A stretch of 64,000 nucleotides of DNA from Candidatus Bathyarchaeota archaeon (GTDB lineage: Archaea > Thermoproteota > Bathyarchaeia > Bathyarchaeales > Bathycorpusculaceae). Made by a program: the position numbers and the translations under genes. Below the pieces are notes generated by a model. The model had not been told where the DNA came from. It saw only the letters and a program-made list of their open reading frames with translations, and did not search any database. Shown here piece by piece: positions 1 to 64,000 of this stretch. Positions within the stretch are counted from its first letter, which is position 1, and the number at the start of each line of letters is the position of its first letter. The stretch spans positions 496,001 to 560,000 of the forward strand of contig JAOZHT010000001.1 in NCBI GenBank assembly GCA_026014735.1, in the 5' to 3' direction.

Positions 1-2687
<2,687 letters not shown>

Positions 2688-2814
2688 ACTCTTACCTCAA
2701 AACTAAAAATAGCACGCTGAAAAACAGTAATAGAGCCGATTTAATATGATTGTGTGACTTCAAAGCGAAGGCACAAGTCTCTGGTCAGCCCAACAGTGGC
2801 ATGCGGCGAGAGGG

Positions 2815-4269
2815 TCAGGGGCCCTGTTTTTTGTTCGGTTCAGCTGTTTTGGGAATCAGGATAGCTGCAACCAAACCAACCATCGCAAATGTGACCATAA
2901 CAATTAATGCTAACCCGAATGATTCATTATTTGGAAGAACCGAACTGATTAGAACCGAGCCGACAATTGACACACCCATCGACGAACCCAAATTTGAGAT
3001 GCTTCTAGATAAGCCTGATATTTCGCCTTGATCTTTTTCGGGGAAAGCGGACTGGACAACGGTAACTGAGGAAGTAAGCATTATTCCCACGCCGGCGCCG
3101 ATGAGAAATAACCCGGGCAGGAAATAGAAAATCGATGACACTGCACTGGCCAGTGCAAGCAGCAGAAGTATACCTATGATCGTTAAGATGAATCCTCCGC
3201 GTATGTTGAGGCGCTGAGAGCGTTTCTTTGCTAATCTTCCAGCTAAAGCGGAAGTAAATAGGACGCCGATGGTGGAGGCAGTTAAAATCAAACCTGTTTC
3301 GATGGCGTTGTATCCGCGTATTGTCTGCAGGAATACTGAAATAACAAAGAAGCTTCCCTGCAAAATCAGCCATTGAATGTTTTGGGTGACTAAACCCAGG
3401 TTGGATATTTTGTTGTGTAAAATATGGGTTTGAAGTAGGGGTTCTTTGCCGATTCTTTCCCTGTGCCGAATGGAGAGGTAGAATAATATGTTGGAGGCTA
3501 TTCCCGCGATTAGGAAGATTAAGAAGGGAGATATGCTGCCGGCCGGGATTATTACCGTGTTGTTTATCGTCACGTTCGCGGAGGATACAAACCAGCCGTA
3601 TGTAGAGGTGGTTTGAAGCCCTAAAATAATCAGCAGAAAACCCGCCGCCGAAAGAATAGCGCTAAGGAAATCAAAATGGTGCTTGGGCCCGGTTCTGGGC
3701 GGCTCCACAATCCGCAGGCTAAGAAAGATAATCGCTATCACAACTAGAACCTGCAAAATAAAGGAGGCGCGCCAGCTGATCGCGGTCGTGACTAAACCGC
3801 CGATGAGGGGACCCGCAGCCGAGCCGATTCCAGCTGCGGCGCTGACGATGCCGAAGTTTTTGGCCCTAGCCACCCCGCTGTAGGAGACAGTGACCAGTAT
3901 GTACACGGGAGGGATTAGAAGCGCGGAGCCTAAGCCTTCAAGAAGCGAATAACCAAAGATGAGGACGCCTACTACAGGCGCCAGCGCCCCAATCAGCGCC
4001 CCAGCCGCGTAGATGCTTAAGCCAATCAGGAAAATCTTTTTGCGCCCAGCTATATCGGTGAGTTTGCTGCCTGGAATCATCAAAGCCGCCATGGTTAAGG
4101 TAAAGAAGGTTATGGCAACCTGCACGCCTGTAACGGTGGTGCCCAAATCGGTGGCTATGTCGCTTATGGCCACGTTCATGTTTGAGGCGGCGTAGCTGCA
4201 GATGAACTGCGCTAGGGCTAAGGGAAGAATAATTGAACTAAACAACCCAGCTTTTTTGGCGCTGCCCAC
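2815..4269 (-). CDS. MFS multidrug-type transporter (DHA2-like)
   Basis: This 484-aa protein is strongly hydrophobic with about 14 predicted membrane segments, the size and layout of the EmrB/QacA (DHA2) branch of the major facilitator superfamily. Motif A-like residues follow helix 2 (PGSKLTDIAGRKKIF), and a motif C-like stretch (SAAAGIGSAAGPLIGG) lies in helix 5. It is therefore probably a proton-driven drug or metabolite exporter in the cytoplasmic membrane; the substrate cannot be read from sequence. The start is GTG at 4267-4269. It lies downstream of, and in the same direction as, a small membrane protein gene, but about 150 nt separate it from the next gene, so it may be transcribed alone. 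Confidence 0.85.
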   Translation of the reverse strand: MGSAKKAGLFSSIILPLALAQFICSYAASNMNVAISDIATDLGTTVTGVQVAITFFTLTMAALMIPGSKLTDIAGRKKIFLIGLSIYAAGALIGALAPVVGVLIFGYSLLEGLGSALLIPPVYILVTVSYSGVARAKNFGIVSAAAGIGSAAGPLIGGLVTTAISWRASFILQVLVVIAIIFLSLRIVEPPRTGPKHHFDFLSAILSAAGFLLIILGLQTTSTYGWFVSSANVTINNTVIIPAGSISPFLIFLIAGIASNILFYLSIRHRERIGKEPLLQTHILHNKISNLGLVTQNIQWLILQGSFFVISVFLQTIRGYNAIETGLILTASTIGVLFTSALAGRLAKKRSQRLNIRGGFILTIIGILLLLALASAVSSIFYFLPGLFLIGAGVGIMLTSSVTVVQSAFPEKDQGEISGLSRSISNLGSSMGVSIVGSVLISSVLPNNESFGLALIVMVTFAMVGLVAAILIPKTAEPNKKQGP

Positions 4270-4423
4270 GTCTGTTGCACTGTCCTAAAAAGTAAGTTAT
4301 ACCTCAAAGGCCCTTAATCACTTTCAAACTAGGGACTTAACTTCTTAAGCCTATGTGAGTGTGCCTACACAGCCACTTGCTAGCCGCCCAGAATCACTAA
4401 GGAACCGATAAGGCAAGTTTTTA

Positions 4424-5212
4424 TTAGCCTACGAGTGAGTAGGCAACCAAAAGCAAAGTATACGATATTGCCCCCGCCAAAAAAAGAGCTAAAAACCTTT
4501 TTTGGCCCCTTGTGGGAATTTCATCTTTGATAGCCATGTAGAGAATGGACCCTGAAACGAAGGCTAAAAGCAGATATGCCGCGGCTGTTTTTTCGGGGAA
4601 AACAACAGATGCAGCCCAGCCAAATAGGGGGATAGCAGAGGCCAGATACCGCCCATTTCTGGTGATATATGAGCCATAGTTATCCGCCAGGGTGTTATCG
4701 GCGATGAAGAGATGCAGAGCAACCGCGAAGGTGAAGAGTACCCCGCCGATGACGCTTGCTTTGTACTCGAAAAGCAAGATATAACTCAGCACGAACTCTA
4801 AAAACGCTAAAGCTGCAAAGTGAACAACGTAAACGCCCTTTGAACTCTTACTTTTCTGGGATGCGCTATCGATGGTTTTCTGGGAGGTCACAGCCAAATA
4901 TTCAAGCGAGAAAAAAATGAGAAAACCAACAAACACAACCAGGAACAGGGATTCTTCGTAAACATATCGGGTTTGGGAGTCCGCGATTTCTTTGATGAGT
5001 TCGTTGGAGGAGGCAATGTTTGGGATTAAATCGACGAAAACGTAAGCGGCGATTATGCCGCCGAAGACGGCGATGATTCTGTCTTTTCGGCGCCCCGCGT
5101 AGAGACGGATCTTGAAGGACAACACGGTTACAAAGGCAAAGGCTACTGCGGCGAAGAATGCGGGGATTTGAGCCCAATCAGCACCGGCTATAATGGTTAA
5201 AGGGGAAAATAT
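4424..5212 (-). CDS. Seven-helix membrane protein, possible ATA start
   Basis: The reading frame encodes a polytopic membrane protein clearly paralogous to the 259-aa protein at 60624-61403. Shared blocks include FGGIIAAYVF versus FGGVTATYVF, a LFLVVFVGFLIFF-type helix, and a C-terminal helix pair with FPEKTAAAYLLLAFVSG. The first canonical start is a GTG at 5125, which would remove most of the first membrane helix. Upstream codons in the same frame (AQIPAFFAAVAFAFVTVLS) align with the paralogue's first helix. The only reasonable start before the in-frame TGA is ATA at 5210-5212, placed 6 nt after GGTGA, which gives 262 aa. Function is unknown; a transport or sensory role is possible. The gene itself is well supported, its start is not. 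Confidence 0.7.
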   Translation of the reverse strand: MFSPLTIIAGADWAQIPAFFAAVAFAFVTVLSFKIRLYAGRRKDRIIAVFGGIIAAYVFVDLIPNIASSNELIKEIADSQTRYVYEESLFLVVFVGFLIFFSLEYLAVTSQKTIDSASQKSKSSKGVYVVHFAALAFLEFVLSYILLFEYKASVIGGVLFTFAVALHLFIADNTLADNYGSYITRNGRYLASAIPLFGWAASVVFPEKTAAAYLLLAFVSGSILYMAIKDEIPTRGQKRFLALFLAGAISYTLLLVAYSLVG

Positions 5213-5245
5213 GGTGGTTCACCGTCAAATAATCCGTTTAGCCTT

Positions 5246-5566
5246 CTAGAGTTTTGAGAGTATACCAAATATTGCTCCAACTACAATGAGCCAAGCCGCA
5301 AACCAGGCGCCAAGCAGCGAAGCCACTATGCCCACCAGTAAAAGCAACAGCGCGGTTCCTAGGTGCCGAACAAACTTTGCTCCTCCCGCGGCGATTAACC
5401 CCAGTACAAAGATGATTATTCCCCAGAACAGGGCTGTTAACGCAAATGCCGGATAGAAAATCAACCAAAAGATGCCTAGTGCCGCGGCGATTCCAATGAA
5501 GATTAGGAGCAGCCCGCCTATCAGGGCTAAAATGAAGCCTATAGTGGCAAAAATACGTATCATCAA
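5246..5566 (-). CDS. Small four-helix membrane protein, unknown function
   Basis: This 106-aa protein is almost entirely hydrophobic, with four membrane segments separated by very short loops; small residues (Gly, Ala) are frequent within the helices. The start ATG at 5564-5566 is preceded by GGAGGTGAA in the correct position on the minus strand, a strong archaeal ribosome binding site. It lies 33 nt upstream of the proposed start of the seven-helix protein gene, same strand, so the two may be co-transcribed. No family could be named from the sequence, and no charged or metal-binding motif is visible that would suggest an activity. Confidence 0.75.
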   Translation of the reverse strand: MMIRIFATIGFILALIGGLLLIFIGIAAALGIFWLIFYPAFALTALFWGIIIFVLGLIAAGGAKFVRHLGTALLLLLVGIVASLLGAWFAAWLIVVGAIFGILSKL

Positions 5567-5816
5567 TTCACCTCCACAATCTGCAGAAAAATCAGCACTA
5601 TTAGACTAGGATTCCTGTCTTTTTAAGGATTTTGACCTCTCAGCAGGGTAGCTGCAAGATGCCGAGTGCCAATGCATCTGAGCTTACAGCGAAAGAGCGC
5701 CTGAACATATGTTAAAAAATCCTCATTTGAACCTGACAACTTTGGTTGTGTTAACGTTGTGAAGCAAACAAATGTTTTTAAACCCACATGGGCTGAAAGG
5801 TTAATGGTGATTATGG

Positions 5817-6125
5817 TTGGTAAAGCCAGAGAAAATTTTGGGCAAAAAAGTCATTACCTTCAAAGGTATGCTGATGGGAGAAGTCGCAGGCATCGAAATC
5901 GATGAAAATAACTGGGCAATCACAGAAATCGAAGTTGCACTAGCAAAGGAAATGGAAAAAATCTTTGACATAAAAAGCGGCATGATGTCCAAGTCTGTTG
6001 TACCGTTGCCAGTTAGCATGATGGGTCCAATAGGCCCCGATAGCATCACGCTCAAACAAGAAATCTCCGACCCCAAGGAACTCCTAGAAAAAGTAACCTC
6101 GGAAAGACATAAACTAAGAAAATAA
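5817..6125 (+). CDS. PRC-barrel domain protein
   Basis: A 102-aa protein whose first 80 residues match the PRC-barrel pattern: a GKKVITFKGMLMGEVAGIEID hairpin followed by beta strands ending in LPVSMMGPIGPDSITLK. Archaeal PRC-barrel proteins of this size are usually stand-alone adaptors, and some relatives bind RNA or the division apparatus. The start is a TTG at 5817, chosen because GGTGAT (5806-5811) is a good ribosome binding site and an in-frame TGA lies just before it. The ATG at 5804 is in another frame and reaches a stop after about 30 codons. A TTTTTAAA box at 5774-5781 gives a short leader. A tandem paralogue follows 137 nt downstream. Confidence 0.85.
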   Translation: MVKPEKILGKKVITFKGMLMGEVAGIEIDENNWAITEIEVALAKEMEKIFDIKSGMMSKSVVPLPVSMMGPIGPDSITLKQEISDPKELLEKVTSERHKLRK

Positions 6126-6262
6126 GATAGCCCAATTTCTGATTCAATTCCCTGTTTCTTTAGCGTTAGCTTTAGCTACAAAGATACGGCGGAGTAGCGT
6201 GCCGTTTTTTGACTGTTGTAGCTTAAAGATGCAAACAAAGATATTTAATAACTGTTAGGCTA

Positions 6263-6595
6263 ATGGTAGTAGGTGATTTTTTGGTCTCAGCTGAAACATT
6301 GAAAGGCAAAAAGGTAATCGGTGTTAGAGGCAGCTTAATCGGTGAAGTAGAAGGAATAGAAATCAGCATGGATGATTGGAAAGTCTCTCATTTTCATGTT
6401 CAACTCTCTGATGAAGTTGCAAAGCAACTTGGTTTCAAAACGGGGTTGATCAGCGTCAGAACCAAACCGATCATTTCTTTGCCGGTAGAAGCGATTGATC
6501 ATGTCGGAGACGTCGTTACCGTGAAGAATGAGATAAAGGAACTAAAGGATCTTGAGCATGCGGAAATGAGGGTCTCCGGTCCCCCACCCGTCTAA
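6263..6595 (+). CDS. PRC-barrel domain protein (tandem paralogue)
   Basis: A 110-aa PRC-barrel protein, paralogous to the gene just upstream: both share GKKVI...RGSLIGEVEGIEI followed by a strand-rich middle and a LPVEAIDHVGD segment. The TATA-like box TATTTAATA at about 6240-6249 sits roughly 20 nt before the ATG at 6263, so the mRNA is probably leaderless or nearly so. The last 15 residues are proline-rich and look flexible. With the neighbouring copy this suggests a recent duplication with separate promoters, possibly forming hetero-oligomers; that is inference. Confidence 0.85.
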   Translation: MVVGDFLVSAETLKGKKVIGVRGSLIGEVEGIEISMDDWKVSHFHVQLSDEVAKQLGFKTGLISVRTKPIISLPVEAIDHVGDVVTVKNEIKELKDLEHAEMRVSGPPPV

Positions 6596-6700
6596 CGAGA
6601 ATTTTGCCTATCTTACTGAAATCAACCATTAGATAGGTCACAGTTTTTTTAGCATCAACCAATCAGCCCAACCCAGCGCGCCACGGCTTTCTTGAAGGCG

Positions 6701-7909
6701 TCAAGCGTTGATGGAGATTGGATTAATCAACTCATGTCCCCTTTCTTTAATATGGAAGGGTATTTCCTCATATTTCCCGCTTAACTTATCCCTCAGAGCT
6801 TCAACTGAACGGGGGTTATCGGAGAAAAAGAAAACCGCTCCGCCCCCTCCAGCACCCAACGGAAAAACCTCACAGCCCACGGTCTGCGCTTCATTGGCCA
6901 TTTCCTCGGAGCCATCCATGTAATTAGCGCTGAGGATGGTTCGGATTTCACGGTAACTACGGATGCTGTTGGCTGCTTGTGTCCAGTTTCTCAGTCGCAG
7001 GGCCTCCCTAAACTCGTAAGCCAAATGCGGGGTCTTTTTTTGAAGCCCAAAACCTTCAGGGCTGGATAATGCCTCGCGCCAGACAGAGTTTACTTTGGAG
7101 CTGTTTCTTGTTTTTCCGCTGTGATAAATAGCCATATGTGACTCCAATTCCAGGTAGCTGCTTGGAGGTAAAAGTTCAGAGCGCAATGATGCTCCAAAAC
7201 CCGTAGGTGACCGGTTAGGATACCCCCAGGGGAACCAAACGTAGTCGGTGACTCCGCCGAACAGGACATTAGACTGCTCCTGCGTGCCCACAATACTGAC
7301 GCCTAAATCCTGCTCCATCCTTGAAGCCAAAGCGATAAGCTGAGTTCGACTAAACGGTTTGCCAGCTAAATCGTTTGCGAGGATACATAACCCGACGGCG
7401 GCGGTTGCGGAGCCGCCTAACCCTGAGGATTTAATGTTTGGGCGCAGATTTTCAAGAACGAACTTGACGCCGGAGAGGCTGAAGGTATCGGCGATTTTAA
7501 GCAGCCAACTCTCTTTGGTGGGCAGCACCTCGCCGGCTGCTGAGACCAATTCAAAGCCGTAGTCTCGGGATTCAACGCAAATCATGCCGGCTTCAAATGG
7601 ATATGCAGTAACCTTTGTCCCCGTGTCGATAGAGATAGCTATGGTGCGGGGGAGATTTCTGGTCCAAGCTAAAGACGGATCCGCTCGGATGTTTTGGGGG
7701 ATTCGAGGCAGACGCCATAGGGCTTGCTGGAATTCACGCAGGTCCAAACTTGAACCGGGGCCGTCGATGCGTTGGTAGGCAATAACCGCGGGTAATAAAT
7801 CGTGTTCCTGCCGCTTCTTTAGCTGACTACATAAGTATGAATCAGGTTTAGTCTCCATAGCCTTCAAAAAACCGGATAAATCGATGTTTGTAATGCCGCA
7901 TTTCGACAT
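6701..7909 (-). CDS. GHMP-family kinase (sugar kinase-like)
   Basis: This 402-aa protein has the GHMP-kinase layout: the phosphate-binding loop IKSSGLGGSATAAVG in the middle (around residue 165) and the C-terminal glycine-rich motif PLGAGGGGAVFFF (around residue 350). The combination is typical of sugar-1-P or heptose-7-phosphate kinase relatives. It probably phosphorylates a sugar or sugar phosphate in the cytoplasm, in keeping with the glycan genes that follow on the opposite strand. It runs from ATG at 7909 and diverges from the glycosyltransferase gene at 8005, leaving a 95-nt shared promoter region. An extra ~70-residue N-terminal segment precedes the usual kinase fold. The exact substrate is unknown. 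Confidence 0.75.
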   Translation of the reverse strand: MSKCGITNIDLSGFLKAMETKPDSYLCSQLKKRQEHDLLPAVIAYQRIDGPGSSLDLREFQQALWRLPRIPQNIRADPSLAWTRNLPRTIAISIDTGTKVTAYPFEAGMICVESRDYGFELVSAAGEVLPTKESWLLKIADTFSLSGVKFVLENLRPNIKSSGLGGSATAAVGLCILANDLAGKPFSRTQLIALASRMEQDLGVSIVGTQEQSNVLFGGVTDYVWFPWGYPNRSPTGFGASLRSELLPPSSYLELESHMAIYHSGKTRNSSKVNSVWREALSSPEGFGLQKKTPHLAYEFREALRLRNWTQAANSIRSYREIRTILSANYMDGSEEMANEAQTVGCEVFPLGAGGGGAVFFFSDNPRSVEALRDKLSGKYEEIPFHIKERGHELINPISINA

Positions 7910-8004
7910 TAAAGGCTTACGTTTCTGGGGTTATGTTAATTTGGTAATTTAGCGTTTGTAATAGGCATTATTAATCTGTTTTTACATTTTCACTAGCGAG
8001 TTTT

Positions 8005-8613
8005 ATGAAGGTAGTCGTTTTCTGCTGGGAGTATCCGCCGAATACTAGGGGGCAGTTAGCCAATTACGTAAAGGCGATTTCGAATCAGTTAGCCGCCCGC
8101 AACGTTGAAGTCGACGTTGTAACCTACACCGACGGCCCCTACAGCCAAACAGACGAAGCGGGCGTAAAAATAATCTATGTCCCAAACCCCATCCGAACTC
8201 ACCCTGATCTATTAACATGGGTTTTAATGTTAAATCAAGAGATCGAAAAAGCCGCAGCCAACATATACTATGATACAGGCGGCGTAGATGTCATCGATGT
8301 TTTTGATTGGCACTTTGTTCCAGCAGCCACCACCCTTAAGCTGGGATTGGGCATACCGTTTCTTTTCTCAGTTGACAGCATAGAGTACCATCGTGCTGCA
8401 GGCGCAAGTTTGCCGTTTAACATGGCGATCGAAAGTTTAGAGTGGCTGGGCATGTATGAAGCCGGCTTAGTGGGGGTTAAATCCGATTTGATGCGTGATG
8501 AAATCGCAAGGTTCTATCATGTTCCCAAAATCAAAATCCGCGTTGCCGACGCCAGTGTCCCCGATGACGCGTGCGGCTACGTTAAGCTGCTGGAGGAAAC
8601 CAAAAACGGCTGA
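8005..8613 (+). CDS. Stand-alone glycosyltransferase N-terminal domain
   Basis: A 202-aa protein that starts MKVVVFCWEYPPNTRGQLA, the same opening as the complete transferase immediately downstream (MMLSWEFPPRVIGGIS). It covers only the first Rossmann half of a GT-B glycosyltransferase, the acceptor-binding domain, and ends in a clean stop before any nucleotide-sugar-binding half. No frame after the stop continues the domain, since the next gene supplies its own N-domain. It may be a regulatory or acceptor-binding partner of the downstream enzyme, or a decayed duplicate. Only 4 nt separate its stop from the proposed TTG of the next gene, so the two are almost certainly co-translated. Confidence 0.75.
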   Translation: MKVVVFCWEYPPNTRGQLANYVKAISNQLAARNVEVDVVTYTDGPYSQTDEAGVKIIYVPNPIRTHPDLLTWVLMLNQEIEKAAANIYYDTGGVDVIDVFDWHFVPAATTLKLGLGIPFLFSVDSIEYHRAAGASLPFNMAIESLEWLGMYEAGLVGVKSDLMRDEIARFYHVPKIKIRVADASVPDDACGYVKLLEETKNG

Positions 8614-8617
8614 TAAC

Positions 8618-9829
8618 TTGACGGTTATGATGCTTTCATGGGAGTTTCCGCCTCGAGTTATCGGAGGAATCTCGCCTCACGTGTACTTCTTAGCTAGGGA
8701 CCTTGTTAAACAGGGCATCAATGTCCATGTGGTAACCTGCGATTTCCCCAACGCATCAACCGATGAGGTGATGGATGGAATCGAGGTGCACCGCATCTAC
8801 TCTTACAGGAATCCATCCCCCGATTTTGCCTCATGGGTTTACCTGATGAATGTGAACATGCAAAAAGACGCCGCTCGTCTGGTGCGGGAGCTAGGGGGCA
8901 AAATCGACGTTTTCCATGCGCACGACTGGCTTGTAGCCGACGCCGCAGTGGGGCTTAAACATGTTTTTAGAAAACCCCTCCTTGTAACGATGCATTCCAC
9001 CGAAATCGGGCGACGGGAGAGTTTGCATACCACAACCGAAAATATGATCCATGAAACCGAGAATTGGCTAACTTATGAAGCATGGCGGGTAATCTGCTGC
9101 AGCCACTACATGATTTCGCATGTTAAGTGGGCGTTCTCGCTGCCTGATAACAAGATGGTTATGATTCCAAACGGCGTTTACGCCAAAACCTACGAGGACC
9201 TCAAAGTGGAGGAGGAGTTTAGGAGCAATTTTGCGTTGCCTGAAGAAAAAATAGTTTTATTCGTGGGAAGGTTAGTTTACGAAAAGGGCATTCATGTGCT
9301 GGTTAATGCGATGCCCCAGGTTCTAAGCCAAGTCAACGCTAAATTCATCATAGTCGGCAGCGGCTACATGAAAGAGCAACTGCAAAGCATCGTCCATGGC
9401 CTCGGCTTGGACCATAAAGTCTTTTTCGAAGGCTTCATGGATGAGAATTCGCTGCTGAAACTACAGAAGATAGCGGACGTGACGGTTGTTCCGTCCCTGT
9501 TTGAACCGTTTGGAATCGTGGCGTTGGAGGCTATGGCTGCGGGGAGCCCGGTGGTGGTTTCTGACACGGGCGGCATGTCCGAAATCGTTGAACATGACGT
9601 TTCTGGAGTGAAGGTTTACCCTAATGATGCTTCATCGCTTGCATGGGGGATTAACAGGGTTCTGCTCGATGAGGGCTATCGGGGGCGCCTTAGGCAAGAA
9701 GCGTATAGGGTGGTTACGGAGAGGTATGGTTGGGACAGGATAGCTCAGCAGACGAAACGTGCCTACCACGAAGTCATGGAGGAATATGCAAGGAGCGGCT
9801 GGTCCCCGACGAAAAGTCAGCGAATTTAA
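8618..9829 (+). CDS. Glycogen synthase-like glycosyltransferase (GT-B fold)
   Basis: About 403 aa with both halves of a GT-B enzyme: the N-terminal WEFPPRVIGGISPHV loop that binds the acceptor and nucleotide sugar, then FVGRLVYEKGIHVL, and the C-terminal PSLFEPFGIVALEAMAAG donor-binding motif with the conserved glutamates. This is the GT4/GT5 type found in archaeal glycogen and starch synthases, which transfer glucose from a nucleotide sugar to an alpha-glucan. The frame is open further upstream but overlaps the preceding gene heavily; the TTG at 8618 or the ATG at 8627 or 8630 match the family N-terminus best. The debranching enzyme follows 64 nt downstream, consistent with a glycogen operon. 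Confidence 0.85.
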   Translation: MTVMMLSWEFPPRVIGGISPHVYFLARDLVKQGINVHVVTCDFPNASTDEVMDGIEVHRIYSYRNPSPDFASWVYLMNVNMQKDAARLVRELGGKIDVFHAHDWLVADAAVGLKHVFRKPLLVTMHSTEIGRRESLHTTTENMIHETENWLTYEAWRVICCSHYMISHVKWAFSLPDNKMVMIPNGVYAKTYEDLKVEEEFRSNFALPEEKIVLFVGRLVYEKGIHVLVNAMPQVLSQVNAKFIIVGSGYMKEQLQSIVHGLGLDHKVFFEGFMDENSLLKLQKIADVTVVPSLFEPFGIVALEAMAAGSPVVVSDTGGMSEIVEHDVSGVKVYPNDASSLAWGINRVLLDEGYRGRLRQEAYRVVTERYGWDRIAQQTKRAYHEVMEEYARSGWSPTKSQRI

Positions 9830-9893
9830 GCTCATCGGAACAGTCTGTGCCAACATATTTTATTATTAACGAAGCGGAAAAGTACTTTGGAGA

Positions 9894-11999
9894 GTGAAAG
9901 CTTTGGAGCTGCCCTCGATAGTGTTTAGGCAAAACGACATTTCGCAGTTTGAACAAGCCATAAAAAAAGAGTGGCTGATAACCAATGGCTTAGGCGGATA
10001 TGCCTCATCTACTGTTCTGGGATTAAACACCAGAAAATATCATGCGTTACTTGTGGCAGCTCTGCATCCGCCAGGCGACCGAACCGTCATCCTCTCGAAA
10101 CTCGACGAGGACATCGACGTCGACGGTAAAATCTACCAGCTTGGCGCAAACGATTTCCGCCATGACATTTATCCTCAGGGATACAAGTACTTAACCCAGT
10201 TCCAGGTTTCTCCCCTTCCAATCTACATCTACCGAGCCGGCGAAGTGGAGATAGAGAAATCCCTCGTATTGCCCTACGCAAAAAACGCGGTCATTGCACA
10301 TTACCATGTGACGAATTCAAGCCAAACCGACGCGGCGATCAAGGTTTATCCGCTTTTATCGTATAGGCACTATCATTACTCCATTAACAGAAAAGAGAAA
10401 CCTGTTCTATTCGATCAGAACGCAACCGAGAACACGCTTGAATTAACATTTAAAGACCCGCCCGCGTGCGTGGCAATTAAAGCGGTTGGCGGCAGCTTTA
10501 TGCAGCGGCCAGTGTGGGCTGACGGAGTCTTCTATCGGGAAGAAGAAAACCGGGGGGAATCAAGCAGCGACGAAAGCTACATTCCCGGCTTCTTTGAATT
10601 CCACGCCCCAAAAAACACTACAGCCAACTTCGCCATCGCCACCGCAGTTAACAGCAGCATGCAGGAAACCCAAACAACCCTAGCTGAATTCGGCTCAGAT
10701 GTTGCTTCGATCCAAAAAGTCTTCAGTGAAGAACTGGAAAGGCGCCGAAAAATGCTTGGCAGCGTTTACTCGTCATTGGGAGAGTTCAAAGCCACCGATG
10801 GGTTAAATTGGCTTCTGCAGGCCGCCAACGATTTTAACGTTAGCGGAGATAAAGACAAACGCTTCATCATCGCGGGGTACCAGTGGTTTGGCTCATGGGG
10901 CCGAGACAGCTTTATTTCCCTGCCGGGTTTGCTGCTTGCCACCGCAAAGTTTGAGGATGCCCGAAGCGTGATTCTAGATTACACTCATTACTGCCGCCAA
11001 GGCTTGGTTCCGAATCTGATTGATGACAAAACCGGCGAGCCCCTCTACAACACCGTCGACGGCACCCTATGGTACGTTAACTCGATACTGCAGTACGTGA
11101 AATACACCGGCGGCTACGAGTTCGTGGCGAAGGCGCTGTGGGGCACCCTCAAAGATATTTTTGAGAACCACAAAAGAGGAACCCTAAACGGCATCCACGT
11201 GGATAACGATGGGCTGCTAGCGCATGGGCCCCAGTTGACGTGGATGGATGCGGTGGTAGGCGAGAGCCCGGTGACTCCGCGGGGGGGAAAAGCCGTGGAG
11301 GTTCAGGCTTTATGGTATAATGCATTGCGTGCCATGCAGCTGTTTGCCCTCAAGTACCATGAGAAACAAGCTGCCGAAGACTACGCGGAGATGGCTGAGC
11401 AGGCAAGGGAGAGTTTCTGCGAGAAATTCTGGAACCCTAAAAGTAATTCGCTCTATGACCTTATTGACGATGCCGGCGACGCGGACTGGTCAACTAGGCC
11501 TAATCAGGTGATTGCGGGGGCGCTGGATTTTTCGATAATTGATAAAGAAAAAATCGGTCAGGTGGTCGATTTTGTGCAATCAGAGCTTCTCACGCCGGTT
11601 GGGTTGCGGACGCTCTCGCCTAAGGATCCACGTTACAGAGGCAGATATGAGGGCGGCAGGGAAGCTAGAGATCAGGCGTATCACTGCGGCACTGTGTGGC
11701 CCTGGTTGACGGGTCCCTTCACGACGGCGTATCTTAGGGCTAAAGGATACGCTGACTTCAACCGAGAATCCGCCTACAGAACCTTCATAGAGCCCCTCTT
11801 CGATGCCGAGTTGAGCCGCGGCGGCTTAGGAACCATCAACGAGATATATGATGGGGATTCGCCGTTTCTGCCCCGAGGCTGCATAGCTCAAGCCTGGAGC
11901 GTCGCGGAGCCGCTTAGGGCATACATTGAAGATGTGCTGATGATTAGGCCAAAATACGAGAAACAAACGGTGCTGGACCTCTCGGTTCAGACCCAATAG
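9894..11999 (+). CDS. Archaeal glycogen debranching enzyme (amylo-1,6-glucosidase)
   Basis: A 701-aa protein with the two-domain layout of archaeal/bacterial glycogen debranching enzymes (GH133 type). The N-terminal beta-sandwich opens with EWLITNGLGGYASSTVLG; the C-terminal (alpha/alpha)6 barrel contains WFGSWGRDSFISLPGL, TWMDAVVGESPVTPRGGKA and YHCGTVWPWLTGPF, which hold the acidic catalytic residues. It removes alpha-1,6 branches from glycogen-like glucan in the cytoplasm. The start GTG at 9894 follows TTGGAGA. The neighbouring transferase and GH63-like glucosidase suggest a local glucan synthesis and breakdown set. Confidence 0.9.
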   Translation: MKALELPSIVFRQNDISQFEQAIKKEWLITNGLGGYASSTVLGLNTRKYHALLVAALHPPGDRTVILSKLDEDIDVDGKIYQLGANDFRHDIYPQGYKYLTQFQVSPLPIYIYRAGEVEIEKSLVLPYAKNAVIAHYHVTNSSQTDAAIKVYPLLSYRHYHYSINRKEKPVLFDQNATENTLELTFKDPPACVAIKAVGGSFMQRPVWADGVFYREEENRGESSSDESYIPGFFEFHAPKNTTANFAIATAVNSSMQETQTTLAEFGSDVASIQKVFSEELERRRKMLGSVYSSLGEFKATDGLNWLLQAANDFNVSGDKDKRFIIAGYQWFGSWGRDSFISLPGLLLATAKFEDARSVILDYTHYCRQGLVPNLIDDKTGEPLYNTVDGTLWYVNSILQYVKYTGGYEFVAKALWGTLKDIFENHKRGTLNGIHVDNDGLLAHGPQLTWMDAVVGESPVTPRGGKAVEVQALWYNALRAMQLFALKYHEKQAAEDYAEMAEQARESFCEKFWNPKSNSLYDLIDDAGDADWSTRPNQVIAGALDFSIIDKEKIGQVVDFVQSELLTPVGLRTLSPKDPRYRGRYEGGREARDQAYHCGTVWPWLTGPFTTAYLRAKGYADFNRESAYRTFIEPLFDAELSRGGLGTINEIYDGDSPFLPRGCIAQAWSVAEPLRAYIEDVLMIRPKYEKQTVLDLSVQTQ

Positions 12000-12019
12000 C
12001 CCAAAAGGATGACGAGCGT

Positions 12020-12271
12020 CTACGTCAATGTGCCTGCTCGACCGAACATTGCCCGCATCGCAAAATCCTTGTACTCGATTAGCCCACAGCAGAGGCAAAT
12101 CCACCGCTCGGGGCCATTGTGGACGCCGTTGGGGCGATGACCCACAAGGTTGAATTGGCGATGTAAATCACAGCAGGTTTTCATTTTGCTCCCACATTGA
12201 GGGCAGAAGCGTTTGCCCAAGTTTTCGGCTCGCTCCAGGGTCTGGATGTTTTTGGAGAGTGCATCAGTCAT
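12020..12271 (-). CDS. Small zinc-finger protein
   Basis: An 83-aa protein with paired cysteines: FCPQCGSKMKTCCDLH near residue 22 and WICLCCGLIEY near residue 57, spaced as in a zinc ribbon. Its 3' end faces the 3' end of the debranching enzyme gene (convergent, 20 nt apart). The ATG at 12271 is preceded by GGGAGAGGCG on the minus strand, a plausible ribosome binding site. No enzyme domain is present; such proteins usually bind nucleic acid or act as adaptors. Function unknown. Confidence 0.65.
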   Translation of the reverse strand: MTDALSKNIQTLERAENLGKRFCPQCGSKMKTCCDLHRQFNLVGHRPNGVHNGPERWICLCCGLIEYKDFAMRAMFGRAGTLT

Positions 12272-12652
12272 GCAGTATCGCCTCTCCCAAAAAATGGTCC
12301 ATTTGATTTCCTTGCAGACCTAAACTAAAGTGTCTGCTGGCTACTTTTGTTTTCGTTATGGTTTTTCCCCTCTCCCTTCATAGGACCGTTTGGTCTGAAT
12401 CTATGCTGGTTTCTACTCTGAAAATATGCGCTAATAAGTCTTGCTTATGTTGAAGCGTTTTATTCGGGCGCAACAAACGAGGATGTAACGCTAAAATGGC
12501 GGAAAAAGAATTGCTCTTCCCGCCCTGCTGTAATGGCTACACCGTAAGGTATCAGAGCTTATCAAGTACACATAGGGTTAAGATATTGGGAAAAGAGACA
12601 AGCAGCTATAAGACTACAAAATCACCCAAACTCAAGTTCAAGTTAGTCTTGT
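12272..12652. other. Intergenic stretch, nothing firmly assigned
   Basis: No feature could be assigned with confidence. A plus-strand frame begins with ATG at 12496, but it lacks a recognisable domain or clear ribosome binding site and overlaps the better supported minus-strand microprotein at 12653-12817. C/T-rich runs near 12365-12380 and 12395 are not repeated elsewhere in the window. Confidence 0.4.
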
Positions 12653-12817
12653 TTAATGCTCAACTTCGGATTTGTAGCAATCTACACACAACTGGCGGTC
12701 ATCAAGAAGATACTCTGGATTATCTGCACCACAACCGGCACACGCCAGCGTAACAGTTCTTTTTTGGGGTTTACATTCATTATTTTTTTCCGTTTCTTTA
12801 AAAAAGTTTTGTGGCAT
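12653..12817 (-). CDS. 54-aa zinc-binding microprotein
   Basis: Reading the minus strand from ATG (12815-12817) to TAA (12653-12655) gives 54 residues with two cysteine pairs: LACAGCGADNPEYL and QLCVDCYKS. This CxxC...CxxC arrangement with 15 residues between pairs is a treble-clef or zinc-ribbon signature. The first 20 residues are charged and likely flexible. A TTTTTAAG box about 30 nt upstream of the start fits an archaeal promoter with a short leader. The evidence for coding is the conserved zinc pattern, since the gene is too short for composition tests. Function unknown. Confidence 0.6.
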   Translation of the reverse strand: MPQNFFKETEKNNECKPQKRTVTLACAGCGADNPEYLLDDRQLCVDCYKSEVEH

Positions 12818-12954
12818 ACAGCAACCCTAACACCTTATGGCTAAAAATGGCTTAAAAATTTTGTGAAAATTAATTAGATGCAGGAATACGAAACATTTAC
12901 CAAAAATTCCGCATTGCCCGGTTCCCAGCGGAAGTTAACCCTGAAATGCGGTCC

Positions 12955-13263
12955 TTACTCGTTTGTTTCTTGCGCAGCTATCTCTTCTAAATCCCTATTA
13001 CCGATGAGTTTCGCAAAGACATCACTTACGTCATATTGATGTAGCAGCATGCATCTGCAAACGTGACCGTCTTCTTCATGTACTAGGCTGCCTTCTGCCG
13101 CGGGGCGTGTATCATAGACTGGGCCATAGAGGGGGTGGATAAGTTGCTTAGGATAAGGGTCACCAGGGTTTACTATCCAAGTGTAGCCCTCCAGCGCCTT
13201 GCATTTTGGGCACACCTGCGAATCATCCTGTGTTTTCCATGTTATCCTAAGGGTTATGGGCAT
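12955..13263 (-). CDS. Small protein resembling phage Mu F-like head domain
   Basis: A 102-aa protein with VCPKCKALEGYTW near residue 18, an IHPLYGPVYDTRP segment in the middle, and HVCRCML near residue 67. The order CxxC, His-Pro, then CRC resembles the C-terminal zinc-binding part of phage minor head proteins (Mu gpF/SPP1 gp7-like), although here it stands alone with no other phage gene nearby. It sits 35 nt downstream of glutamate dehydrogenase on the same strand and may be co-transcribed. The family link is a pattern judgement without a search; a domesticated small zinc protein is as likely as a phage relic. Confidence 0.6.
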   Translation of the reverse strand: MPITLRITWKTQDDSQVCPKCKALEGYTWIVNPGDPYPKQLIHPLYGPVYDTRPAAEGSLVHEEDGHVCRCMLLHQYDVSDVFAKLIGNRDLEEIAAQETNE

Positions 13264-13298
13264 AAGCGAAACCTTGCTTGTTTCTGATTATCCTCCGG

Positions 13299-14639
13299 CT
13301 AAATTATGCCTTGATCCACCATGGCATCTGCAACTTTAACAAAGCCGCCGATGTTTGCGCCTTTGACGTAGTTTACGTAGTCGCCTTCTTTGCCATACTT
13401 AACGCAGGTTGCATGAATTGACTTCATGATTTGACGTAAACGCGCATCCACCTCGTCTCGCGTCCAGGACAAACGCATGCTGTTCTGGGACATTTCCAGC
13501 CCCGAAGTAGCCACTCCGCCCGCGTTAGCCGCTTTACCTTGACCGTACAAGACTTCGTTTTCAAGGAAACATTTGACGCCCTGCGGTTCTGTTGGCATGT
13601 TAGCGCCCTCGCAAACGCAGATGCAATCGTTGCCCACAAGGGTTTTGGCATCTTGTCCGCAGATTTCGTTTTGGGTGGCGCATGGCAAGGCAACGTCGCA
13701 TTCGATTTCCCAAGGCCGTTTACCCTCCAAGTACTCCGTATTTCGGTATTTGGAGACGTATTCCTTTATTCGCCCTCTCTTGTTGTTTTTTAAATCCATG
13801 ACGTAGGCGAGTTTGGCTCCGGAGATGCCTTCGGGGTCATAGATGGCGCCGTCGCTGTCAGATAGGGTAACTACTTTTCCGCCGAGTTCAGAGACTTTCT
13901 CCACTGCATACTGGGCAACGTTACCTGAACCTGATATAGCCACGGTTTTGCCCTCGAAGCTTTCGTTTTTTTGTTTAAGCATTTCTTCCGCAAAGTAAGT
14001 TACGCCGTAGCCGGTTGCTTCAGGCCGGATTAAGCTGCCGCCCCAGTTGAGGCCTTTGCCAGTTAACACGCCGGTGAATTCATTGTGTATTTTCTTGTAC
14101 ATCCCAAACATAAAGCCGATTTCTCTGCCGCCGACGCCTATGTCGCCGGCGGGAACATCGGTGTCTGGACCAATATAGCGGGAGAGCTCCTGCATAAAGT
14201 TCTGGCAGAAACGCATGACTTCGGCGTCGCTTTTTCCTTTGGGGTCAAAATCTGAGCCGCCTTTAGCGCCGCCCATCGGCAGGGTGGTTAACGAGTTCTT
14301 AAACACTTGTTCGAAGGCTAAAAACTTGAGCACACTTAATGTGACGCTGGGGTGGAAACGCAGCCCACCCTTGTAGGGGCCTATGGCGCTGTTCATTTGA
14401 ATTCGGTAGCCCTTGTTTACTTTGGTTTCGCCTTTATCGTTAACCCATGTTACCCTAAACATTACTGCTCGTTCAGGCTCGATTATGCGCTCTAAGACGT
14501 TGGCGTTTTGGTATTTTGGGTTGTTTTCGATAACTGGCCAAACGGAGTTTATGACTTCGTCTACTGCTTGGTGGAATTCGGGTTGGTTAGGATTTTTTTC
14601 TTTCACGTATGCCATGAAGGCTTCGGGGGATTCGTACAT
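13299..14639 (-). CDS. gdhA: Glutamate dehydrogenase (NADP type)
   Basis: A 446-aa hexameric-type glutamate dehydrogenase that interconverts glutamate with 2-oxoglutarate plus ammonia. Family marks are LTTLPMGGAKGGSDFDPKGK with the catalytic lysine region, DTDVPAGDIGVGGREIGFM, and the Rossmann loop ISGSGNVAQYAVEK. The length and the N-terminal region match the bacterial-like small GDHs rather than the shorter thermophile enzyme. It is the main nitrogen-assimilation gene seen here. The ATG at 14639 follows a region with weak ribosome-binding potential. Confidence 0.95.
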   Translation of the reverse strand: MYESPEAFMAYVKEKNPNQPEFHQAVDEVINSVWPVIENNPKYQNANVLERIIEPERAVMFRVTWVNDKGETKVNKGYRIQMNSAIGPYKGGLRFHPSVTLSVLKFLAFEQVFKNSLTTLPMGGAKGGSDFDPKGKSDAEVMRFCQNFMQELSRYIGPDTDVPAGDIGVGGREIGFMFGMYKKIHNEFTGVLTGKGLNWGGSLIRPEATGYGVTYFAEEMLKQKNESFEGKTVAISGSGNVAQYAVEKVSELGGKVVTLSDSDGAIYDPEGISGAKLAYVMDLKNNKRGRIKEYVSKYRNTEYLEGKRPWEIECDVALPCATQNEICGQDAKTLVGNDCICVCEGANMPTEPQGVKCFLENEVLYGQGKAANAGGVATSGLEMSQNSMRLSWTRDEVDARLRQIMKSIHATCVKYGKEGDYVNYVKGANIGGFVKVADAMVDQGII

Positions 14640-14658
14640 TTTTTCACGTCTTTTTGGT

Positions 14659-14973
14659 TTATTGGTTTTTGCTGATTATTCTTATGCGGTCAAAGCTTTG
14701 TGGTGAAGTGGTGGATTGAGCGGGTGGAAAATTGATTTCGTAGGTGTCTTTGGAGCCACATGTGGGGCATGTTCTGAGGTTGAATTTGCAGTTTTTGCAT
14801 ACTTCGGATTCTTTTCCTATTTGGAAGAAAAGGTCGTCTTGTCCGTCTATGGTTCCGGCGAATAACCCTACTATTTCTACCCATGTTTTGCCGCAGTGGG
14901 AGCACGCGAACCTTTTTTTGAGGTTGCTTTCAAGGTTTTGCTCGATGTCTTCAAGCATTTTACCCATTTGCAT
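14659..14973 (-). CDS. Zinc-ribbon protein
   Basis: About 104 aa with a first pair FACSHCGKTWVEIVG and a second set VCKNCKFNLRTCPTCGSKD, which together form two zinc-ribbon-like motifs. The N-terminal 20 residues are predicted to be helical. The frame extends to a GTG at 14985; ATG at 14973 is preferred because a TATA-like stretch at about 15005 places transcription start near 14980. It lies 20 nt upstream of gdhA on the same strand, so it may be a partner or regulator in the same transcript, although its function is unknown. Confidence 0.7.
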   Translation of the reverse strand: MQMGKMLEDIEQNLESNLKKRFACSHCGKTWVEIVGLFAGTIDGQDDLFFQIGKESEVCKNCKFNLRTCPTCGSKDTYEINFPPAQSTTSPQSFDRIRIISKNQ

Positions 14974-15152
14974 GTTTAGCACCACTGCCTTAAGATATTT
15001 GTAGTTGTATATAAGATTTTGTAGAGTAATGCCCAGCCTAAACTCTACATTTTAAGATAAACACGCATTAATTTTATGTTTTTTAGGGTCAATTCACCTA
15101 CAATATTATATATCAAATCGAGCTTAACATAGACAATCAGGAGAAACTAAGA

Positions 15153-15644
15153 GTGGGAACCCAGCTCGACAAAATAGACACCGCCATCATAAGGGCTCTC
15201 CAAAAAGACGCCCGATTCAACTTTGCTTCAATCGCGAAAACCTGCAATGTCTCAGTAGACACCATCAGCAAACGATTCCATAAAATCGCAAACAACGGCG
15301 TGGCAAGGGGAACAACTGTTCTGTTAAACCCAAAAAGTTTCGGATGCGACTGCGTGGGCAGCTTTGGAATAAGAGCAGATTTCTCTCACATCGAGGCAAT
15401 AAGGGAATTCCTTAAGGGTATGCCGGAGATAGTTTTTTCTGCCCGCACCATGGGAAGGCACAGCATCTTCGCGGTTGCCATCGTAAAAAACGTTACCAAA
15501 CTCAACGAGTTAAAAGAGTTAATTAAAGCACACCCTATGGTTAGGGAGATAAACACCAGCATATGGGTTAATGATATTCTGTTATGCCCCGAAAACTTTG
15601 ATTTACCTAAACCCCAAGGAGAGGACATCGCTGGACAATATTGA
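15153..15644 (+). CDS. Lrp/AsnC-family transcriptional regulator
   Basis: A 163-aa protein with an N-terminal winged helix (IDTAIIRALQKDARFNFASI...VSVDTISKRFHKI) and a C-terminal alpha/beta domain of the RAM type that binds small effectors. The GTG at 15153 follows GGAGAAAC. It is divergent from the zinc-ribbon/gdhA pair, with an AT-rich promoter region between, so regulation of glutamate metabolism is a reasonable guess. A paralogue follows directly, overlapping its 3' end. Confidence 0.9.
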   Translation: MGTQLDKIDTAIIRALQKDARFNFASIAKTCNVSVDTISKRFHKIANNGVARGTTVLLNPKSFGCDCVGSFGIRADFSHIEAIREFLKGMPEIVFSARTMGRHSIFAVAIVKNVTKLNELKELIKAHPMVREINTSIWVNDILLCPENFDLPKPQGEDIAGQY

Positions 15645-16095
15645 CTTGGCAATTGTGGAGGCGTTAAGCAAAAACGCCCGGACATCCTTTCGCCAAATCG
15701 CCCAAGACCTAAACGTTTCGCCCGACACCATAATTGACCGATACAATGCCCTCCAAGAAAAAGGCGTCATCCGAGGCTCAACCATCGTCCTTAACCCAAA
15801 AGAAATCGGCTACCACGCCATGGCAGTTTTTATGATTGATGTATCTCCAAGGGATAATAGCCGAGAACCCTTTGACTCCACAGTTATCCTCGAGACCCTG
15901 ATAAAACTAAAAGACATCATTGTGGCCTCGAAAACCGTTGGGGATTATGATCTTATGGCGATCGGGGTGATTAGGGATTTTAAGCATCTTTTTGACGTGC
16001 GAAACCAGATTGCTGCCATTCCAGGGGTAAAAGACATGGATGTTTCCTTCTGGAATGAGATAACTGAGCTTTGCCCAAAATACTTCGTGATATAA
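15598..16095 (+). CDS. Lrp/AsnC-family regulator, unusual start
   Basis: A paralogue of the preceding regulator (LDNIDLAIVEALSKNARTSFRQI for the helix-turn-helix, RAM domain after). Alignment with its neighbour puts the natural N-terminus at the CTG at 15631, which sits 6 nt after AAGGAGAGG (15616-15624). The nearest canonical starts in frame are the TTG at 15598 and the ATG at 15571, both giving longer overlaps with the upstream gene. I give the TTG coordinate as a conservative choice. The pair is probably translated together and may form heteromers. Confidence 0.8.
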   Translation: MIYLNPKERTSLDNIDLAIVEALSKNARTSFRQIAQDLNVSPDTIIDRYNALQEKGVIRGSTIVLNPKEIGYHAMAVFMIDVSPRDNSREPFDSTVILETLIKLKDIIVASKTVGDYDLMAIGVIRDFKHLFDVRNQIAAIPGVKDMDVSFWNEITELCPKYFVI

Positions 16096-16146
16096 CCGCG
16101 CAAAAACAGACAAACTGGCTGCTGGAGGAAAAAATTGGTTGGAAAG

Positions 16147-16222
16147 CGGGCCCGGAGGGATTTGAACCCTCGATCTCCGGCTCCGAAGGCCGACACCTTA
16201 ATCCGTGCTAGGCTACGAGCCC
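16147..16222 (-). tRNA. tRNA-Arg (anticodon TCG)
   Basis: The minus strand folds into a complete cloverleaf. The acceptor stem GGGCTCG pairs with CGGGCCC, the D stem is GCCT/AGGT, the anticodon stem TCGGC/GCCGG holds the loop CTTCGGA with anticodon TCG, and the T arm is GAGGG-TTCAAAT-CCCTC. The discriminator base is G and no CCA is encoded. It reads CGA arginine codons. Confidence 0.95.
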
Positions 16223-16320
16223 CTATCCATACTTCTTGGATGGAATAATTACATTTCCGCATCTGTCTAATATGGGTTTATTTCGTTTTTTCGGCTAGAA
16301 GCACTACAAACGGTCGGTTG

Positions 16321-16785
16321 CTACCAGGCGTTTTTTTCCTTGCGTAAATAGTGCCTGCCAGTGGTTCGGTTGTAGTTGTATTCTTGGTATCCTTCCGGGC
16401 CGTAGCGGATCATCTTCTCGCTGTAGTCAGGCTCAGTCTCGCAGATTTCGATGGGTTCCCATTCTTTGTCGCTGCCGTAGAGTCGCTCAGATATTGAAGC
16501 GTAGACTTTAACGTACTTATCCGTTTTAGCCCAGCAGATTCGCGACGGCATCGGAGTTGCCTTTGAGGTATCTTTCAAGCACTGCTCGCCAGTGTCGGTT
16601 GCTGTAGAAAGTAATACTTTTAGTTCGGGTATGCCTAAGCGTTTAGCTGCTGCCGCTCTTGCTCGTTAAAAGTTTTGTCCAGCGGTATCTACGTTGCTGT
16701 AGGTGAAGGTGATGTTAAGGTTTCTTTGTTTTCGGTTTCGGGCAGGTAGCGATGTTAGTTGTCTGATTTTTAGTTCTGCGAGCAT
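16321..16785 (-). pseudogene. Gene of 154 codons with in-frame TAA
   Basis: One continuous minus-strand frame runs from ATG at 16785 (after AAGGAGTC) to the stop at 16321-16323, broken only by a TAA at 16666-16668, codon 40. Sequence on both sides looks like real protein: TYSNVDTAGQNF before the stop, then RARAAAAKRLGIPELKVLL and later EWEPIEICETEPDY and the basic C-terminus TTGRHYLRKEKNAW. No second ribosome site or good start lies immediately after the TAA; a TTG at 16578 gives only an 85-aa product. The most economical reading is a nonsense mutation in a former 154-aa gene; readthrough or a sequencing error are alternatives. No family recognised. Confidence 0.6.
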
Positions 16786-17071
16786 ATCGATGACTCCTTT
16801 TTGGTTAGCAACGCGATACTCTAAACTGCTGACCTGTTACCCCAAATCTTATTGGCTTGGCACTTCATCTCAAGAAAATTTTAACCTAACATATAGATTA
16901 TTTCTCTGTTGTTAATGTTGCAATCTAATTCAGCAACCGCTTATATCTATAAAGTATCTATTGATACTCAAAAGAACCGGCGCTAAGAACGGCTGCCTGT
17001 ATAGGTTTTTTCACATTTAGCCTTTCTTAGTTCAGCTACATTCTTGTTATACTTTTTTGGGAGGTGAAAAA

Positions 17072-17599
17072 ATGCGAAAGAAAAAACTGCTCGTTGCACT
17101 GTCGCTTCTAGCAGTCCTCATACCAACCGCCCTCGGGGCTCTGGCACTAAGCAACATTTTGTCGAGCACCTTTACGCTCGCTAACCAACCATTCGTTGTG
17201 GACTGGGTAGGCGCGAATCCCAATTCGGCAACCCTTCTCAAGAACAACCAATACATATACAACATATCAGTACACAACATCTCACAAGACACATACACTT
17301 ACCAGAACAGCACCTTAAAGGTAAAGATAATTCCGCCATCGCCGATCAATAGTGCAGATTCTAGTATGTCATCCCCTATTTGGCTTTTGCAATGCGAACG
17401 TAATGGCCTCGGTTGCACTCCCGTAACACCCTCAACTACAGGAAGCGAGCTAACTTATTTGCTAACTCTTCCATCAGAACTCGGTTTTGGCGCCCCGATT
17501 AACCCTGGACAAACAATTTACGTAGTTATCAGATTGACGTTAAGAGATAGTGCTCCAATAGGTCAATACATAACCCAAGTATCAGTGTCATCATGGTAA
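17072..17599 (+). CDS. Secreted protein of unknown function
   Basis: The 175-aa product begins MRKKKLLVALSLLAVLIP, a clear Sec signal peptide, followed by a region with frequent Asn/Ser/Thr and a beta-rich pattern (VSVHNIS-like, YVVIRLTLRD), as in archaeal surface or pilin-like beta-sandwich proteins. The start is ATG at 17072 directly after GGGAGGTGAAAA; the frame extends to a TTG at 17057, but that would overlap the ribosome site. A TATA-like run lies near 16951. Two cysteines (LLQCER, GLGCTP) lie close together and may form a disulfide. Confidence 0.75.
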   Translation: MRKKKLLVALSLLAVLIPTALGALALSNILSSTFTLANQPFVVDWVGANPNSATLLKNNQYIYNISVHNISQDTYTYQNSTLKVKIIPPSPINSADSSMSSPIWLLQCERNGLGCTPVTPSTTGSELTYLLTLPSELGFGAPINPGQTIYVVIRLTLRDSAPIGQYITQVSVSSW

Positions 17600-17620
17600 G
17601 ACCGAAAATTTTCTGGTTAA

Positions 17621-17761
17621 TATGAGAGTTGCGAATGCAAAGACGGATGCGCCTCATGCATATACTCCCCAAAATGCGGCAACGAAAACAGCCCCCAGAC
17701 AAGAAAGCGGCAGGCGCCGACCACTACCCCCTATTTTTTGCTAGCATTGAAAACCAAATAG
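17621..17761 (+). pseudogene. Remnant of a DEAD/DEAH helicase C-terminus
   Basis: A short frame without start codon reads [19 protein letters not shown], then GNENSPQ, before running to a stop at 17759-17761. The spacing C-x-C-x3-C-x2-C-x5-C followed by GN-N matches the very C-terminal cysteine cluster found in large archaeal and bacterial helicases with a DUF1998 (MrfA-like) domain. An in-frame TAA lies immediately upstream at 17618 and nothing else of the helicase is nearby, so this is best seen as a leftover fragment after a deletion or rearrangement. Confidence 0.5.
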
Positions 17762-17938
17762 TTTAGCTTAACAGTTTAATTGGTAGATTTTGACATATTG
17801 GTCAGCATAAACTTGGGTAAATATAGCTAAATTGGAATTCATGTATAGGGTGAGTGGGGAACTTGAGAGCCAAAAAGTCGCCTTGATTTGGGGTAAAATA
17901 TTAATTGTTAATACCGCAATAACGTGGTGGGATTTGCT

Positions 17939-18040
17939 ATGGAGAAGAAGTGTTCGGTTTGTAAGAAGTCGTATACTACGTTTGATGCCAAGTCGAAGTA
18001 TTGTAGCAGTGCTTGTGCCAAGAAGGGCGGCAAAAAGTAG
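17939..18040 (+). CDS. 33-aa zinc-finger microprotein
   Basis: An ATG at 17939, preceded by GGTGG about 8 nt upstream and by a TATA-like AAATATTAATTG about 40 nt upstream, opens a 33-codon frame ending in TAG at 18038-18040. The product (MEKKCSVCKKSYTTFDAKSK..., then YCSSACAKKGGKK) has a Cys pair CSVC and a second pair C-SSA-C with a basic tail. The pattern is that of a single zinc finger, comparable with the short knuckles in some archaeal ribosome-associated proteins. The frame is short, but the paired cysteines and the signals before it make it likely real. Confidence 0.6.
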   Translation: MEKKCSVCKKSYTTFDAKSKYCSSACAKKGGKK

Positions 18041-18275
18041 GGCCTCGCGCTGGGTTCCTTGATTTTGCTCTTCTGAGTCTTCTTTATTTTTGTTGTGGAA
18101 TCTTAAGTGGGTTTGTTTGTTGTTTTGGGGGTCAGTTTTGTGATTGGAGGTTTTGGCGGGTCTTGGCGCTGCAGTTTGGTTTCACAACCCGCAGCCACAG
18201 GTAATGCAGCCCTCCAGACAGACCCAGAGAAACAATGCAACCCAAAAAAGCAGCTGTTTCCAGCTGCCGTTTTGC

Positions 18276-18313
18276 CTATATATAGAGGGGGGTAGAGGTT
18301 GCTGGAGCAACTG
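18276..18313 (+). repeat. Intergenic element, copy C (G tract plus hairpin)
   Basis: Contains CTATATATAG, then AGGGGGGTAG, then a perfect short hairpin GTTGCT-GG-AGCAAC (about 18298-18311). It corresponds to the right half of the other copies at 22620-22718, 50060-50158 and 55761-55931. A second perfect hairpin, GCAGCTG-TTTC-CAGCTGC, lies just upstream at about 18250-18267. No gene covers the region. It may be a promoter for a small RNA, a regulatory palindrome or a remnant of a mobile element. Confidence 0.5.
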
Positions 18314-18407
18314 ACGTATCGCGTTTTGCGGCATTTATGCGGTGTTGGATGTTTTCGCCTATTCCAGATAGGCATTGGCGTGTTTGCGGTTTCTAGAAAA
18401 AGTAATT

Positions 18408-18644
18408 ATGCGGTTTGAATATCTTTTGGGTATGAAGTGGTTTAGGATTTTGGTCGGTGAGTTTGTTCTTCTGTTTGCTTCTGTTTTGGTTTTTAGAAGT
18501 GTCTGGATGCTTATGGATCAGTATTTGGGGTATGAGCACTTGGTTGTTTTTCTAGTTGCCGGGGTTGCGTTAACCGCTGTGGGTTTGTTTATTGTAAATC
18601 ATGAGGTTAAATGTGAGCTCCAGAAAAAGAAAAACAGCCCTTAA
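18408..18644 (+). CDS. Small two-helix membrane protein
   Basis: A 78-aa protein beginning MRFEYLLGMKWF with two hydrophobic stretches (about residues 10-35 and 42-65) and a charged tail ending in KCELQKKKNSP. The upstream frame reaches 18375, but ATG at 18408 gives the natural N-terminus. No ribosome binding site is obvious. It sits about 95 nt downstream of repeat copy C. Function unknown. Confidence 0.6.
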   Translation: MRFEYLLGMKWFRILVGEFVLLFASVLVFRSVWMLMDQYLGYEHLVVFLVAGVALTAVGLFIVNHEVKCELQKKKNSP

Positions 18645-18813
18645 ACGCAGTCGATTTGCAGCAGACAACCCAGTCGAAAGCCACCTAAACAACCATAACG
18701 CCCATTGCAGCTTCATGAGCCGCAGAAACCGCTAAGCCTCTAGAGAGACCACTTGCTTGTTTTTTTTTTAAAAGAAAAGAGTAAAGAAATCAGGGAAAGG
18801 GGGTGTCCAGCTT

Positions 18814-19452
18814 TTAGGATGATCCTGTGCTGGCTGTAGTTGCGTATGCTTGGACGTTGGCTTCTCGATAGTACATTGCTTGCGCAGTGTAGAGGGTGAT
18901 GCTGACGGTTAAGCCGATGTCGTTGATGGTGATTGAGTCTGGGTTAACGATGTAGAGTATCATGCTGCATCCTGAGGGAAGCACCAGGTCATTTTTCGCC
19001 ACGGAAAGCGAGTATTCTTGGGAGCCGAAGGTTACTTTGTTATCGCCGTCGCCGGGTTTCTGTTTGAAGTCAGTGATGAACTGGAAGTCCGAGGATATGG
19101 GGTCAGTTGTGATTGTGTAGAGGACAAATTTGCCATTAGGATTGTCCCAGGGAGACTCTTGCCCTCTGACCGCCATTTTATCGATAACGATGTCTCTGCC
19201 ACCAGTGTTAATGACCATCAATGTTGCAATCGAGTAATCAGAGGATCCAGGTGTAGCCTCGGGGTTTAGCCATATGTGCTGTTTTGTCAGCGTTAAGCTT
19301 TCTTCTTGAACACGGGTGCTGACGACGTTAATTGCGAAGTAAGTTACGACGCTTGCCAGCAACACTGAGATGACCAGAATGATCAAGGTTGTAACGACTG
19401 TGCTGAGTGCATACTTGTTTTTCATGAATCTTCGATAGTTGTTATAGTTCAT
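18814..19452 (-). CDS. Archaeal type IV pilin-like protein
   Basis: A 212-aa protein with the pilin layout: a short charged leader ending in MKNKYALST, then a hydrophobic helix VVTTLIILVISVLLASVVTYFA, then a beta-rich extracellular part with many Thr/Ser/Asn. KYALST fits the class III signal processed by the archaeal prepilin peptidase. It would be membrane-anchored or assembled into a surface filament. GGAGGTGA precedes the start by about 11 nt; an internal ATG at 19425 would still keep the signal. No pilus assembly genes are adjacent. Confidence 0.8.
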   Translation of the reverse strand: MNYNNYRRFMKNKYALSTVVTTLIILVISVLLASVVTYFAINVVSTRVQEESLTLTKQHIWLNPEATPGSSDYSIATLMVINTGGRDIVIDKMAVRGQESPWDNPNGKFVLYTITTDPISSDFQFITDFKQKPGDGDNKVTFGSQEYSLSVAKNDLVLPSGCSMILYIVNPDSITINDIGLTVSITLYTAQAMYYREANVQAYATTASTGSS

Positions 19453-19776
19453 TCTTTCATTTCACCTCCAATGGTTCGCCGTTTGTTTTGTTTTGGGTTT
19501 GTGTGTTGTTTATCATGCCACTTCATCTTGGAAACCAAGATAGCGTTTTTATTATAAATGCCTTCTGTAGTAAGATTTAATACATAATATACTGCTTGAT
19601 GAGCCATTTTCTCAATATGAATTAAAAATAAACAACAAAACCAACCACACAGCAAAGTTTCTCAAAAACGGCAAGCGCGCCACACTCACGTTTGTTTGGA
19701 ATATGAATTGGGGCTTCATAAGCGTTATCATATCTCCCTGTCATATGTGGGGTTGCAAGTTGGCTGGGCATAGCGC
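19453..19776. promoter_or_regulatory. Divergent promoter region of pilin and surface protein genes
   Basis: A gap of about 320 nt between two divergent surface-protein genes. It contains GGAGGTGA for the pilin (minus strand) and several AT-rich TATA-like runs near 19545-19640. No extra gene could be supported; short frames here lack starts or domains. Confidence 0.45.
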
Positions 19777-21387
19777 ATGAAGATATTCCTCCCCCACAAA
19801 ACCACGTTTGCAGTAGTGGTATTATTTTTAGTAATTTGCCCCCTCTTCCTCGCGCAAGCCGCCAACTTGCAATTAACCACCACCAGCGAATACAGCTCTT
19901 TTGTGCATATCGGCAGCGGCTGCACCCAAGTTGATAAACCCATCTTTCCCGTCTGCATCAACAGTTCGCAGGTTGCAGTGGGGAAAAACTGGACCATTAC
20001 CTGTCCGCTGCAGGCAGGCCACAACTATCATGTTTACTGCTACGGCGCCTGGGTTAACACCTCCTCCGCGGCTAAAACCGACTATGACATCTACGTCTAT
20101 AATCCCTCAGGTAATTTGGAGAGTTCCCACACTGAAGCCGCCGGGTTACCGGAGCATCTGGGCACCACCTCCAACGATGCGCTCTTTACGCCTGAGCAGT
20201 CGGGGAATTACTCGTTTGTCATAAAGAATGATGAGCGGGAAAGCAAGGGGGCTCAGCAGGCATCTTTTATGGTTATTGAAAACTTGGAGTGTGACCGATG
20301 GTACAGTAGCCAAGCGGAAGGGAAAGTAAGCGGCAACGAATCAGGGTTCTATACGTCTTGGGCTTATGAGTTTTTAACTAATGCTTCAAAGCTTGAATTA
20401 TACGTTAATGTGCCGGGGTCGCTGGACATGTATGAGGCACGACTGTACCTTATGAATAATGCTAAATCGGTGAGTATCAACTCGTTTCCGCTGCCCTGGG
20501 AGGCAGGTTTGTATGGGAACGTAAGCAGCGGGGTTGGCGGCTACAACTTTGAAAATGAGGCTTACCGGGGTGTGGCATATGCAAGTTGTGAGCATTCCGG
20601 TCAAGACATGTTCCTGAATTATTCTTCCAGTGCGAAGGGGCTTAAGCTGTATCATTTGGTGCTCATAGGCGAGGAGGGTTCAGGTAACGTGGAGTTTATG
20701 CTCAAGACGCAGTTCGGCAAAACCTCGCTTACTGCGTTGTCAACTCAGAAGCATGTTCTGCCTCAGAGCTCGCAGACCATCTCCTATTCCGCCAACATTG
20801 CCAGCCTTGAAAGTGCACAGTTATCCTACACCACCAACAAGTGGAATACAACCTCCACCCTAACGATGGATATAAGCAACCGCACCTGCAACGTCACCAT
20901 ACCGGGGCAATCAGCAGGCAGCTTTGTCCAGTACAAAATAGATGCAAACGACACCCTCAAGAATAGCTACACTGCCAAAGGCAACTACACGGTAAAGGCG
21001 CAGCCTAAACTCCAGTTGACCATCGAGGAAAACACGGTTACTTTAGGAAAAAATGTCACTGTCTTGGGGTATTTGGAGCCCAGCTTTAACGATTCCACCG
21101 TTGAGGTACAATTTCTCGGCGTTAACGCCTCGGAAACTGTGATCTGTAAAGTTTTCGGCGACGGCTCGTTTAAGGGGTCCTTTGCACCCTCTGCCTCGGG
21201 GAACTGGAGCGTAGTGGCTAGTGCGCCTGAAACGGGCAAGGCATGGCGTTGTGATAGCGATCAGTTTTTGTTGACGGTGAATGAGCCGCCGTTTTATGTG
21301 AAGTATTCTCTCTACATCATGATTGGGTTGGTTGTGGCTTTGGCGGTGGGCGGAGTGGTTTATTATCTTAAGTTCAGGGGCAGCTAG
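19777..21387 (+). CDS. Large cell-surface protein with C-terminal anchor
   Basis: A 536-aa protein with a signal peptide (FAVVVLFLVICPLFLAQA), an extracellular part rich in Asn-x-Ser/Thr sites, an Ig-like segment in the last third (around residues 410-500) and a single C-terminal helix (YIMIGLVVALAVGGVVYYL) followed by KFRGS. It is probably anchored in the cytoplasmic membrane and displayed on the surface. No catalytic motif is visible. The start ATG at 19777 lacks a strong ribosome binding site and may be leaderless. Confidence 0.8.
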   Translation: MKIFLPHKTTFAVVVLFLVICPLFLAQAANLQLTTTSEYSSFVHIGSGCTQVDKPIFPVCINSSQVAVGKNWTITCPLQAGHNYHVYCYGAWVNTSSAAKTDYDIYVYNPSGNLESSHTEAAGLPEHLGTTSNDALFTPEQSGNYSFVIKNDERESKGAQQASFMVIENLECDRWYSSQAEGKVSGNESGFYTSWAYEFLTNASKLELYVNVPGSLDMYEARLYLMNNAKSVSINSFPLPWEAGLYGNVSSGVGGYNFENEAYRGVAYASCEHSGQDMFLNYSSSAKGLKLYHLVLIGEEGSGNVEFMLKTQFGKTSLTALSTQKHVLPQSSQTISYSANIASLESAQLSYTTNKWNTTSTLTMDISNRTCNVTIPGQSAGSFVQYKIDANDTLKNSYTAKGNYTVKAQPKLQLTIEENTVTLGKNVTVLGYLEPSFNDSTVEVQFLGVNASETVICKVFGDGSFKGSFAPSASGNWSVVASAPETGKAWRCDSDQFLLTVNEPPFYVKYSLYIMIGLVVALAVGGVVYYLKFRGS

Positions 21388-21510
21388 TCTGCGGCGGATT
21401 AGTTAGCTGCGTTTCTGTTGTCGGTTGTGTGAATTATCTTTTTTAGCGCACGGTATATATTTGATGTCTGAGTGTATTAACAGTTAATACCGTTACGTTG
21501 GGAGATGGCT

Positions 21511-22563
21511 ATGGAACGCAAAATAATGTCACTGGGCAAATCCTCGCTGGTTGTATCCTTGCCCAAAGAGTGGATGCAGCTAAACGACCTCAAAAAAGGC
21601 GAAACCGTCAGCTTCAACATCCAAAAAGACCGCTCACTGGTCATCTATCCCAGCGCACTCAAAAAAGCCGACCTTAAAGAAATCACTTTGGCGGTGGGGC
21701 AAAACGAGGAAGAAATCTACATCACCCAGAAAATCCTTGGCGCCTTCCTCAACGGCTACACAGGCATCATGCTCTCATCCGACAACGTTTTCACGGTGCC
21801 GCAGACCAAAGCCATCCGCAACATGGCGGGGCGACTTTACCTTCGGGTTATGGAGGCAGACGCCAAATGCGTGTACATCCAGAGCCTGATGGATGAATCT
21901 AAAGCGTCGCTTGAGCAGGCGCTGCAGCGGATGCATTTGATTTCCCGCAGCATGTGCGAGGGCGCCTTGACTGCGCTTAAAGATAATGATGTGGCGCTGG
22001 CTAAATCGGCTTATTCGCTTGACGATGACGTGGATCAATTCGCGTTTTTTATTGTTAGGATTTTGCGTAATGCTGGGCAGGATCCCCATTTAGCCAACGA
22101 ACTCCACATTGACCCGTTGGATTGTATGGATCACCAGATGCTCGTCACACACATGGAGCATGCCTCTGACTACGCTGCCGACATCACCCGCCACATAATC
22201 ATGCTTAACGGCGCAGCGCAAACTATCCCTCAGGACGTGTTGGCGCTTATGGTCAGCGCAGGCACCGAAGTCACAGGGCTATATGTGCAGGCAGTCGAAG
22301 CCTTCTTCTCCAAGGATGTAACCAACGCGGTCCGAATTATGAAGTTCCGCCAGAAAATGGATAAAATCGACGTGGAAATCACCTCACGCTCCTTTACGGG
22401 TCCACAGAAAAGCGCCGAGTTGGTCTGCGGCATCTGCTCGATCCGCGACAACATCAAACGCATCGCGCACTGCACATTTAACATCGCCGAAACCGCGGTG
22501 AACCGAGCCTTCAAAGAGCCCAGACCAGAAAACGATGACCTAAAAATCAAAACCGACCAATAA
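21511..22563 (+). CDS. phoU: PhoU-family regulator with AbrB-like N-domain
   Basis: About 350 aa. Residues 1-45 (RKIMSLGKSSLVVSLPKEW...LKKGETVSFNI) form an AbrB/SpoVT swapped-hairpin DNA-binding domain. The rest has repeated helical PhoU units (for example SLDDDVDQFAFFIVRI and a C-terminal copy). Archaeal proteins of this build regulate phosphate uptake. The ATG at 21511 is chosen because GGGAG ends 6 nt before it; the in-frame ATG at 21505 lies too close to the site. No pst genes are adjacent, so the target operon is elsewhere. Confidence 0.9.
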   Translation: MERKIMSLGKSSLVVSLPKEWMQLNDLKKGETVSFNIQKDRSLVIYPSALKKADLKEITLAVGQNEEEIYITQKILGAFLNGYTGIMLSSDNVFTVPQTKAIRNMAGRLYLRVMEADAKCVYIQSLMDESKASLEQALQRMHLISRSMCEGALTALKDNDVALAKSAYSLDDDVDQFAFFIVRILRNAGQDPHLANELHIDPLDCMDHQMLVTHMEHASDYAADITRHIIMLNGAAQTIPQDVLALMVSAGTEVTGLYVQAVEAFFSKDVTNAVRIMKFRQKMDKIDVEITSRSFTGPQKSAELVCGICSIRDNIKRIAHCTFNIAETAVNRAFKEPRPENDDLKIKTDQ

Positions 22564-22619
22564 ACGGCTTTTCCACTAATCCGCGGGTATAGCACTGGAC
22601 ACCATAACCCATGATAGGG

Positions 22620-22718
22620 CAGTCGCTGTTGCTCCCACACACCTATCCCCCCTCTATTTATAGGGTCATAGCTGCGGCGTCTGCTGCACCACCACTACCT
22701 CCCTCCCCTTATAAAAAG
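22620..22718 (-). repeat. Intergenic element, copy A
   Basis: On the minus strand it reads CTTTTTATAAGGGGAGGGAG, about 30 nt with GCAGCAGACGCCGCA, then CCCTATAAATAGAGGGGGG and AGCAACAGC. It aligns with copy B at 50060-50158 over about 99 nt with about 85% identity by eye and no large gap. It lies between phoU and the kelch-protein gene with no gene on it. Confidence 0.65.
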
Positions 22719-22848
22719 CCAAAGCGGATTTTGCCTCTAACCTAAATAATAGGGCACCACATGGCGGCAACTAAGACGGCTTCCTTGGCGGATCAGCACA
22801 TAAACAGGGGGCAACCAGAAAAAGGCATATTAAAAGAGGATTAAGCAG

Positions 22849-23940
22849 TCACTTTTTTGCTTTTTTGACTAAAAAAACAGCGCCAACACAAGCCAGAGCG
22901 ATTACCACAGCGCAAATAATAACAAGCTGCGTCACTGGAAAAGATGACGAAGAATCCAAAGCCGAAACTGCACTGGGACTGGGGGTAAACTCAGAGGGAA
23001 CATACCCAAAAGGCGTGTACTGCAGGTTAGTAGCGTACCAAGTACGCTGCGGACCATAAATCCAGTCGTCAGGATAAGTCACATAAGCCTCCGAATAACC
23101 CCCAATCACATAGATTTGGTCGTTTACTACTGCGACCGCGGAGCAATCATACCGCAGGGGGTTGACCTCGCCAGACAACCAAGTACCAGTTTCTGATCTA
23201 TAAACTTGGGTGATTGGGTCAAAAATGTAAACCCGTTTGGGAGCCATAAAGTCTGTTGTAGCGCCAATTCCAATTCCTATACCGCCAGACCCACCGGAGG
23301 TTGTAGGCGGAGGAACGCCATAAGTCCAATTATCTATCGAGGGCTCATAAATTATAGTCAAACCCCATATTACATAGATCTTTTCATCATAAACGCAGGA
23401 TGGACCAAAAGGTTGGAAGTTGCCGGTGTTTTTCATAGACCAAGAATCAGTTGCGGGTTCATAGACCTCGAGTACTGTTGTGTTGGGGTATCCACCTAGA
23501 ACGTATATTTTTTCGCTAATAGCGTTAGCGGTTGCCCAAACCTTGGTTATAAGTGGTGATGTTTTAATTTCCCATGTATCAGTTGCCGGATCATAAACTT
23601 GTGTTTTTCCATTGCCAAAGCAGTAGATTTTATTGTTATAAACCGTTATGGCAAAAGCGCTACAAGAGGTCGGCATTGATGCCTTATAGACCCATGTGTC
23701 CGTTGCGGGATCGTATTCTTCATTTGTAGCGACTTCGCCATTTTCGGTATTTCCCCCAATAGCATAGATTTTGCCATCCACTACGGCTACGCCCAAGTCG
23801 CATCTTGCTTGCTGCATGGGTGCTTTTTCTGTCCAAGTGTTTTCTTTTGATGCAGATGGGCCAGAGTCTGCGGGGTTGTTTATTGTTAGGCTGGAGAATA
23901 ATAAAACAGCTACAAGAAGGAAAAGTATGGTTTTACGCAT
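22849..23940 (-). CDS. Kelch-repeat surface protein with C-terminal anchor
   Basis: A 363-aa protein with a signal peptide (TILFLLVAVLLFSSLTI) and at least five kelch-type repeats of the form DGKIYAIGGN...YDPATDTW, spaced about 45-50 residues. The C-terminus is a helix (LVIICAVVIALACVGAVFLV) plus KKAKK. Kelch repeats fold as a beta-propeller that binds ligands or partners outside the cell. Function beyond binding is not indicated. Confidence 0.9.
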   Translation of the reverse strand: MRKTILFLLVAVLLFSSLTINNPADSGPSASKENTWTEKAPMQQARCDLGVAVVDGKIYAIGGNTENGEVATNEEYDPATDTWVYKASMPTSCSAFAITVYNNKIYCFGNGKTQVYDPATDTWEIKTSPLITKVWATANAISEKIYVLGGYPNTTVLEVYEPATDSWSMKNTGNFQPFGPSCVYDEKIYVIWGLTIIYEPSIDNWTYGVPPPTTSGGSGGIGIGIGATTDFMAPKRVYIFDPITQVYRSETGTWLSGEVNPLRYDCSAVAVVNDQIYVIGGYSEAYVTYPDDWIYGPQRTWYATNLQYTPFGYVPSEFTPSPSAVSALDSSSSFPVTQLVIICAVVIALACVGAVFLVKKAKK

Positions 23941-24258
23941 GTTTTATTTCCTTATACGTTACGTGTGCCCTGTTTATGCTTATATTTTTTTGTTTAAGGC
24001 TCTTAGCGAAAAAACTGTTGCCCCCTTTGAGCCAGAATAGCATGCATGAAGACGCATGGCAGGAGCAATAAAAAGTCTTTTCGCAAGCATCCTGCAGCGC
24101 AGATTTGCCTCTTCATCTGCCCTCATGCGGGGCGTTTATGTGGAGGTTGTAGCGCTGTGTGAAGATACTTGCCCACGGCAGAATACCGTACCCCGAATGC
24201 AAAAACTTAAAGATTGTTTGAAAGGAAAGGTTTGGGTGCTAACCTGTGGGTTAGCGGT
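23941..24258. other. Intergenic stretch, nothing supported
   Basis: No RNA gene or credible frame could be supported. A 75-codon plus-strand frame from 24056 has no ribosome binding site and reads as random cysteine-containing sequence. Confidence 0.4.
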
Positions 24259-25686
24259 TTACTGTTTTTTGTCTTGTTTTTGAAGGTACTCGTGTATGGC
24301 TTTGGCTGCGGTTTTGGCGGTGCCCATGGCGCTGATGACTGTTGCTTCGCCGGTTGCGATGTCGCCTCCGACGTAGACGCCGTCGATGCTGGTCTTAAAG
24401 TTCCCGTCGCTGGCTATGATGCCGCCGCGTTGGGTCTTAAGGCCCGTGGTGGTTGCCTGTATAATGGGGTTAGGCGTGCGTCCGATAGCCACGATTACCG
24501 TATCCACATCCATGGTTGCCTCTGAACCCTCGATGGGCGCAACCTGATGGCGTCCAGTGTCGTCTGCGTCACAGAGCCGCATCGAAAGCGTCTCCATGGC
24601 TTTAACGTTGCCCTGCTCGTCGCCAAAGAACTTTAGCGGCGCCGTAAGCCACCTAAAGATTATGCCTTCTTCCTCGGCGTTCTCGATTTCCTCTTGGCGT
24701 GCAGGCATCTCGCTTTTGGTTCTGCGATAAATGATGGAGACTTCATTGGCGCCTAAGCGTAGAGCGCAGCGTGCGGAGTCGAGTGCGACGTTGCCGCCGC
24801 CGATAACCGCCACTTTTTTGCCCACACGCAGGGGGGTTTTGCTTTGGGGGAAATCGTAGGCTTTCATGAGGTTGACGCGGATGAGGAATTCGTTGGCGCT
24901 GTAGATGCCGTTGAGGTTTTCGCCGGGCACGTTGAGGAACTTGGGGAGCCCTGCGCCTGTGCCGATGAAGACGGCGTTGAAGCCCTTCTGGAAGAGTTCG
25001 TCGACTGTGAAGATTCTGCCGATGAGGTAATCAGGCTGCAACTCGACGCCGAGGGTTTTGATGTAATCGATTTCTGATTGCACGATGCGTTTAGGCAAGC
25101 GGAACTCGGGGATACCGTAGACCAAGACGCCGCCGCCAGTGTGAAGCGCCTCGTAAATGGTGACTTTATAGCCCATTTTGGCAAGGTCAGCAGCAACCGT
25201 TAAACCGGCGGGGCCAGCGCCGACCACCGCGACTTTTTTGCCGTTCCACTCGGGAACCGCCTGCGCCTTAATGCCCTTTGCCTGCTCCATGTCAGCAACG
25301 AAACGTTCCAATCGCCCAATAGAAACCGCCTCGCCCCTCTTGCCGAGAATGCACATTTTTTGGCATTGCTCCTCTTGGGGGCAGACTCTGCCGCAGATGG
25401 CGGGTAGGCTGTTTTTCTCTTTTACTTTCTTGATGGCTGCATCGTAGTCTTTCTGCTTGAGTAACGCGATGAACTGGGGGATGGGTACGCTGACGGGGCA
25501 GCCTTCGACGCATTGGGGTTTGGGGCAGTTTAGGCACCGGGACGCTTCAGACTGCGCCTGCTCCTCGGTGTAGCCGAGCACGACTTCATGGAAGTTTTTG
25601 CTTCGGGCAGCCGCGTCCTGCTTGGGAACTTCAACTGCTTTTAGGCGGCTTGTGTGTTTTGGGGCTTCTTTTATTGGCTGTGACAT
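24259..25686 (-). CDS. nfnB: NfnB: large subunit of NADH-dependent ferredoxin:NADP oxidoreductase
   Basis: A 475-aa flavoprotein of the glutamate-synthase small-chain (GltD) family. The N-terminus has an iron-sulfur cysteine set (SRCLNCPKPQCVEGCPVSVP then ICGRVCPQEEQCQKMC); two Rossmann motifs follow (VVGAGPAGLTVAADLAKMG and VIGGGNVALDSARCALRLG). Next to an NfnA-type FNR subunit, this identifies the electron-bifurcating NADH/ferredoxin/NADP complex NfnAB rather than glutamate synthase. The start is put at 25686 because AGGAGG lies at proper distance; an ATG at 25692 is also in frame. It overlaps the 3' end of nfnA by 16 nt. Confidence 0.9.
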   Translation of the reverse strand: MSQPIKEAPKHTSRLKAVEVPKQDAAARSKNFHEVVLGYTEEQAQSEASRCLNCPKPQCVEGCPVSVPIPQFIALLKQKDYDAAIKKVKEKNSLPAICGRVCPQEEQCQKMCILGKRGEAVSIGRLERFVADMEQAKGIKAQAVPEWNGKKVAVVGAGPAGLTVAADLAKMGYKVTIYEALHTGGGVLVYGIPEFRLPKRIVQSEIDYIKTLGVELQPDYLIGRIFTVDELFQKGFNAVFIGTGAGLPKFLNVPGENLNGIYSANEFLIRVNLMKAYDFPQSKTPLRVGKKVAVIGGGNVALDSARCALRLGANEVSIIYRRTKSEMPARQEEIENAEEEGIIFRWLTAPLKFFGDEQGNVKAMETLSMRLCDADDTGRHQVAPIEGSEATMDVDTVIVAIGRTPNPIIQATTTGLKTQRGGIIASDGNFKTSIDGVYVGGDIATGEATVISAMGTAKTAAKAIHEYLQKQDKKQ

Positions 25687-26531
25687 TTGCATGCTCCTCC
25701 TAGATCATTAAGTGAGGGATTCTTTTCCTCGGTGCAGTAGCATTTGAGCCGCTGCATGAGCTCTTTAAAGTTAACTTGGTGAGCATCAAATTCGGGTCCA
25801 TCCACGCATGCGAAATGGATTCGGTCGCCGACGGTGACGCGGCAGGCGCCGCACATGCCCATGCCGTCAACCATGATGGGGTTGAGGCTGGCGATGGTTT
25901 TAATGCGATAGGGGCGGGTAAGGTCGGCGATAACGCTCATCATTATTGGGGGGCCGATGGCGAAAACTATGTCGATGTAATAGTTTTTCAAGATAAGAGA
26001 TTTGAGGACGTCGCTGACAAAGCCCTTCTGTCCTTTGGTGCCATCATCTGAGGCATACCAAACCTCGTCGGAGACCGCCTTCATCTCTTCTTCGAGGATG
26101 AAGAGATCGACGTTCCTTGCGCCTATGATGGATATGACTCTGTTTCCGGCTTCTTTGAGGGCTTTAGCCACGGGGTAAGCGACTGCTGTGCCTAAGCCAC
26201 CGCAGACAACGGCGGCGGTTCCGAATTTCTTGATTTCGCTGGCGTTTCCTAGGGGTCCGGCGACGCTTTGGATTTTGTCTCCGGCTTTGAGTGCGCCGAG
26301 TTCTTTGGTGGAGTACCCGACTTCTTGGAATATGTGGGAGATGGTGCCTTTTTCTTTGTCCCAGGATGAGAGGGTGAGGGGGATGCGTTCGCTGTCTTGG
26401 TGGGTTTTGAAGATTACGAATTGGCCGGCTTTTGCTTTTGCGGCGATGTCTGGGGCGTAGACCGTGATTTTTTTGGTCACGGAGTTAAGTTGGGTTTTTT
26501 CAACTATTTGGTTGAGTTCAGGGTTTTGCAT
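25671..26531 (-). CDS. nfnA: NfnA: FNR-like small subunit of NfnAB
   Basis: A 286-aa FAD/NAD-binding protein of the ferredoxin-reductase type (GQFVIFKTHQDSERIPLTL for flavin binding, CGGLGTAVAYPVAKAL for pyridine nucleotide) with a C-terminal MCGACRVTVGDRIHFACVDG cysteine set that binds a [2Fe-2S] cluster. Together with nfnB it exchanges electrons between NADH, NADPH and ferredoxin in the cytoplasm. An in-frame ATG at 26564 is also possible and would fit a leaderless transcript from the TATATAC box near 26592; the family N-terminus favours 26531. Confidence 0.88.
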   Translation of the reverse strand: MQNPELNQIVEKTQLNSVTKKITVYAPDIAAKAKAGQFVIFKTHQDSERIPLTLSSWDKEKGTISHIFQEVGYSTKELGALKAGDKIQSVAGPLGNASEIKKFGTAAVVCGGLGTAVAYPVAKALKEAGNRVISIIGARNVDLFILEEEMKAVSDEVWYASDDGTKGQKGFVSDVLKSLILKNYYIDIVFAIGPPIMMSVIADLTRPYRIKTIASLNPIMVDGMGMCGACRVTVGDRIHFACVDGPEFDAHQVNFKELMQRLKCYCTEEKNPSLNDLGGACKCHSQ

Positions 26532-26565
26532 GGTTTTTTCTAGCCTTCCGTTCTCCCTTTGCATA

Positions 26566-26731
26566 TATGTTCGGCAATAATATTAATCGTATATACAATA
26601 TATATGCTATAAAAGGGTTGCTAGCTAAAGCAGGCAACCGCAACATCCAAAAACACCACTGCATCCACATATAAAAACCAGAAAAGCAAAGCTTAATTCC
26701 CCAAACACCCACTAAACCCTGGTGAAAACCA
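26566..26731. promoter_or_regulatory. Divergent promoter between nfnA and the ModE-like gene
   Basis: An AT-rich core (CGTATATACAATATATATGC at 26588-26607) contains TATA boxes for at least one direction and has partial dyad character. It separates nfnAB from the ModE-like regulator, so it is a natural place for a ModE operator. Binding is an inference. Confidence 0.45.
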
Positions 26732-27061
26732 ATGCAGCCCCTCACCTACCACTTCAAACTCTGGATAGTAAACGAAAAAGACGAAGCCGTCTTCGGCGAC
26801 GGATTAGCACGGTTACTGGAAGCAATCGACAGGCACCACTCCATACTCGAAGCCGCCAAGGAACTCGGCATGTCCTATCGCTATGCGCTTCATCGGATAA
26901 CGCTGGCTGAGGGACGGCTTGAGGAGCCGCTGGTTGTGCGGGTGCGGGGCGGCGCGAAGGGCGGCGGTTCCTCTGAGGTGACGGCGTTTGGGAAGGATTT
27001 GGTTTTGCGTTTCAGGAAGACCCAGGCGCTTGTGGAGTCCACGCTTAAAGAAAAACCCTAA
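26732..27061 (+). CDS. ModE-like winged-helix regulator
   Basis: A 109-aa protein in the size and layout of the N-terminal DNA-binding domain of ModE, the molybdate-responsive regulator: VFGDGLARLLEAIDRHHSILEAAKELGMSYR followed by the wing with many Gly/Arg (VRVRGGAKGGGSSEVT). No molybdate-binding (MOP) domain follows. GGTGA lies upstream of the ATG at 26732. Its position next to nfnAB and upstream of secreted sulfite-oxidase-like proteins and mobB fits a role in molybdenum or tungsten metabolism. Confidence 0.85.
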   Translation: MQPLTYHFKLWIVNEKDEAVFGDGLARLLEAIDRHHSILEAAKELGMSYRYALHRITLAEGRLEEPLVVRVRGGAKGGGSSEVTAFGKDLVLRFRKTQALVESTLKEKP

Positions 27062-27126
27062 CTGGATTTTTTTATGGCAAAGGTTTAATTTTCCGACGTT
27101 ATCAATTTAGAATATCGGAGCATTAG

Positions 27127-27702
27127 ATGAACCGGCCAAACCAACCCCTGCGCAACAGCAACCTCAAAATCGCCACCATAGACCTAGTTCTTATGGCGCT
27201 TTTCGCCAGCATGGGCTTAGCAACCAAAAACCTACTCTACCCCATCCTGGGCCCCCTAATCGGAGCAGCCTACATCCCCACCGGCGCAGTAACCGGCGGA
27301 TTATACATGATGTGGCCCGTGATGGCGTTTGGGCTCATACGCAAACCCGGCGCCGCCACCATGGTTTCGCTTATCCAAGCCTGCATAAGCCTAGTCATGC
27401 CCTTCGGTAACTTCGGGGTGCTCTCCTTTGTGATTTACCTCGGACCCGGATTAGCCATCGACGCCTTCTTTCTGTTGACCCGCCATAGAGCCTGCTGCCT
27501 TGGCTGCTGCATGGGCGCCTCAGCCCTCGCCAACGTGGTGGGAACCGTGCTTGTCGGCGCCACGGTGCTTTTTCTGCCATGGATTGTGCTGACGTTTTTA
27601 GCTGTGATCGCAGCCATAAGCGGCTGCATCGGCGGATTCATCGCTAATTTGCTCCTGGTCAGAACCGCAAAACTTGGAATCGGAGGAAAAAAAATTGGAT
27701 AA
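27127..27702 (+). CDS. ECF transporter substrate-binding (S) component
   Basis: A 191-aa membrane protein with about six helices and the opening IATIDLVLMALFASMGLATKN, typical of the S component of energy-coupling factor importers (HMP/YkoE/thiamin-related size class). The substrate cannot be read from sequence. Placement between a ModE-like regulator and two sulfite-oxidase-like proteins and mobB suggests a vitamin-like or cofactor precursor needed with molybdopterin; this is inference. Its last codons overlap the start of the next gene by 8 nt, so translation is coupled. Confidence 0.8.
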   Translation: MNRPNQPLRNSNLKIATIDLVLMALFASMGLATKNLLYPILGPLIGAAYIPTGAVTGGLYMMWPVMAFGLIRKPGAATMVSLIQACISLVMPFGNFGVLSFVIYLGPGLAIDAFFLLTRHRACCLGCCMGASALANVVGTVLVGATVLFLPWIVLTFLAVIAAISGCIGGFIANLLLVRTAKLGIGGKKIG

Positions 27703-28621
27703 AAACATGAAAATCATCTTTACCGCGATAACTTTGATTGTGATTGTTGTAGCCGCCGGCGCAGTCATCTTTTATTTACCCGGCAACAGCGGTGTCCCCG
27801 CAGCTAACCCCGCTCTTCCCCAAGGCAGTCCCCCGCAGGTAGAGCTAAAAATCACAGGCGACGTCGCCGCCGAAAAGACCTTGGGCATGGCGGAGTTGAC
27901 TGGGATGCCGCTGATAAGCGTCACCGCCACCATAAAAGATGAAACAGCCACCTACCTGGGCGTGACCGTAACGCAGCTTCTCAACGAGACCGGTGCCTTG
28001 TGGGATGCGGGCAAAATAAACGTCATCGCAGCCGACGGCTTCAAGCGCAGCATAAACACGTATCAGGCCTTCAACAGCACCCAATATGAAGGCAACGAAT
28101 TCATCTTGGCCGTAGCTAAAGATGGGCAATGGATGGATACATCCGAGGGACCCCTCAAACTCATCGTCCCCGGCTTAGAATCCAACTACAACGTCAAAAG
28201 CGTCGCGGAAATCAACCTGCAGCCCTGGATCCTCACCGTCAACGGCTCAGTAGCCCACTCCATGGTGCTCACCGGCACCAACATCACCAACTACGAGGTT
28301 AAAACCGTCACGGCAGCCTTTGTCCCCGGCGGAGAAGCCCAGCGGACCTCAGATTGGACAGGCGTCAGTGTGCAGAGCCTGCTGGATGCAGCCGGCGTTT
28401 CTTTGGGTGCAAGCAAAATCACTGTAACCGCCATCGACGGCTACAGCAGAGAATTCAGCCTATCTCAGGTGCAGAGCACCGGCATGATGGTCGGCACCCA
28501 AGAAAACGGCGTGTACCTCTCACCCGACGGCGGCGCACCCTTCCGCCTGTTCGTGCCCACCGAGGAGTTTAAGTGGGGACAGAACTGGGTCCGATGGGTC
28601 GCGGAGATAACGGTTTCGTAG
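27695..28621 (+). CDS. Membrane-anchored protein with two sulfite-oxidase-like domains
   Basis: A 308-aa protein with an N-terminal membrane helix (IIFTAITLIVIVVAAGAVIFYL) and two tandem domains matching the molybdopterin-dependent (sulfite-oxidase-like) fold (LKITGDV...MAELTGMP, GVTVTQLLNETGAL, ADGFKRSI, EGPLKLIVP; the second copy has WTGVSVQSLLDAAG, DGYSREF and APFRLFVP). No cysteine occurs anywhere, so the Moco-ligating cysteine of true enzymes is absent. The start is taken as TTG at 27695 because GGAGG lies 8 nt before it; ATG at 27707 is an alternative. Confidence 0.75.
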   Translation: MDKNMKIIFTAITLIVIVVAAGAVIFYLPGNSGVPAANPALPQGSPPQVELKITGDVAAEKTLGMAELTGMPLISVTATIKDETATYLGVTVTQLLNETGALWDAGKINVIAADGFKRSINTYQAFNSTQYEGNEFILAVAKDGQWMDTSEGPLKLIVPGLESNYNVKSVAEINLQPWILTVNGSVAHSMVLTGTNITNYEVKTVTAAFVPGGEAQRTSDWTGVSVQSLLDAAGVSLGASKITVTAIDGYSREFSLSQVQSTGMMVGTQENGVYLSPDGGAPFRLFVPTEEFKWGQNWVRWVAEITVS

Positions 28622-28629
28622 GCGATGGG

Positions 28630-29136
28630 ATGCAGAAGAGCACAAAAATTGTCCTCATCGTTTTTTTGGTTTTAGTCGTTGCAGCCGTGCCCCTCTACAT
28701 CTACACGCGCCCCGACGCAGGCGTAGAGTCGAGTTCGCTGCAAATCAAAGGGGACGTAGCCGACCCGCAGACGCTCAGCCTCCTGGAGCTTGAGGCTTAC
28801 CCAGAGGTGACGTTGCAGGTCACACTGACTTCTAGCAGCAGAACCCAAGACAACGGCAACTTCAGCTACACAGGCGTGCGGCTGGTGGATTTGCTCAGTG
28901 AAGCACAGATAAACGGCAACGCCACCTCAATCTTCATCCAAGCCCAAGACGGCTACGGCACCACCCTAACCATGCAGGAAGCCCAGAGCCAAAACACCAT
29001 AATCGCCTACCAGAAAGACGGCTCAGCCCTCACCCAACTCAAAGACGGCGGCGAAGGCCCCCTGCGACTCATAATCGGCGACGACCAGTATGCACAGCGG
29101 TGGGTACGCGGCGTAGCAGCCATAGAAGTCAGCTAA
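28630..29136 (+). CDS. Membrane-anchored protein with one sulfite-oxidase-like domain
   Basis: A 168-aa protein that repeats the pattern of its upstream neighbour as a single unit: N-terminal membrane helix, then LQIKGDVADPQTLSLLELEA, YTGVRLVDLLSEAQ, AQDGYGTTLT and EGPLRLIIGDD. It also has no cysteine. The ATG at 28630 follows GGCGATGGG. The gene lies 8 nt after the preceding stop. It may be a binding or structural version of the fold outside the cell; enzymatic activity is unlikely. Confidence 0.75.
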   Translation: MQKSTKIVLIVFLVLVVAAVPLYIYTRPDAGVESSSLQIKGDVADPQTLSLLELEAYPEVTLQVTLTSSSRTQDNGNFSYTGVRLVDLLSEAQINGNATSIFIQAQDGYGTTLTMQEAQSQNTIIAYQKDGSALTQLKDGGEGPLRLIIGDDQYAQRWVRGVAAIEVS

Positions 29137-29644
29137 ACACAGCGGCTTTGTGCTCCACCGTATCTGCCAATTTTTCTATTTCTCTAAAACTGCTGAAAAG
29201 CGGGATTTTTAAGCTCTGAGCTTTGGCTGCTTCCTCGTTTGAGTCCGCGATGATGCCTGAAACCGCGATGGCGCGGTCGGCGGGGTAGCTTTGGGCTTCC
29301 AGGGAGGTTTTTGCAGCGACGATTTGGGGGATTGCATCCTCGGATTCAAAGCCCTCTAAAACCACAAAATCCATGCCCCCCAGATGCGGCAAAATCTCCT
29401 TCACCGACAGCCGCCGCTTGATGAAAACCACGGTTTCCTCCCGCGGCACCGCAACCACGGCTTCTGCGCCTGCCAGCGCATAGCGGTCGGTTTCCTTGGC
29501 GGGCGTGTCGACGCGGGCGATGCGTACCATTTCTTTGATGACTCCGACGTGGTAGCCGCGGCGTTTAAGCTCAGCGGTTAAGTGTTCGATGACTGTGGTT
29601 TTGCCGGAGTGTTTTGCGCCGACGACCGCGACAAGTTTAGGCAT
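29129..29644 (-). CDS. mobB: MobB, molybdopterin-guanine dinucleotide biosynthesis adaptor
   Basis: A 171-aa P-loop protein opening with VAVVGAKHSGKTTVIEHL, the Walker A of MobB, followed by VGVIKE and a FVVLEGFE region. MobB assists MobA in attaching GMP to molybdopterin. It converges with the sulfite-oxidase-like gene, overlapping at the 3' ends by 8 nt, and diverges from the PadR gene upstream. This supports a molybdenum/tungsten neighbourhood from 26.7 to 29.6 kb. Confidence 0.9.
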   Translation of the reverse strand: MPKLVAVVGAKHSGKTTVIEHLTAELKRRGYHVGVIKEMVRIARVDTPAKETDRYALAGAEAVVAVPREETVVFIKRRLSVKEILPHLGGMDFVVLEGFESEDAIPQIVAAKTSLEAQSYPADRAIAVSGIIADSNEEAAKAQSLKIPLFSSFREIEKLADTVEHKAAVFS

Positions 29645-29756
29645 GGCATATCAGGAAGGGTATCGGTTAAGCCGCCATATATGGTTAATGCAGATGAGGC
29701 AAGGATTGGTTGCTTGTGGGAGCGGAAACCTTATTATCCTGTATTATACACGGATT

Positions 29757-29776
29757 ATATTATATGAGTATAATAT
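29757..29776. promoter_or_regulatory. Perfect 8-bp inverted repeat over the PadR start
   Basis: ATATTATA-TGAG-TATAATAT lies across the ATG of the PadR-type regulator (ATG at 29764-29766). A TATTATAC box is just upstream. A regulator binding its own start site is a common archaeal autoregulation layout; this is inferred. Confidence 0.55.
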
Positions 29777-30306
29777 CGAACATGGAAACAGCCATACTAG
29801 GCCTCATCTGCGAAAAACCCATGCACGGCTACGAAATCGAAAAAACCATCGAAGAACGAAACATGCGCTACTGGACAGAAATCTCCCTCCCCTCAATCTA
29901 CAAAGTCCTAACAAAACTCGAAAAAAAATCCCTCATCACCTCAGAAATAAAACTCTCCAAAAACAACATAGCCCAAAAAATCTACACCATCACCCCCCAG
30001 GGGCAACAAACCCTGAAAAGCAGCCTCATAGAAATCCTCTCAAACGTCGAAAAAACCATCTGGCGAGTGGATTTAGCCGTAGCCAACCTGTGCTTCTTAA
30101 GCAAGCAAGAAGTGCAAACGAGCCTACAGAAATACATAGCATCCATCGACGAAAGCATAGCCATCTACAGGCAGGTAGAAGCGTTTTTCCAACAGCGAAA
30201 CTACCCGCCAAGCGACTATGCACTCGCGTTGAGGCCCATTATGCATTTGAAAGCCGAAAAGGAATGGGCGACAAACTTTATGGAAACAGTGACTAAAAAT
30301 GAGTAA
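29764..30306 (+). CDS. PadR-family transcriptional regulator
   Basis: A 180-aa protein. The first 75 residues hold the PadR winged helix (ETAILGLICEKPMHGYEIEK...LPSIYKVLTKLEKK) and the C-terminal half is a helical dimerisation domain. The ATG at 29764 or 29782 begins the domain; a probable TATA box at about 29740 gives a leaderless or very short leader. It overlaps the next gene (TrmO) by 8 nt, so the two share a transcript. Confidence 0.9.
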   Translation: MSIISNMETAILGLICEKPMHGYEIEKTIEERNMRYWTEISLPSIYKVLTKLEKKSLITSEIKLSKNNIAQKIYTITPQGQQTLKSSLIEILSNVEKTIWRVDLAVANLCFLSKQEVQTSLQKYIASIDESIAIYRQVEAFFQQRNYPPSDYALALRPIMHLKAEKEWATNFMETVTKNE

Positions 30307-30781
30307 ACCAAGAGCCTTTGAAATCTCCCCGATTGGAAAGATAGCGCAAACCCAAGAGGGATGGCAAATAAAAATCCTTGAACCCTACCGACCTGCTCTA
30401 AAGGAACTAGAAAGCTTTGGCCACGTTATGGTTTTGTGGTGGTGCCATATGGCGGATACTGCAGAGTGGCGACAGACCCTTGCGTGTAACAAGCCATACA
30501 GGAATGGACCTGAAAAAATCGGCGTATTCGCGACTCGCTCACCCGTTAGGCCAAACCCGATAGCGGTAAGCGTCACAGCCGTTTTAGGGGTCAACCAAGA
30601 AGAAGGCATAGTTTATGTTCCATGGATAGATGCAGCGCCAGATACGCCGATTATCGATTTAAAACCTTACCATCCCTCATCAGACAGGATACGCGATGTC
30701 TCTATGCCTCAGTGGTGTAGCCACTGGCCGAAATGGGCTGAGGATTCAGCAGATTTTGACTGGAGCAGAGAATTCCTCTAA
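30299..30781 (+). CDS. trmO: TrmO-like tRNA methyltransferase (TsaA/YaeB family)
   Basis: A 160-aa protein of the YaeB/TrmO family: PIGKIAQTQEGWQIKILEPY, then ATRSPVRPNPIAVSVTAV with the conserved RxxxRPNP, then DLKPYHPSSDRI. The family methylates the t6A base at position 37 of certain tRNAs using SAM. Length is close to the archaeal average. Co-translation with the upstream PadR regulator is suggested by the 8-nt overlap. Confidence 0.85.
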   Translation: MSKPRAFEISPIGKIAQTQEGWQIKILEPYRPALKELESFGHVMVLWWCHMADTAEWRQTLACNKPYRNGPEKIGVFATRSPVRPNPIAVSVTAVLGVNQEEGIVYVPWIDAAPDTPIIDLKPYHPSSDRIRDVSMPQWCSHWPKWAEDSADFDWSREFL

Positions 30782-30982
30782 TGCCCTGAGGGCTTCCCCT
30801 AACTTTTTTTGAAGACGCCGTTTCCCCAGATGCAACTTTCAATAGCCGCCATGCCTCAGAAGCTCAAAAAACGGCGCCTGAGTTTTATGCGTTTGAGGCC
30901 GGGGTTTTTGCGTTATTGCGGCTTTGTGAGGCTAAAGGTTTAAAGGCAACGTTTCTGATGTACTCGTGTCAAGGTGTAATGT

Positions 30983-31147
30983 ATGCCAACTCACGGATCA
31001 CTCTCAAAAGCTGGGAAAGTCAGGTCTCAAACACCTAAAGTCCAAGCTCAAGAACGCACTGCTCCAAGCCCCAAAAACAGAACCAGACGCAACTACGAGA
31101 AGCGTGTGATTCTGCAGCGAAAAGCAGGCCAAAACTGGATGCAATAA
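30983..31147 (+). CDS. rps30e: Ribosomal protein eS30
   Basis: A 54-codon frame from ATG (30983-30985) to TAA (31145-31147). The product opens [20 protein letters not shown], the signature of archaeal/eukaryotic S30e, and has a highly basic tail ([16 protein letters not shown]). It is part of the small ribosomal subunit. GGTG lies a few bases before the start and a TTTAAAGG box lies near 30940. Short but very well supported. Confidence 0.92.
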
Positions 31148-31245
31148 ACATCAGTTTTCTTTAACCATTTTAGGTTTTATCTCTTCTTGTTTTGATAGGT
31201 TATATACCGTAGCAGTACATTGTTTACCTGTATGGGGCTTTAGAG

Positions 31246-31785
31246 ATGGCGTATCCTGCAGCTTGGGAAAAAACCTATACGGCAAAAAATGGTGCAAAAA
31301 TCCTTTTTCGCCCCGAAAAAGCCGCTGACACCGAAATGCTCTGGGAAATGTACTCTTCGCTTTTGGATGCAACCACCGAAAATTTGGTTCCGCCCTTCAC
31401 CCGCCAAAGAATAGAGGGCTGGACCCAAAACATCGACTACAGCAGTGTCTTAGCCATTGTTGCAGTTACAGAGGATGCTCACATCGTTGCGACGGCTTCG
31501 CTTAAGTTCAGTCCGCAGGAAGTTTTTAGGCACAAAGCCGAATTGGGCATAACGGTGCATGATAGCTACCAGAACTTAGGCATAGGCACCGAGCTGCTAA
31601 TGCATCTATTGAGCATCGCTAAAGAAAAACAGCTTAAAAAAATATTTTTAACCGTAAACGTAAACAACGCTAAAGCACAACGGCTCTACCATAAAGCAGG
31701 CTTCACCCTTGAAGGAACCCTGCGCGGCGAGATGCAGCTCAACGGCAAATTCATCGATGAGTACCGTATGGCGCTTTTCCTCTGA
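31246..31785 (+). CDS. GNAT-family N-acetyltransferase
   Basis: A 179-aa acetyltransferase with the acetyl-CoA pyrophosphate loop in the fourth strand region (ELGITVHDSYQNLGIGTEL), then FLTVNVNNAKAQRLYHKAGF, which is typical of the RimI/RimJ branch acting on protein N-termini or small amines. The start ATG at 31246 gives the usual length. No operon partner is clear. Exact substrate unknown. Confidence 0.85.
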   Translation: MAYPAAWEKTYTAKNGAKILFRPEKAADTEMLWEMYSSLLDATTENLVPPFTRQRIEGWTQNIDYSSVLAIVAVTEDAHIVATASLKFSPQEVFRHKAELGITVHDSYQNLGIGTELLMHLLSIAKEKQLKKIFLTVNVNNAKAQRLYHKAGFTLEGTLRGEMQLNGKFIDEYRMALFL

Positions 31786-31878
31786 ATCATTTACTGATTT
31801 CTGTTGCTTTCCGTCTGCGTGTTGCCGTCAGCGGAGTTTATCTACCCCCAAACGAACTAAGGCTATGGACGAGACGCT

Positions 31879-33477
31879 TTGACTCAAACTGATGCCCTGC
31901 GTGAAATCATCCAGACCCTGCAGACTATGGAGTCGCCTACCCGAAATGACGTAAACAAGCTTAAAATCCGCACCGCAGCCAAATACCGCCTCCAAAAGGT
32001 TCCCTCAAACGCAGACCTCATCAGCCAACTCACACCAAAGGAAGCAAAGCAGCTTTTGCCCATTCTGAAACGAAAAGTCACCCGAACCATCAGCGGCGTA
32101 ACCGTCGTCGCCACCATGACTAAACCTTACCCGTGCCCCCAGCCTGAACCCTGCGCCTACTGCCCCGGAGGACCAGCAACGGGGTCGCCTCAGAGCTACA
32201 CAGGGCATGAACCAGCCGCGATGCGGGGCGCACAAAACAACTTCGACCCGTATTTGCAGGTGAAAAGCCGAATCGAGCAGCTCACCGCCATCGGGCATAA
32301 AGTCGATAAAATAGAGCTTATCGTGATGGGCGGAACCTTCCCCGCGACGCCGCCTGAGTATCAGGCATGGTTTATCCAGCGGGCACTCGACGCCATAACC
32401 GACATGCCCTCAAGCAGCCTTGCCCAGGCCAAAGCCAACGCGGAACAAAGCGCCATCCGCAACGTCGGCATAACCGTGGAGACAAGGCCTGACTGGGCAA
32501 AGCAGCCCCACATCGACGCGCTCCTCGATATGGGCGTGACTCGTATTGAGTTGGGCGTGCAGAATCCCGATGACGAAATCTACCGCTTAGTGGGCAGGAC
32601 ACATACGGTTGCCGATGTGGTGGAGGCAACACGCGTCGCCAAGGATGCGGGGCTCAAAATCGTCTACCACATGATGCCCGGCATGCCCGGCTCCGACTCA
32701 CAAAAGGATATCGCGGCTTTTCAGCGCATCTTTTCTGACCCCGACTTCAAACCTGATATGATCAAAATTTACCCGTGCCTAGCCATCGCGGGCACCAAAG
32801 CCTACCAGTGGCATCAGCAGGGCAAATTTGAGCCCTACAGCACCGAGCAAGCCGCAGAAGTCATCGCACAAATCAAAAAAACCATACCTAAATGGGTCCG
32901 AATTATGCGTGTCCAACGTGATATCCCCGCTCGGCTCATCGATGCAGGCGTCAAGAAAAGCGACCTACGCGAGCTTGCACAGCGCAGACTCAAAGCGGAG
33001 GGGCTCCGTTGCCAGTGTATTCGCTGCCGCGAAGTGGGACACCGCCTCGAAGCCGACCACATCCAAGCGGACCCAGAAAAAGTCAGAATCCTAACCGAAC
33101 GCTACATGGCATCGGAGGGCACCGAGTTCTTCATATCTGCTGAAGACACAGAGAACGATGTGCTGCTGGGTTACCTGCGGCTACGCATCCCATCCCCGCG
33201 GGCGCATCGAGTCGAAGTCGCCGAGGCAGCATCCGCCATCGTACGTGAGCTGCATGTTTATGGCCCCCTTGTCCCCGTCGGCGGCCACAGCAAGACCGCT
33301 TGGCAGCACCGCGGCTATGGCAGGGAGCTTTTGGCGTGGGCAGAGCAGATTGCCGCTGAGTGCGGGCGGGAAAAGCTTTTAGTTATCAGCGCGTTAGGAA
33401 CAAGACGATACTACATGCGCTTGGGTTACAGGCGTGATGGAGTTTACGTTTCAAAGAGGCTTACAAAGCATGAGTGA
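31879..33477 (+). CDS. elp3: Elp3 tRNA uridine carboxymethyltransferase
   Basis: A 532-aa protein with a radical-SAM domain (PYPCPQPEPCAYCPGGPATG holding the [4Fe-4S] cysteines) and a C-terminal GNAT acetyl-CoA-binding domain (YGRELLAWAEQIAAE). Elp3 modifies U34 of tRNAs at position 5. The TTG at 31879 gives the expected N-terminus. It overlaps gatD by 8 nt, forming a translation-related operon elp3-gatD-gatE. Confidence 0.95.
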   Translation: MTQTDALREIIQTLQTMESPTRNDVNKLKIRTAAKYRLQKVPSNADLISQLTPKEAKQLLPILKRKVTRTISGVTVVATMTKPYPCPQPEPCAYCPGGPATGSPQSYTGHEPAAMRGAQNNFDPYLQVKSRIEQLTAIGHKVDKIELIVMGGTFPATPPEYQAWFIQRALDAITDMPSSSLAQAKANAEQSAIRNVGITVETRPDWAKQPHIDALLDMGVTRIELGVQNPDDEIYRLVGRTHTVADVVEATRVAKDAGLKIVYHMMPGMPGSDSQKDIAAFQRIFSDPDFKPDMIKIYPCLAIAGTKAYQWHQQGKFEPYSTEQAAEVIAQIKKTIPKWVRIMRVQRDIPARLIDAGVKKSDLRELAQRRLKAEGLRCQCIRCREVGHRLEADHIQADPEKVRILTERYMASEGTEFFISAEDTENDVLLGYLRLRIPSPRAHRVEVAEAASAIVRELHVYGPLVPVGGHSKTAWQHRGYGRELLAWAEQIAAECGREKLLVISALGTRRYYMRLGYRRDGVYVSKRLTKHE

Positions 33478-34816
33478 ACTTGAAGCATCAGGCTACCGGG
33501 GCAAAGCCCTTGAGTTGCTGACATCAGCGAACTGCAGCGTCGGCGACATCCTACGGGTCACCAGCAAAGCAAAAACCTACGAGGGCATCTTGATCCCCCG
33601 CTTCGGCGAAGGCCAAGCCATAATCATCAAAATGAAAAGCGGCTACAACATCGGCATAAAAGCCACCGCGGAAGTGGCCGTCGAGAAAGTCGGCGTCGGC
33701 GCCAAACCCAGCTTCGCCGCGCCCCCGCTGCCCAAACAAAACCCCACGTTGCCCCACGTCGTCATCATGAGCACCGGCGGAACCATCGCCAGCCGCGTGG
33801 ATTACCGCACAGGAGCCGTCCGCAGCGCAATGTCGGCCAGCGACCTCTACGGCGTCGTGCCTGAACTGGCGGATCTTGCCCGCGTGGACACCGAAATCGT
33901 GTTTAGCATCTACAGCGAGAACATGCGTCCGCAGGACTGGACCGCGCTTGCAGAGAAGGTGACGCAGCGCATCGAGGAGGGCGTGGACGGCGTAGTCATC
34001 GCCCATGGCACCGACACCATGGCATACACCGCGGCGGCCTTGAGTTTTGCATTACAGAACCTCCCCGTCCCAGTCATTTTGGTGGGTGCTCAGCGTTCCT
34101 CAGACCGCCCCAGCAGCGACGCCGCAACCAACCTCATCGGCGCAGTCAAAGCCGCAGGTGAAGCCCCCTTCGCCGAGGTCGGCTTAGCCATGCATCAAAC
34201 CGTCTCGGACGCAGCCATCGTGGTGCACCGCGGAGTTAAAGTCCGCAAATGCCACACCAGCCGCCGAGACACCTTCAAATCCATAAACGGTTTCCCCCTC
34301 GCCACCATCGAAAACCATCAAGTTACCATGACCGCAGAGAGCTTTCAGAAACGAGACCCCAACCGCAAGTTAACCCTCAAACCCAGCTTCTGCAGCAAAG
34401 TTGCCCTCGTCAAGTTCCATCCGGGACTTGACCCCGCAGTCATCGACTTCTACGCTGAACAGGGCTTCAAGGGCATCCTGCTGGAGGGCTCGGGGCTGGG
34501 GCATGTGAGCAAATTCTGTTTTGACGCAATCAAACGCGCCACCTCCAAAGGCGTGGTTGTAGCGCTTGCCTCCCAGTGCATCTGGGGACGCGTCAACATG
34601 AACGTGTATGATACAGGCCGCGACCTGCAAGGCATCGGCGTGGTGCCGCTAGAGGACATGTTCCCCGAAACCGCGCTTGTCAAACTCATGTGGGCGCTGG
34701 GGCAAACCGCCGACCCCAAAGAAGCCACCGTGCTGCTTAAAACCAACATTGCAGGCGAATACTCGCCTCGGACGCTTCCCCAGGAAGGCACACTTAACTA
34801 TGGAGGAAAACAGTAA
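33470..34816 (+). CDS. gatD: Glutamyl-tRNA(Gln) amidotransferase subunit D
   Basis: A 448-aa archaea-specific asparaginase-like subunit: STGGTIASRVDYRTGAV with the catalytic threonine, then VIAHGTDTMAYTAAAL. It releases ammonia from glutamine for GatE. The frame is open to 33434, but ATG at 33470 (MSELEASGYRGKALEL), after AGAGG, matches the family N-terminus. It overlaps elp3 upstream and shares the TAATG junction with gatE. Confidence 0.95.
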   Translation: MSELEASGYRGKALELLTSANCSVGDILRVTSKAKTYEGILIPRFGEGQAIIIKMKSGYNIGIKATAEVAVEKVGVGAKPSFAAPPLPKQNPTLPHVVIMSTGGTIASRVDYRTGAVRSAMSASDLYGVVPELADLARVDTEIVFSIYSENMRPQDWTALAEKVTQRIEEGVDGVVIAHGTDTMAYTAAALSFALQNLPVPVILVGAQRSSDRPSSDAATNLIGAVKAAGEAPFAEVGLAMHQTVSDAAIVVHRGVKVRKCHTSRRDTFKSINGFPLATIENHQVTMTAESFQKRDPNRKLTLKPSFCSKVALVKFHPGLDPAVIDFYAEQGFKGILLEGSGLGHVSKFCFDAIKRATSKGVVVALASQCIWGRVNMNVYDTGRDLQGIGVVPLEDMFPETALVKLMWALGQTADPKEATVLLKTNIAGEYSPRTLPQEGTLNYGGKQ

Positions 34817-36714
34817 TGGCGATCGACTACGCAAAAGCTGGCCTTAAAGTCGGCTTAGAAATCCACCAGCAACTCAACGTTAACAGCAAACTCTTCTGCT
34901 GCTGCCCCCCGGAGCTGTTTAAGGAAGAACCCGAAATCACTTTCCTGCGGCGACTACGCCCAACCCAGAGCGAGCTGGGGCAGGTGGATCCCGCAGCGTT
35001 CTTTGAGTTCCAAAAGGGCGTGCGCATCCTCTACGAAGCCAACCGCAAAAGCAGCTGCCTAGTCGAGATGGATGAGGAGCCCCCGCATCCCATCAACCTC
35101 GACGCCGTAAAAGTGGTTTTAACCGCCTCGCTTATGATGAACATGCAGCCCGTCGACGAAGTGCATGTTATGAGAAAAACCGTCATCGATGGCAGCAACA
35201 CCACGGGGTTCCAGCGCACCTGCACCCTCGCATTGGATGGCTGGATAAAAGTCGGGGAAAAAGTCATCGCCATGCAGGCGGCTTTTCTCGAGGAGGACGC
35301 CGCAAGAAAAACAGGCACCCAAGACGAGGGCAAAACCATCCGCTACCGCATCGACAGATTAGGCATCCCCTTAATCGAAGTCGCAACCGCGCCGGTCATC
35401 TATTCACCAAAGGAAGCCGAGGAAGTGGCGTTTGCCATAGGCAGAATCCTACGTGACACAGGCAAAGTCATGCGTGGCTTAGGCACCATCCGCCAAGACC
35501 TCAACGTTTCAATCGCAGAGGGCACTCTCATCGAGATTAAGGGCGTGCAGGAACTCGAATTGATATCCACAGTCGTCGACTATGAGGTGCAACGCCAACT
35601 TAACCTGGTCGCAGTCAAGCAGGAACTTGCCAAACGAGGCATCACCCCCGAGTTGCTCAAGCCAGAATTCGTTGACGTCACCGGCCTGTTTAGATCCACC
35701 AAAAGCAAAGTCATCAAAAAAGCCATAGACAAAAATCAGAAGGTCCTCGCCGTTAAACTCCCCGGCTTTAACGGGTTAACGGGCAAGGAATTGATGCCTG
35801 GCTTCCGATTGGGCAGCGAGTTGTCGGATTACGCCAAGTTCTGGGGCAGAGTCGGAGGCATCTTCCACACCGACGAGGTGCTCGCAAACTACGGCATCAC
35901 CGCCGAAGAAGTCGCCGCGTTGCGAGCCGCAGTGGACGCGGGGGAAGCGGACGCGGTGGTTTTTGTCGCTGACACCGCAGAAAACACCCATGACGCCCTC
36001 AAAGCAGTGGTTGACCGCGCACAGGTCGCCTGCACCCATATCCCCCAGGAAACCCGAACCGCCAAAGACGACGGCACCACCCGCTACATGCGTCCCCGCC
36101 CAGGCGCCGCCCGCATGTACCCCGAAACCGACATCCCACCCCAAGAAATCACCACTGAACTCATCGAAGAAATCAAAGCCCACCTGCCTGAATTCGCAGA
36201 CAAAAAACTCGCCCGCCTAACCAAACAGTACAGCCTCAACGAGAAACTCGCCAAGCAACTCCTCGACTGTGAATACAACGCCATATTCGAAGAAACCGCC
36301 AAAGCCTGCCAAGTCGCAGCCTCAACAATCGCAGCGTTCCTCACTGAAACCGTCAAAGCCCTCCGACGCGAGGGCGTAGCAACCGAAAATGTTTCCGACG
36401 AGCAAATCGGAGCCATCTTTGGAGCCGTCGGCGCCGGCGAGTTAGCTAAAGAAGCCGTGGCTGACGTGTTTAGTTGGCTAGCTAAAAATGAGGGCAAAAC
36501 CGTGCAGGATGCCATTGAGGCTTTGGGTTTAAAGATGCTCACTGAAGTCGAAGTGGCGCCGATTATCGACCGCATAATCGCAGCCAACAAGCTCCAAATT
36601 GAGAAGCTGGGCAAAAACGCGTTTGGCATGCTGATGGGCGCCGTCATGAAGGAGGTCCGCGGCAAAGCAAACCCGGAACTCGTCGGCAAGCTGCTGCGGC
36701 AACGCCTAAGCTAA
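34816..36714 (+). CDS. gatE: Glutamyl-tRNA(Gln) amidotransferase subunit E
   Basis: A 632-aa subunit that binds mischarged Glu-tRNA(Gln) and converts it to Gln-tRNA(Gln) with GatD. The opening LKVGLEIHQQLNVNSKLFC and later FQRTCTLALDGWIKV are typical of the GatB/GatE core; the middle AspRS-like insertion and C-terminal YqeY-like tail are present. Start ATG overlaps the gatD stop by one base. Together the genes show that glutamine-tRNA is made by the indirect archaeal route. Confidence 0.95.
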   Translation: MAIDYAKAGLKVGLEIHQQLNVNSKLFCCCPPELFKEEPEITFLRRLRPTQSELGQVDPAAFFEFQKGVRILYEANRKSSCLVEMDEEPPHPINLDAVKVVLTASLMMNMQPVDEVHVMRKTVIDGSNTTGFQRTCTLALDGWIKVGEKVIAMQAAFLEEDAARKTGTQDEGKTIRYRIDRLGIPLIEVATAPVIYSPKEAEEVAFAIGRILRDTGKVMRGLGTIRQDLNVSIAEGTLIEIKGVQELELISTVVDYEVQRQLNLVAVKQELAKRGITPELLKPEFVDVTGLFRSTKSKVIKKAIDKNQKVLAVKLPGFNGLTGKELMPGFRLGSELSDYAKFWGRVGGIFHTDEVLANYGITAEEVAALRAAVDAGEADAVVFVADTAENTHDALKAVVDRAQVACTHIPQETRTAKDDGTTRYMRPRPGAARMYPETDIPPQEITTELIEEIKAHLPEFADKKLARLTKQYSLNEKLAKQLLDCEYNAIFEETAKACQVAASTIAAFLTETVKALRREGVATENVSDEQIGAIFGAVGAGELAKEAVADVFSWLAKNEGKTVQDAIEALGLKMLTEVEVAPIIDRIIAANKLQIEKLGKNAFGMLMGAVMKEVRGKANPELVGKLLRQRLS

Positions 36715-36784
36715 ACTCTCCTTTCTTTCTTTTAGCGCAAATCCTAAAAGGTTAGCTGCCATAGCTCATAGCGAGGCAACCCCA

Positions 36785-37255
36785 GTGAAGCATATTGAAG
36801 CCCGAGTTAAAACCGCGTTTGGCGAAGTCGTCATCCAAGCTGACACCCCTAAAGAAATCCTTGAAGTCCTCGCGGAGATGCCGGAGGATTTTGTGGAGAA
36901 ACTCTCGGATTTTGTGGTTAACCGCCTCACCCCCTCGGGCGCGCAGCTTAAGGGCATCGTGGAAGCCACCACGGAGGGCCCGGTGATTGTGACGCGGGAG
37001 AACCTGACGCATTACGAGTCCGTGGGGCTGGTGCTGTATGCTTCGGGGGATAAGCGTAACACGGCTGCGCAGGTGCAGAAGCTGCTGGAGTCCAGCGGCA
37101 TTAAAGTGATGGTGCCGGCGCGGCTTAACGAGATGACTAAGCGCGGGCAAGTTTTCAAGCCTGACCCCAGCAAACCCGACTTTAAACTCACCTTGCAGGG
37201 CGAGAAATGGGTGGAAGATGAGGTTCTCTCTAAGCTTCGGGGCAAAATGAGTTAG
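36785..37255 (+). CDS. Conserved hypothetical protein
   Basis: A 156-aa protein with an alpha/beta N-terminal part (EARVKTAFGEVVIQADTPKEIL) and a C-terminal part resembling a winged helix (LVLYASGDKRNTAAQVQKLLE...FKLTLQGEKWVEDEV). It starts at GTG 36785, with GAGG 8 nt upstream. It follows gatE by 70 nt, same strand. I do not recognise the family. Confidence 0.7.
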   Translation: MKHIEARVKTAFGEVVIQADTPKEILEVLAEMPEDFVEKLSDFVVNRLTPSGAQLKGIVEATTEGPVIVTRENLTHYESVGLVLYASGDKRNTAAQVQKLLESSGIKVMVPARLNEMTKRGQVFKPDPSKPDFKLTLQGEKWVEDEVLSKLRGKMS

Positions 37256-37313
37256 CGCTGCCTTAGGAAAAATATATTACCGCCGTCCACTGTTTTTGTT
37301 TTGAGGAGTAACT

Positions 37314-37568
37314 ATGGATTTATCGGTTCTTTGGATGCTAATCTACTCGGTGCTGGAAAGCTTAAACATCACAGGCTTTGACTTAACCATCTTTGTCATA
37401 CTCATCATCATCGGCTTAGTTATCATTATCCTCATCAAGCTGTTCCTGGTCTTGATCCCAGCCATAATCGTTGCGCTTATCGTGTACTTCCTAACCGGCG
37501 GCGACTTATTCTGGACAGGCATAGCGTTTCTGGTGATTGCGGCGCTCTCGCTTATAAGAAAACTATAG
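37314..37568 (+). CDS. Small membrane protein
   Basis: An 84-aa protein with three hydrophobic segments, the first starting near residue 20 (FDLTIFVILIIIGLVIIIL) and the last near residue 60. GAGGAGT is located about 5 nt before the ATG at 37314. No motif indicates a function. Confidence 0.7.
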   Translation: MDLSVLWMLIYSVLESLNITGFDLTIFVILIIIGLVIIILIKLFLVLIPAIIVALIVYFLTGGDLFWTGIAFLVIAALSLIRKL

Positions 37569-37781
37569 CACCCCCATCCACCCCCATTTTTAATTAATCC
37601 TCCCCTGTAACATCAATCTTGGAGCGGCTTAGCTGTGTGGCAGCGGCATATTTTTTCAAATTCAGCCTTTTGGCGCCATCGAGCCCTTTATCCTTTATAG
37701 TATGGGAGCGCGTTTTTCATAACCCTTTTATATCTGGTAGGGAGTTCATGGATAATACAAGTAAAGGACAGGGTCATCGAC

Positions 37782-38027
37782 ATGATGATGGAACCAAGTA
37801 AAAAACCCCTAAACGTACTGATTAAGCAGTTACACGGCAACATCGAAGTTGTTCTCAAAAACGGCTATGAATACAAAGGTAAAATGATAAAATGCGACGG
37901 GCACATGAACCTGCTCTTGGAAGGCGCCACCGAATGCAAAGAGGACCAGCTCATGACCAACTACGGTAATGTGCTGCTCCGCGGAAACAACATCCTCTAC
38001 ATCGTTCTAAACGCCAACATACACTAA
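37782..38027 (+). CDS. lsm: Sm-like archaeal protein (LSm)
   Basis: An 81-aa protein with both Sm motifs: NIEVVLKNGYEYKGKMIKCDGHMNLLL (Sm1) and NVLLRGNNILYIV (Sm2). Archaeal LSm proteins form heptameric rings that bind U-rich RNA. A TTTTATATC box lies about 50 nt upstream of the start. Three consecutive ATG codons (37782, 37785, 37788) leave the exact start open. It converges with the RIO2 gene. Confidence 0.93.
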   Translation: MMMEPSKKPLNVLIKQLHGNIEVVLKNGYEYKGKMIKCDGHMNLLLEGATECKEDQLMTNYGNVLLRGNNILYIVLNANIH

Positions 38028-38923
38028 ACGGGTAGCTTTCTAGCTTCCCCAGTTACATATTCACAGGCTTCTTTCACAGTTAACTCTACGCGGAATTTGC
38101 GGCTGAAATAAACCAGCACATTGCGTAAATCCCGCTCCAGAAGCTCCGCTGCGTTAGCATGGTCAGTTTTGACGGCTTGGGGCCAATCGATAATGAGCAC
38201 GCGTCCATCGGGCTGCAAAACAATATTGTATTCGCTTAAGTCAGCGTGGATTAAATGGGCTTTTGTGTAAGCTTTTTTGATGTTTAGCAGAATCTCCCGC
38301 AGCACCTTTTGGGGTTTACCGATGTCTCTGTAGCGGGACAATTCTCCGCCCTCAATCATGCCCATGGCGATGACATGGCGGTTTTGGCTAATCGGCTCCG
38401 GCACCGAAACCCCGCTGACGTAGGCAAGCTTTAGCGCTTCATATTCTTTTTCCGCCGCTAAATGCGACTGAAACAGCCAAGTTGAATGCTCTCGGATGTA
38501 GCCTCTTTTTCGGCGGGTCTGGCGGAAACTGATTCTGCCCAGCCGATGGAACTTGACGGCAATACGCTTCCCCGTGGGGCTGAGTGCGTCATACACGTCG
38601 GCTTCTTTGCCTACACCCAAAGTCTGCCCAAAAGAGGCAATGATGTCGGCTTTAACCAGGGCGTTTATGGCTAGGCAGTCGTATCCTGCATAGTTGAGGG
38701 TGTGGCCCACGTAGGCGCCGCGACTCTGGTAGATTAAACCCAGCTTGTTAAGTTTACCCAAAATGAAGGTGACGCGGTCAAGGGGCACCCGGGCGTAATT
38801 TTGGATTTGCTCGGTGGGGACAAATTCATGCTTTGCCATGGCTGCCTCGATGATGTTGAGGATTCGGAGGTCCTCGCTTTCAAGTTCCCGATAGACTTGC
38901 ACGGCAATTTCGGCGCTCGACAT
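38024..38923 (-). CDS. rio2: RIO2-type serine/threonine kinase
   Basis: A 299-aa protein with an N-terminal winged helix (FVPTEQIQNYARVPLDRV) and a RIO kinase domain: GVGKEADVYDA as the loop over the nucleotide, LIHADLSEYNIVL as the catalytic loop and VLIIDWPQAV as the metal-binding loop. RIO2 acts in late 40S/30S ribosome maturation. The frame extends to 39058, but ATG at 38923 (MSSAEIAVQVYREL) matches the family start. Confidence 0.93.
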   Translation of the reverse strand: MSSAEIAVQVYRELESEDLRILNIIEAAMAKHEFVPTEQIQNYARVPLDRVTFILGKLNKLGLIYQSRGAYVGHTLNYAGYDCLAINALVKADIIASFGQTLGVGKEADVYDALSPTGKRIAVKFHRLGRISFRQTRRKRGYIREHSTWLFQSHLAAEKEYEALKLAYVSGVSVPEPISQNRHVIAMGMIEGGELSRYRDIGKPQKVLREILLNIKKAYTKAHLIHADLSEYNIVLQPDGRVLIIDWPQAVKTDHANAAELLERDLRNVLVYFSRKFRVELTVKEACEYVTGEARKLPV

Positions 38924-39085
38924 ATAAACCAATCGTTTAACGGACTGTTTTCTACTAGTATGGTTGGGTTCTGGTTTAATAGAGTTTATTGAGTGGTACT
39001 TATATGTAAGAAAAGTAATTGTAGGGGCAGTGTACCAGAAAACCTCCATAAAAATCATTAACAGGTTAACGCATGGTTTTAAACT

Positions 39086-39796
39086 ATGGCAGTAAATGAA
39101 GAGAACGTCTCAAAGGTCCTCTCGGTCCTCTCACATCCGCTTAGAAGGGAAATCCTACTGGACCTCAGCAACAACGGCGAATCCTCCTTCACGGACCTGC
39201 TCAACCTCCTAAAAGTCGACACAGGCAAACTCAGCTTCCACCTCCGCTCGCTGGCACCCTTCATAGAGCAAACCCCAAGCGGCAAATACCGCCTCAGCAG
39301 GGCAGGCGAAAGCGCCGTCCGCGTCATCCATGACGTTGAAAGCTGGGCGGAAGTTGCTGATGTGCAGGGAAAAGCCTCTTCGCTTCCACTGGCATCCACT
39401 CGAAAGCGGGCAGCCGCATATGTCATTGACTTCTCATTAATCGCAGCCATATGCCTAGCAATCACCATTATCCCGCAGTTATTCTCGCTTTCTACCGCCT
39501 TTTTAGGCGGCGAAATCAGCACGGTGCTGTTCATCACGGTGGGGCTGCTTTGGCTCTACAGCACGCTGCTGGAGGGCTTTAACGGCCAAAGCCTCGGCAA
39601 ACGGCTGCTTGGACTCAAAGTGGTGCGGACCGACGGCAAAAAAATGTCCTATGACCACGCTGCCGTACGCAACTTCGGGAAGGTTTTGCCTCTGCTACCC
39701 TTCGATTTACTCTTTGGCTGGCAGAAAAAAAACCCGACGTTCATCCGCTACTTTGACAAGTTCGCAGGCACAACCGTCATCACCCTGCGTTCCTAA
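39086..39796 (+). CDS. ArsR-like HTH fused to RDD membrane domain
   Basis: A 236-aa fusion: residues 1-80 form a winged helix of the ArsR type (LSHPLRREILLDLSNNGES...DTGKLSFHLRSL), followed by an RDD-family membrane domain (STRKRAAAYVIDFSLIAAIC...GKRLLGLKVVRTDG) that spans the membrane three times. The result is a potential membrane-bound DNA-binding sensor. It starts just after a short divergent promoter with RIO2. Function is inferred from architecture only. Confidence 0.8.
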   Translation: MAVNEENVSKVLSVLSHPLRREILLDLSNNGESSFTDLLNLLKVDTGKLSFHLRSLAPFIEQTPSGKYRLSRAGESAVRVIHDVESWAEVADVQGKASSLPLASTRKRAAAYVIDFSLIAAICLAITIIPQLFSLSTAFLGGEISTVLFITVGLLWLYSTLLEGFNGQSLGKRLLGLKVVRTDGKKMSYDHAAVRNFGKVLPLLPFDLLFGWQKKNPTFIRYFDKFAGTTVITLRS

Positions 39797-39862
39797 CCCT
39801 TTTTTGTTGTTTACAAGTAAATTCTTATTTGTTAGCGCCGCATAGCCTATTTTGGGATTGTC

Positions 39863-40327
39863 ATGAGCGAGCGGGAACTGAGGGTTTCAAAGATTCGGGA
39901 CGGCACAGTCATCGACCATGTCCGCGGCGGCTACGCTTTAGATGTGGTTAAGATTTTGGGGATAACCGGCAAAGAGAAGCGTGTGATGACTATAGCTATA
40001 AACGTGCCCAGCAAACGCTTCGGCGTTAAAGACATAGTAAAAATCGAGGGAAAAGCTCTCAGCCAACAGGAAGTGAACCGCATCGCTTTGGTTGCGCCCC
40101 ATGCCTCCATAAACATCATTCGCAACTATCAGGTGGAACAGAAGCTTGAAGTGAAGCTGCCCCAAACCATCGAGGGCATAGTTAAATGCGCTAACCCAAA
40201 CTGCGTAAGCAACAGCAACGAACCCATAAACTCCAAGTTCCACGTGAAAACCGAAGATCCCCTGCTGCTCAAATGCCACTACTGCGGCGTCACCCTCGAG
40301 CAAACCGACGTTTTAGGGCAGATTTAA
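39863..40327 (+). CDS. pyrI: Aspartate carbamoyltransferase regulatory chain
   Basis: A 154-aa protein with the PyrI fold: allosteric N-domain (RDGTVIDHVRGGYALDVVKILGI) and a zinc domain with cysteines KCANPNCVSN...LKCHYCGV. It binds CTP/ATP and regulates PyrB in pyrimidine synthesis. pyrB is not in this window. Its stop overlaps the 3' end of the YkgJ-type gene by 4 nt (convergent). Confidence 0.93.
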   Translation: MSERELRVSKIRDGTVIDHVRGGYALDVVKILGITGKEKRVMTIAINVPSKRFGVKDIVKIEGKALSQQEVNRIALVAPHASINIIRNYQVEQKLEVKLPQTIEGIVKCANPNCVSNSNEPINSKFHVKTEDPLLLKCHYCGVTLEQTDVLGQI

Positions 40328-40767
40328 CGTAACCGCTGCTTAGCCAACAGATAAAGTGCCTCAAAATCTTTCTTGCCTAGAGTTTTGCCCTTGTTTATGG
40401 TTGGGCACTCCTGTGTGTAGCTGAAGACGTGGATGCCGCGGTCGGGGTCGAATCTGAGCTCGAAGGGGTAGAAGCGGCAGATAAGCGGACGCGCAGTGTA
40501 TATGCTGCAGCGGTTATCTTTAAGGAAGAAGCATTTGCCGCCCTGGGGCTTTTTCATCTCGTAAATGTAGGGTGCGTTGCCGGCGATTTCAGCGGCGAAA
40601 TCCTCGATGGGCAACCCAGTCTGCGCAGATATCTCTTCAGCTTCAGCCTCCAAAAGCAGAATGCGGCGTGTTTTCTCTTCGGTGTCGCCGCAGCATAAGC
40701 CGCAGCAGTTGCATGCAAAGCCAACGTTGTCGGGGTAAGTGTACTCCATTTGCCTCACAGCATCCAT
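40324..40767 (-). CDS. YkgJ-family cysteine-cluster protein
   Basis: A 147-aa protein with the clustered cysteines FACNCCGLCCGDT at the start and CSIYTARPLICRFYPF further on, the pattern of the YkgJ (CxxCxxCC...) family thought to bind zinc or iron-sulfur. Related members act as oxidoreductase-like or modification helpers; the exact role is unknown. It is convergent with pyrI. Confidence 0.85.
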   Translation of the reverse strand: MDAVRQMEYTYPDNVGFACNCCGLCCGDTEEKTRRILLLEAEAEEISAQTGLPIEDFAAEIAGNAPYIYEMKKPQGGKCFFLKDNRCSIYTARPLICRFYPFELRFDPDRGIHVFSYTQECPTINKGKTLGKKDFEALYLLAKQRLR

Positions 40768-40793
40768 GGCGTCTGGGATAGAAATGTATGTTG

Positions 40794-41123
40794 CTACTTT
40801 TCGGTGTTTTGCGCCTGTTTTTGGCGGTGTCCCTCGCCGTACTGGAAGGGTCGCCCCAGGTTTTTTGCGAGTTTTGACGCGAAGACCTCATCCATATTCA
40901 TGTCGGGGCATGCCAGTCGGCTGGCGTCAAGGATGTAGAAGATCACGTCGATTAGTTCCTCAGCTATTTTCTCCTGCGGCATCCCCTTCTTCCATGCGTC
41001 GCTGGCTTCGCCTAGCTCGATAAAGGCGAAAAGCAGCTTTTTTGGGATATCCTCGGGTCGATTGTAGAATCCTTTGGCGATGACGAGTTTCTCGATTTCG
41101 CTTTTCATTTCTTCCAGCTGCAT
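40794..41123 (-). CDS. MazG-like nucleotide pyrophosphohydrolase
   Basis: A 109-aa all-helical protein (KLLFAFIELGEASDAWKKG, then IAEELIDVIFYILDASRL) with the E-x2-E / E-x2-D metal-binding pattern of the MazG/dUTPase-like superfamily. It likely hydrolyses non-canonical NTPs. A CTATAAATAAG box lies near 41160. The frame reaches GTG at 41132; ATG at 41123 is preferred because AAGGA is at normal distance. Confidence 0.85.
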   Translation of the reverse strand: MQLEEMKSEIEKLVIAKGFYNRPEDIPKKLLFAFIELGEASDAWKKGMPQEKIAEELIDVIFYILDASRLACPDMNMDEVFASKLAKNLGRPFQYGEGHRQKQAQNTEK

Positions 41124-41287
41124 TGTGAACACGTCCTTGCCAAATCTATAGGCCCCTTATTTATAGGCTAAGCGGCGGCTAAAAACAGCTGCTTTTTGGG
41201 TATGCTTTGTGTTTCTTTGTCTTTGGACCGCGGCAGTGGGGCGCCTGGGTTCTTTGGCGCTTGACGGGTTACGCGGCGGGTTATTTG

Positions 41288-41728
41288 CTATCTTTCGGCG
41301 CTGTAGACTTTGAAGGCATATTCGCCGCTTGCCATGTTATAGGTGGCTTCTAAGCGGCCATGCGTTGCCGCCAGATACGCCATCTTGGGTGATAGCGTCT
41401 GGAACGTTAGGTCCGCCTCGACTTTTATGGTGGGGGCTGAATCAACGATTTTGCCGTCGGCTCTGCCCTTAACCATGATGGGTTCTCCATCGCCAAAAAT
41501 GACTGATTTTACGTCAAATCCAACGTTTCCATCCGGCTTCATCAGCATGTAATGGGTAGAGAAGGTTTGCCCCACTATTTTTCCGCTTGTTTTCCCAGAC
41601 AAAGTGATTTCCAGCTGAATCCCCTGACTAAACTGGACTCCTCGAAGAGCAAAATCCACCACTTTAACTGAAGATGCGGTTTCAACTCCCTCGAAGAGCA
41701 AATTCCTTTCTAAGGTCAATTTCTGCAT
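41288..41728 (-). CDS. DUF3237-type protein
   Basis: A 146-aa protein with the beta-rich order typical of DUF3237 proteins: GVQFSQGIQLEITL..., HYMLMKPDGNVGFDVKSVI, and LEATYNMASGEYAFKVYSAER at the C-terminus. No catalytic motif or signal is visible. The gene seems isolated between the MazG-like gene and tRNA-Pro. Family assignment is by pattern. Confidence 0.65.
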   Translation of the reverse strand: MQKLTLERNLLFEGVETASSVKVVDFALRGVQFSQGIQLEITLSGKTSGKIVGQTFSTHYMLMKPDGNVGFDVKSVIFGDGEPIMVKGRADGKIVDSAPTIKVEADLTFQTLSPKMAYLAATHGRLEATYNMASGEYAFKVYSAER

Positions 41729-41933
41729 AATTTAACCTCAACTAAATTGGATTTGGCTGCTGAGTTAAAGTTTTTGTTGTCGCCGCCGGATGCTACAGAA
41801 AAAGTCGTTCGGACCCGTTTTTGTTGATGTTTTCTGCGGTTTCTTCTTGATGTATTTCTCTGGGAAGGTTAAGGTTTTTATGATGGCTTGCTGTGTTTCA
41901 TTTAGCTCCCATCAAAAGCATGTATCCAAATGT

Positions 41934-42012
41934 GGGGCCGTCGTCTAGCATGGATTAGGATACATGCCTGGGGCGCATGCGATCCTGGGTTCAAATCCCA
42001 GCGGCCTCACCA
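41934..42012 (+). tRNA. tRNA-Pro (anticodon GGG), CCA encoded
   Basis: GGGGCCG (41934-41940) pairs with CGGCCTC (42002-42008). The anticodon stem CATGC/GCATG holds loop CTGGGGC with anticodon GGG, and the T arm is CTGGG-TTCAAAT-CCCAG. The terminal ACCA is encoded (42009-42012). A decayed direct copy of its middle lies at 44184-44232. Confidence 0.95.
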
Positions 42013-42083
42013 TCAAATAACTTTGATGGACTTACCAAGGTTTTTTAAGTAAGAAAGTTCTTACCTTCATACAGTGAACCTCT

Positions 42084-42332
42084 TTGGTCGAAGCATCAAC
42101 AACCACAATCTCCTCCAAAGGACAAGTCGTAATACCCTCCAACGTCCGAAAAGCGGCCAACCTGAAAAAAGGCGAAAAAATCCTAGCCATAGCAATCGAC
42201 GACACAGTGATTCTCAAAAAAATCGTTGACAAAAACTTCCAAGAAACCCTAAAACCAGTATGGGATAAAGCTAAGCAGTTGGGCTTAACCGAGGAAGATG
42301 TAAACGCCCTCGTCGAAGAAGCAAGAGCCTAA
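42084..42332 (+). CDS. AbrB-type antitoxin (VapB-like)
   Basis: An 82-aa protein with the AbrB/SpoVT hairpin (TTISSKGQVVIPSNVRKAANLKKGEKILAI) and a helical C-terminal tail that would neutralise a PIN toxin. Its TTG at 42084 is the first usable start in frame. It sits directly downstream of tRNA-Pro and 1 nt upstream of the VapC-like frame, the usual antitoxin-toxin order. Confidence 0.85.
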   Translation: MVEASTTTISSKGQVVIPSNVRKAANLKKGEKILAIAIDDTVILKKIVDKNFQETLKPVWDKAKQLGLTEEDVNALVEEARA

Positions 42333-42333
42333 G

Positions 42334-42741
42334 ATAGTTCTAGACACAAACGTCTGGGTTTCAGCGCTGCTCTGGGGCGGCAAACCCGCAGAGATAGTAG
42401 CGGCGGCTGAACAGGGAAAAGTAACTGTGTACATCTCTGAAGAAATAGTGGCAGAAATTAACCAGGTTTTATCTTACCCTAAAATCGCTCGCGTTTACCA
42501 AACGACCACAGTTGGCAAAGAAGAACTGATTCAGCAAGTGCTGCGAATCGGCAAGGTAGTGCAGGTAACAAGCGAAGTTGACGTTGTTACTGAGCATGCT
42601 TCAGATAACAGATTCTTGGAGTGTGCTCTGGATTCAAAGGCCCATTACGTGGTTAGCGGCGATAGGCACCTTCTTAATGTGGTTGCTTTTAGGAAAATCA
42701 AGATGGTGTCTGTAAGAGATTTTCTTGAGTTAATCCCGTAA
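42334..42741 (+). CDS. PIN-domain toxin (VapC-like) without canonical start
   Basis: The frame encodes KIVLDTNVWVSALLWGGKPA and later the acidic residues of ASDNRFLECAL and VVSGDRHLL, the PIN ribonuclease active site. After the in-frame stop at 42301 no ATG, GTG or TTG occurs until 42427, which would remove the first catalytic Asp (DTNV). Possible starts are the ATA at 42334 right after the antitoxin TAA, or a +1 slip at that TAA, which fuses both frames. Alternatively the start has mutated and the toxin is silenced. The protein sequence is otherwise intact. Confidence 0.75.
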   Translation: MVLDTNVWVSALLWGGKPAEIVAAAEQGKVTVYISEEIVAEINQVLSYPKIARVYQTTTVGKEELIQQVLRIGKVVQVTSEVDVVTEHASDNRFLECALDSKAHYVVSGDRHLLNVVAFRKIKMVSVRDFLELIP

Positions 42742-42808
42742 TTGAGGTTCAGCGTATCCCGACACCTCGGCAATCACTCTGGAGTCTGATGTAGCGTATA
42801 ATCGACAG

Positions 42809-44092
42809 TTATGACCGGTAGGGCGCCGGAGAGGCTCTTTTGAAAATAAGCAGTATAGCCGTCAACGCTCCAAAAATCAACGCGAGCACTGTTATGCAGC
42901 CGCCTATTTCTGGCACGGACGGTGTCGGAGTAGCCGAAGCGGACGGATTGGGTGAGGAGGTTGCTGGTTCAGGTGTATTTGCAGTGGGTGTCGTTTTGGG
43001 GGAGGTTGTTTGGGTCGGGTTATGGGTGGGAGTGGGCGTTGGGTTTGTGGCTAGCTTAAAAATGGGGTTAACTGTCTTGTTTTCGTACATAGTTAAGTAT
43101 GATGGGTTGTCTGTTGCTCCGCCAAAGCTGCTCCAGGTTACAAAGGACCATCCGTCTGCCGGAACCGCGGTGACGTTAGCAGTGTCTCCTGGGAGAAATG
43201 TCCAGTTCTGTTGATTGTAGACTGTTCCGTTGACAAGGACTACGCCGTTCCCCGACACCTCCCCAACTTTAAGGCAGTATTCCCCGGCCCCGAAGCCCTC
43301 AAGTCTTACACGAAGGGCGCGTTCACATACGGGGCAATATCCCCAGTAGCTTGTTGCCATTAGACAGCTATTGTTGGTGGGGCGAACGAGGTTTCTGTAC
43401 CATGCGCCCTGGAATGCGCCTGTGCCGGGGACACCCGCCCATTTACTTCCATCCCAATCAACGTTTGGATAGGAAATGTTTCCTCCTGCAGGGTAGTCGC
43501 TGTCGTAGAGTACATATTCTTCTCCAAGCCCTCCGAAGCTGTGACCTAACTCGTGCATCATGACCTCTCTACCCCATTCCTCTCCGACATAGGTAACGGC
43601 GACATCAGAAGCCCCCGAGCCGCCATAGATTTGGGTGTTAACTAAAACTATCACTACGTCGTTGGGGGCGCTGCTTGCTAAATCAAAGTTGCCAAGGGCG
43701 CCTACGTACTGCTTGACTTTTGCGTTGTTTACCGTCAGTAACCTCTCCATCGTTGGGCTTCGAGAGGCACCAAAATCTTCAGTTGTGTCCACTCTCCAGA
43801 TGTTTATGGAATTTTTATATTCGCTAAAGGGTGCAACGGTGAACAGGGCTGCGGAGTAGTTTTCAACAGTCTGGCTGAAATTGGCGAGTTCTTCTTGGGT
43901 GTAGTATTGAGGGAGAAAGATTATATCTAGGGTTTCGGGGGAGGGCAGATTGTATTGTAGCGGTACAAGTGTTGGGGAAGGAGCGGCTTTAGTGTTTACA
44001 AACGGCGCATTCAAAATCGCCAGGACGGCAGTGACCGCTAGGACCCATGCTAACAGTTTTCTTTTTCTTATCGCAGCGGCCAGCATTTTCAA
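42809..44092 (-). CDS. Secreted metallopeptidase (M64-like) with surface anchor
   Basis: A 427-aa protein with signal peptide (LLAWVLAVTAVLAILNAP), a zinc-protease motif MMHELGHSFGGLGEEYVL (HExxH plus a downstream Glu, as in IgA-type M64 peptidases), a cysteine pair YCPVCERAL, then a low-complexity Pro/Thr linker (residues about 345-390) and a C-terminal membrane helix with a basic tail. It would act at the cell surface. The in-frame start is TTG followed by AAA ATG; the ATG two codons later also fits. A GGAACA-GGC-TGTTCC dyad is found about 50 nt upstream. Confidence 0.85.
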   Translation of the reverse strand: MKMLAAAIRKRKLLAWVLAVTAVLAILNAPFVNTKAAPSPTLVPLQYNLPSPETLDIIFLPQYYTQEELANFSQTVENYSAALFTVAPFSEYKNSINIWRVDTTEDFGASRSPTMERLLTVNNAKVKQYVGALGNFDLASSAPNDVVIVLVNTQIYGGSGASDVAVTYVGEEWGREVMMHELGHSFGGLGEEYVLYDSDYPAGGNISYPNVDWDGSKWAGVPGTGAFQGAWYRNLVRPTNNSCLMATSYWGYCPVCERALRVRLEGFGAGEYCLKVGEVSGNGVVLVNGTVYNQQNWTFLPGDTANVTAVPADGWSFVTWSSFGGATDNPSYLTMYENKTVNPIFKLATNPTPTPTHNPTQTTSPKTTPTANTPEPATSSPNPSASATPTPSVPEIGGCITVLALIFGALTAILLIFKRASPAPYRS

Positions 44093-44140
44093 GTATCCCT
44101 CACACGCTTAATCCTCTGACCTGCTTTTAGTTCTACTCAA

Positions 44141-44155
44141 GGAACAGGCTGTTCC
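44141..44155. promoter_or_regulatory. GGAACA-GGC-TGTTCC dyad upstream of peptidase gene
   Basis: A 6-bp inverted repeat with a 3-bp spacer, about 50 nt before the metallopeptidase start; another GGAACA occurs at 44162-44167. Possible operator; not proven. Confidence 0.35.
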
Positions 44156-44183
44156 AGCAAAGGAACAAGTTTTCCCACTCATA

Positions 44184-44232
44184 TAGCCTGGATTCAACTA
44201 CATGCCTGGGGCGCACGGGATCATGAATTCAA
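44184..44232 (+). pseudogene. Decayed partial copy of tRNA-Pro
   Basis: TAGCCTGGATT...TACATGCCTGGGGCGCA...GATCATGAATTCAA aligns with the middle of tRNA-Pro (41946-41993): 17 bases (TACATGCCTGGGGCGCA) are identical, and about three quarters of 49 positions match by eye. The T arm no longer pairs and the ends are missing, so it is not a functional tRNA. It lies in the same orientation 2.24 kb from the intact gene. Confidence 0.7.
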
Positions 44233-44265
44233 CGCTGTGTCGATAGTTATTGGAGAAAAACAGGG

Positions 44266-45069
44266 TTACCCCAAGGAGCTTGTCTGCCCCAACGGCGGTG
44301 GCGTTGTGGTTTGGGGTGCCCCGCGTAGCGCTCTTGTCGTATACCATGCCACAAACACGGAGAGGGCAGCCAACGCGAATATCCCCACTTCGAAGAGCAC
44401 CACGTTGCTTTGGGCGAAGGGCACAAAGAAGTCAACCAGCCCCATCGGTAAGGCGATGATGAAGAGACTTCTTCGGTGGTAAAGCGCAGCCATCACGCAG
44501 AGGTAACCCCATGCGACATGAATCAGCATCGAGGAGACCCGCTCAAAAACGCCTATACCGACTAATCCCAAAGCGGTTGCGTTTGAGGAGAACAGTGAGG
44601 GCGCAGCTGCGGTAAGTTGGTTGTAGGTAAAATCCGCGATGGCGCCGGGGCTGGAGAGTACATAGTAGTAGGCAACCAGGTTAACCAGCGAGAGGACACT
44701 TATGAAGCCCACGTTTTCCCAAAACGCCAAGCCCGAACCATACGCCTCTGCATCCCGCCTATCCATCTTGCCGCGTTTAACCGCGTAGAGCGCCACTGCA
44801 AAAGCCAAGCCTACCTCGAAAACCATCGTTTGCACCCCATAGTACAAGCCTAGGGCGATGCTGTGTTGTCCGAAGGCGCCGATGACAAGGTTGATGGTGG
44901 GCAGCTGCACCGCGTATTTGAGGCCGATGGCGACGGCGTAGGCGATTACTGAGTAAAGCCAGACGTTTTGGTGGAAGCGGCGTTTCTTGTACCAGTAAAC
45001 CATCAGGGCAACGGAGAATGCGATGACGATTATGGGCTGCAGCATGAAGAGGGGGTTGATGTTTTCCAT
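44266..45069 (-). CDS. YhfC-like intramembrane protein
   Basis: A 267-aa protein with about seven helices. The sequences GVQTMVFEVGLAFAVALYA and GIGVFERVSSMLIHVAWGYL carry Glu and His inside helices, resembling the YhfC (DUF2324) group related to CPBP-type glutamic intramembrane proteases. The metal or catalytic set is incomplete by eye, so the assignment is tentative. A proline-rich C-terminal tail ends just after the tRNA-Pro remnant. Confidence 0.6.
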   Translation of the reverse strand: MENINPLFMLQPIIVIAFSVALMVYWYKKRRFHQNVWLYSVIAYAVAIGLKYAVQLPTINLVIGAFGQHSIALGLYYGVQTMVFEVGLAFAVALYAVKRGKMDRRDAEAYGSGLAFWENVGFISVLSLVNLVAYYYVLSSPGAIADFTYNQLTAAAPSLFSSNATALGLVGIGVFERVSSMLIHVAWGYLCVMAALYHRRSLFIIALPMGLVDFFVPFAQSNVVLFEVGIFALAALSVFVAWYTTRALRGAPQTTTPPPLGQTSSLG

Positions 45070-45183
45070 AGTTACCGTTAACTTGGTTTGACTTAAAAAG
45101 ATTTTTTGTCTTGCGGGGCTGCCTAGCTATTGGCTGCTGCCCAAGAAAACTGTGCATCCACAGGCGCTGAGGTTAAAAGGGGG

Positions 45184-45612
45184 CTACTTCCAGCTGCCCT
45201 CAACCCACCGGTAAAAACTCGTCGGCGTAATCTTGATGATGGGCAAATCACCCTCTTTCCAGCCGCCATCCTCGGTCCGGTACTCAGGAAACTTTTCCTT
45301 AAGCAAATCATGAGCGTAACGGTATTCCTCGCCGTTCCACATAAGCTCCGCTTCGCCTTGGATGCGAATTCCCCGGATGATGGACCAGTTGTTTTTGTCG
45401 TAGTCGTCGATGACCAGTGACACCTGCGGGTTAGCTTCGATGTGCTCCAGCTTTGGGGTGTCGGGGTCAGAGGCGATGTAGAAGTAGACTCCGTCGAAGA
45501 CCGGCCACACTGGACGTACGACGGGTTCACAGTCCTCGGTTGCTGTTGCTAATCGTCCAATTGGCAATTTTTGTATGAAGGCTTTGTCAGATTTCGAAAT
45601 TTTAATTCCCAT
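45184..45612 (-). CDS. Pyridoxamine 5'-phosphate oxidase-like flavoprotein
   Basis: A 142-aa split-barrel protein (FIQKLPIGRLATATEDCEPVVRPVW, then VSLVIDDYDKNNWSIIRGIRIQGEAEL) of the PNPOx-like family. Archaeal members of this size bind FMN or F420 and reduce small molecules; the true cofactor is not readable here. It lies downstream of the Fpg-like gene, same strand, without overlap. Confidence 0.85.
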   Translation of the reverse strand: MGIKISKSDKAFIQKLPIGRLATATEDCEPVVRPVWPVFDGVYFYIASDPDTPKLEHIEANPQVSLVIDDYDKNNWSIIRGIRIQGEAELMWNGEEYRYAHDLLKEKFPEYRTEDGGWKEGDLPIIKITPTSFYRWVEGSWK

Positions 45613-45731
45613 TTAACCACCGATTCAAGCGCAGCGCTCTGCAAAGAATACTAATTTGTCACCCTTTTAAAACTTAATGCTTCTGTGGCACTAAAAAGGT
45701 TCCAGCCGGGCCTATCCCATTCTTTAATGCC

Positions 45732-46571
45732 TCATTTTTGGCAGGTTGGGCACAGATAGACCTGTCCGCCGCCTAACCCGAGCTTCGCCACTTCTCCGCC
45801 GCAGGCTGGGCAGGCCCTACCCTTCATGTTGGCGCCCATAGCCGGAACATAGCCGCCCTGCCGCCCGTAGAGGTCCAGGAACTGGTTTTTGCCTCCCAGA
45901 AGGGTGCGCTGCGTCACCAGCATTTTAACGGCGTTGAAGAGCGATTGCATCTCGGCAACCGTAAGCTCGGAGGCTTTGCGTTTGGGGTGAATGCCCGCGC
46001 GGAAAACAATATCCATAAAAGCGCTGTTGCCTAAGCCAACCACCACCGCGTCTTTGCCCACCAGGGCAGCCTTCAAGTTAACGTTTTTCTCGGCTAGCCG
46101 AGCTGCAAAGAGTTCAGATGTGAAGTCTGTATCCAGCGGCGAAGCGGTGGAGGAGAAATCCCGCCGGTAAAGGTAGCTTGCGCTGAGTTCCTCATCCGTG
46201 AGCGCCTTGATTACCCCCATCCCCGTTAAGGTAACTGTCAGGAAGGATTGGTCGGCGAAGTCCAGTTTAAGGTGATATTTGGCGGGGGCGTCTTTGCCTT
46301 GGGGGTGAAAAAGTATATAGCCGCCATATTCAGGCGCTAAAAGCAGATTCAGGGTGTTGTCGAGTTTGACGCGGATGGTGTTGCCTCGGGAAGCCACGGA
46401 TTGGATTTTGCCGCCGCAGAGCCGCTGGAAATCAGAGAGGTAGGTGTTTATGAAGCCCAGATTCTGGTAGCTTGTGCAGTTTCTGATTTGGGCGGCGGCG
46501 ACTTGTCTGCCTGCGAGTTCATGGTTCATTTGGTCTGATAGCAGGTATGCTTCGGGAAGCTCGATGCTCAA
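45732..46571 (-). CDS. Fpg/Nei-like DNA glycosylase, atypical N-terminus
   Basis: A 279-aa protein with the MutM/Nei helix-two-turn-helix region (GLGNSAFMDIVFRAGIHPKRKASELT) and the C-terminal zinc finger ACPACGGEVAKL...VYLCPTCQK. The true start is probably the TTG at 46571, 4 nt after GGTGA, giving MSIELPEAY; a TTG at 46598 is in frame but lacks support. Classic enzymes start PELPE with a catalytic N-terminal proline, here replaced by Ser. It may be a structural DNA-binding or altered-activity relative. Confidence 0.75.
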   Translation of the reverse strand: MSIELPEAYLLSDQMNHELAGRQVAAAQIRNCTSYQNLGFINTYLSDFQRLCGGKIQSVASRGNTIRVKLDNTLNLLLAPEYGGYILFHPQGKDAPAKYHLKLDFADQSFLTVTLTGMGVIKALTDEELSASYLYRRDFSSTASPLDTDFTSELFAARLAEKNVNLKAALVGKDAVVVGLGNSAFMDIVFRAGIHPKRKASELTVAEMQSLFNAVKMLVTQRTLLGGKNQFLDLYGRQGGYVPAMGANMKGRACPACGGEVAKLGLGGGQVYLCPTCQK

Positions 46572-46659
46572 TGTTTCACCGGTAGGGTATTGCCTCAAAA
46601 TGCACTTAACGTTTGCGATGATGCGAGTTACTGCCTAATGGGCTGGAGCTTGCATTTAG

Positions 46660-46809
46660 CTAATCGCCGGGGCATTTTGAGTCAACGCATATCACCACAT
46701 TACATAAGCCGTCTCTATGCTCGAAAATTCGGTGCCGCCGCAGCTCCTCAGAATCTGAGCATAGACGCCCACAGATGGGGCATCGGTTAACCGAAAAAAG
46801 CCTTCTCAA
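46660..46809 (-). CDS. C2H2 zinc-finger microprotein
   Basis: A frame from TTG at 46809 to the stop at 46660 encodes 49 aa with a textbook C2H2 motif: CPICGRLCSDSEELRRHRI followed by FEH (C-x2-C-x12-H-x4-H). The start is suggested by GGAGAT ending 4 nt before it. The frame is open upstream to 46884, but that part is hydrophobic and has no signal. Two more cysteines lie in the tail (LCNVVICVDSKC). It likely binds nucleic acid. Confidence 0.65.
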   Translation of the reverse strand: MRRLFSVNRCPICGRLCSDSEELRRHRIFEHRDGLCNVVICVDSKCPGD

Positions 46810-46888
46810 AACAATCTCCACAAGAAAGACACCGACGGCTAATATTAAGCCATGTTGACGCCTCGACACTACAACAACCAGCACACAC

Positions 46889-46955
46889 CTAATCCTGCAA
46901 GCCGGCAGCGGCTATCGTGGCAGGGGCGCCGTCGAGGCAAAGCAGGATGCGTTAG
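46889..46955 (+). ncRNA. Candidate structured RNA
   Basis: ATCCTGC (46892-46898) and GCAGGAT (46942-46948) form a perfect stem; the flanks CTAA and TTAG extend it with a GCG bulge. The loop of about 43 nt is GC-rich with internal complementary segments. No gene covers it. It may be a guide-type small RNA or a regulatory hairpin; evidence is only the fold. Confidence 0.35.
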
Positions 46956-47113
46956 CCCCAAGGGTAGTTTACCTAAATTCCCTAAATCCAACCAGCGAAC
47001 CCAACAGTGCTGGGAAAAGTTTAATTAAACAATGCATCAATGGTTGTGCTGAAGCTCACAGATGAAGGTGCCCAATTCAGGCGCCAAGGCTTCAAAAATC
47101 AGGTTAGGCGCAT

Positions 47114-47200
47114 GCGGGATTCCCCAAGCCTGGTATGGGGCAGGCCTGCTAAGTCTGTGGTCGAAAGGCCGCGTGGGTTCAATTCCCACATCCCGCGCCA
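47114..47200 (+). tRNA. tRNA-Ser (anticodon GCT), CCA encoded
   Basis: Acceptor GCGGGAT pairs with ATCCCGC (47190-47196), discriminator G, CCA at 47198-47200. D stem CCCC/GGGG, anticodon stem CAGGC/GTCTG with loop CTGCTAA (anticodon GCT), long variable arm GGTC-GAAA-GGCC and T arm GTGGG-TTCAATT-CCCAC. All class II features are intact. Bases 47115-47197 are repeated exactly at 48298-48380. Confidence 0.95.
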
Positions 47201-47213
47201 CACTTATTTTAAG

Positions 47214-47243
47214 GGTGACTACAACCTGGAAAATGTAGTCACC
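47214..47243. terminator. Inverted repeat between tRNA-Ser and fic
   Basis: GGTGACTACA-N10-TGTAGTCACC is a perfect 10-bp inverted repeat between the 3' ends of tRNA-Ser and the fic gene. It could end transcripts from both sides or be a binding site, since the same GGTGACTACAA word occurs twice before fic. Confidence 0.5.
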
Positions 47244-47248
47244 TCGCC

Positions 47249-48187
47249 TCACTTTAGTATCCCTTTGAGTGCCCTATACTCTTTGAGAATCAAATCCAAG
47301 GTCGGGCGCAGGTCGTGGGCTTTCTCGTAGGCCTGCAACGCAGCATAGTATTCTCTTCTATTTCGAAGTTCTATGTTGAGGGGCGGAAGGTTATGTTTCA
47401 GCAGAATGTTGTTTAGCAAAATTCTACCCACTCTTCCGTTTCCATCTTGAAAAGGATGAATCATTTCGAATTGGTTGTGGACTACGGCGGCTAAAACAAG
47501 TGGCGGATACTCTGTCTTATTGTCGTTGTACCACTGTGTAAGCTCTTGAAGCATTCCTGGGACTAATTCGGCGGGGGCGCCGCGGTGTATCACGTTTCCA
47601 TAGGCATCGGCAACCACCACTTCGACGCCTTTTTTTCTGAACCTGCCTGCGAAAGGCTTTGAATTCTTGAAAACTATGCGATGGATATCTTTTATAAGCC
47701 CAGGCGAGATGCGCTCTTCTGTTGCTCGGATGTAATCTATTGCTTCTGATACGCCGTAGGTTTCGGCTATGTCTTCTTTGCTTTTGCCTTCAGGCCATTT
47801 ATCTTCTCTTAGAATATCTCGGACTTCTTTTGACTCGATGTAGGAGCCTTCTATAGCGTTGGTGTTGTAGGTGAAGGCTTCTTTGAATTTGTCCCAGTCC
47901 AGGTCTGAGAGGTGGAGTACTTGAAGTTCCCCGTGTGCTTGAAGCGTCTGCAGTTCTTCACATTCCATGGGGGAAAGGGCGGTAAAGTAGGGGTCACTTA
48001 TGGCGCGGGCTGATCTGATTTTCTCTTTTAATTTTGCTTCGGCGGTAGCTCTCTTTAGTTCAATTTCCTGCGGTGTAAGGTTCATCCCTAAGTAAACGCT
48101 GGCTTTTTTTACTTTTTTTCCAGCTCGATAAGAATGTGCTAGATAAAACTTTTTTTGGCTATTTTTTTGTCTTGTTTCTATGTGCAC
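47249..48187 (-). CDS. fic: Fic-domain protein (AMP transferase), class II
   Basis: A 312-aa Fic protein. The active motif VHNQFEMIHPFQDGNGRVGR is complete (HPFxxGNGRxxR), and an inhibitory helix of the form S/T-x3-E-G is seen in YNTNAIEGS near residue 110, upstream of the Fic core, so it is a self-restrained class II enzyme that would transfer AMP or a similar group to a target protein. A C-terminal helical tail is present. It starts with GTG at 48187. It lies between two identical tRNA-Ser segments, suggesting a small mobile cassette. Confidence 0.9.
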   Translation of the reverse strand: MHIETRQKNSQKKFYLAHSYRAGKKVKKASVYLGMNLTPQEIELKRATAEAKLKEKIRSARAISDPYFTALSPMECEELQTLQAHGELQVLHLSDLDWDKFKEAFTYNTNAIEGSYIESKEVRDILREDKWPEGKSKEDIAETYGVSEAIDYIRATEERISPGLIKDIHRIVFKNSKPFAGRFRKKGVEVVVADAYGNVIHRGAPAELVPGMLQELTQWYNDNKTEYPPLVLAAVVHNQFEMIHPFQDGNGRVGRILLNNILLKHNLPPLNIELRNRREYYAALQAYEKAHDLRPTLDLILKEYRALKGILK

Positions 48188-48199
48188 AACTATTTAATG

Positions 48200-48241
48200 G
48201 GTGACTACAAACCTTAAGTTTTTCGGTAGCGGTGACTACAA
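48200..48241. promoter_or_regulatory. Two direct repeats upstream of fic (possible operators)
   Basis: GGTGACTACAA occurs at 48200-48210 and 48231-48241, 31 bp apart (about three helical turns), 13 and 44 bp before the fic start. Read on the fic strand the word is TTGTAGTCACC. A third copy is part of the inverted repeat behind fic. It fits an autoregulatory site. Confidence 0.5.
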
Positions 48242-48297
48242 TTAAGAAGTGCCAACCGCAGGCGCAGCTTAACCCCCCATAACAAAATAGGCGGCTC

Positions 48298-48380
48298 CGG
48301 GATTCCCCAAGCCTGGTATGGGGCAGGCCTGCTAAGTCTGTGGTCGAAAGGCCGCGTGGGTTCAATTCCCACATCCCGCG
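48298..48380 (+). repeat. 83-bp perfect copy of tRNA-Ser
   Basis: Identical to 47115-47197. The copy lacks base 1 (C instead of G, which mispairs with position 72) and the CCA end (GAGCCA follows instead of GCCA), so it is not expected to be a normal tRNA. Together with the real gene it brackets fic in direct orientation, like attL/attR of a tRNA-integrated element. Confidence 0.8.
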
Positions 48381-48503
48381 AGCCAACCCCTGATTTTTAT
48401 TGTTTTACGAAGCAGTTCTTCCCTCAAGATTATACGAACCCCATAGGCTGCAATTCTTTAGAAAATCTTAAAAAGAAAACACGCACATAAGCAAGCGATT
48501 GCG

Positions 48504-49841
48504 ATGAAGAAACTAATTCACGTCATCACCATAATCTTTTTAGTATCGGCTATTTCAAGTTGTTTTTTGGTTACTTCACAAGCGGATACTGCTAATTGGT
48601 GGGATTCTTCATGGCAGTACAGAAGGCAAGTTACAATTTCTGAGCAAAGTAAAAATACTTTGAATCAATTCCCAATTTCCATAACTTTTGACAACCCAGG
48701 AAAAATTCAGGCTAACGGAAGTGATATTAGAATTGTTGATAGTAAGAACACGGAGATTCCATTTTCTATAGAAACTTTCGACCTGAATTCTGCAACCATC
48801 CTGTTGAATATTGATCTAAGTGCTCAGGAATCCAAGGCGATTTACATTTATTATGGAAATCCAGAAGCTGAAGCCCCAAATTATCCCTTGATACCCTTAC
48901 AAATTGATGAGGGTAAAACTGGCAATGCAACAATAGATAACAGCCTATTCATAGGGTGGAATAAGGTACCCTAAGGAGTCAATCCTGGAAATTACTACGT
49001 AAATAATGAAATAGTACATTGGGAGGAGGTTTACATTGAGAATAACGCCGTTACCCTTTGGACTGACTTCAAGGTGGAACAGAGCGAAGATTTGTTAACG
49101 AATTATGACCAATGGATAGGAGGAATTGGGCGCTCTCATGTGGATTTAGGCAATTTTGTTGAACGCTCATATGGACTAGGAGATTATCAGACTTATGTAA
49201 GGACGCCTAACTATGTGGATTTAGTTTTTGCAGATGCTACACTCAGAGTCTATAAAGGACAAAATTTTGTAGAAACTACCCAAGCAGACCGGATGCAGGT
49301 AGAAGCAAATACATGGGATTACCCCAACTATAAAGGGTCAACAGAACAGAACATCATTGACGCAGCAAACACTAATGGGCCCTCAAATGACCGAACTTGG
49401 AACATAATTTACAGTTCGAAAACTAACCCGGGGTGGATGGCTTTTAGAAATAGCATTAATGGATATATTCTTGGCGGAATAGGGTTCAAAGTAGACCCAA
49501 CTTATCAATTTCATTTTGCCGCAAAGGAATCACATGCCTTCGACAGACAGATATTCTTTGACCATACAAACTCACAAACACAAAGCCCCAACAACCAGCC
49601 CTCTTCATGTAAAATCTATTGGTATGCTGATACCTCAAACGCATATTCAAACATTAATACAGTAGCAGCAATCTTAGGCAAGCCACCGCAGGTCTCGGTG
49701 CTTCAAGAAGAGATAATCCAAAGTGTACCTAGCCCAACAATCCCAGAATTCCCGACAATAACACTTATTGCAGGAATGATGATAGCTTGCTCAGCTAGTG
49801 CATTGATGCTGAAAAGAAGACACAATGCAACTTTGGCTTAA
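48504..49841 (+). pseudogene. DUF2341 surface protein with in-frame TAA
   Basis: One frame from ATG 48504 to 49841 encodes 445 codons with a single TAA at 48972-48974. Before it: a signal peptide and WWDSSWQYRRQVTISEQ, the start of a DUF2341 domain; after it the same frame continues with PGNYYVNNEIVHWEEVY and ends in a C-terminal anchor (IPEFPTITLIAGMMIACSA then KRRHNATLA). PEFP before a helix is typical for surface sorting in archaea. The TAA may be a nonsense mutation, readthrough site or error. Hairpin CACTATT-CTG-AATAGTG follows. Confidence 0.65.
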
Positions 49842-49850
49842 GCTTTTAAG

Positions 49851-49867
49851 CACTATTCTGAATAGTG
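49851..49867 (+). terminator. Hairpin after the DUF2341 gene
   Basis: CACTATT-CTG-AATAGTG forms a perfect 7-bp stem 10 nt after the stop codon. Probable transcript end or stabiliser. Confidence 0.4.
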
Positions 49868-50059
49868 AATTAGAATGTTGTATGCAGTCATTGGAGCTTG
49901 AGGCGTAGACAATTAATATTAAAAAATGCCTTTTTAGGCGATTTATGTAAGGGCAATTTGGGATGCTGCTGCAATCGAAAAACCGCAGGGTTCATTCCGA
50001 CGGCTCTGCCATAAAAATTACTGGTTGTTACTGGTTAAACTAAAGGAGACCCATTTTGT

Positions 50060-50158
50060 CTTTTTATAAGGGGAGGGAGGTAGTGGTGGAGCAGCAGACG
50101 CCGCATCTATGTCTCTATAAATAGAGGGGGGGTAGATAGTTGCAAGCAACAGCAGCTG
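50060..50158 (+). repeat. Intergenic element, copy B
   Basis: Reads CTTTTTATAAGGGGAGGGAG, a middle with GCAGCAGACGCCGCA, then CTCTATAAATAGAGGGGGGG and hairpin GTTGC-AA-GCAAC. CTCTAT-AA-ATAGAG is a perfect palindrome. It aligns with copy A at 22620-22718 (opposite strand) at about 85% identity by eye. No gene lies on it. Confidence 0.65.
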
Positions 50159-50168
50159 TGTTGTCTAG

Positions 50169-51884
50169 TTAGGATTCGAGGGCTTTTTCTGAGGCATGGG
50201 CGTATGTTGGAGCGAATTTCTTCACCAGATCCTTAGGCGTATAGATGCTTGAGTGGAGATGGAAAAAGTTGCCCATACGCTCGGTTTCCACGCCGATGCC
50301 TAGGACAATCACGTTTTTGCGCACCAAATCATCGATGGTTTCTTTAAGTGCAATCGGCATGTTGGCGTATCCATAGGGCCACCCGTCAGATATCACCACC
50401 AGCACCCGCTGCTCCTCAAAGCGTTTCGCCAGCATTTTTCCCGCTATAGTTATGGCGTCGGGAATGTAGGTTAACCCCTCGAACCGTAATCCACCGATGC
50501 GGGCACGCACACGCTTCGAATACGACTCGTTACTGTCCTTAAGTACATAGAAGCGGTCGCTGAAGGCAAAAAACGTCCAGGAAGTCGGGTCAGTCATAAG
50601 TTCCCGAGCTGCCTCCGCAACCGCAATCGCTAATCCCCGGCCGAATTCGCCTCTCACCTGCATGCTGTTGGAGACATCGAATAGAAGAGACCAGGCAAAA
50701 CTCGGATGCAGAAACTCGTCGAGGTTAAACACGTCGGTGGCGGGTTTGTTTGCAGCTAAAGACTGGATGACTGCGGCTAAGTCAAGCTGCCCCATCTCTT
50801 GGCGGGGGTCCTCATCGAGGTAATTGTAGGCTGAACGCAGAATATCCAGCACTCGCCTGCTGGTTCCTTGGATGTGGACTTTGGCGCGTAGGTACTGGGT
50901 GTAATCTTCCTCGGGGATGCTGATGCCTCGGAAACGGGTAAGCTCCAGGTAGGGCATGATTTTGGAGATGATCTTTTCTTCCCGTTGCTTTTGGTAACGG
51001 TCAGAATTAAACGCCTGCAGCGCCTCTGCTTCCTGCTCAGGACGCCACAGCTGCTCAATATGGTCAACCGAGGGCACGTCGCCGCCAAGAGCCATAAGCG
51101 ACTGCACAAACAAGCCCTCAAAATCCTCAACGCCGGCTTCAACATCGCTGTAGATGCTGCATCGCCCTAAACTTTCCGTATGCTTAAACGAGGGCGCCTC
51201 CAGAAAAGGACCAAAAGGCTCCAGTGCCTCCTTAATCGCCTTCACTTTCTCATCGAATAAATCATCCAGTTTGATGTCCTCGCCGCCAATCGACATCATA
51301 AACGTCTCCTTAAGAGCCAACAAATCAGCATGCAGCTCACCCACAACCTTCTCTGCTTCTGCACCCGGGGAACCCTTAAAGGCGCCAACGTTAAGCTGAC
51401 TTAACAGCGCAGACATCAACTTCGTGGAGACGGTGAAGATGCGTTCTGAGGCCTTTACTTTCTGGTAGGCATGTGCGTTTGCATATGCTAAGTCAAAGAA
51501 GCGGTCAGGGTACCATGCTTGAATGTAGGCGTTGGTGTAGACGTCGTTAACTATGGATTTTGCGTATGCCTCCAGTATGCCGTCGTTTAGGTTGGGGACA
51601 ACGCGGCTTTTGGAGAACGGCGCCAAGGTATGGGTGGTTAAATGCATAACCGCTGCACGAAAAACGCGTCCAACCCGGGATTTGCCGGTGCTATCACCGC
51701 TGAATTTGAGGCCTAAAAACGCTATCGTGCCATCCTCCTGCATATGGACGGGCGGAAGCTTTATGGTGAAGCCAACAGCATCGCCAAGCAGAACCGGCTG
51801 CTCAATGGCGGGGTCATGGATTATTTTTACTTTGGTGTTGTCTTTCTGCAGGGAAGTCGCCCAAGCATAATCGATAAAACCCAA
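50169..51884 (-). CDS. VWA-domain protein partnered with MoxR ATPase
   Basis: A 571-aa protein. The C-terminal 190 residues form a von Willebrand A domain with a metal site FDVSNSMQVRG (DxSxS) and ISDGWPYG. The N-terminal part is helical without known motif. VWA proteins paired with MoxR ATPases act in enzyme maturation or metal insertion. It lies 14 nt after the MoxR gene, same strand, so the two are surely co-expressed. Confidence 0.9.
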   Translation of the reverse strand: MGFIDYAWATSLQKDNTKVKIIHDPAIEQPVLLGDAVGFTIKLPPVHMQEDGTIAFLGLKFSGDSTGKSRVGRVFRAAVMHLTTHTLAPFSKSRVVPNLNDGILEAYAKSIVNDVYTNAYIQAWYPDRFFDLAYANAHAYQKVKASERIFTVSTKLMSALLSQLNVGAFKGSPGAEAEKVVGELHADLLALKETFMMSIGGEDIKLDDLFDEKVKAIKEALEPFGPFLEAPSFKHTESLGRCSIYSDVEAGVEDFEGLFVQSLMALGGDVPSVDHIEQLWRPEQEAEALQAFNSDRYQKQREEKIISKIMPYLELTRFRGISIPEEDYTQYLRAKVHIQGTSRRVLDILRSAYNYLDEDPRQEMGQLDLAAVIQSLAANKPATDVFNLDEFLHPSFAWSLLFDVSNSMQVRGEFGRGLAIAVAEAARELMTDPTSWTFFAFSDRFYVLKDSNESYSKRVRARIGGLRFEGLTYIPDAITIAGKMLAKRFEEQRVLVVISDGWPYGYANMPIALKETIDDLVRKNVIVLGIGVETERMGNFFHLHSSIYTPKDLVKKFAPTYAHASEKALES

Positions 51885-51898
51885 AGTTCAAGATCCAC

Positions 51899-52921
51899 CT
51901 AGCTCTTAACAAAAACCGGCTCTAAAATTCTCCGCACATCCGCTTGAACTTCAACGTTATCGCTGGTTAACCCGATGATTGTCTCCTCCGCCGCATCCAT
52001 AGGCGTCATGCCGTCAGAAACAAGCGTTGCCCAATTAATCAAGTCACCCAAAGAGGGACCATAAGGCAAATCACCCGCCTTGTACTGCCGACGAAGCTCC
52101 GCCCCCGCCTGAATGATGCCATACGCGACTTCCTGCGAAACTTTGGTTCGTTTACGCAGCATCTCCACCTCGTCAGGACTGATTTTTTCTCCGACGCTTA
52201 GAAAGTCAAAGTTAATCCACACGGCCATTCGTCGGCGCATGGCTGCGTTGAGGGGTTTGGTGCCGCTGAATTCGGCGGTGGCGGGGTTCATGCTGATGAT
52301 CATGTAGCCGTATTTGTGGCGTTCGATGACTTCGCTGTCTTTCTCGTTTAAGACAAGGTGGCCTCTTGTGTCAAGGACGGGGTTGAGTCGTGTGGCGACG
52401 TCCTGCTTCATCATGTTGGCTTCGTCGAGGTACATGATGCCGCCTTTACGCAGCCACTGAGTAAGCAAACCATCCACCCAGTTCTCTTTCCCTAAACCGA
52501 TGAATCGGCCGATCAAGTCAAAGCTGCTGGTGGATAAACCACAGTTCACTTCCCAAATCGGCAGCCCCGTAAGCTCCGCGACCAAGTACACGATGTGGGT
52601 TTTTCCTGTGCCGGATGGCCCAATGAGGCTGCACTGCTTGAAGTAGTAGAGGGCCCGCACGATGCGTTCAACATAGTTTAAGCCGTGGTCCAGATACTCA
52701 GGGGTGCCCTTGGGGATCATGCTGTCTAGGTGGCTAAAACTAAAGTTAGGGTGCAAATCGAAGCGCTGGATGTTGTATTTGTAGTAAAGCGGCGAAGTAG
52801 ACATCGGACGCTCCTTATCTAAAGAAACCGTAACCTTATACCGGTCCTTCTTGAGCGAGGAAACCTCTTGGATACGACTCGCCGCCTCTTTCTCTTTCAA
52901 ACCCTGATGGCCATAAACCAT
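51899..52921 (-). CDS. MoxR-type AAA+ ATPase
   Basis: A 340-aa ATPase with Walker A LIGPSGTGKTHIVYLV, Walker B GGIMYLDEANMM and an arginine-finger region AAMRRRMAVWINFDF. It is the partner of the VWA protein behind it. The N-terminal 40 residues precede the usual core; ATG at 52921 is the first start. Its promoter region faces that of cheY. Confidence 0.9.
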   Translation of the reverse strand: MVYGHQGLKEKEAASRIQEVSSLKKDRYKVTVSLDKERPMSTSPLYYKYNIQRFDLHPNFSFSHLDSMIPKGTPEYLDHGLNYVERIVRALYYFKQCSLIGPSGTGKTHIVYLVAELTGLPIWEVNCGLSTSSFDLIGRFIGLGKENWVDGLLTQWLRKGGIMYLDEANMMKQDVATRLNPVLDTRGHLVLNEKDSEVIERHKYGYMIISMNPATAEFSGTKPLNAAMRRRMAVWINFDFLSVGEKISPDEVEMLRKRTKVSQEVAYGIIQAGAELRRQYKAGDLPYGPSLGDLINWATLVSDGMTPMDAAEETIIGLTSDNVEVQADVRRILEPVFVKS

Positions 52922-52962
52922 AAAGTTTCCTCAACCCTACAGGGGCAGCCTGCAGCATAATA

Positions 52963-52978
52963 AGTGTTGTTTAACACT
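52963..52978. promoter_or_regulatory. AGTGTT-GTTT-AACACT dyad before MoxR gene
   Basis: A perfect 6-bp inverted repeat with 4-bp spacer, 42 nt before the MoxR start in the divergent region. Possible operator. Confidence 0.35.
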
Positions 52979-53068
52979 ACTCCATACATCAGCTTCACAC
53001 AAACCCCCGGATAAGCGCCGATTTTGCGGTTTAGGAATATGTTCTTTTGCTACACAAGCCTTTTATAT

Positions 53069-53093
53069 TGTTATCGTAAATGTTACGATAACA
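53069..53093. promoter_or_regulatory. Perfect 11-bp inverted repeat in the che promoter
   Basis: TGTTATCGTAA-ATG-TTACGATAACA is perfect over both arms. It follows directly on the TATA-like TTTTATATT (53061-53069) and lies 15 nt before the cheY start, so a dimeric factor there would cover the transcription start. No such arm occurs elsewhere in the parts I read. Confidence 0.7.
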
Positions 53094-53108
53094 GAGGCAA
53101 CGTGGAAA

Positions 53109-53477
53109 ATGGGAAACATACTGATAGTGGATGACGCATCCTTCATGCGCGCAGTCCTCAAAAGGATTGTGCTGCAGGCCGGGCACGACGTAGTCGCTGA
53201 AGCAGGAAGCGGCGACGACGCTATAACCAAGTTTGAGCAGCTACATCCTGACTTGGTGTTAATGGACATAATTATGCCCCCTGGACCAAAAGCCAAAGAT
53301 GGCATTGAAGCGTTAAAGCAGATAGTTGCCGCTAACCCGTCTGCAAAGGTAGTGATGTGCAGTTCGATGGGGCAGCAGGCGCTTATCGCTGAGGCTTTAA
53401 AGTCTGGTGCGAAGGATTTTGTCATTAAGCCCTTTCAACCCCAAAAAGTAATTGAAGTCCTTTCAAAGTACGCTTGA
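53109..53477 (+). CDS. cheY: CheY-like response regulator
   Basis: A 122-aa receiver domain: acidic pair ILIVDDASFM, phosphorylation Asp in LVLMDIIMPPG, the Ser/Thr in VVMCSSMGQQ and the Lys in FVIKPFQPQ. A single receiver is typical of CheY, which in archaea connects chemotaxis signals to the archaellum or pili. It starts the che cluster, with cheD 7 nt later. Confidence 0.93.
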   Translation: MGNILIVDDASFMRAVLKRIVLQAGHDVVAEAGSGDDAITKFEQLHPDLVLMDIIMPPGPKAKDGIEALKQIVAANPSAKVVMCSSMGQQALIAEALKSGAKDFVIKPFQPQKVIEVLSKYA

Positions 53478-53484
53478 GGAAACA

Positions 53485-54090
53485 GTGGTGCTCTTGCTTC
53501 CTTTAGGCAGCAGCCTTAGAAGAGTAGGTTTAGCTATGCCGATCCAGGCGGTTGCCTACACGCAGCTTGAGTCACCCTTCATAGTGGAAACTGACACAAA
53601 CACACATCCTCAGGTGGAAGAGGTTCGAGTGGACATGGCAGCGATGAAGGTGGATTGCAGACCTGTTGAGCTACTAACAAGTGTCGGGTCATGTGTAGGC
53701 ATATGCCTCTATGACTCCAAACACAAATGTGGGGGGTTAGCTCACATTATGCTTCCACACACCCACCTTGGACCACAAGAACCTCTTCCATCAAAATTTG
53801 CCGACACCGCCGTCCCCGCGTTGATCCAAGCTATCCAGGAGGTAACGGGGAAGCAGGGTCGTATTTCCGCAAGGATTGCGGGGGGCGCAAACATGTTTGC
53901 TAACACCCTTGCAAAAGGTTTAGACATCGGCGCCAAGAACGTGGTGGCTGTCCGCGAAGCCCTAAATGCCCATCGGGTTCCCCTGGTCGGTGAAGACGTG
54001 GGTGGTTCACAGGGTAGACGAATAAGCTTTAACCTTGTTTCTGGTGCAATCACGGTTAGAACTCATAATGGAGAGATAAAGAAGTTATGA
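53485..54090 (+). CDS. cheD: CheD receptor deamidase
   Basis: About 201 aa with the CheD core: VELLTSVGSCVGICLYDSK with the catalytic Cys, LAHIMLPHTHL with the His, and ARIAGGANMFANTL. It deamidates chemoreceptor glutamines. GTG at 53485 is chosen by GAGG 5 nt upstream, which gives about 50 extra N-terminal residues; an ATG at 53536 is an alternative. The stop overlaps the cheC start (ATGA). Confidence 0.9.
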   Translation: MVLLLPLGSSLRRVGLAMPIQAVAYTQLESPFIVETDTNTHPQVEEVRVDMAAMKVDCRPVELLTSVGSCVGICLYDSKHKCGGLAHIMLPHTHLGPQEPLPSKFADTAVPALIQAIQEVTGKQGRISARIAGGANMFANTLAKGLDIGAKNVVAVREALNAHRVPLVGEDVGGSQGRRISFNLVSGAITVRTHNGEIKKL

Positions 54091-54740
54091 ACATACAGTT
54101 AAACACAGAGCCAGCGATGAAGCTCCCGGTGCAAGAGGAGGAACAAGTGGACTTAAACATCCTGCTTGAACTGGGAAGCATCGGTTCAGGGCACGCTGCA
54201 ACCTCGCTTTCAGATGTATTGCAGCAGCCGGTTTCCATCGATGTGCCACGCATCCACAACGTTGAGCCCCATTTGATTCCCGGATTCTACAATCTGCATG
54301 ATTTACCCATGACGGCGGTGCATCTGGAACTCACCGACCGCTATGGCTGCGATATTCTGCTGCTTTTCGAGGTTGCAGAAGCCAAAAAAATTGCGGCTAT
54401 GATGACTATGGCCAGCTCAGTTGACGACGTAGACGCGGAGCTAGAGGCCTCCGCACTGCAGGAGCTCGCCAACATCCTCATCGGGTCCTTCCTCACGGCG
54501 ATCTCTGACTTTGTGGGCATCGAGTTGCTTCCTTCAACGCCCGCGATGGTGACCGACGGGTTTGATGCAATCGTCGATAATTTCCTCATCAAGCAATCCA
54601 TGGCCTCCGAGAGCGCCTTGATCTTTGAGACCTCCTTTAAGCGGGGCGGAGAAGATGCCAAGTCGATTCTGATGATTTTCCCAACGATGGAGCTTAAGGG
54701 TTTACTGATTGAGAAAGCCAAAAGCATGGTGAGCGTTTAG
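54087..54740 (+). CDS. cheC: CheC-type phosphatase
   Basis: A 217-aa protein with two CheC repeats. The second active site reads SALQELANILIG, the full D/S-x3-E-x2-N motif. The first, NILLELGSIGSGHAATSL, has Ser instead of the Asn and Asn instead of the D/S, so it may be inactive. It dephosphorylates CheY-P and pairs with CheD. Start overlaps the cheD stop by 4 nt. Confidence 0.88.
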   Translation: MNIQLNTEPAMKLPVQEEEQVDLNILLELGSIGSGHAATSLSDVLQQPVSIDVPRIHNVEPHLIPGFYNLHDLPMTAVHLELTDRYGCDILLLFEVAEAKKIAAMMTMASSVDDVDAELEASALQELANILIGSFLTAISDFVGIELLPSTPAMVTDGFDAIVDNFLIKQSMASESALIFETSFKRGGEDAKSILMIFPTMELKGLLIEKAKSMVSV

Positions 54741-54750
54741 GGGATTCTTT

Positions 54751-55602
54751 GTGGCTCAGGTTGAAGTGGGCTCCGTCGAGGCGTATCTGGAGAACAGCGC
54801 GTATTCGAAGGTTAAGCGGATGCTTTACGAGGCAGTGGGTCTTGACTGTTCAGGCTACCGCGATGAGTATCTGCGTCGCAGATTCGAGATTCGCCTGCGC
54901 GTAACGGGGTGCGTCAGCTTTGGCCGATACATCACTTACCTGAGGCATCACCCAGAAGAGTATGCTTGTTTACTTAATGATTTAACGGTGAATTTCACCA
55001 GTTTCTTCCGGGACTCCGATGTGTATGATTATCTGGAAAAGAAGATTCTGCCTGAACTGCTGTCGAAGGGTAAGCCAGTGCGGATTTGGAGCGCCGGCTG
55101 CGCAAGCGGCGAGGAACCTTACTCGTTGGCTATGCTTATCCACAGGGTTTTAGGCGGCAAAGTAACTGGGGGCGCCGCATCTATCTATGCCTCGGATATC
55201 GATGCAGACGCGTTATCTAAGGCTAAGCGGGGGGTCTACTCTACTAGGCAACTGGGCGGAGTGGACGCGGCATGTCTGGAACGGTTTTTTAAGCCGGAAG
55301 GAGAAGGCTTCTTTGAGGTACGCGACGAGGTTAAATCGCTTATTCGCTTTGGCAAGTTTGATTTGATGCAAAAGCCGCTGCAGATGAACCTGGATCTGAT
55401 TCTGTGCCGTAACGTGATGATTTATTTTAGCCGCGAACGCCAGCAGCAGGTCCACATGAACTTCTTCCATGCCCTGCGCGAAGGCGGATACTTCATCACG
55501 GGCAAATCAGAGATCCTGCAGGGCCAGCCAGCACAGGTCTTCTCGGTGGTGGAGCCAGTGGTGCGGCTCTACCAGAAAAACACCAAAGCCAACCCATCAT
55601 AA
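54751..55602 (+). CDS. cheR: CheR chemoreceptor methyltransferase
   Basis: A 283-aa SAM-dependent methyltransferase: all-helical N-domain (YEAVGLDCSGYRDEYLRRRF), SAM loop IWSAGCASGEEPYSLAML and LDLILCRNVMIYFS. It methylates receptor glutamates. GTG at 54751, 10 nt after cheC. cheA and cheB are not in the window. A 37-bp piece of the gene is repeated after its stop. Confidence 0.92.
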   Translation: MAQVEVGSVEAYLENSAYSKVKRMLYEAVGLDCSGYRDEYLRRRFEIRLRVTGCVSFGRYITYLRHHPEEYACLLNDLTVNFTSFFRDSDVYDYLEKKILPELLSKGKPVRIWSAGCASGEEPYSLAMLIHRVLGGKVTGGAASIYASDIDADALSKAKRGVYSTRQLGGVDAACLERFFKPEGEGFFEVRDEVKSLIRFGKFDLMQKPLQMNLDLILCRNVMIYFSRERQQQVHMNFFHALREGGYFITGKSEILQGQPAQVFSVVEPVVRLYQKNTKANPS

Positions 55603-55623
55603 CGGCGCTGGGTTTCCTGACCG

Positions 55624-55660
55624 GATTCTGTGGCGTAACGTGATGATTTATTTTAGCCGC
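55624..55660 (+). repeat. 37-bp repeat of cheR behind its stop
   Basis: Matches 55398-55434 inside cheR (RNVMIYFSR region) with one mismatch, in direct orientation. Probably the rest of a second cheR copy or a short duplication. Confidence 0.65.
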
Positions 55661-55760
55661 CAAGTCCATCGCTGCTTCGCTTTCGCTGTTCCCTCTACTG
55701 CCGCCGGGCTTCGTTTGGCTGATATCTTAAATAGGCAAAACCTGCCACAAAGGGGTTTTC

Positions 55761-55931
55761 GTGTGCTTGCACAGACCTACCCCCCCTCTATATATAGCGA
55801 TCAAAATCTGCGTTAACTGTTTTTCTTTAGCAGTTGTTGTAGGGGGGAGCCGCCTTTACACAACACAACCCGCGGACTGAGTAAGGCATCGGCTGCTGCT
55901 CAGGGCGCCTCTCCCTCCCCTACATAAAAAG
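55761..55931 (-). repeat. Intergenic element, copy D (with middle insertion)
   Basis: On the minus strand it begins CTTTTTATGTAGGGGAGGGAG followed by GAGCAGCAGCCGATGCC, has about 85 extra nt in the middle with CTCCCCCC, and ends CTATATATAGAGGGGGGGTA plus hairpin TGTGC-AA-GCACA. Both halves match copies A and B. It fills the gap between cheR and the next gene. Confidence 0.6.
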
Positions 55932-55995
55932 ACACATAAGCAAACGTCGTTGAAGCGCAATCTAAACCCATCGCTACCAAACAGAAACGGTTTCT

Positions 55996-56559
55996 CTATG
56001 TGTACTTTAACTCGTAGCTATGAAACGGCAGCATTCCATCCTGACTGGACTGCTGATGCGTCGAGAACTCAAAGCTCAAAGTAAAACTCGCCTGAGGATT
56101 AGCCTGGCTTACAGTCACAGAGCCCGCTTCCTTGGGATACGCCAGAGCGCTCTGCAAATAAATCGGGTAAGGCTCTAACCCGCCCCGCGAAGTCAAAATC
56201 GACAACACAAAACGATTATAGCTCAGCGTCACCGCTTCCCCCGCATACTGTGCCTCAACCGTTAGCACAACCGTTGTGGTATCCGCTGCCTCATTGGTTT
56301 GTCGGCTGTGCTCGCTGTAGGTGACGGTCACGTTGTTGTCTGGGACTGTAACATAGGCGCCAGGCGGAGGCGTAACGGCTTGTGTAGGTAACGGGGTTGG
56401 CGTGGGCGAAGGTCGGGTTGGAATAGGGCTTGGCGTGGAATTAGGCGAGGCGTTGCCCCCGGGCGGCTGCCCATTCAGCGTCAACCCAACGATAACACCG
56501 ATCCCTAAAGCTAAGACGACAAGCAAAACAACAACCAAACCAACCCAAACCCTGCGCAT
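55996..56559 (-). CDS. Membrane-anchored DUF4352-like protein
   Basis: A 187-aa protein with an N-terminal helix (VVVLLVVLALGIGVIVGLTL), a Pro/Thr-rich linker (about residues 35-65) and a beta-sandwich part (YVTVPDNNVTVTYSEHSRQ, then LSYNRFVLSILTSRGG) resembling DUF4352 extracellular domains. The frame runs to 56664, but ATG at 56559 puts the membrane helix at the N-terminus. Role unknown. Confidence 0.7.
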   Translation of the reverse strand: MRRVWVGLVVVLLVVLALGIGVIVGLTLNGQPPGGNASPNSTPSPIPTRPSPTPTPLPTQAVTPPPGAYVTVPDNNVTVTYSEHSRQTNEAADTTTVVLTVEAQYAGEAVTLSYNRFVLSILTSRGGLEPYPIYLQSALAYPKEAGSVTVSQANPQASFTLSFEFSTHQQSSQDGMLPFHSYELKYT

Positions 56560-56695
56560 ACAAAAGAATGAACTCTGCCGCCTAATATCGTCTCCGAAAA
56601 CCGTCTGCCCAAGTAGTATAAAGCCTACTTTAACTCTTAAAAAGACAAAAAACTTATTACGCATAAACCATCATTACCTAAAACAGTGACTGACG

Positions 56696-56836
56696 ATGTT
56701 GCCCAAACACATGCCAACCTTGGAAGGCGAAGATGCAAAAAGATTCGCAGAGCAAGACAAAAAGCCGCTAAGTAGCCGGCAGAAGGAACATTTGCAGTCA
56801 TGTTTGGAGCTTTATAAGAAAAATCCTATAAAGTAA
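56696..56836 (+). CDS. Small antitoxin-like protein
   Basis: A 46-aa frame from ATG 56696 (or 56711) to TAA 56834-56836. The charged product (MPTLEGEDAKRFAEQDKK, then LSSRQKEHLQSCLELYKKN) looks like a short helical antitoxin. It sits 18 nt upstream of a GNAT gene. Small helical proteins preceding a GNAT gene are a known toxin-antitoxin layout, but the family here is not proven. Confidence 0.55.
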   Translation: MLPKHMPTLEGEDAKRFAEQDKKPLSSRQKEHLQSCLELYKKNPIK

Positions 56837-56854
56837 AACCGCCAATTGTGTTGT

Positions 56855-57386
56855 ATGGCTGCGGACTTGGATTTCAACCAAATAACTGTAAGGCAACTCG
56901 CTTTTGACGATGACCTATCCGCCTTTAAATTTGATCAAGAAGACCGCTTAGGATGCGACGATTTTATCCATAAAGAGGATGAAGGTAAACTCTTTCCAAA
57001 AACAAAGACAGGGAATAACCTATCTCTTTTCGTTCCATAAAAGTATAGTGGGCTATGTCACTTTAGCGATGTCAAGTATTTCTGAGAAACGAATGGGCAA
57101 GTTAAGGGATGATGTAAGCCTGAAATTCTATCCTAGTCTGCTTATTGGCAGATTAGCAGTGGAGAATGGTTGGCGCAGAAAGGGCGTCGGAAAATGCTTA
57201 TGCGGTTGGTGCTTGGGTGTAGCCATTACATTATCCGAGAAAGTCGGTTGCCGTTATGTAATTGTTGAAACTGATGAAGCTAACCTACGCTTCTATGAAA
57301 GTTGTGATTTTCAGCTGGGAAAAGCGCTCGACGAGGATAAAGGCCGAGCTATGTGGATGTACCAGCGAATCATTGACTCAAGGTAG
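56855..57386 (+). pseudogene. GNAT acetyltransferase with frameshift
   Basis: The first part (ATG 56855) reads ITVRQLAFDDDLSAFKFDQE, then DRLGCDDFIHKEDEG, and stops at about 57040 in its frame. The rest follows in another frame: QGITYLFSFHKSIVGYVTL, RLAVENGWRRKGVGKCL (the acetyl-CoA loop) and FYESCDFQLG. Between about 56980 and 57015 one base too many breaks the gene. Both parts join into one typical GNAT domain. It may be inactivated, programmed or an assembly error in an A-rich run. Confidence 0.65.
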
Positions 57387-57590
57387 TCATGATTTTATAA
57401 AGGAAAAAAGAGAGCCTGACGCGATAGAAGAAAGAAACCCCCGACGCTGGAAAAAGGCGCGGCTAAGTGCCTGTCCGTTTTTTTCTCTTTCTTTAGCCAC
57501 TTAAATGCCTACGCCGCGTGGTTTTCCTTCGTTTCCTTTAAATATTAGACTGTTGACTATGGATGTGCAAAAAGAAGGAATATCTTAAGT

Positions 57591-58031
57591 ATGGGTTCCA
57601 AGTCACCACGAGGCGAATTCGCCGCAAGGCAACTGAAGAAGAAGCGGAAGAATTTCCGTTGGCACGATAGGTACTTTAACAGGCGCATGTTGATGCTCGA
57701 CGAGAAAGTTGACCCTATGCAGGGCGCACCGCAGGCACGCGGGATTGTGCTCGAGAAGGTCGGTGTCGAGTCAAAGCAGCCAAACAGCGCCATCAGAAAA
57801 TGTGTCCGCACACAACTTATTAAAAACGGCAGAACCATCAGTGCGTTCCTCCCCGGCGACGGCGCCTTAAACGTCATCGACGAACACGACGAAGTCGTGG
57901 TGGAGGGCATCGGCGGCACCCGCGGCGGCGCCATGGGCGACATCCCCGGTGTCAGATGGAAGGTCGTTAAAGTAAACGGCACAAGCCTAAACGAGCTTGT
58001 GTACGGTAGAAAAACTAAACCGGCAAGGTAA
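57591..58031 (+). CDS. rps12: Ribosomal protein uS12
   Basis: A 146-aa uS12: opening [19 protein letters not shown], middle [20 protein letters not shown] and [20 protein letters not shown], the decoding-centre loops. Archaeal length. ATG at 57591. rps7 follows 5 nt behind; the usual rpo and EF genes are not next to it. Confidence 0.96.
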
Positions 58032-58036
58032 TTGGT

Positions 58037-58627
58037 ATGGCACAAGCAACAGTAGCTCAACCCCAAGAGATTCTGCTCTTCCAGAAATGGAGCTTCAAAG
58101 ACATCACAGTCAAAGACATCGGCTTGCAGCGGTACCTCAACTTAACCCCGATGGTTGCGCCCCACAGCATGGGCCGCCACGAGCACCAACGCTTCCGAAA
58201 AGCCAAAGTCAACATCGTCGAGCGCCTCATCAACGGATTGATGCGCAGCGGCAAAAACGCAGGCAAAAAAGCCAAAGCAACCAACTTCGTTAAGGAAGCA
58301 TTCGAAATCATCCATGTCCGCACAGGCAAAAACCCAATCGAGGTCCTAGTGCAGGCAGTTGAGAACAGCTCCCCCGCCGAGGACACTACACGTATCAGCT
58401 ACGGTGGCGTTGTCTATCACCTCTCCGTAGACGTTGCTCCCCAGCGCCGCATTGACCTTGCAATCCGCCATATAACCGCGGGTGCACGGGCATCAAGCAT
58501 CAACAACCCCCGCAGCATACAGGAAACCCTCGCAGACGAGCTTATCTTAGCCTCCGCCAAAGACATCAAATCCGCAGGCGTCGCTAAACGCAACGAAATC
58601 GAACGCGTCGCGCAGAGCAGCAGATAA
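58037..58627 (+). CDS. rps7: Ribosomal protein uS7
   Basis: A 196-aa uS7 with the archaeal N-terminal extension and the core FEIIHVRTGKNPIEVLVQAV and QRRIDLAIRHITAGARASS. It nucleates assembly of the 30S head. Co-transcribed with rps12. Confidence 0.96.
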   Translation: MAQATVAQPQEILLFQKWSFKDITVKDIGLQRYLNLTPMVAPHSMGRHEHQRFRKAKVNIVERLINGLMRSGKNAGKKAKATNFVKEAFEIIHVRTGKNPIEVLVQAVENSSPAEDTTRISYGGVVYHLSVDVAPQRRIDLAIRHITAGARASSINNPRSIQETLADELILASAKDIKSAGVAKRNEIERVAQSSR

Positions 58628-58656
58628 ACAGCCATTTTTCCTTTCTTTCTTTTATT

Positions 58657-58842
58657 TTTAAGTTTTAGTCAACTGCATTTTCTGCAGCGTGGAGCATGCT
58701 TGACGAGGTTGACTTCTTTGGCGTAGTCAAGCATTGCCCAACGCATCATCTCGCTTTCGCTGGTGCCCAACTTTTTGGATAGTGCCGCTAAAATGTTCTT
58801 CTGCTCTTTGCTGAGCACTACCTTTACTATGCATTTCTGCAT
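58657..58842 (-). CDS. Ribbon-helix-helix-like microprotein
   Basis: A 61-aa frame from ATG (58840-58842) to TAA (58657-58659). The product (MQKCIVKVVLSKEQKNILAA, then LSKKLGTSESEMMRWAMLDYA) has a beta strand followed by two helices, the RHH/CopG pattern of small DNA-binding proteins, plus cysteines (PRCRK) in a basic tail. It is convergent with rps7. No toxin gene is adjacent. Confidence 0.65.
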
Positions 58843-58983
58843 CCTGCTGCCTTTCTCCCGTAGGCTCTTCTCCTTATGCCATCCCGCGAATTAACTGCCT
58901 GTACCAGCCGCTAGTAACCTATTGTATATAATGATTTCCCGCGCTGAATAACTCATATTAAACGTCCAACAAGACTACAGCAT

Positions 58984-60168
58984 CTATCGGGTATGGATCT
59001 CCACGATGTCGCCGTCGCCCAGTACAAAGCTAAGCCCCACCTTCTTGGGACTAAACGGCAACCGCTTAGCCCAAACCATCGCAAACAAAAAATTAGACAG
59101 CAACTCCTTATGGATGTTTTTAGCCAACTCATTTACGGTGGCGCCCTTACGCAACGCAAAAGGCCGCTCACTATGCACCTTCGCGCCGGGTTCCTTGGTG
59201 TAGATGCGGATGATCCCCAGAGAATCAAACAATGCGGCGCCCAATTCGGCAAGTCCGCTTTTTTGTTCACAGGACATCGCCACAACCGGCAGCCGGTTCC
59301 CCACATGCCGCTTAAGCCTCGTCAGGTTAGCTGCAGCGCCCGGTAAATCCAGCTTGTTAGCCACCACCACCGCGGGTTTATAGATGGTGTTTGCGTAGAT
59401 GGCGTCTTCGACGTCGTCAAGCGTGACTTCGCCGCTGATATGCACGATGGCGTCGCTGATGCGGTATGTATGCAGCAGCTCCTCCACATCGCGTACGCCG
59501 CAGCCCATCAGCCTGCCAACCACGATGATGCGCAGATGGGAACCTGCGGGGCGCCGCTCGATTTCTACGCGTCCACCGGTGGGTTTGCTGACTAAAACCC
59601 GGCTTTTCTCGAGTTCAGAAAGAATCAGCTCCAGCTGCTCCACGGGGTCGCGGCTTAAATCCAGCATCAGAATCATGCTGTCGGCGTTACGGGCTAATCC
59701 CAACGTGACGTTGCCGCCGGCTTTGCCCTCCGCGGCGCCCTCCATCACGGCGGGGGCTTCCACGATTTGGAACTGCACGTCTCGGAAGCTCATGATGCCC
59801 GGCACCGGTTCATGGGTGCTAAACGGAGTGGGAGTAACGAGGACTTTTGAGTTGGTGGTGGCGCACATCAGGCAGCTTTTACCCACGTTAGTCATGCCTA
59901 TCAGTGCAACCTGCGCGGAGGCGCCTTTTTCGATGAAGAGTTTGGGTCCGCCGCTGCTTTTGCCGGTGCCCTTGCGTTTTTTGTCTTCAAGGTCTGCTTT
60001 GATGATGGCGATTTTGCGTTTGATTTCGCCGCGGAGCTTCATTGTGCCTTTATGCTGGGGAACGTACTTTAGAAACTCTATCATCGCATCCATTTTTTCG
60101 CGTGGCGTGTGGGCAGCCTCTACTAGCTCCCATTTGTCCATGGCTTCAGGCGGCAGGTTAGTCGGCAT
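58984..60168 (-). CDS. DRG-family GTPase with TGS domain
   Basis: A 394-aa GTPase: G1 LIGMTNVGKSCLMCATTN, G3-like VEAPAVMEG (the usual DxPG is altered), G4 VVVANKLDLPG, and a TGS domain at the C-terminus (ALRKGATVNELAKNIHKEL...LGDGDIVEIHTR). DRG/Rbg proteins associate with ribosomes. The canonical Asp of G3 seems replaced by Glu. Confidence 0.88.
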   Translation of the reverse strand: MPTNLPPEAMDKWELVEAAHTPREKMDAMIEFLKYVPQHKGTMKLRGEIKRKIAIIKADLEDKKRKGTGKSSGGPKLFIEKGASAQVALIGMTNVGKSCLMCATTNSKVLVTPTPFSTHEPVPGIMSFRDVQFQIVEAPAVMEGAAEGKAGGNVTLGLARNADSMILMLDLSRDPVEQLELILSELEKSRVLVSKPTGGRVEIERRPAGSHLRIIVVGRLMGCGVRDVEELLHTYRISDAIVHISGEVTLDDVEDAIYANTIYKPAVVVANKLDLPGAAANLTRLKRHVGNRLPVVAMSCEQKSGLAELGAALFDSLGIIRIYTKEPGAKVHSERPFALRKGATVNELAKNIHKELLSNFLFAMVWAKRLPFSPKKVGLSFVLGDGDIVEIHTR

Positions 60169-60328
60169 AACGAACTCGCAGAATCATACGTGGGTTCGTG
60201 TTTAAGTCTATTTCTGCAGCCAAACCCAAAACTGGGCTCGTCGGCGGCTTGTGTTTGTGGCGTTGCAGTCACACACCTTTAAAGCGGTAGGCTGAACTAT
60301 CAATAGTTGGCAGTTTGGAGGTGAATTG

Positions 60329-60592
60329 TTGGTGGTTGAGATCGAAGTACGCAAAGCTGAGCCCCAATGCGAAAGCACCCAAAGCAGCATAGACATAAAC
60401 GAGATTGTAGGTAAAGTCCGGGATTTAATCGGCAACATCCGCGAGATGGGCAGCAGCGGTGAACCCATGAGCGTAAACGTGGAGGGCTTCAACGTGGCTG
60501 TGAGCAAGGACCGCGGCGAATACGAGTTTGCCCTCAAACTGAACTTGGTTTTTAAGCCCAAAACAATCGTTGACGCTAAATGCCCCGGGTAA
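60329..60592 (+). CDS. Small conserved hypothetical protein
   Basis: An 87-aa protein: a strand (VVEIEVRKAEP), a helix (DINEIVGKVRDLIGNIREMG) and three strands (MSVNVEGFNVAVS, YEFALKLNLVFKPK). The order resembles Trypco-type small partner domains, but I do not name a family. GGAGGTGA ends just before; TTG at 60329 has the best spacing (TTG 60326 and GTG 60332 are alternatives). The paralogous membrane protein gene follows 31 nt later. Confidence 0.65.
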   Translation: MVVEIEVRKAEPQCESTQSSIDINEIVGKVRDLIGNIREMGSSGEPMSVNVEGFNVAVSKDRGEYEFALKLNLVFKPKTIVDAKCPG

Positions 60593-60623
60593 AGGGTTTT
60601 TCTTGCTTTAAGGAAATAAGAAT

Positions 60624-61403
60624 ATGCTGTCTTCGCTGATTCTTCTGTCGCTATGTGGGGCAATCTGGTTCGCGTTCATCAACTTTTTTTCCTACAAAAT
60701 CAGCAAATACGTCGGGCGCCACAAAGCAAGTGTCCTCTCGCTCTTCGGCGGCGTAACCGCCACCTACGTGTTTCTAGATTTACTGCCCAGTCTTGAGCAG
60801 AGCAGCCAATACCTAAAGCAGATAGGCGGCAGCATCCCCCTGATTACCCTCTATGAAGACGCCATTTTTCTTGTGGTGCTGGTGGGGTTTCTGCTGTTTT
60901 TTGTCCTCGAGCATGCCGCCGTAAGGTCCCGCCGGAAAACCCAGATGGCAAGCGGCGAGGGGATAATGTATGCTCAAGCCTCAAGGCGCCTCTTTCTTCT
61001 GCACTTATTCACTGTGGCGTTTCCCTGCTTCATTTTTAGTTACCTGTTCATTTTTGAGCTCGAAGCGGGGGCGCTCTCAGCTGCCCTATATTTAACGGCG
61101 GTTTCTATGCACCTTTTTATCACCAGCGAAACCATGCTTGAGCATTATAAGCGTCTGCAGGCAACCTGGGGGCGATACGTGCTCTCCGCGGTCCCGCTGG
61201 TAGGCTGGGTTGCCTCCTTGTTTTTCCCTGAATCCATCGCTGAGGCATACGTGCTGCTGGCGTTTATTTCAGGGGTCATTCTCTATCATGCCATCCGCGG
61301 AGAATTGCCCACGACGCTCAGACGGACTAGTATCGTGTTTTTCTTGGTGGGCGCCTTGGTTTATGCGGCGATTCTAGTGGGGCATGCCATAATCAGCGCT
61401 TAA
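60624..61403 (+). CDS. Seven-helix membrane protein (paralogue of 4424-5212)
   Basis: A 259-aa membrane protein opening MLSSLILLSLCGAIWFAFIN, with FGGVTATYVFLDLLPSL, FLVVLVGFLLFFVLEHAA and FPESIAEAYVLLAFISG. It resembles the protein at 4424-5212 over its full length, which fixes the length expected there. Charged loops face both sides; no transport motif is recognised. Confidence 0.75.
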   Translation: MLSSLILLSLCGAIWFAFINFFSYKISKYVGRHKASVLSLFGGVTATYVFLDLLPSLEQSSQYLKQIGGSIPLITLYEDAIFLVVLVGFLLFFVLEHAAVRSRRKTQMASGEGIMYAQASRRLFLLHLFTVAFPCFIFSYLFIFELEAGALSAALYLTAVSMHLFITSETMLEHYKRLQATWGRYVLSAVPLVGWVASLFFPESIAEAYVLLAFISGVILYHAIRGELPTTLRRTSIVFFLVGALVYAAILVGHAIISA

Positions 61404-61521
61404 ATCCCAAGAGGCTTGCCTTCAACTATGATGTAGACGCAATTTTGGTCTCAAAATAACAGAAAAGGACTAAGGGCTATGGCTTTCGCTGGTAAACGGG
61501 TAATGTCGGTTTATGGGAAAA

Positions 61522-61701
61522 CTAGGCCGCGGCTAATTCTTGTGGGCGGAGCGCTTTTTTCTCTAATTCAAAGCATTCATCGCATAAGTCAGCGTCTGGT
61601 CGAACGAGGCGTCTTCGCATGATAACACGGGGATACTGCCTGCAGCTTCTAATCCAGTGCCACCTATCCGGCTCAGCTCCCTTTACAAACTCTTCAACCA
61701 T
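61522..61701 (-). CDS. 59-aa Cys-containing microprotein
   Basis: ATG at 61699-61701, 6 nt after GGGAG, opens a frame to TAG at 61522-61524. The product MVEEFVKGAEPDRWHWIRSC then RQYPRVIMRRRLVRPDADLC and DECFELEKKALRP has a CDEC pair and a further Cys; basic and Trp residues suggest binding to nucleic acid or a partner. It follows the histidine kinase gene by about 40 nt on the same strand and may be its partner. Confidence 0.65.
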   Translation of the reverse strand: MVEEFVKGAEPDRWHWIRSCRQYPRVIMRRRLVRPDADLCDECFELEKKALRPQELAAA

Positions 61702-61740
61702 GTATTTCTCCCAAAAAACACTATGTCAACAGCGGTATTT

Positions 61741-63477
61741 CTAATTTTTGCAGTCGAGCGGCAACTGCACTTGCATCACCGTGCCCTCGCCAAGCTTGCT
61801 TTCCACCGCGATTTTGCCGCCGTGCGCCTCCACGTTTCGCTTGCAAATCGCCAGCCCAAAACCCATGCCTTTGGCTTTGGTGGTGAATAGCGGCGACCAA
61901 AGCTTCTCTATGGTCTGCGCTGTCATGCCCTGCCCCGTGTCTTTAAAGCAGAAAATCACTGCTTCATCGATAACTTGGCTGGTTATGGTTAATTCGCCGC
62001 TGCTGGGCATGGCGTCGAAGGCGTTTTTTATGATGTTGGTGAAGCTGCGGCATATTTTCACCCTATCCACTATGATTCTAGGTGTATCTTGGGCTAGGTT
62101 CTTGACGGTTATGTGGGGGGGATGCTGTATCAGCGTCAGCGTCTCCACGATTAAGGCATGGGGGTTTGTTGGGTCAAGTTCTAGTCTGATTTCTTTTGAG
62201 TAATCCAGCAGGTCGTTGATGATTTTGTTTGAGTAGCTGATGCATTTGTCTATGCTTTCAAACATCGATAGGTCCTCGCTGTCGAGGCGGCTTAGATGTT
62301 TACGTTTAAGGTAGTAGGATGCGCCGCTGATGCCTGAGAGGGGATTGCGCAGGTCATGCCCCAGCATTCCCGCTAACTCGCCGATGGATGCTAACCGCTC
62401 GGAACGCAGAATCTTCTGTTCCAATTCCAGACGCTCCGTTAAATCATGAAGAATAAAGGCTGCTCCCACATCTTTTCCGTGGCTGTCAACCACAATTGAG
62501 CAGGATAGGGCACAGTGTTTCTGCTCTCCTGCTTTGGTTAAAAAGCGGATTTCATAGTTTCTTATCTCTCGGCAGCTTCTTAGTTGATTTAAAATACGCG
62601 GTGAAGCATCTGATTTGTCAACAAGCTTGCTTTGCCTCATTATGTCATAGATCGATTTACCTACCATTTCCGATTCAGTGTAGCCTGTTAATTCAGTGAG
62701 GGCGCGGTTAACCTTGACTATGTCGCCTTTAAGATTTAGTAGTATAACCGAATCTGGCATGGTTGAGAATATGTTTTCTGCAGCGATTTCGGGTTTAAAA
62801 ACGAATAAATCATGCCTTATCATGCCGTAGATAACAAAGAGGCTTGTTATGCTGCCTGATATGCTGCCTAGCCCCGGAAGGCTGATCTGCATTGCTGGAA
62901 AAAGCGAGTCCGTTAATACAGCCAGGATGGTGGGTACGCCAAAGCCGATGGCTACAAACTTGGTTTGGTTTTTCCTTGTTTTATCATCTACTCGCCTGTA
63001 ATAGTTGAGGTAGAGCAGAATTGCCATTAGCCCCGATGCGATTGCCCATATGCTGCCCATGGTTAAAGAAATCGAGTTGGTTGACAGCACCGTCACGTAT
63101 CCCCATGGCGTAAGCTCAACGGTGCCCATCCAATCTGTTGTTAAAGTCGCCAGTGAAAACACCAGAGGCGGCAAATATAGCAGCATATAGGTGAGTTTTT
63201 TCTTTATCAAGGTGTTTTCGGTGAATACAAGCGCAAAATGAAGCATTAACGCTGGAAGAAACGGCCAAAACGCCAGCGCCTTTGTCCAAAGCAAGGCATC
63301 CGCCACGGAACCTGCCTGAGCTTTCATGAAGGTACATAACGCCCAGTATCCGTTGGCAAACATCGCCACCATGAATAATCTGTTGACGCCGGATTTGCGG
63401 TTAAGCAAATATACACTTAGCCCTAGCAGAAAGGAGATTTCAGTAGCACATAGGGTTAGCAGTGCATATAGGTTCAT
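61741..63477 (-). CDS. Membrane histidine kinase with 7TM, PAS and kinase domains
   Basis: A 578-aa sensor kinase: an N-terminal seven-helix domain (YALLTLCATEISFLLGLSVYL...), a PAS domain (ILLNLKGDIVKVNRALTELTG), a HisKA helix with LAGMLGHDLRNPLSGISGAS and an ATPase domain with DTGQGMTAQTIEKLW and GMGFGLAICKRNVEAHGGK. The frame continues to 63612, but ATG at 63477 begins at the first helix. No response regulator is adjacent except CheY at 53.1 kb. Confidence 0.88.
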   Translation of the reverse strand: MNLYALLTLCATEISFLLGLSVYLLNRKSGVNRLFMVAMFANGYWALCTFMKAQAGSVADALLWTKALAFWPFLPALMLHFALVFTENTLIKKKLTYMLLYLPPLVFSLATLTTDWMGTVELTPWGYVTVLSTNSISLTMGSIWAIASGLMAILLYLNYYRRVDDKTRKNQTKFVAIGFGVPTILAVLTDSLFPAMQISLPGLGSISGSITSLFVIYGMIRHDLFVFKPEIAAENIFSTMPDSVILLNLKGDIVKVNRALTELTGYTESEMVGKSIYDIMRQSKLVDKSDASPRILNQLRSCREIRNYEIRFLTKAGEQKHCALSCSIVVDSHGKDVGAAFILHDLTERLELEQKILRSERLASIGELAGMLGHDLRNPLSGISGASYYLKRKHLSRLDSEDLSMFESIDKCISYSNKIINDLLDYSKEIRLELDPTNPHALIVETLTLIQHPPHITVKNLAQDTPRIIVDRVKICRSFTNIIKNAFDAMPSSGELTITSQVIDEAVIFCFKDTGQGMTAQTIEKLWSPLFTTKAKGMGFGLAICKRNVEAHGGKIAVESKLGEGTVMQVQLPLDCKN

Positions 63478-63659
63478 TAACGGTTGTCTCTGTAATCCAA
63501 AGATGCCTCTAAACGTAAAATAGCTTGTGTGTGAGCCAATAGGACTGACAGTAACTGCCTTGGGAAGTTGCCGCTTGCTGCATCTAATCAGCATGCTTTT
63601 TATTTGAGGCAAAAGAACTACTGTAACGGAATAAAAAACTCATAGTAGGCTGCATCGAT

Positions 63660-64000
63660 ATGGTTGAACTTAGAGCACAGGAACAGCAGTTGCTTGCTGC
63701 CATAGAACAACAGGGCGGAAGCGCCTCGGTGGAAAAACTGGTTGATGCCTGCGGCTTTCCAGATGCAGCCGTGATGCGCTCTGGGTTGACCCTTCAAGAA
63801 GGCGGCTTTTTAACCATACAAGCCACCACGCAGAGCATAATCAAACTTACTGCCGAGGGCAAAACCTACGCCCAAAATGGCTTGCCTGAAAGACGGCTAA
63901 TCCAGAAAGTAGCGGAGATGGGCGGCAGCGGGGATTTGCGGTTGGCGGCGCAGCAGGCAGGGCTGGAGCAGCAGTTTATCCAAATCGCTTTAGGCTGGGT
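63660..64000 (+). CDS. pheS: Phenylalanyl-tRNA synthetase alpha subunit, cut at right edge
   Basis: ATG at 63660 opens a frame that runs to the window end. The 113 residues visible (MVELRAQEQQLLAAIEQQGG, then VMRSGLTLQEGGFLTI, LTAEGKTYAQNGLPERRLI) form the winged helices at the start of archaeal PheS. An AATAAAAAAC box about 25 nt upstream fits a leaderless transcript. Confidence 0.85.
   Translation, partial: MVELRAQEQQLLAAIEQQGGSASVEKLVDACGFPDAAVMRSGLTLQEGGFLTIQATTQSIIKLTAEGKTYAQNGLPERRLIQKVAEMGGSGDLRLAAQQAGLEQQFIQIALGW

Follow-up and report, generated by a model that had tools for sequence, protein, structure and literature searches.

The window, a stretch of 64,000 nucleotides from a Candidatus Bathyarchaeota genome, contains a fic gene enclosed by two copies of the same tRNA gene, and the question that it raises is how fic came to lie there and what its product does. 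The reading that we favor, with a probability of about 0.6, is that of an accessory and self-contained fic module settled in a tRNA-Ser(GCT) hotspot, with Fic repressing itself through a transposase-type domain. The features of the locus are collected in Table 1.

Table 1. Features of the fic locus (positions in the window).
Feature	Position	Strand	Basis
attL-like copy: intact tRNA-Ser(GCT), CCA encoded	47114..47200	+	ARAGORN
Inverted half-site pair GGTGACTACA / TGTAGTCACC, just past the stop codon of fic; at the RNA level also a hairpin	47214..47243	.	
fic, 312 aa, GTG start, class II self-inhibited Fic/AMPylase-type, FicA subfamily	47249..48187	-	PF02661, E 2.4e-21
Fic catalytic motif HPFQDGNGR, residues 244-252	47432..47458	-	alignment
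Class II inhibitory motif [S/T]xxxE[G/N]; T109-G114, TNAIEG	47846..47863	-	alignment
N-terminal DNA-binding-type domain (predicted), residues 1-38, three strands, followed by helix 39-60	48074..48187	-	AF2, hhalign
Proximal promoter half-site TTGTAGTCACC, forming a direct repeat with the distal half-site at a spacing of 31 bp	48200..48210	-	
Distal promoter half-site TTGTAGTCACC	48231..48241	-	
Second tRNA-Ser(GCT) copy plus 5-bp acceptor-stem extension	48293..48384	+	RNA fold
Second tRNA-Ser(GCT) copy, attR-like; bases 2-84 identical, base 1 = C	48298..48380	+	

Both copies are called as tRNA-Ser(gct) on the plus strand by ARAGORN (47114-47200 and 48296-48381). The original prediction of an exact repeat holds: bases 2 to 84 of the tRNA recur in the same direction at 83 of 83 positions, with 1183 bp from start to start (BLAST E value, 1.9e-34), and fic, a single PF02661 gene on the minus strand, is the only gene inside. 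The repeat is the sole relic of its kind within the 18-kb neighborhood, and a whole-genome scan found matches to the tRNA-Ser(GCT) sequence at these two places only. In copy 2, base 1 is C instead of G, and the discriminator is not directly followed by CCA. The flanking bases differ between the copies while the tRNA body is identical, and in a 93-nt frame that takes in 9 to 10 upstream bases the identity is 97%. Copy 2 folds as a cloverleaf with five added acceptor pairs, in which GGCTC (48293-48297) pairs with GAGCC (48380-48384) and C48379 is bulged, an extension that could be due to chance. That the exact identity speaks for a recent event, as had been suggested, is weakly founded, the tRNA being conserved anyway; the intact tRNA-Ser(GCT) of the window is 100% identical in G007, G009, G013, and G022. 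Beside copy 2 lies a gene for a DUF2341-type secreted protein (48504-49841), seemingly split by an in-frame TAA (48972-48974) into two open reading frames of 156 and 255 aa in the same frame.

A direct tRNA repeat at both ends with the intact tRNA on one side is the layout of a tRNA-integrated element, and in archaeal elements of this type the repeat likewise brackets accessory genes (PMC6563490). Unlike in those elements, the repeat of the window takes in more than the 3' end of the tRNA, and the unit is of ~1.1 kb with one gene and without integrase; its 83 bp also exceed the range of 29 to 69 bp quoted for the att sites of crenarchaeal elements (PMC6563490). The absence of an integrase, already noted in the original prediction, applies both between the repeats and beside them; in a tyrosine-integrase element, the integrase would be encoded inside. 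An integrase aimed at tRNA-Ser from elsewhere in the genome had also been envisaged, and none of the three genes matching Phage_integrase (PF00589), all located elsewhere, is at tRNA-Ser. Also in this genome, a tyrosine recombinase (PF00589; L181:1053-2661) faces a tRNA-Leu(TAG) and is likely part of an integrated element.

Among the 32 congeneric genomes searched, fic adjoins tRNA-Ser(GCT) in six (G000, G005, G009, G022, G011, and G016, the last one placed by inference across contig ends), and in all six it points at the tRNA. It lies directly behind the tRNA in G005 (with two fic genes), G022, and G011, with one further gene in between in G009. A copy or relic of the tRNA is found behind the fic promoter in five of the six, covering bases 38 to 69 in G005 (at the contig end), 29 to 69 in G009, and 17 to 87 in G022, and decayed in G016. 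No strong relics (at least 85%) were seen in the fic-free congeners within contig reach. Both Fic subfamilies, FicA and FicB, occur at this slot. In the closest pair of genomes, G022 and G013 (RpoB identity, 97.8%), the upstream PNPOx gene and a downstream gene are common and the contents between them differ, with G013 carrying a fic of the same subfamily at a tRNA-Val instead. The six occurrences, the five copies or relics, the two subfamilies, and the different contents of this pair bear out a recurrent insertion slot.

Around the same slot, the locus of G005 (L100) has FicA and FicB both between tRNA-Ser and its relic. Second fic genes nearby were found in this locus and in L122, L126, L142, and L173, and the fic of G009 (L104, 636-1570) seems to be frameshifted in its metagenome contig. 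In fic-free relatives, the recurrent genes behind tRNA-Ser resemble, as judged by eye, those for DegP-type proteases and proteasome subunits, not integrases.

Most congeners have tRNA-Ser without fic, and the downstream flank of the window has no counterpart beside tRNA-Ser in the relatives. Neither a search by way of the downstream VWA gene (50169-51884) nor a translated comparison gave an empty site with colinear flanks for this genome. The proposal of an integrated mini-element with fic as cargo is supported only in part: its tRNA slot is recurrent, while neither an integrase nor a circular form nor a clean empty site backs it for this genome, and 83 bp is long for an att site.

A less likely alternative is a stable duplication, in which a local duplication gave two tRNA-Ser copies, gene conversion or selection preserved their identity, and fic is a resident gene that lies between them by chance and was inherited vertically with losses. 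Within the genus, Fic identities are 68 to 76% at 93 to 95% RpoB identity, which is compatible with vertical descent plus losses, and a local duplication would also suit a copy that covers the tRNA from base 2 up to the discriminator, beyond the mere 3' end and longer than typical archaeal att sites, with an identical body between differing flanks. Against this, fic is patchily present and belongs to two subfamilies at the same tRNA, the copies are decayed in other genomes, strong relics occur only with fic, and G013 has the same subfamily at another tRNA gene. Two Fic subfamilies and a variable slot thus point to a patchy tRNA hotspot, not to a stable duplication.

The enrichment of fic beside other tRNA genes across archaeal phyla also argues against the duplication. 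We found about 80 Fic homologues, in Bathyarchaeia, Micrarchaeota, Woesearchaeota, and others. A tRNA lies at most 150 bp upstream of fic in 7 of 77 loci (some of them mutually related) versus 4 of 476 control open reading frames (P = 1.6e-4), and over 80 loci from several archaeal phyla the density of tRNA genes upstream of fic declines with distance from 0.60/kb to 0.014/kb. At two loci, the first promoter site starts 1 bp (L140) and 7 bp (L115) past the tRNA. The association with tRNA genes supports a tRNA-linked insertion habit of fic, which in itself does not prove mobility, and far-side tRNA repeats are absent in most of the DPANN fic loci. Since viral contigs gave one full-length Fic relative only (L202), fic does not appear to be a common viral cargo.

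Two FicB loci have further tRNA pieces. Upstream of the FicB of L167 (1878-2177) there are a 29-nt 5' piece of tRNA-Glu, a whole tRNA-Glu, and a 17-nt 3' piece that ends 2 to 3 bp ahead of the operator. In L165, FicB and what looks by eye like a small antitoxin-like/RelE-like pair are flanked on one side by a tRNA-Asp with a putative intron and on the other by 12 bp that repeat the 3' end of this tRNA.

The product of fic has the core of class II Fic proteins: it matches PF02661 above the cut-off, its catalytic motif fits HPFx[D/E]GN[G/K]R, with nearly all positions invariant in the Fic alignment, and its AF2 model (pLDDT of 87.9) has FICD, BT_2513, and the Clostridioides difficile Fic as top structural matches. 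As in these three proteins, an inhibitory helix lies ahead of the catalytic motif; their sequence matches stop short of the N-terminal domain of the window Fic. The class II inhibitory motif is located N-terminal to the Fic core (T109, E113, and G114), and E113 and G114 are invariant across the 78 aligned Fic proteins. In class II Fic proteins, this motif keeps the AMPylase off, and the window Fic should be held off in the same way. The inhibitory motif sits in Fic itself, and there is no separate antitoxin gene in the module. Membership in the type II toxin-antitoxin systems (FicTA/Doc-Phd) was considered and rejected, as the module has no second gene.

The fic gene is accompanied by short repeated sites at both ends. 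GGTGACTACA has 8 exact copies in the 2.9-Mb genome, 4 of them within this 1.03 kb, where the original prediction did not mention them, and the pair past the stop codon forms a hairpin of -16 kcal/mol (z score of -4.4; RNA fold). In FicA relatives, TGTAGTCACC-type repeats precede the start codon, and most also have an inverted pair where the gene stops; FicB relatives have TACCATTACA/TGTAATGGTA on either side of the TATA box and mostly no 3' pair. The TATA-like stretch between the promoter sites is poor in the window. With a criterion that presets no motif (a pair of 10-mers agreeing in at least 9 positions), paired sites were found in 70 of 79 fic promoters versus 17 of 492 control windows farther upstream, so that a widely spaced repeated operator at its own promoter, of the kind known from the Fic autorepressor CccR, is typical of fic. 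The spacing is of ~31 bp in FicA and 40 to 44 bp in FicB, near three and four helical turns. Two FicB genes (L140 and L158) have sites of B type at the promoter but, at the stop codon, an inverted pair of A type.

The N-terminal domain seems to be DNA-binding, of the kind found at the front end of IS1634 transposases. AlphaFold places high-confidence strands at residues 2 to 8, 11 to 22, and 25 to 35 and a helix from residue 39. Foldseek gave no significant match and no solved DNA-binding structure for this domain, and the matches in Pfam and NCBIfam were scattered and weak, none of them convincing. When the Fic N-terminal profile was compared by hhalign with N termini of IS1634 transposases from the same class, trimmed by hand, the probability was 94% and the score 37.2, against a maximum of 13.6 over 40 column shuffles. 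As a check independent of the trimming, the Fic N-terminal profile was searched against the proteins of the genus, and its sole non-Fic matches were two IS1634 transposase N termini, both weak (E values of 9.5e-4 and 0.005). Judging from these profile comparisons, the domain is homologous to the transposase N terminus.

In IS1634 transposases, this domain probably recognizes the inner segment of the terminal repeats. In two IS1634-type elements whose terminal repeats are clear and which carry the same SYR motif (L378 and L340), the inner ends read GGGCACTACA and AACCTACA, corresponding to TGTAG in reverse, and these ends are absent in two elements without the SYR motif (L338 and L351), a comparison that is based on this small sample of four. 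In L340, the inner terminal repeat occurs a third time, close to where the transposase open reading frame starts, perhaps for self-regulation. The Fic proteins thus share with IS1634-family DDE transposases (NF033559) the N-terminal domain and, with two members, the TGTAG core of the sites, and differ from them in the lack of a transposase catalytic domain and of terminal tips around fic. Membership of fic in an IS1634 transposon was therefore discarded, Fic having the N-terminal domain only and no tips being seen around the gene.

The variable part of the half-site tracks Fic residues 17 and 28, which sit in adjacent strands of the N-terminal domain in the AlphaFold model. ATGG sites go with Q17/T28 in 36 of 36 proteins, GTCA sites with K28 in 21 of 21, GACA sites with R28 in 7 of 7, GGGG sites with E17/K28 in 5 of 5 (with five changes on the Fic-domain-only tree, in which many branches are weak), and AG-type sites with K17 or N28 in 5 of 5; 14 of the 78 class assignments were made by hand from the promoters. 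Over the full length of FicB, the nine columns with the strongest association (17, 28, 2, 6, 4, 7, 18, 20, and 14) all fall within residues 2 to 28. In FicA alone, the N-terminal columns were not enriched in the column association (MI) test, which is uninformative by itself because clade structure dominates. The independent pairs with support on the Fic-domain tree are only three, too few for significance. As the sites and the N-terminal codons are adjacent in the DNA, the association could in part be due to joint transfer. The 3' pair of FicA has the same variant as the 5' promoter pair 1 kb away, an agreement that is not easily explained by joint transfer of neighboring DNA.

It is improbable that another host regulator reads the TGTAGTCACC sites, or that the 3' pair is a mere terminator hairpin, without any binding by Fic. 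Such a role would account for the strong RNA hairpin of the 3' pair, for its absence from most FicB genes, and for the A-type 3' pairs joined to B-type promoters, but not for site variants that follow the N-terminal residues within and between subfamilies and phyla, nor for the homology of the Fic N-terminal domain to a transposase N terminus or the presence of the sites at fic in hosts from several phyla. That FicA units are themselves transposon-like, with the sites as end sequences moved in trans by IS1634-type transposases, is very improbable. In its favor are the TGTAG core and the type of domain that Fic has in common with these elements, the presence of sites at either end of FicA genes, and the scattered distribution; against it, there are no ACCTRAATTCCC-like tips and by eye no consistent target-site duplication, FicB sites are at the promoter only, and this genome has no IS1634 match. 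Mobility of fic through its own sites was discarded likewise, neither tips nor consistent target duplications having been seen.

For the accessory module that we favor, we propose the following mechanism. In the sequence, fic has an intact tRNA-Ser on one side and a nearly full copy of it on the other, the layout that an element leaves on recombining with a tRNA gene, and this layout recurs patchily, with decayed copies, in congeneric genomes. The gene may have been delivered by integration, with an integrase since lost or acting from elsewhere, and the unit would now be an integrase-less remnant or mini-cassette. There are strong indications that Fic, probably as a dimer, would bind the 10-bp sites around the promoter and at the 3' end through its N-terminal domain, with the residues around 17 and 28 reading them. 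On the model of CccR, the window Fic would most likely sit on its own sites as a dimer, occlude the promoter, and so repress its own transcription. The view of fic as mere cargo leaves out these operators, which Fic would read itself. Since the class II motif would keep the AMPylase off, one polypeptide could combine the roles of toxin, antitoxin, and repressor.

There is about an even chance that these genes constitute a new archaeal one-gene family, defined by a self-inhibited Fic with an IS1634-type end-binding domain, a residue code (17 and 28) for TGTA-core sites, autoregulation through sites a whole number of helical turns apart, a spread between DPANN archaea and Bathyarchaeia, and a tendency to settle beside tRNA genes. 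If true, archaea, tiny DPANN symbionts included, would possess a single-polypeptide counterpart of toxin-antitoxin systems, in which a transposase DNA-binding domain was recruited for regulating a Fic enzyme, and this small three-strand/helix domain would have a readable specificity code. The tRNA link offers a testable route for the spread of fic modules between archaeal phyla.

Part of this design is already known: CccR is a Fic autorepressor, and the Fic activity of CbFic2 of Coxiella burnetii is DNA-coupled (PMC10628234). In the available part of that source, CbFic2 has its Fic activity coupled to DNA binding and dimerization and, unlike the window Fic, a C-terminal HTH and a host histone target, and a paired operator at its own gene is not described (PMC10628234). 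In the open-licence literature searched, we found no precedent for an archaeal Fic that combines an N-terminal domain of transposase type with matching sites and a residue code. A precedent for autorepression is CccR of Yersinia pseudotuberculosis, a Fic protein that represses its own gene from inverted repeats of 10 bp with a 26-bp spacer (PMC9755527). Its single polypeptide joins a DNA-binding domain to a Fic domain that inhibits itself, the same combination as predicted for the window Fic, and its operator consists of two widely spaced 10-bp repeats (PMC9755527), resembling the paired sites at the fic promoter of the window. CccR, a T6SS-secreted protein, has its HTH at the C terminus (PMC9755527), whereas the window Fic is archaeal and has an N-terminal domain of three strands plus helix, of transposase type, and subfamily A, unlike CccR, also has sites at the 3' end, where Fic would bind as well. 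The window Fic is thus analogous to CccR and not a member of its group, because its domain is N-terminal instead of a C-terminal HTH.
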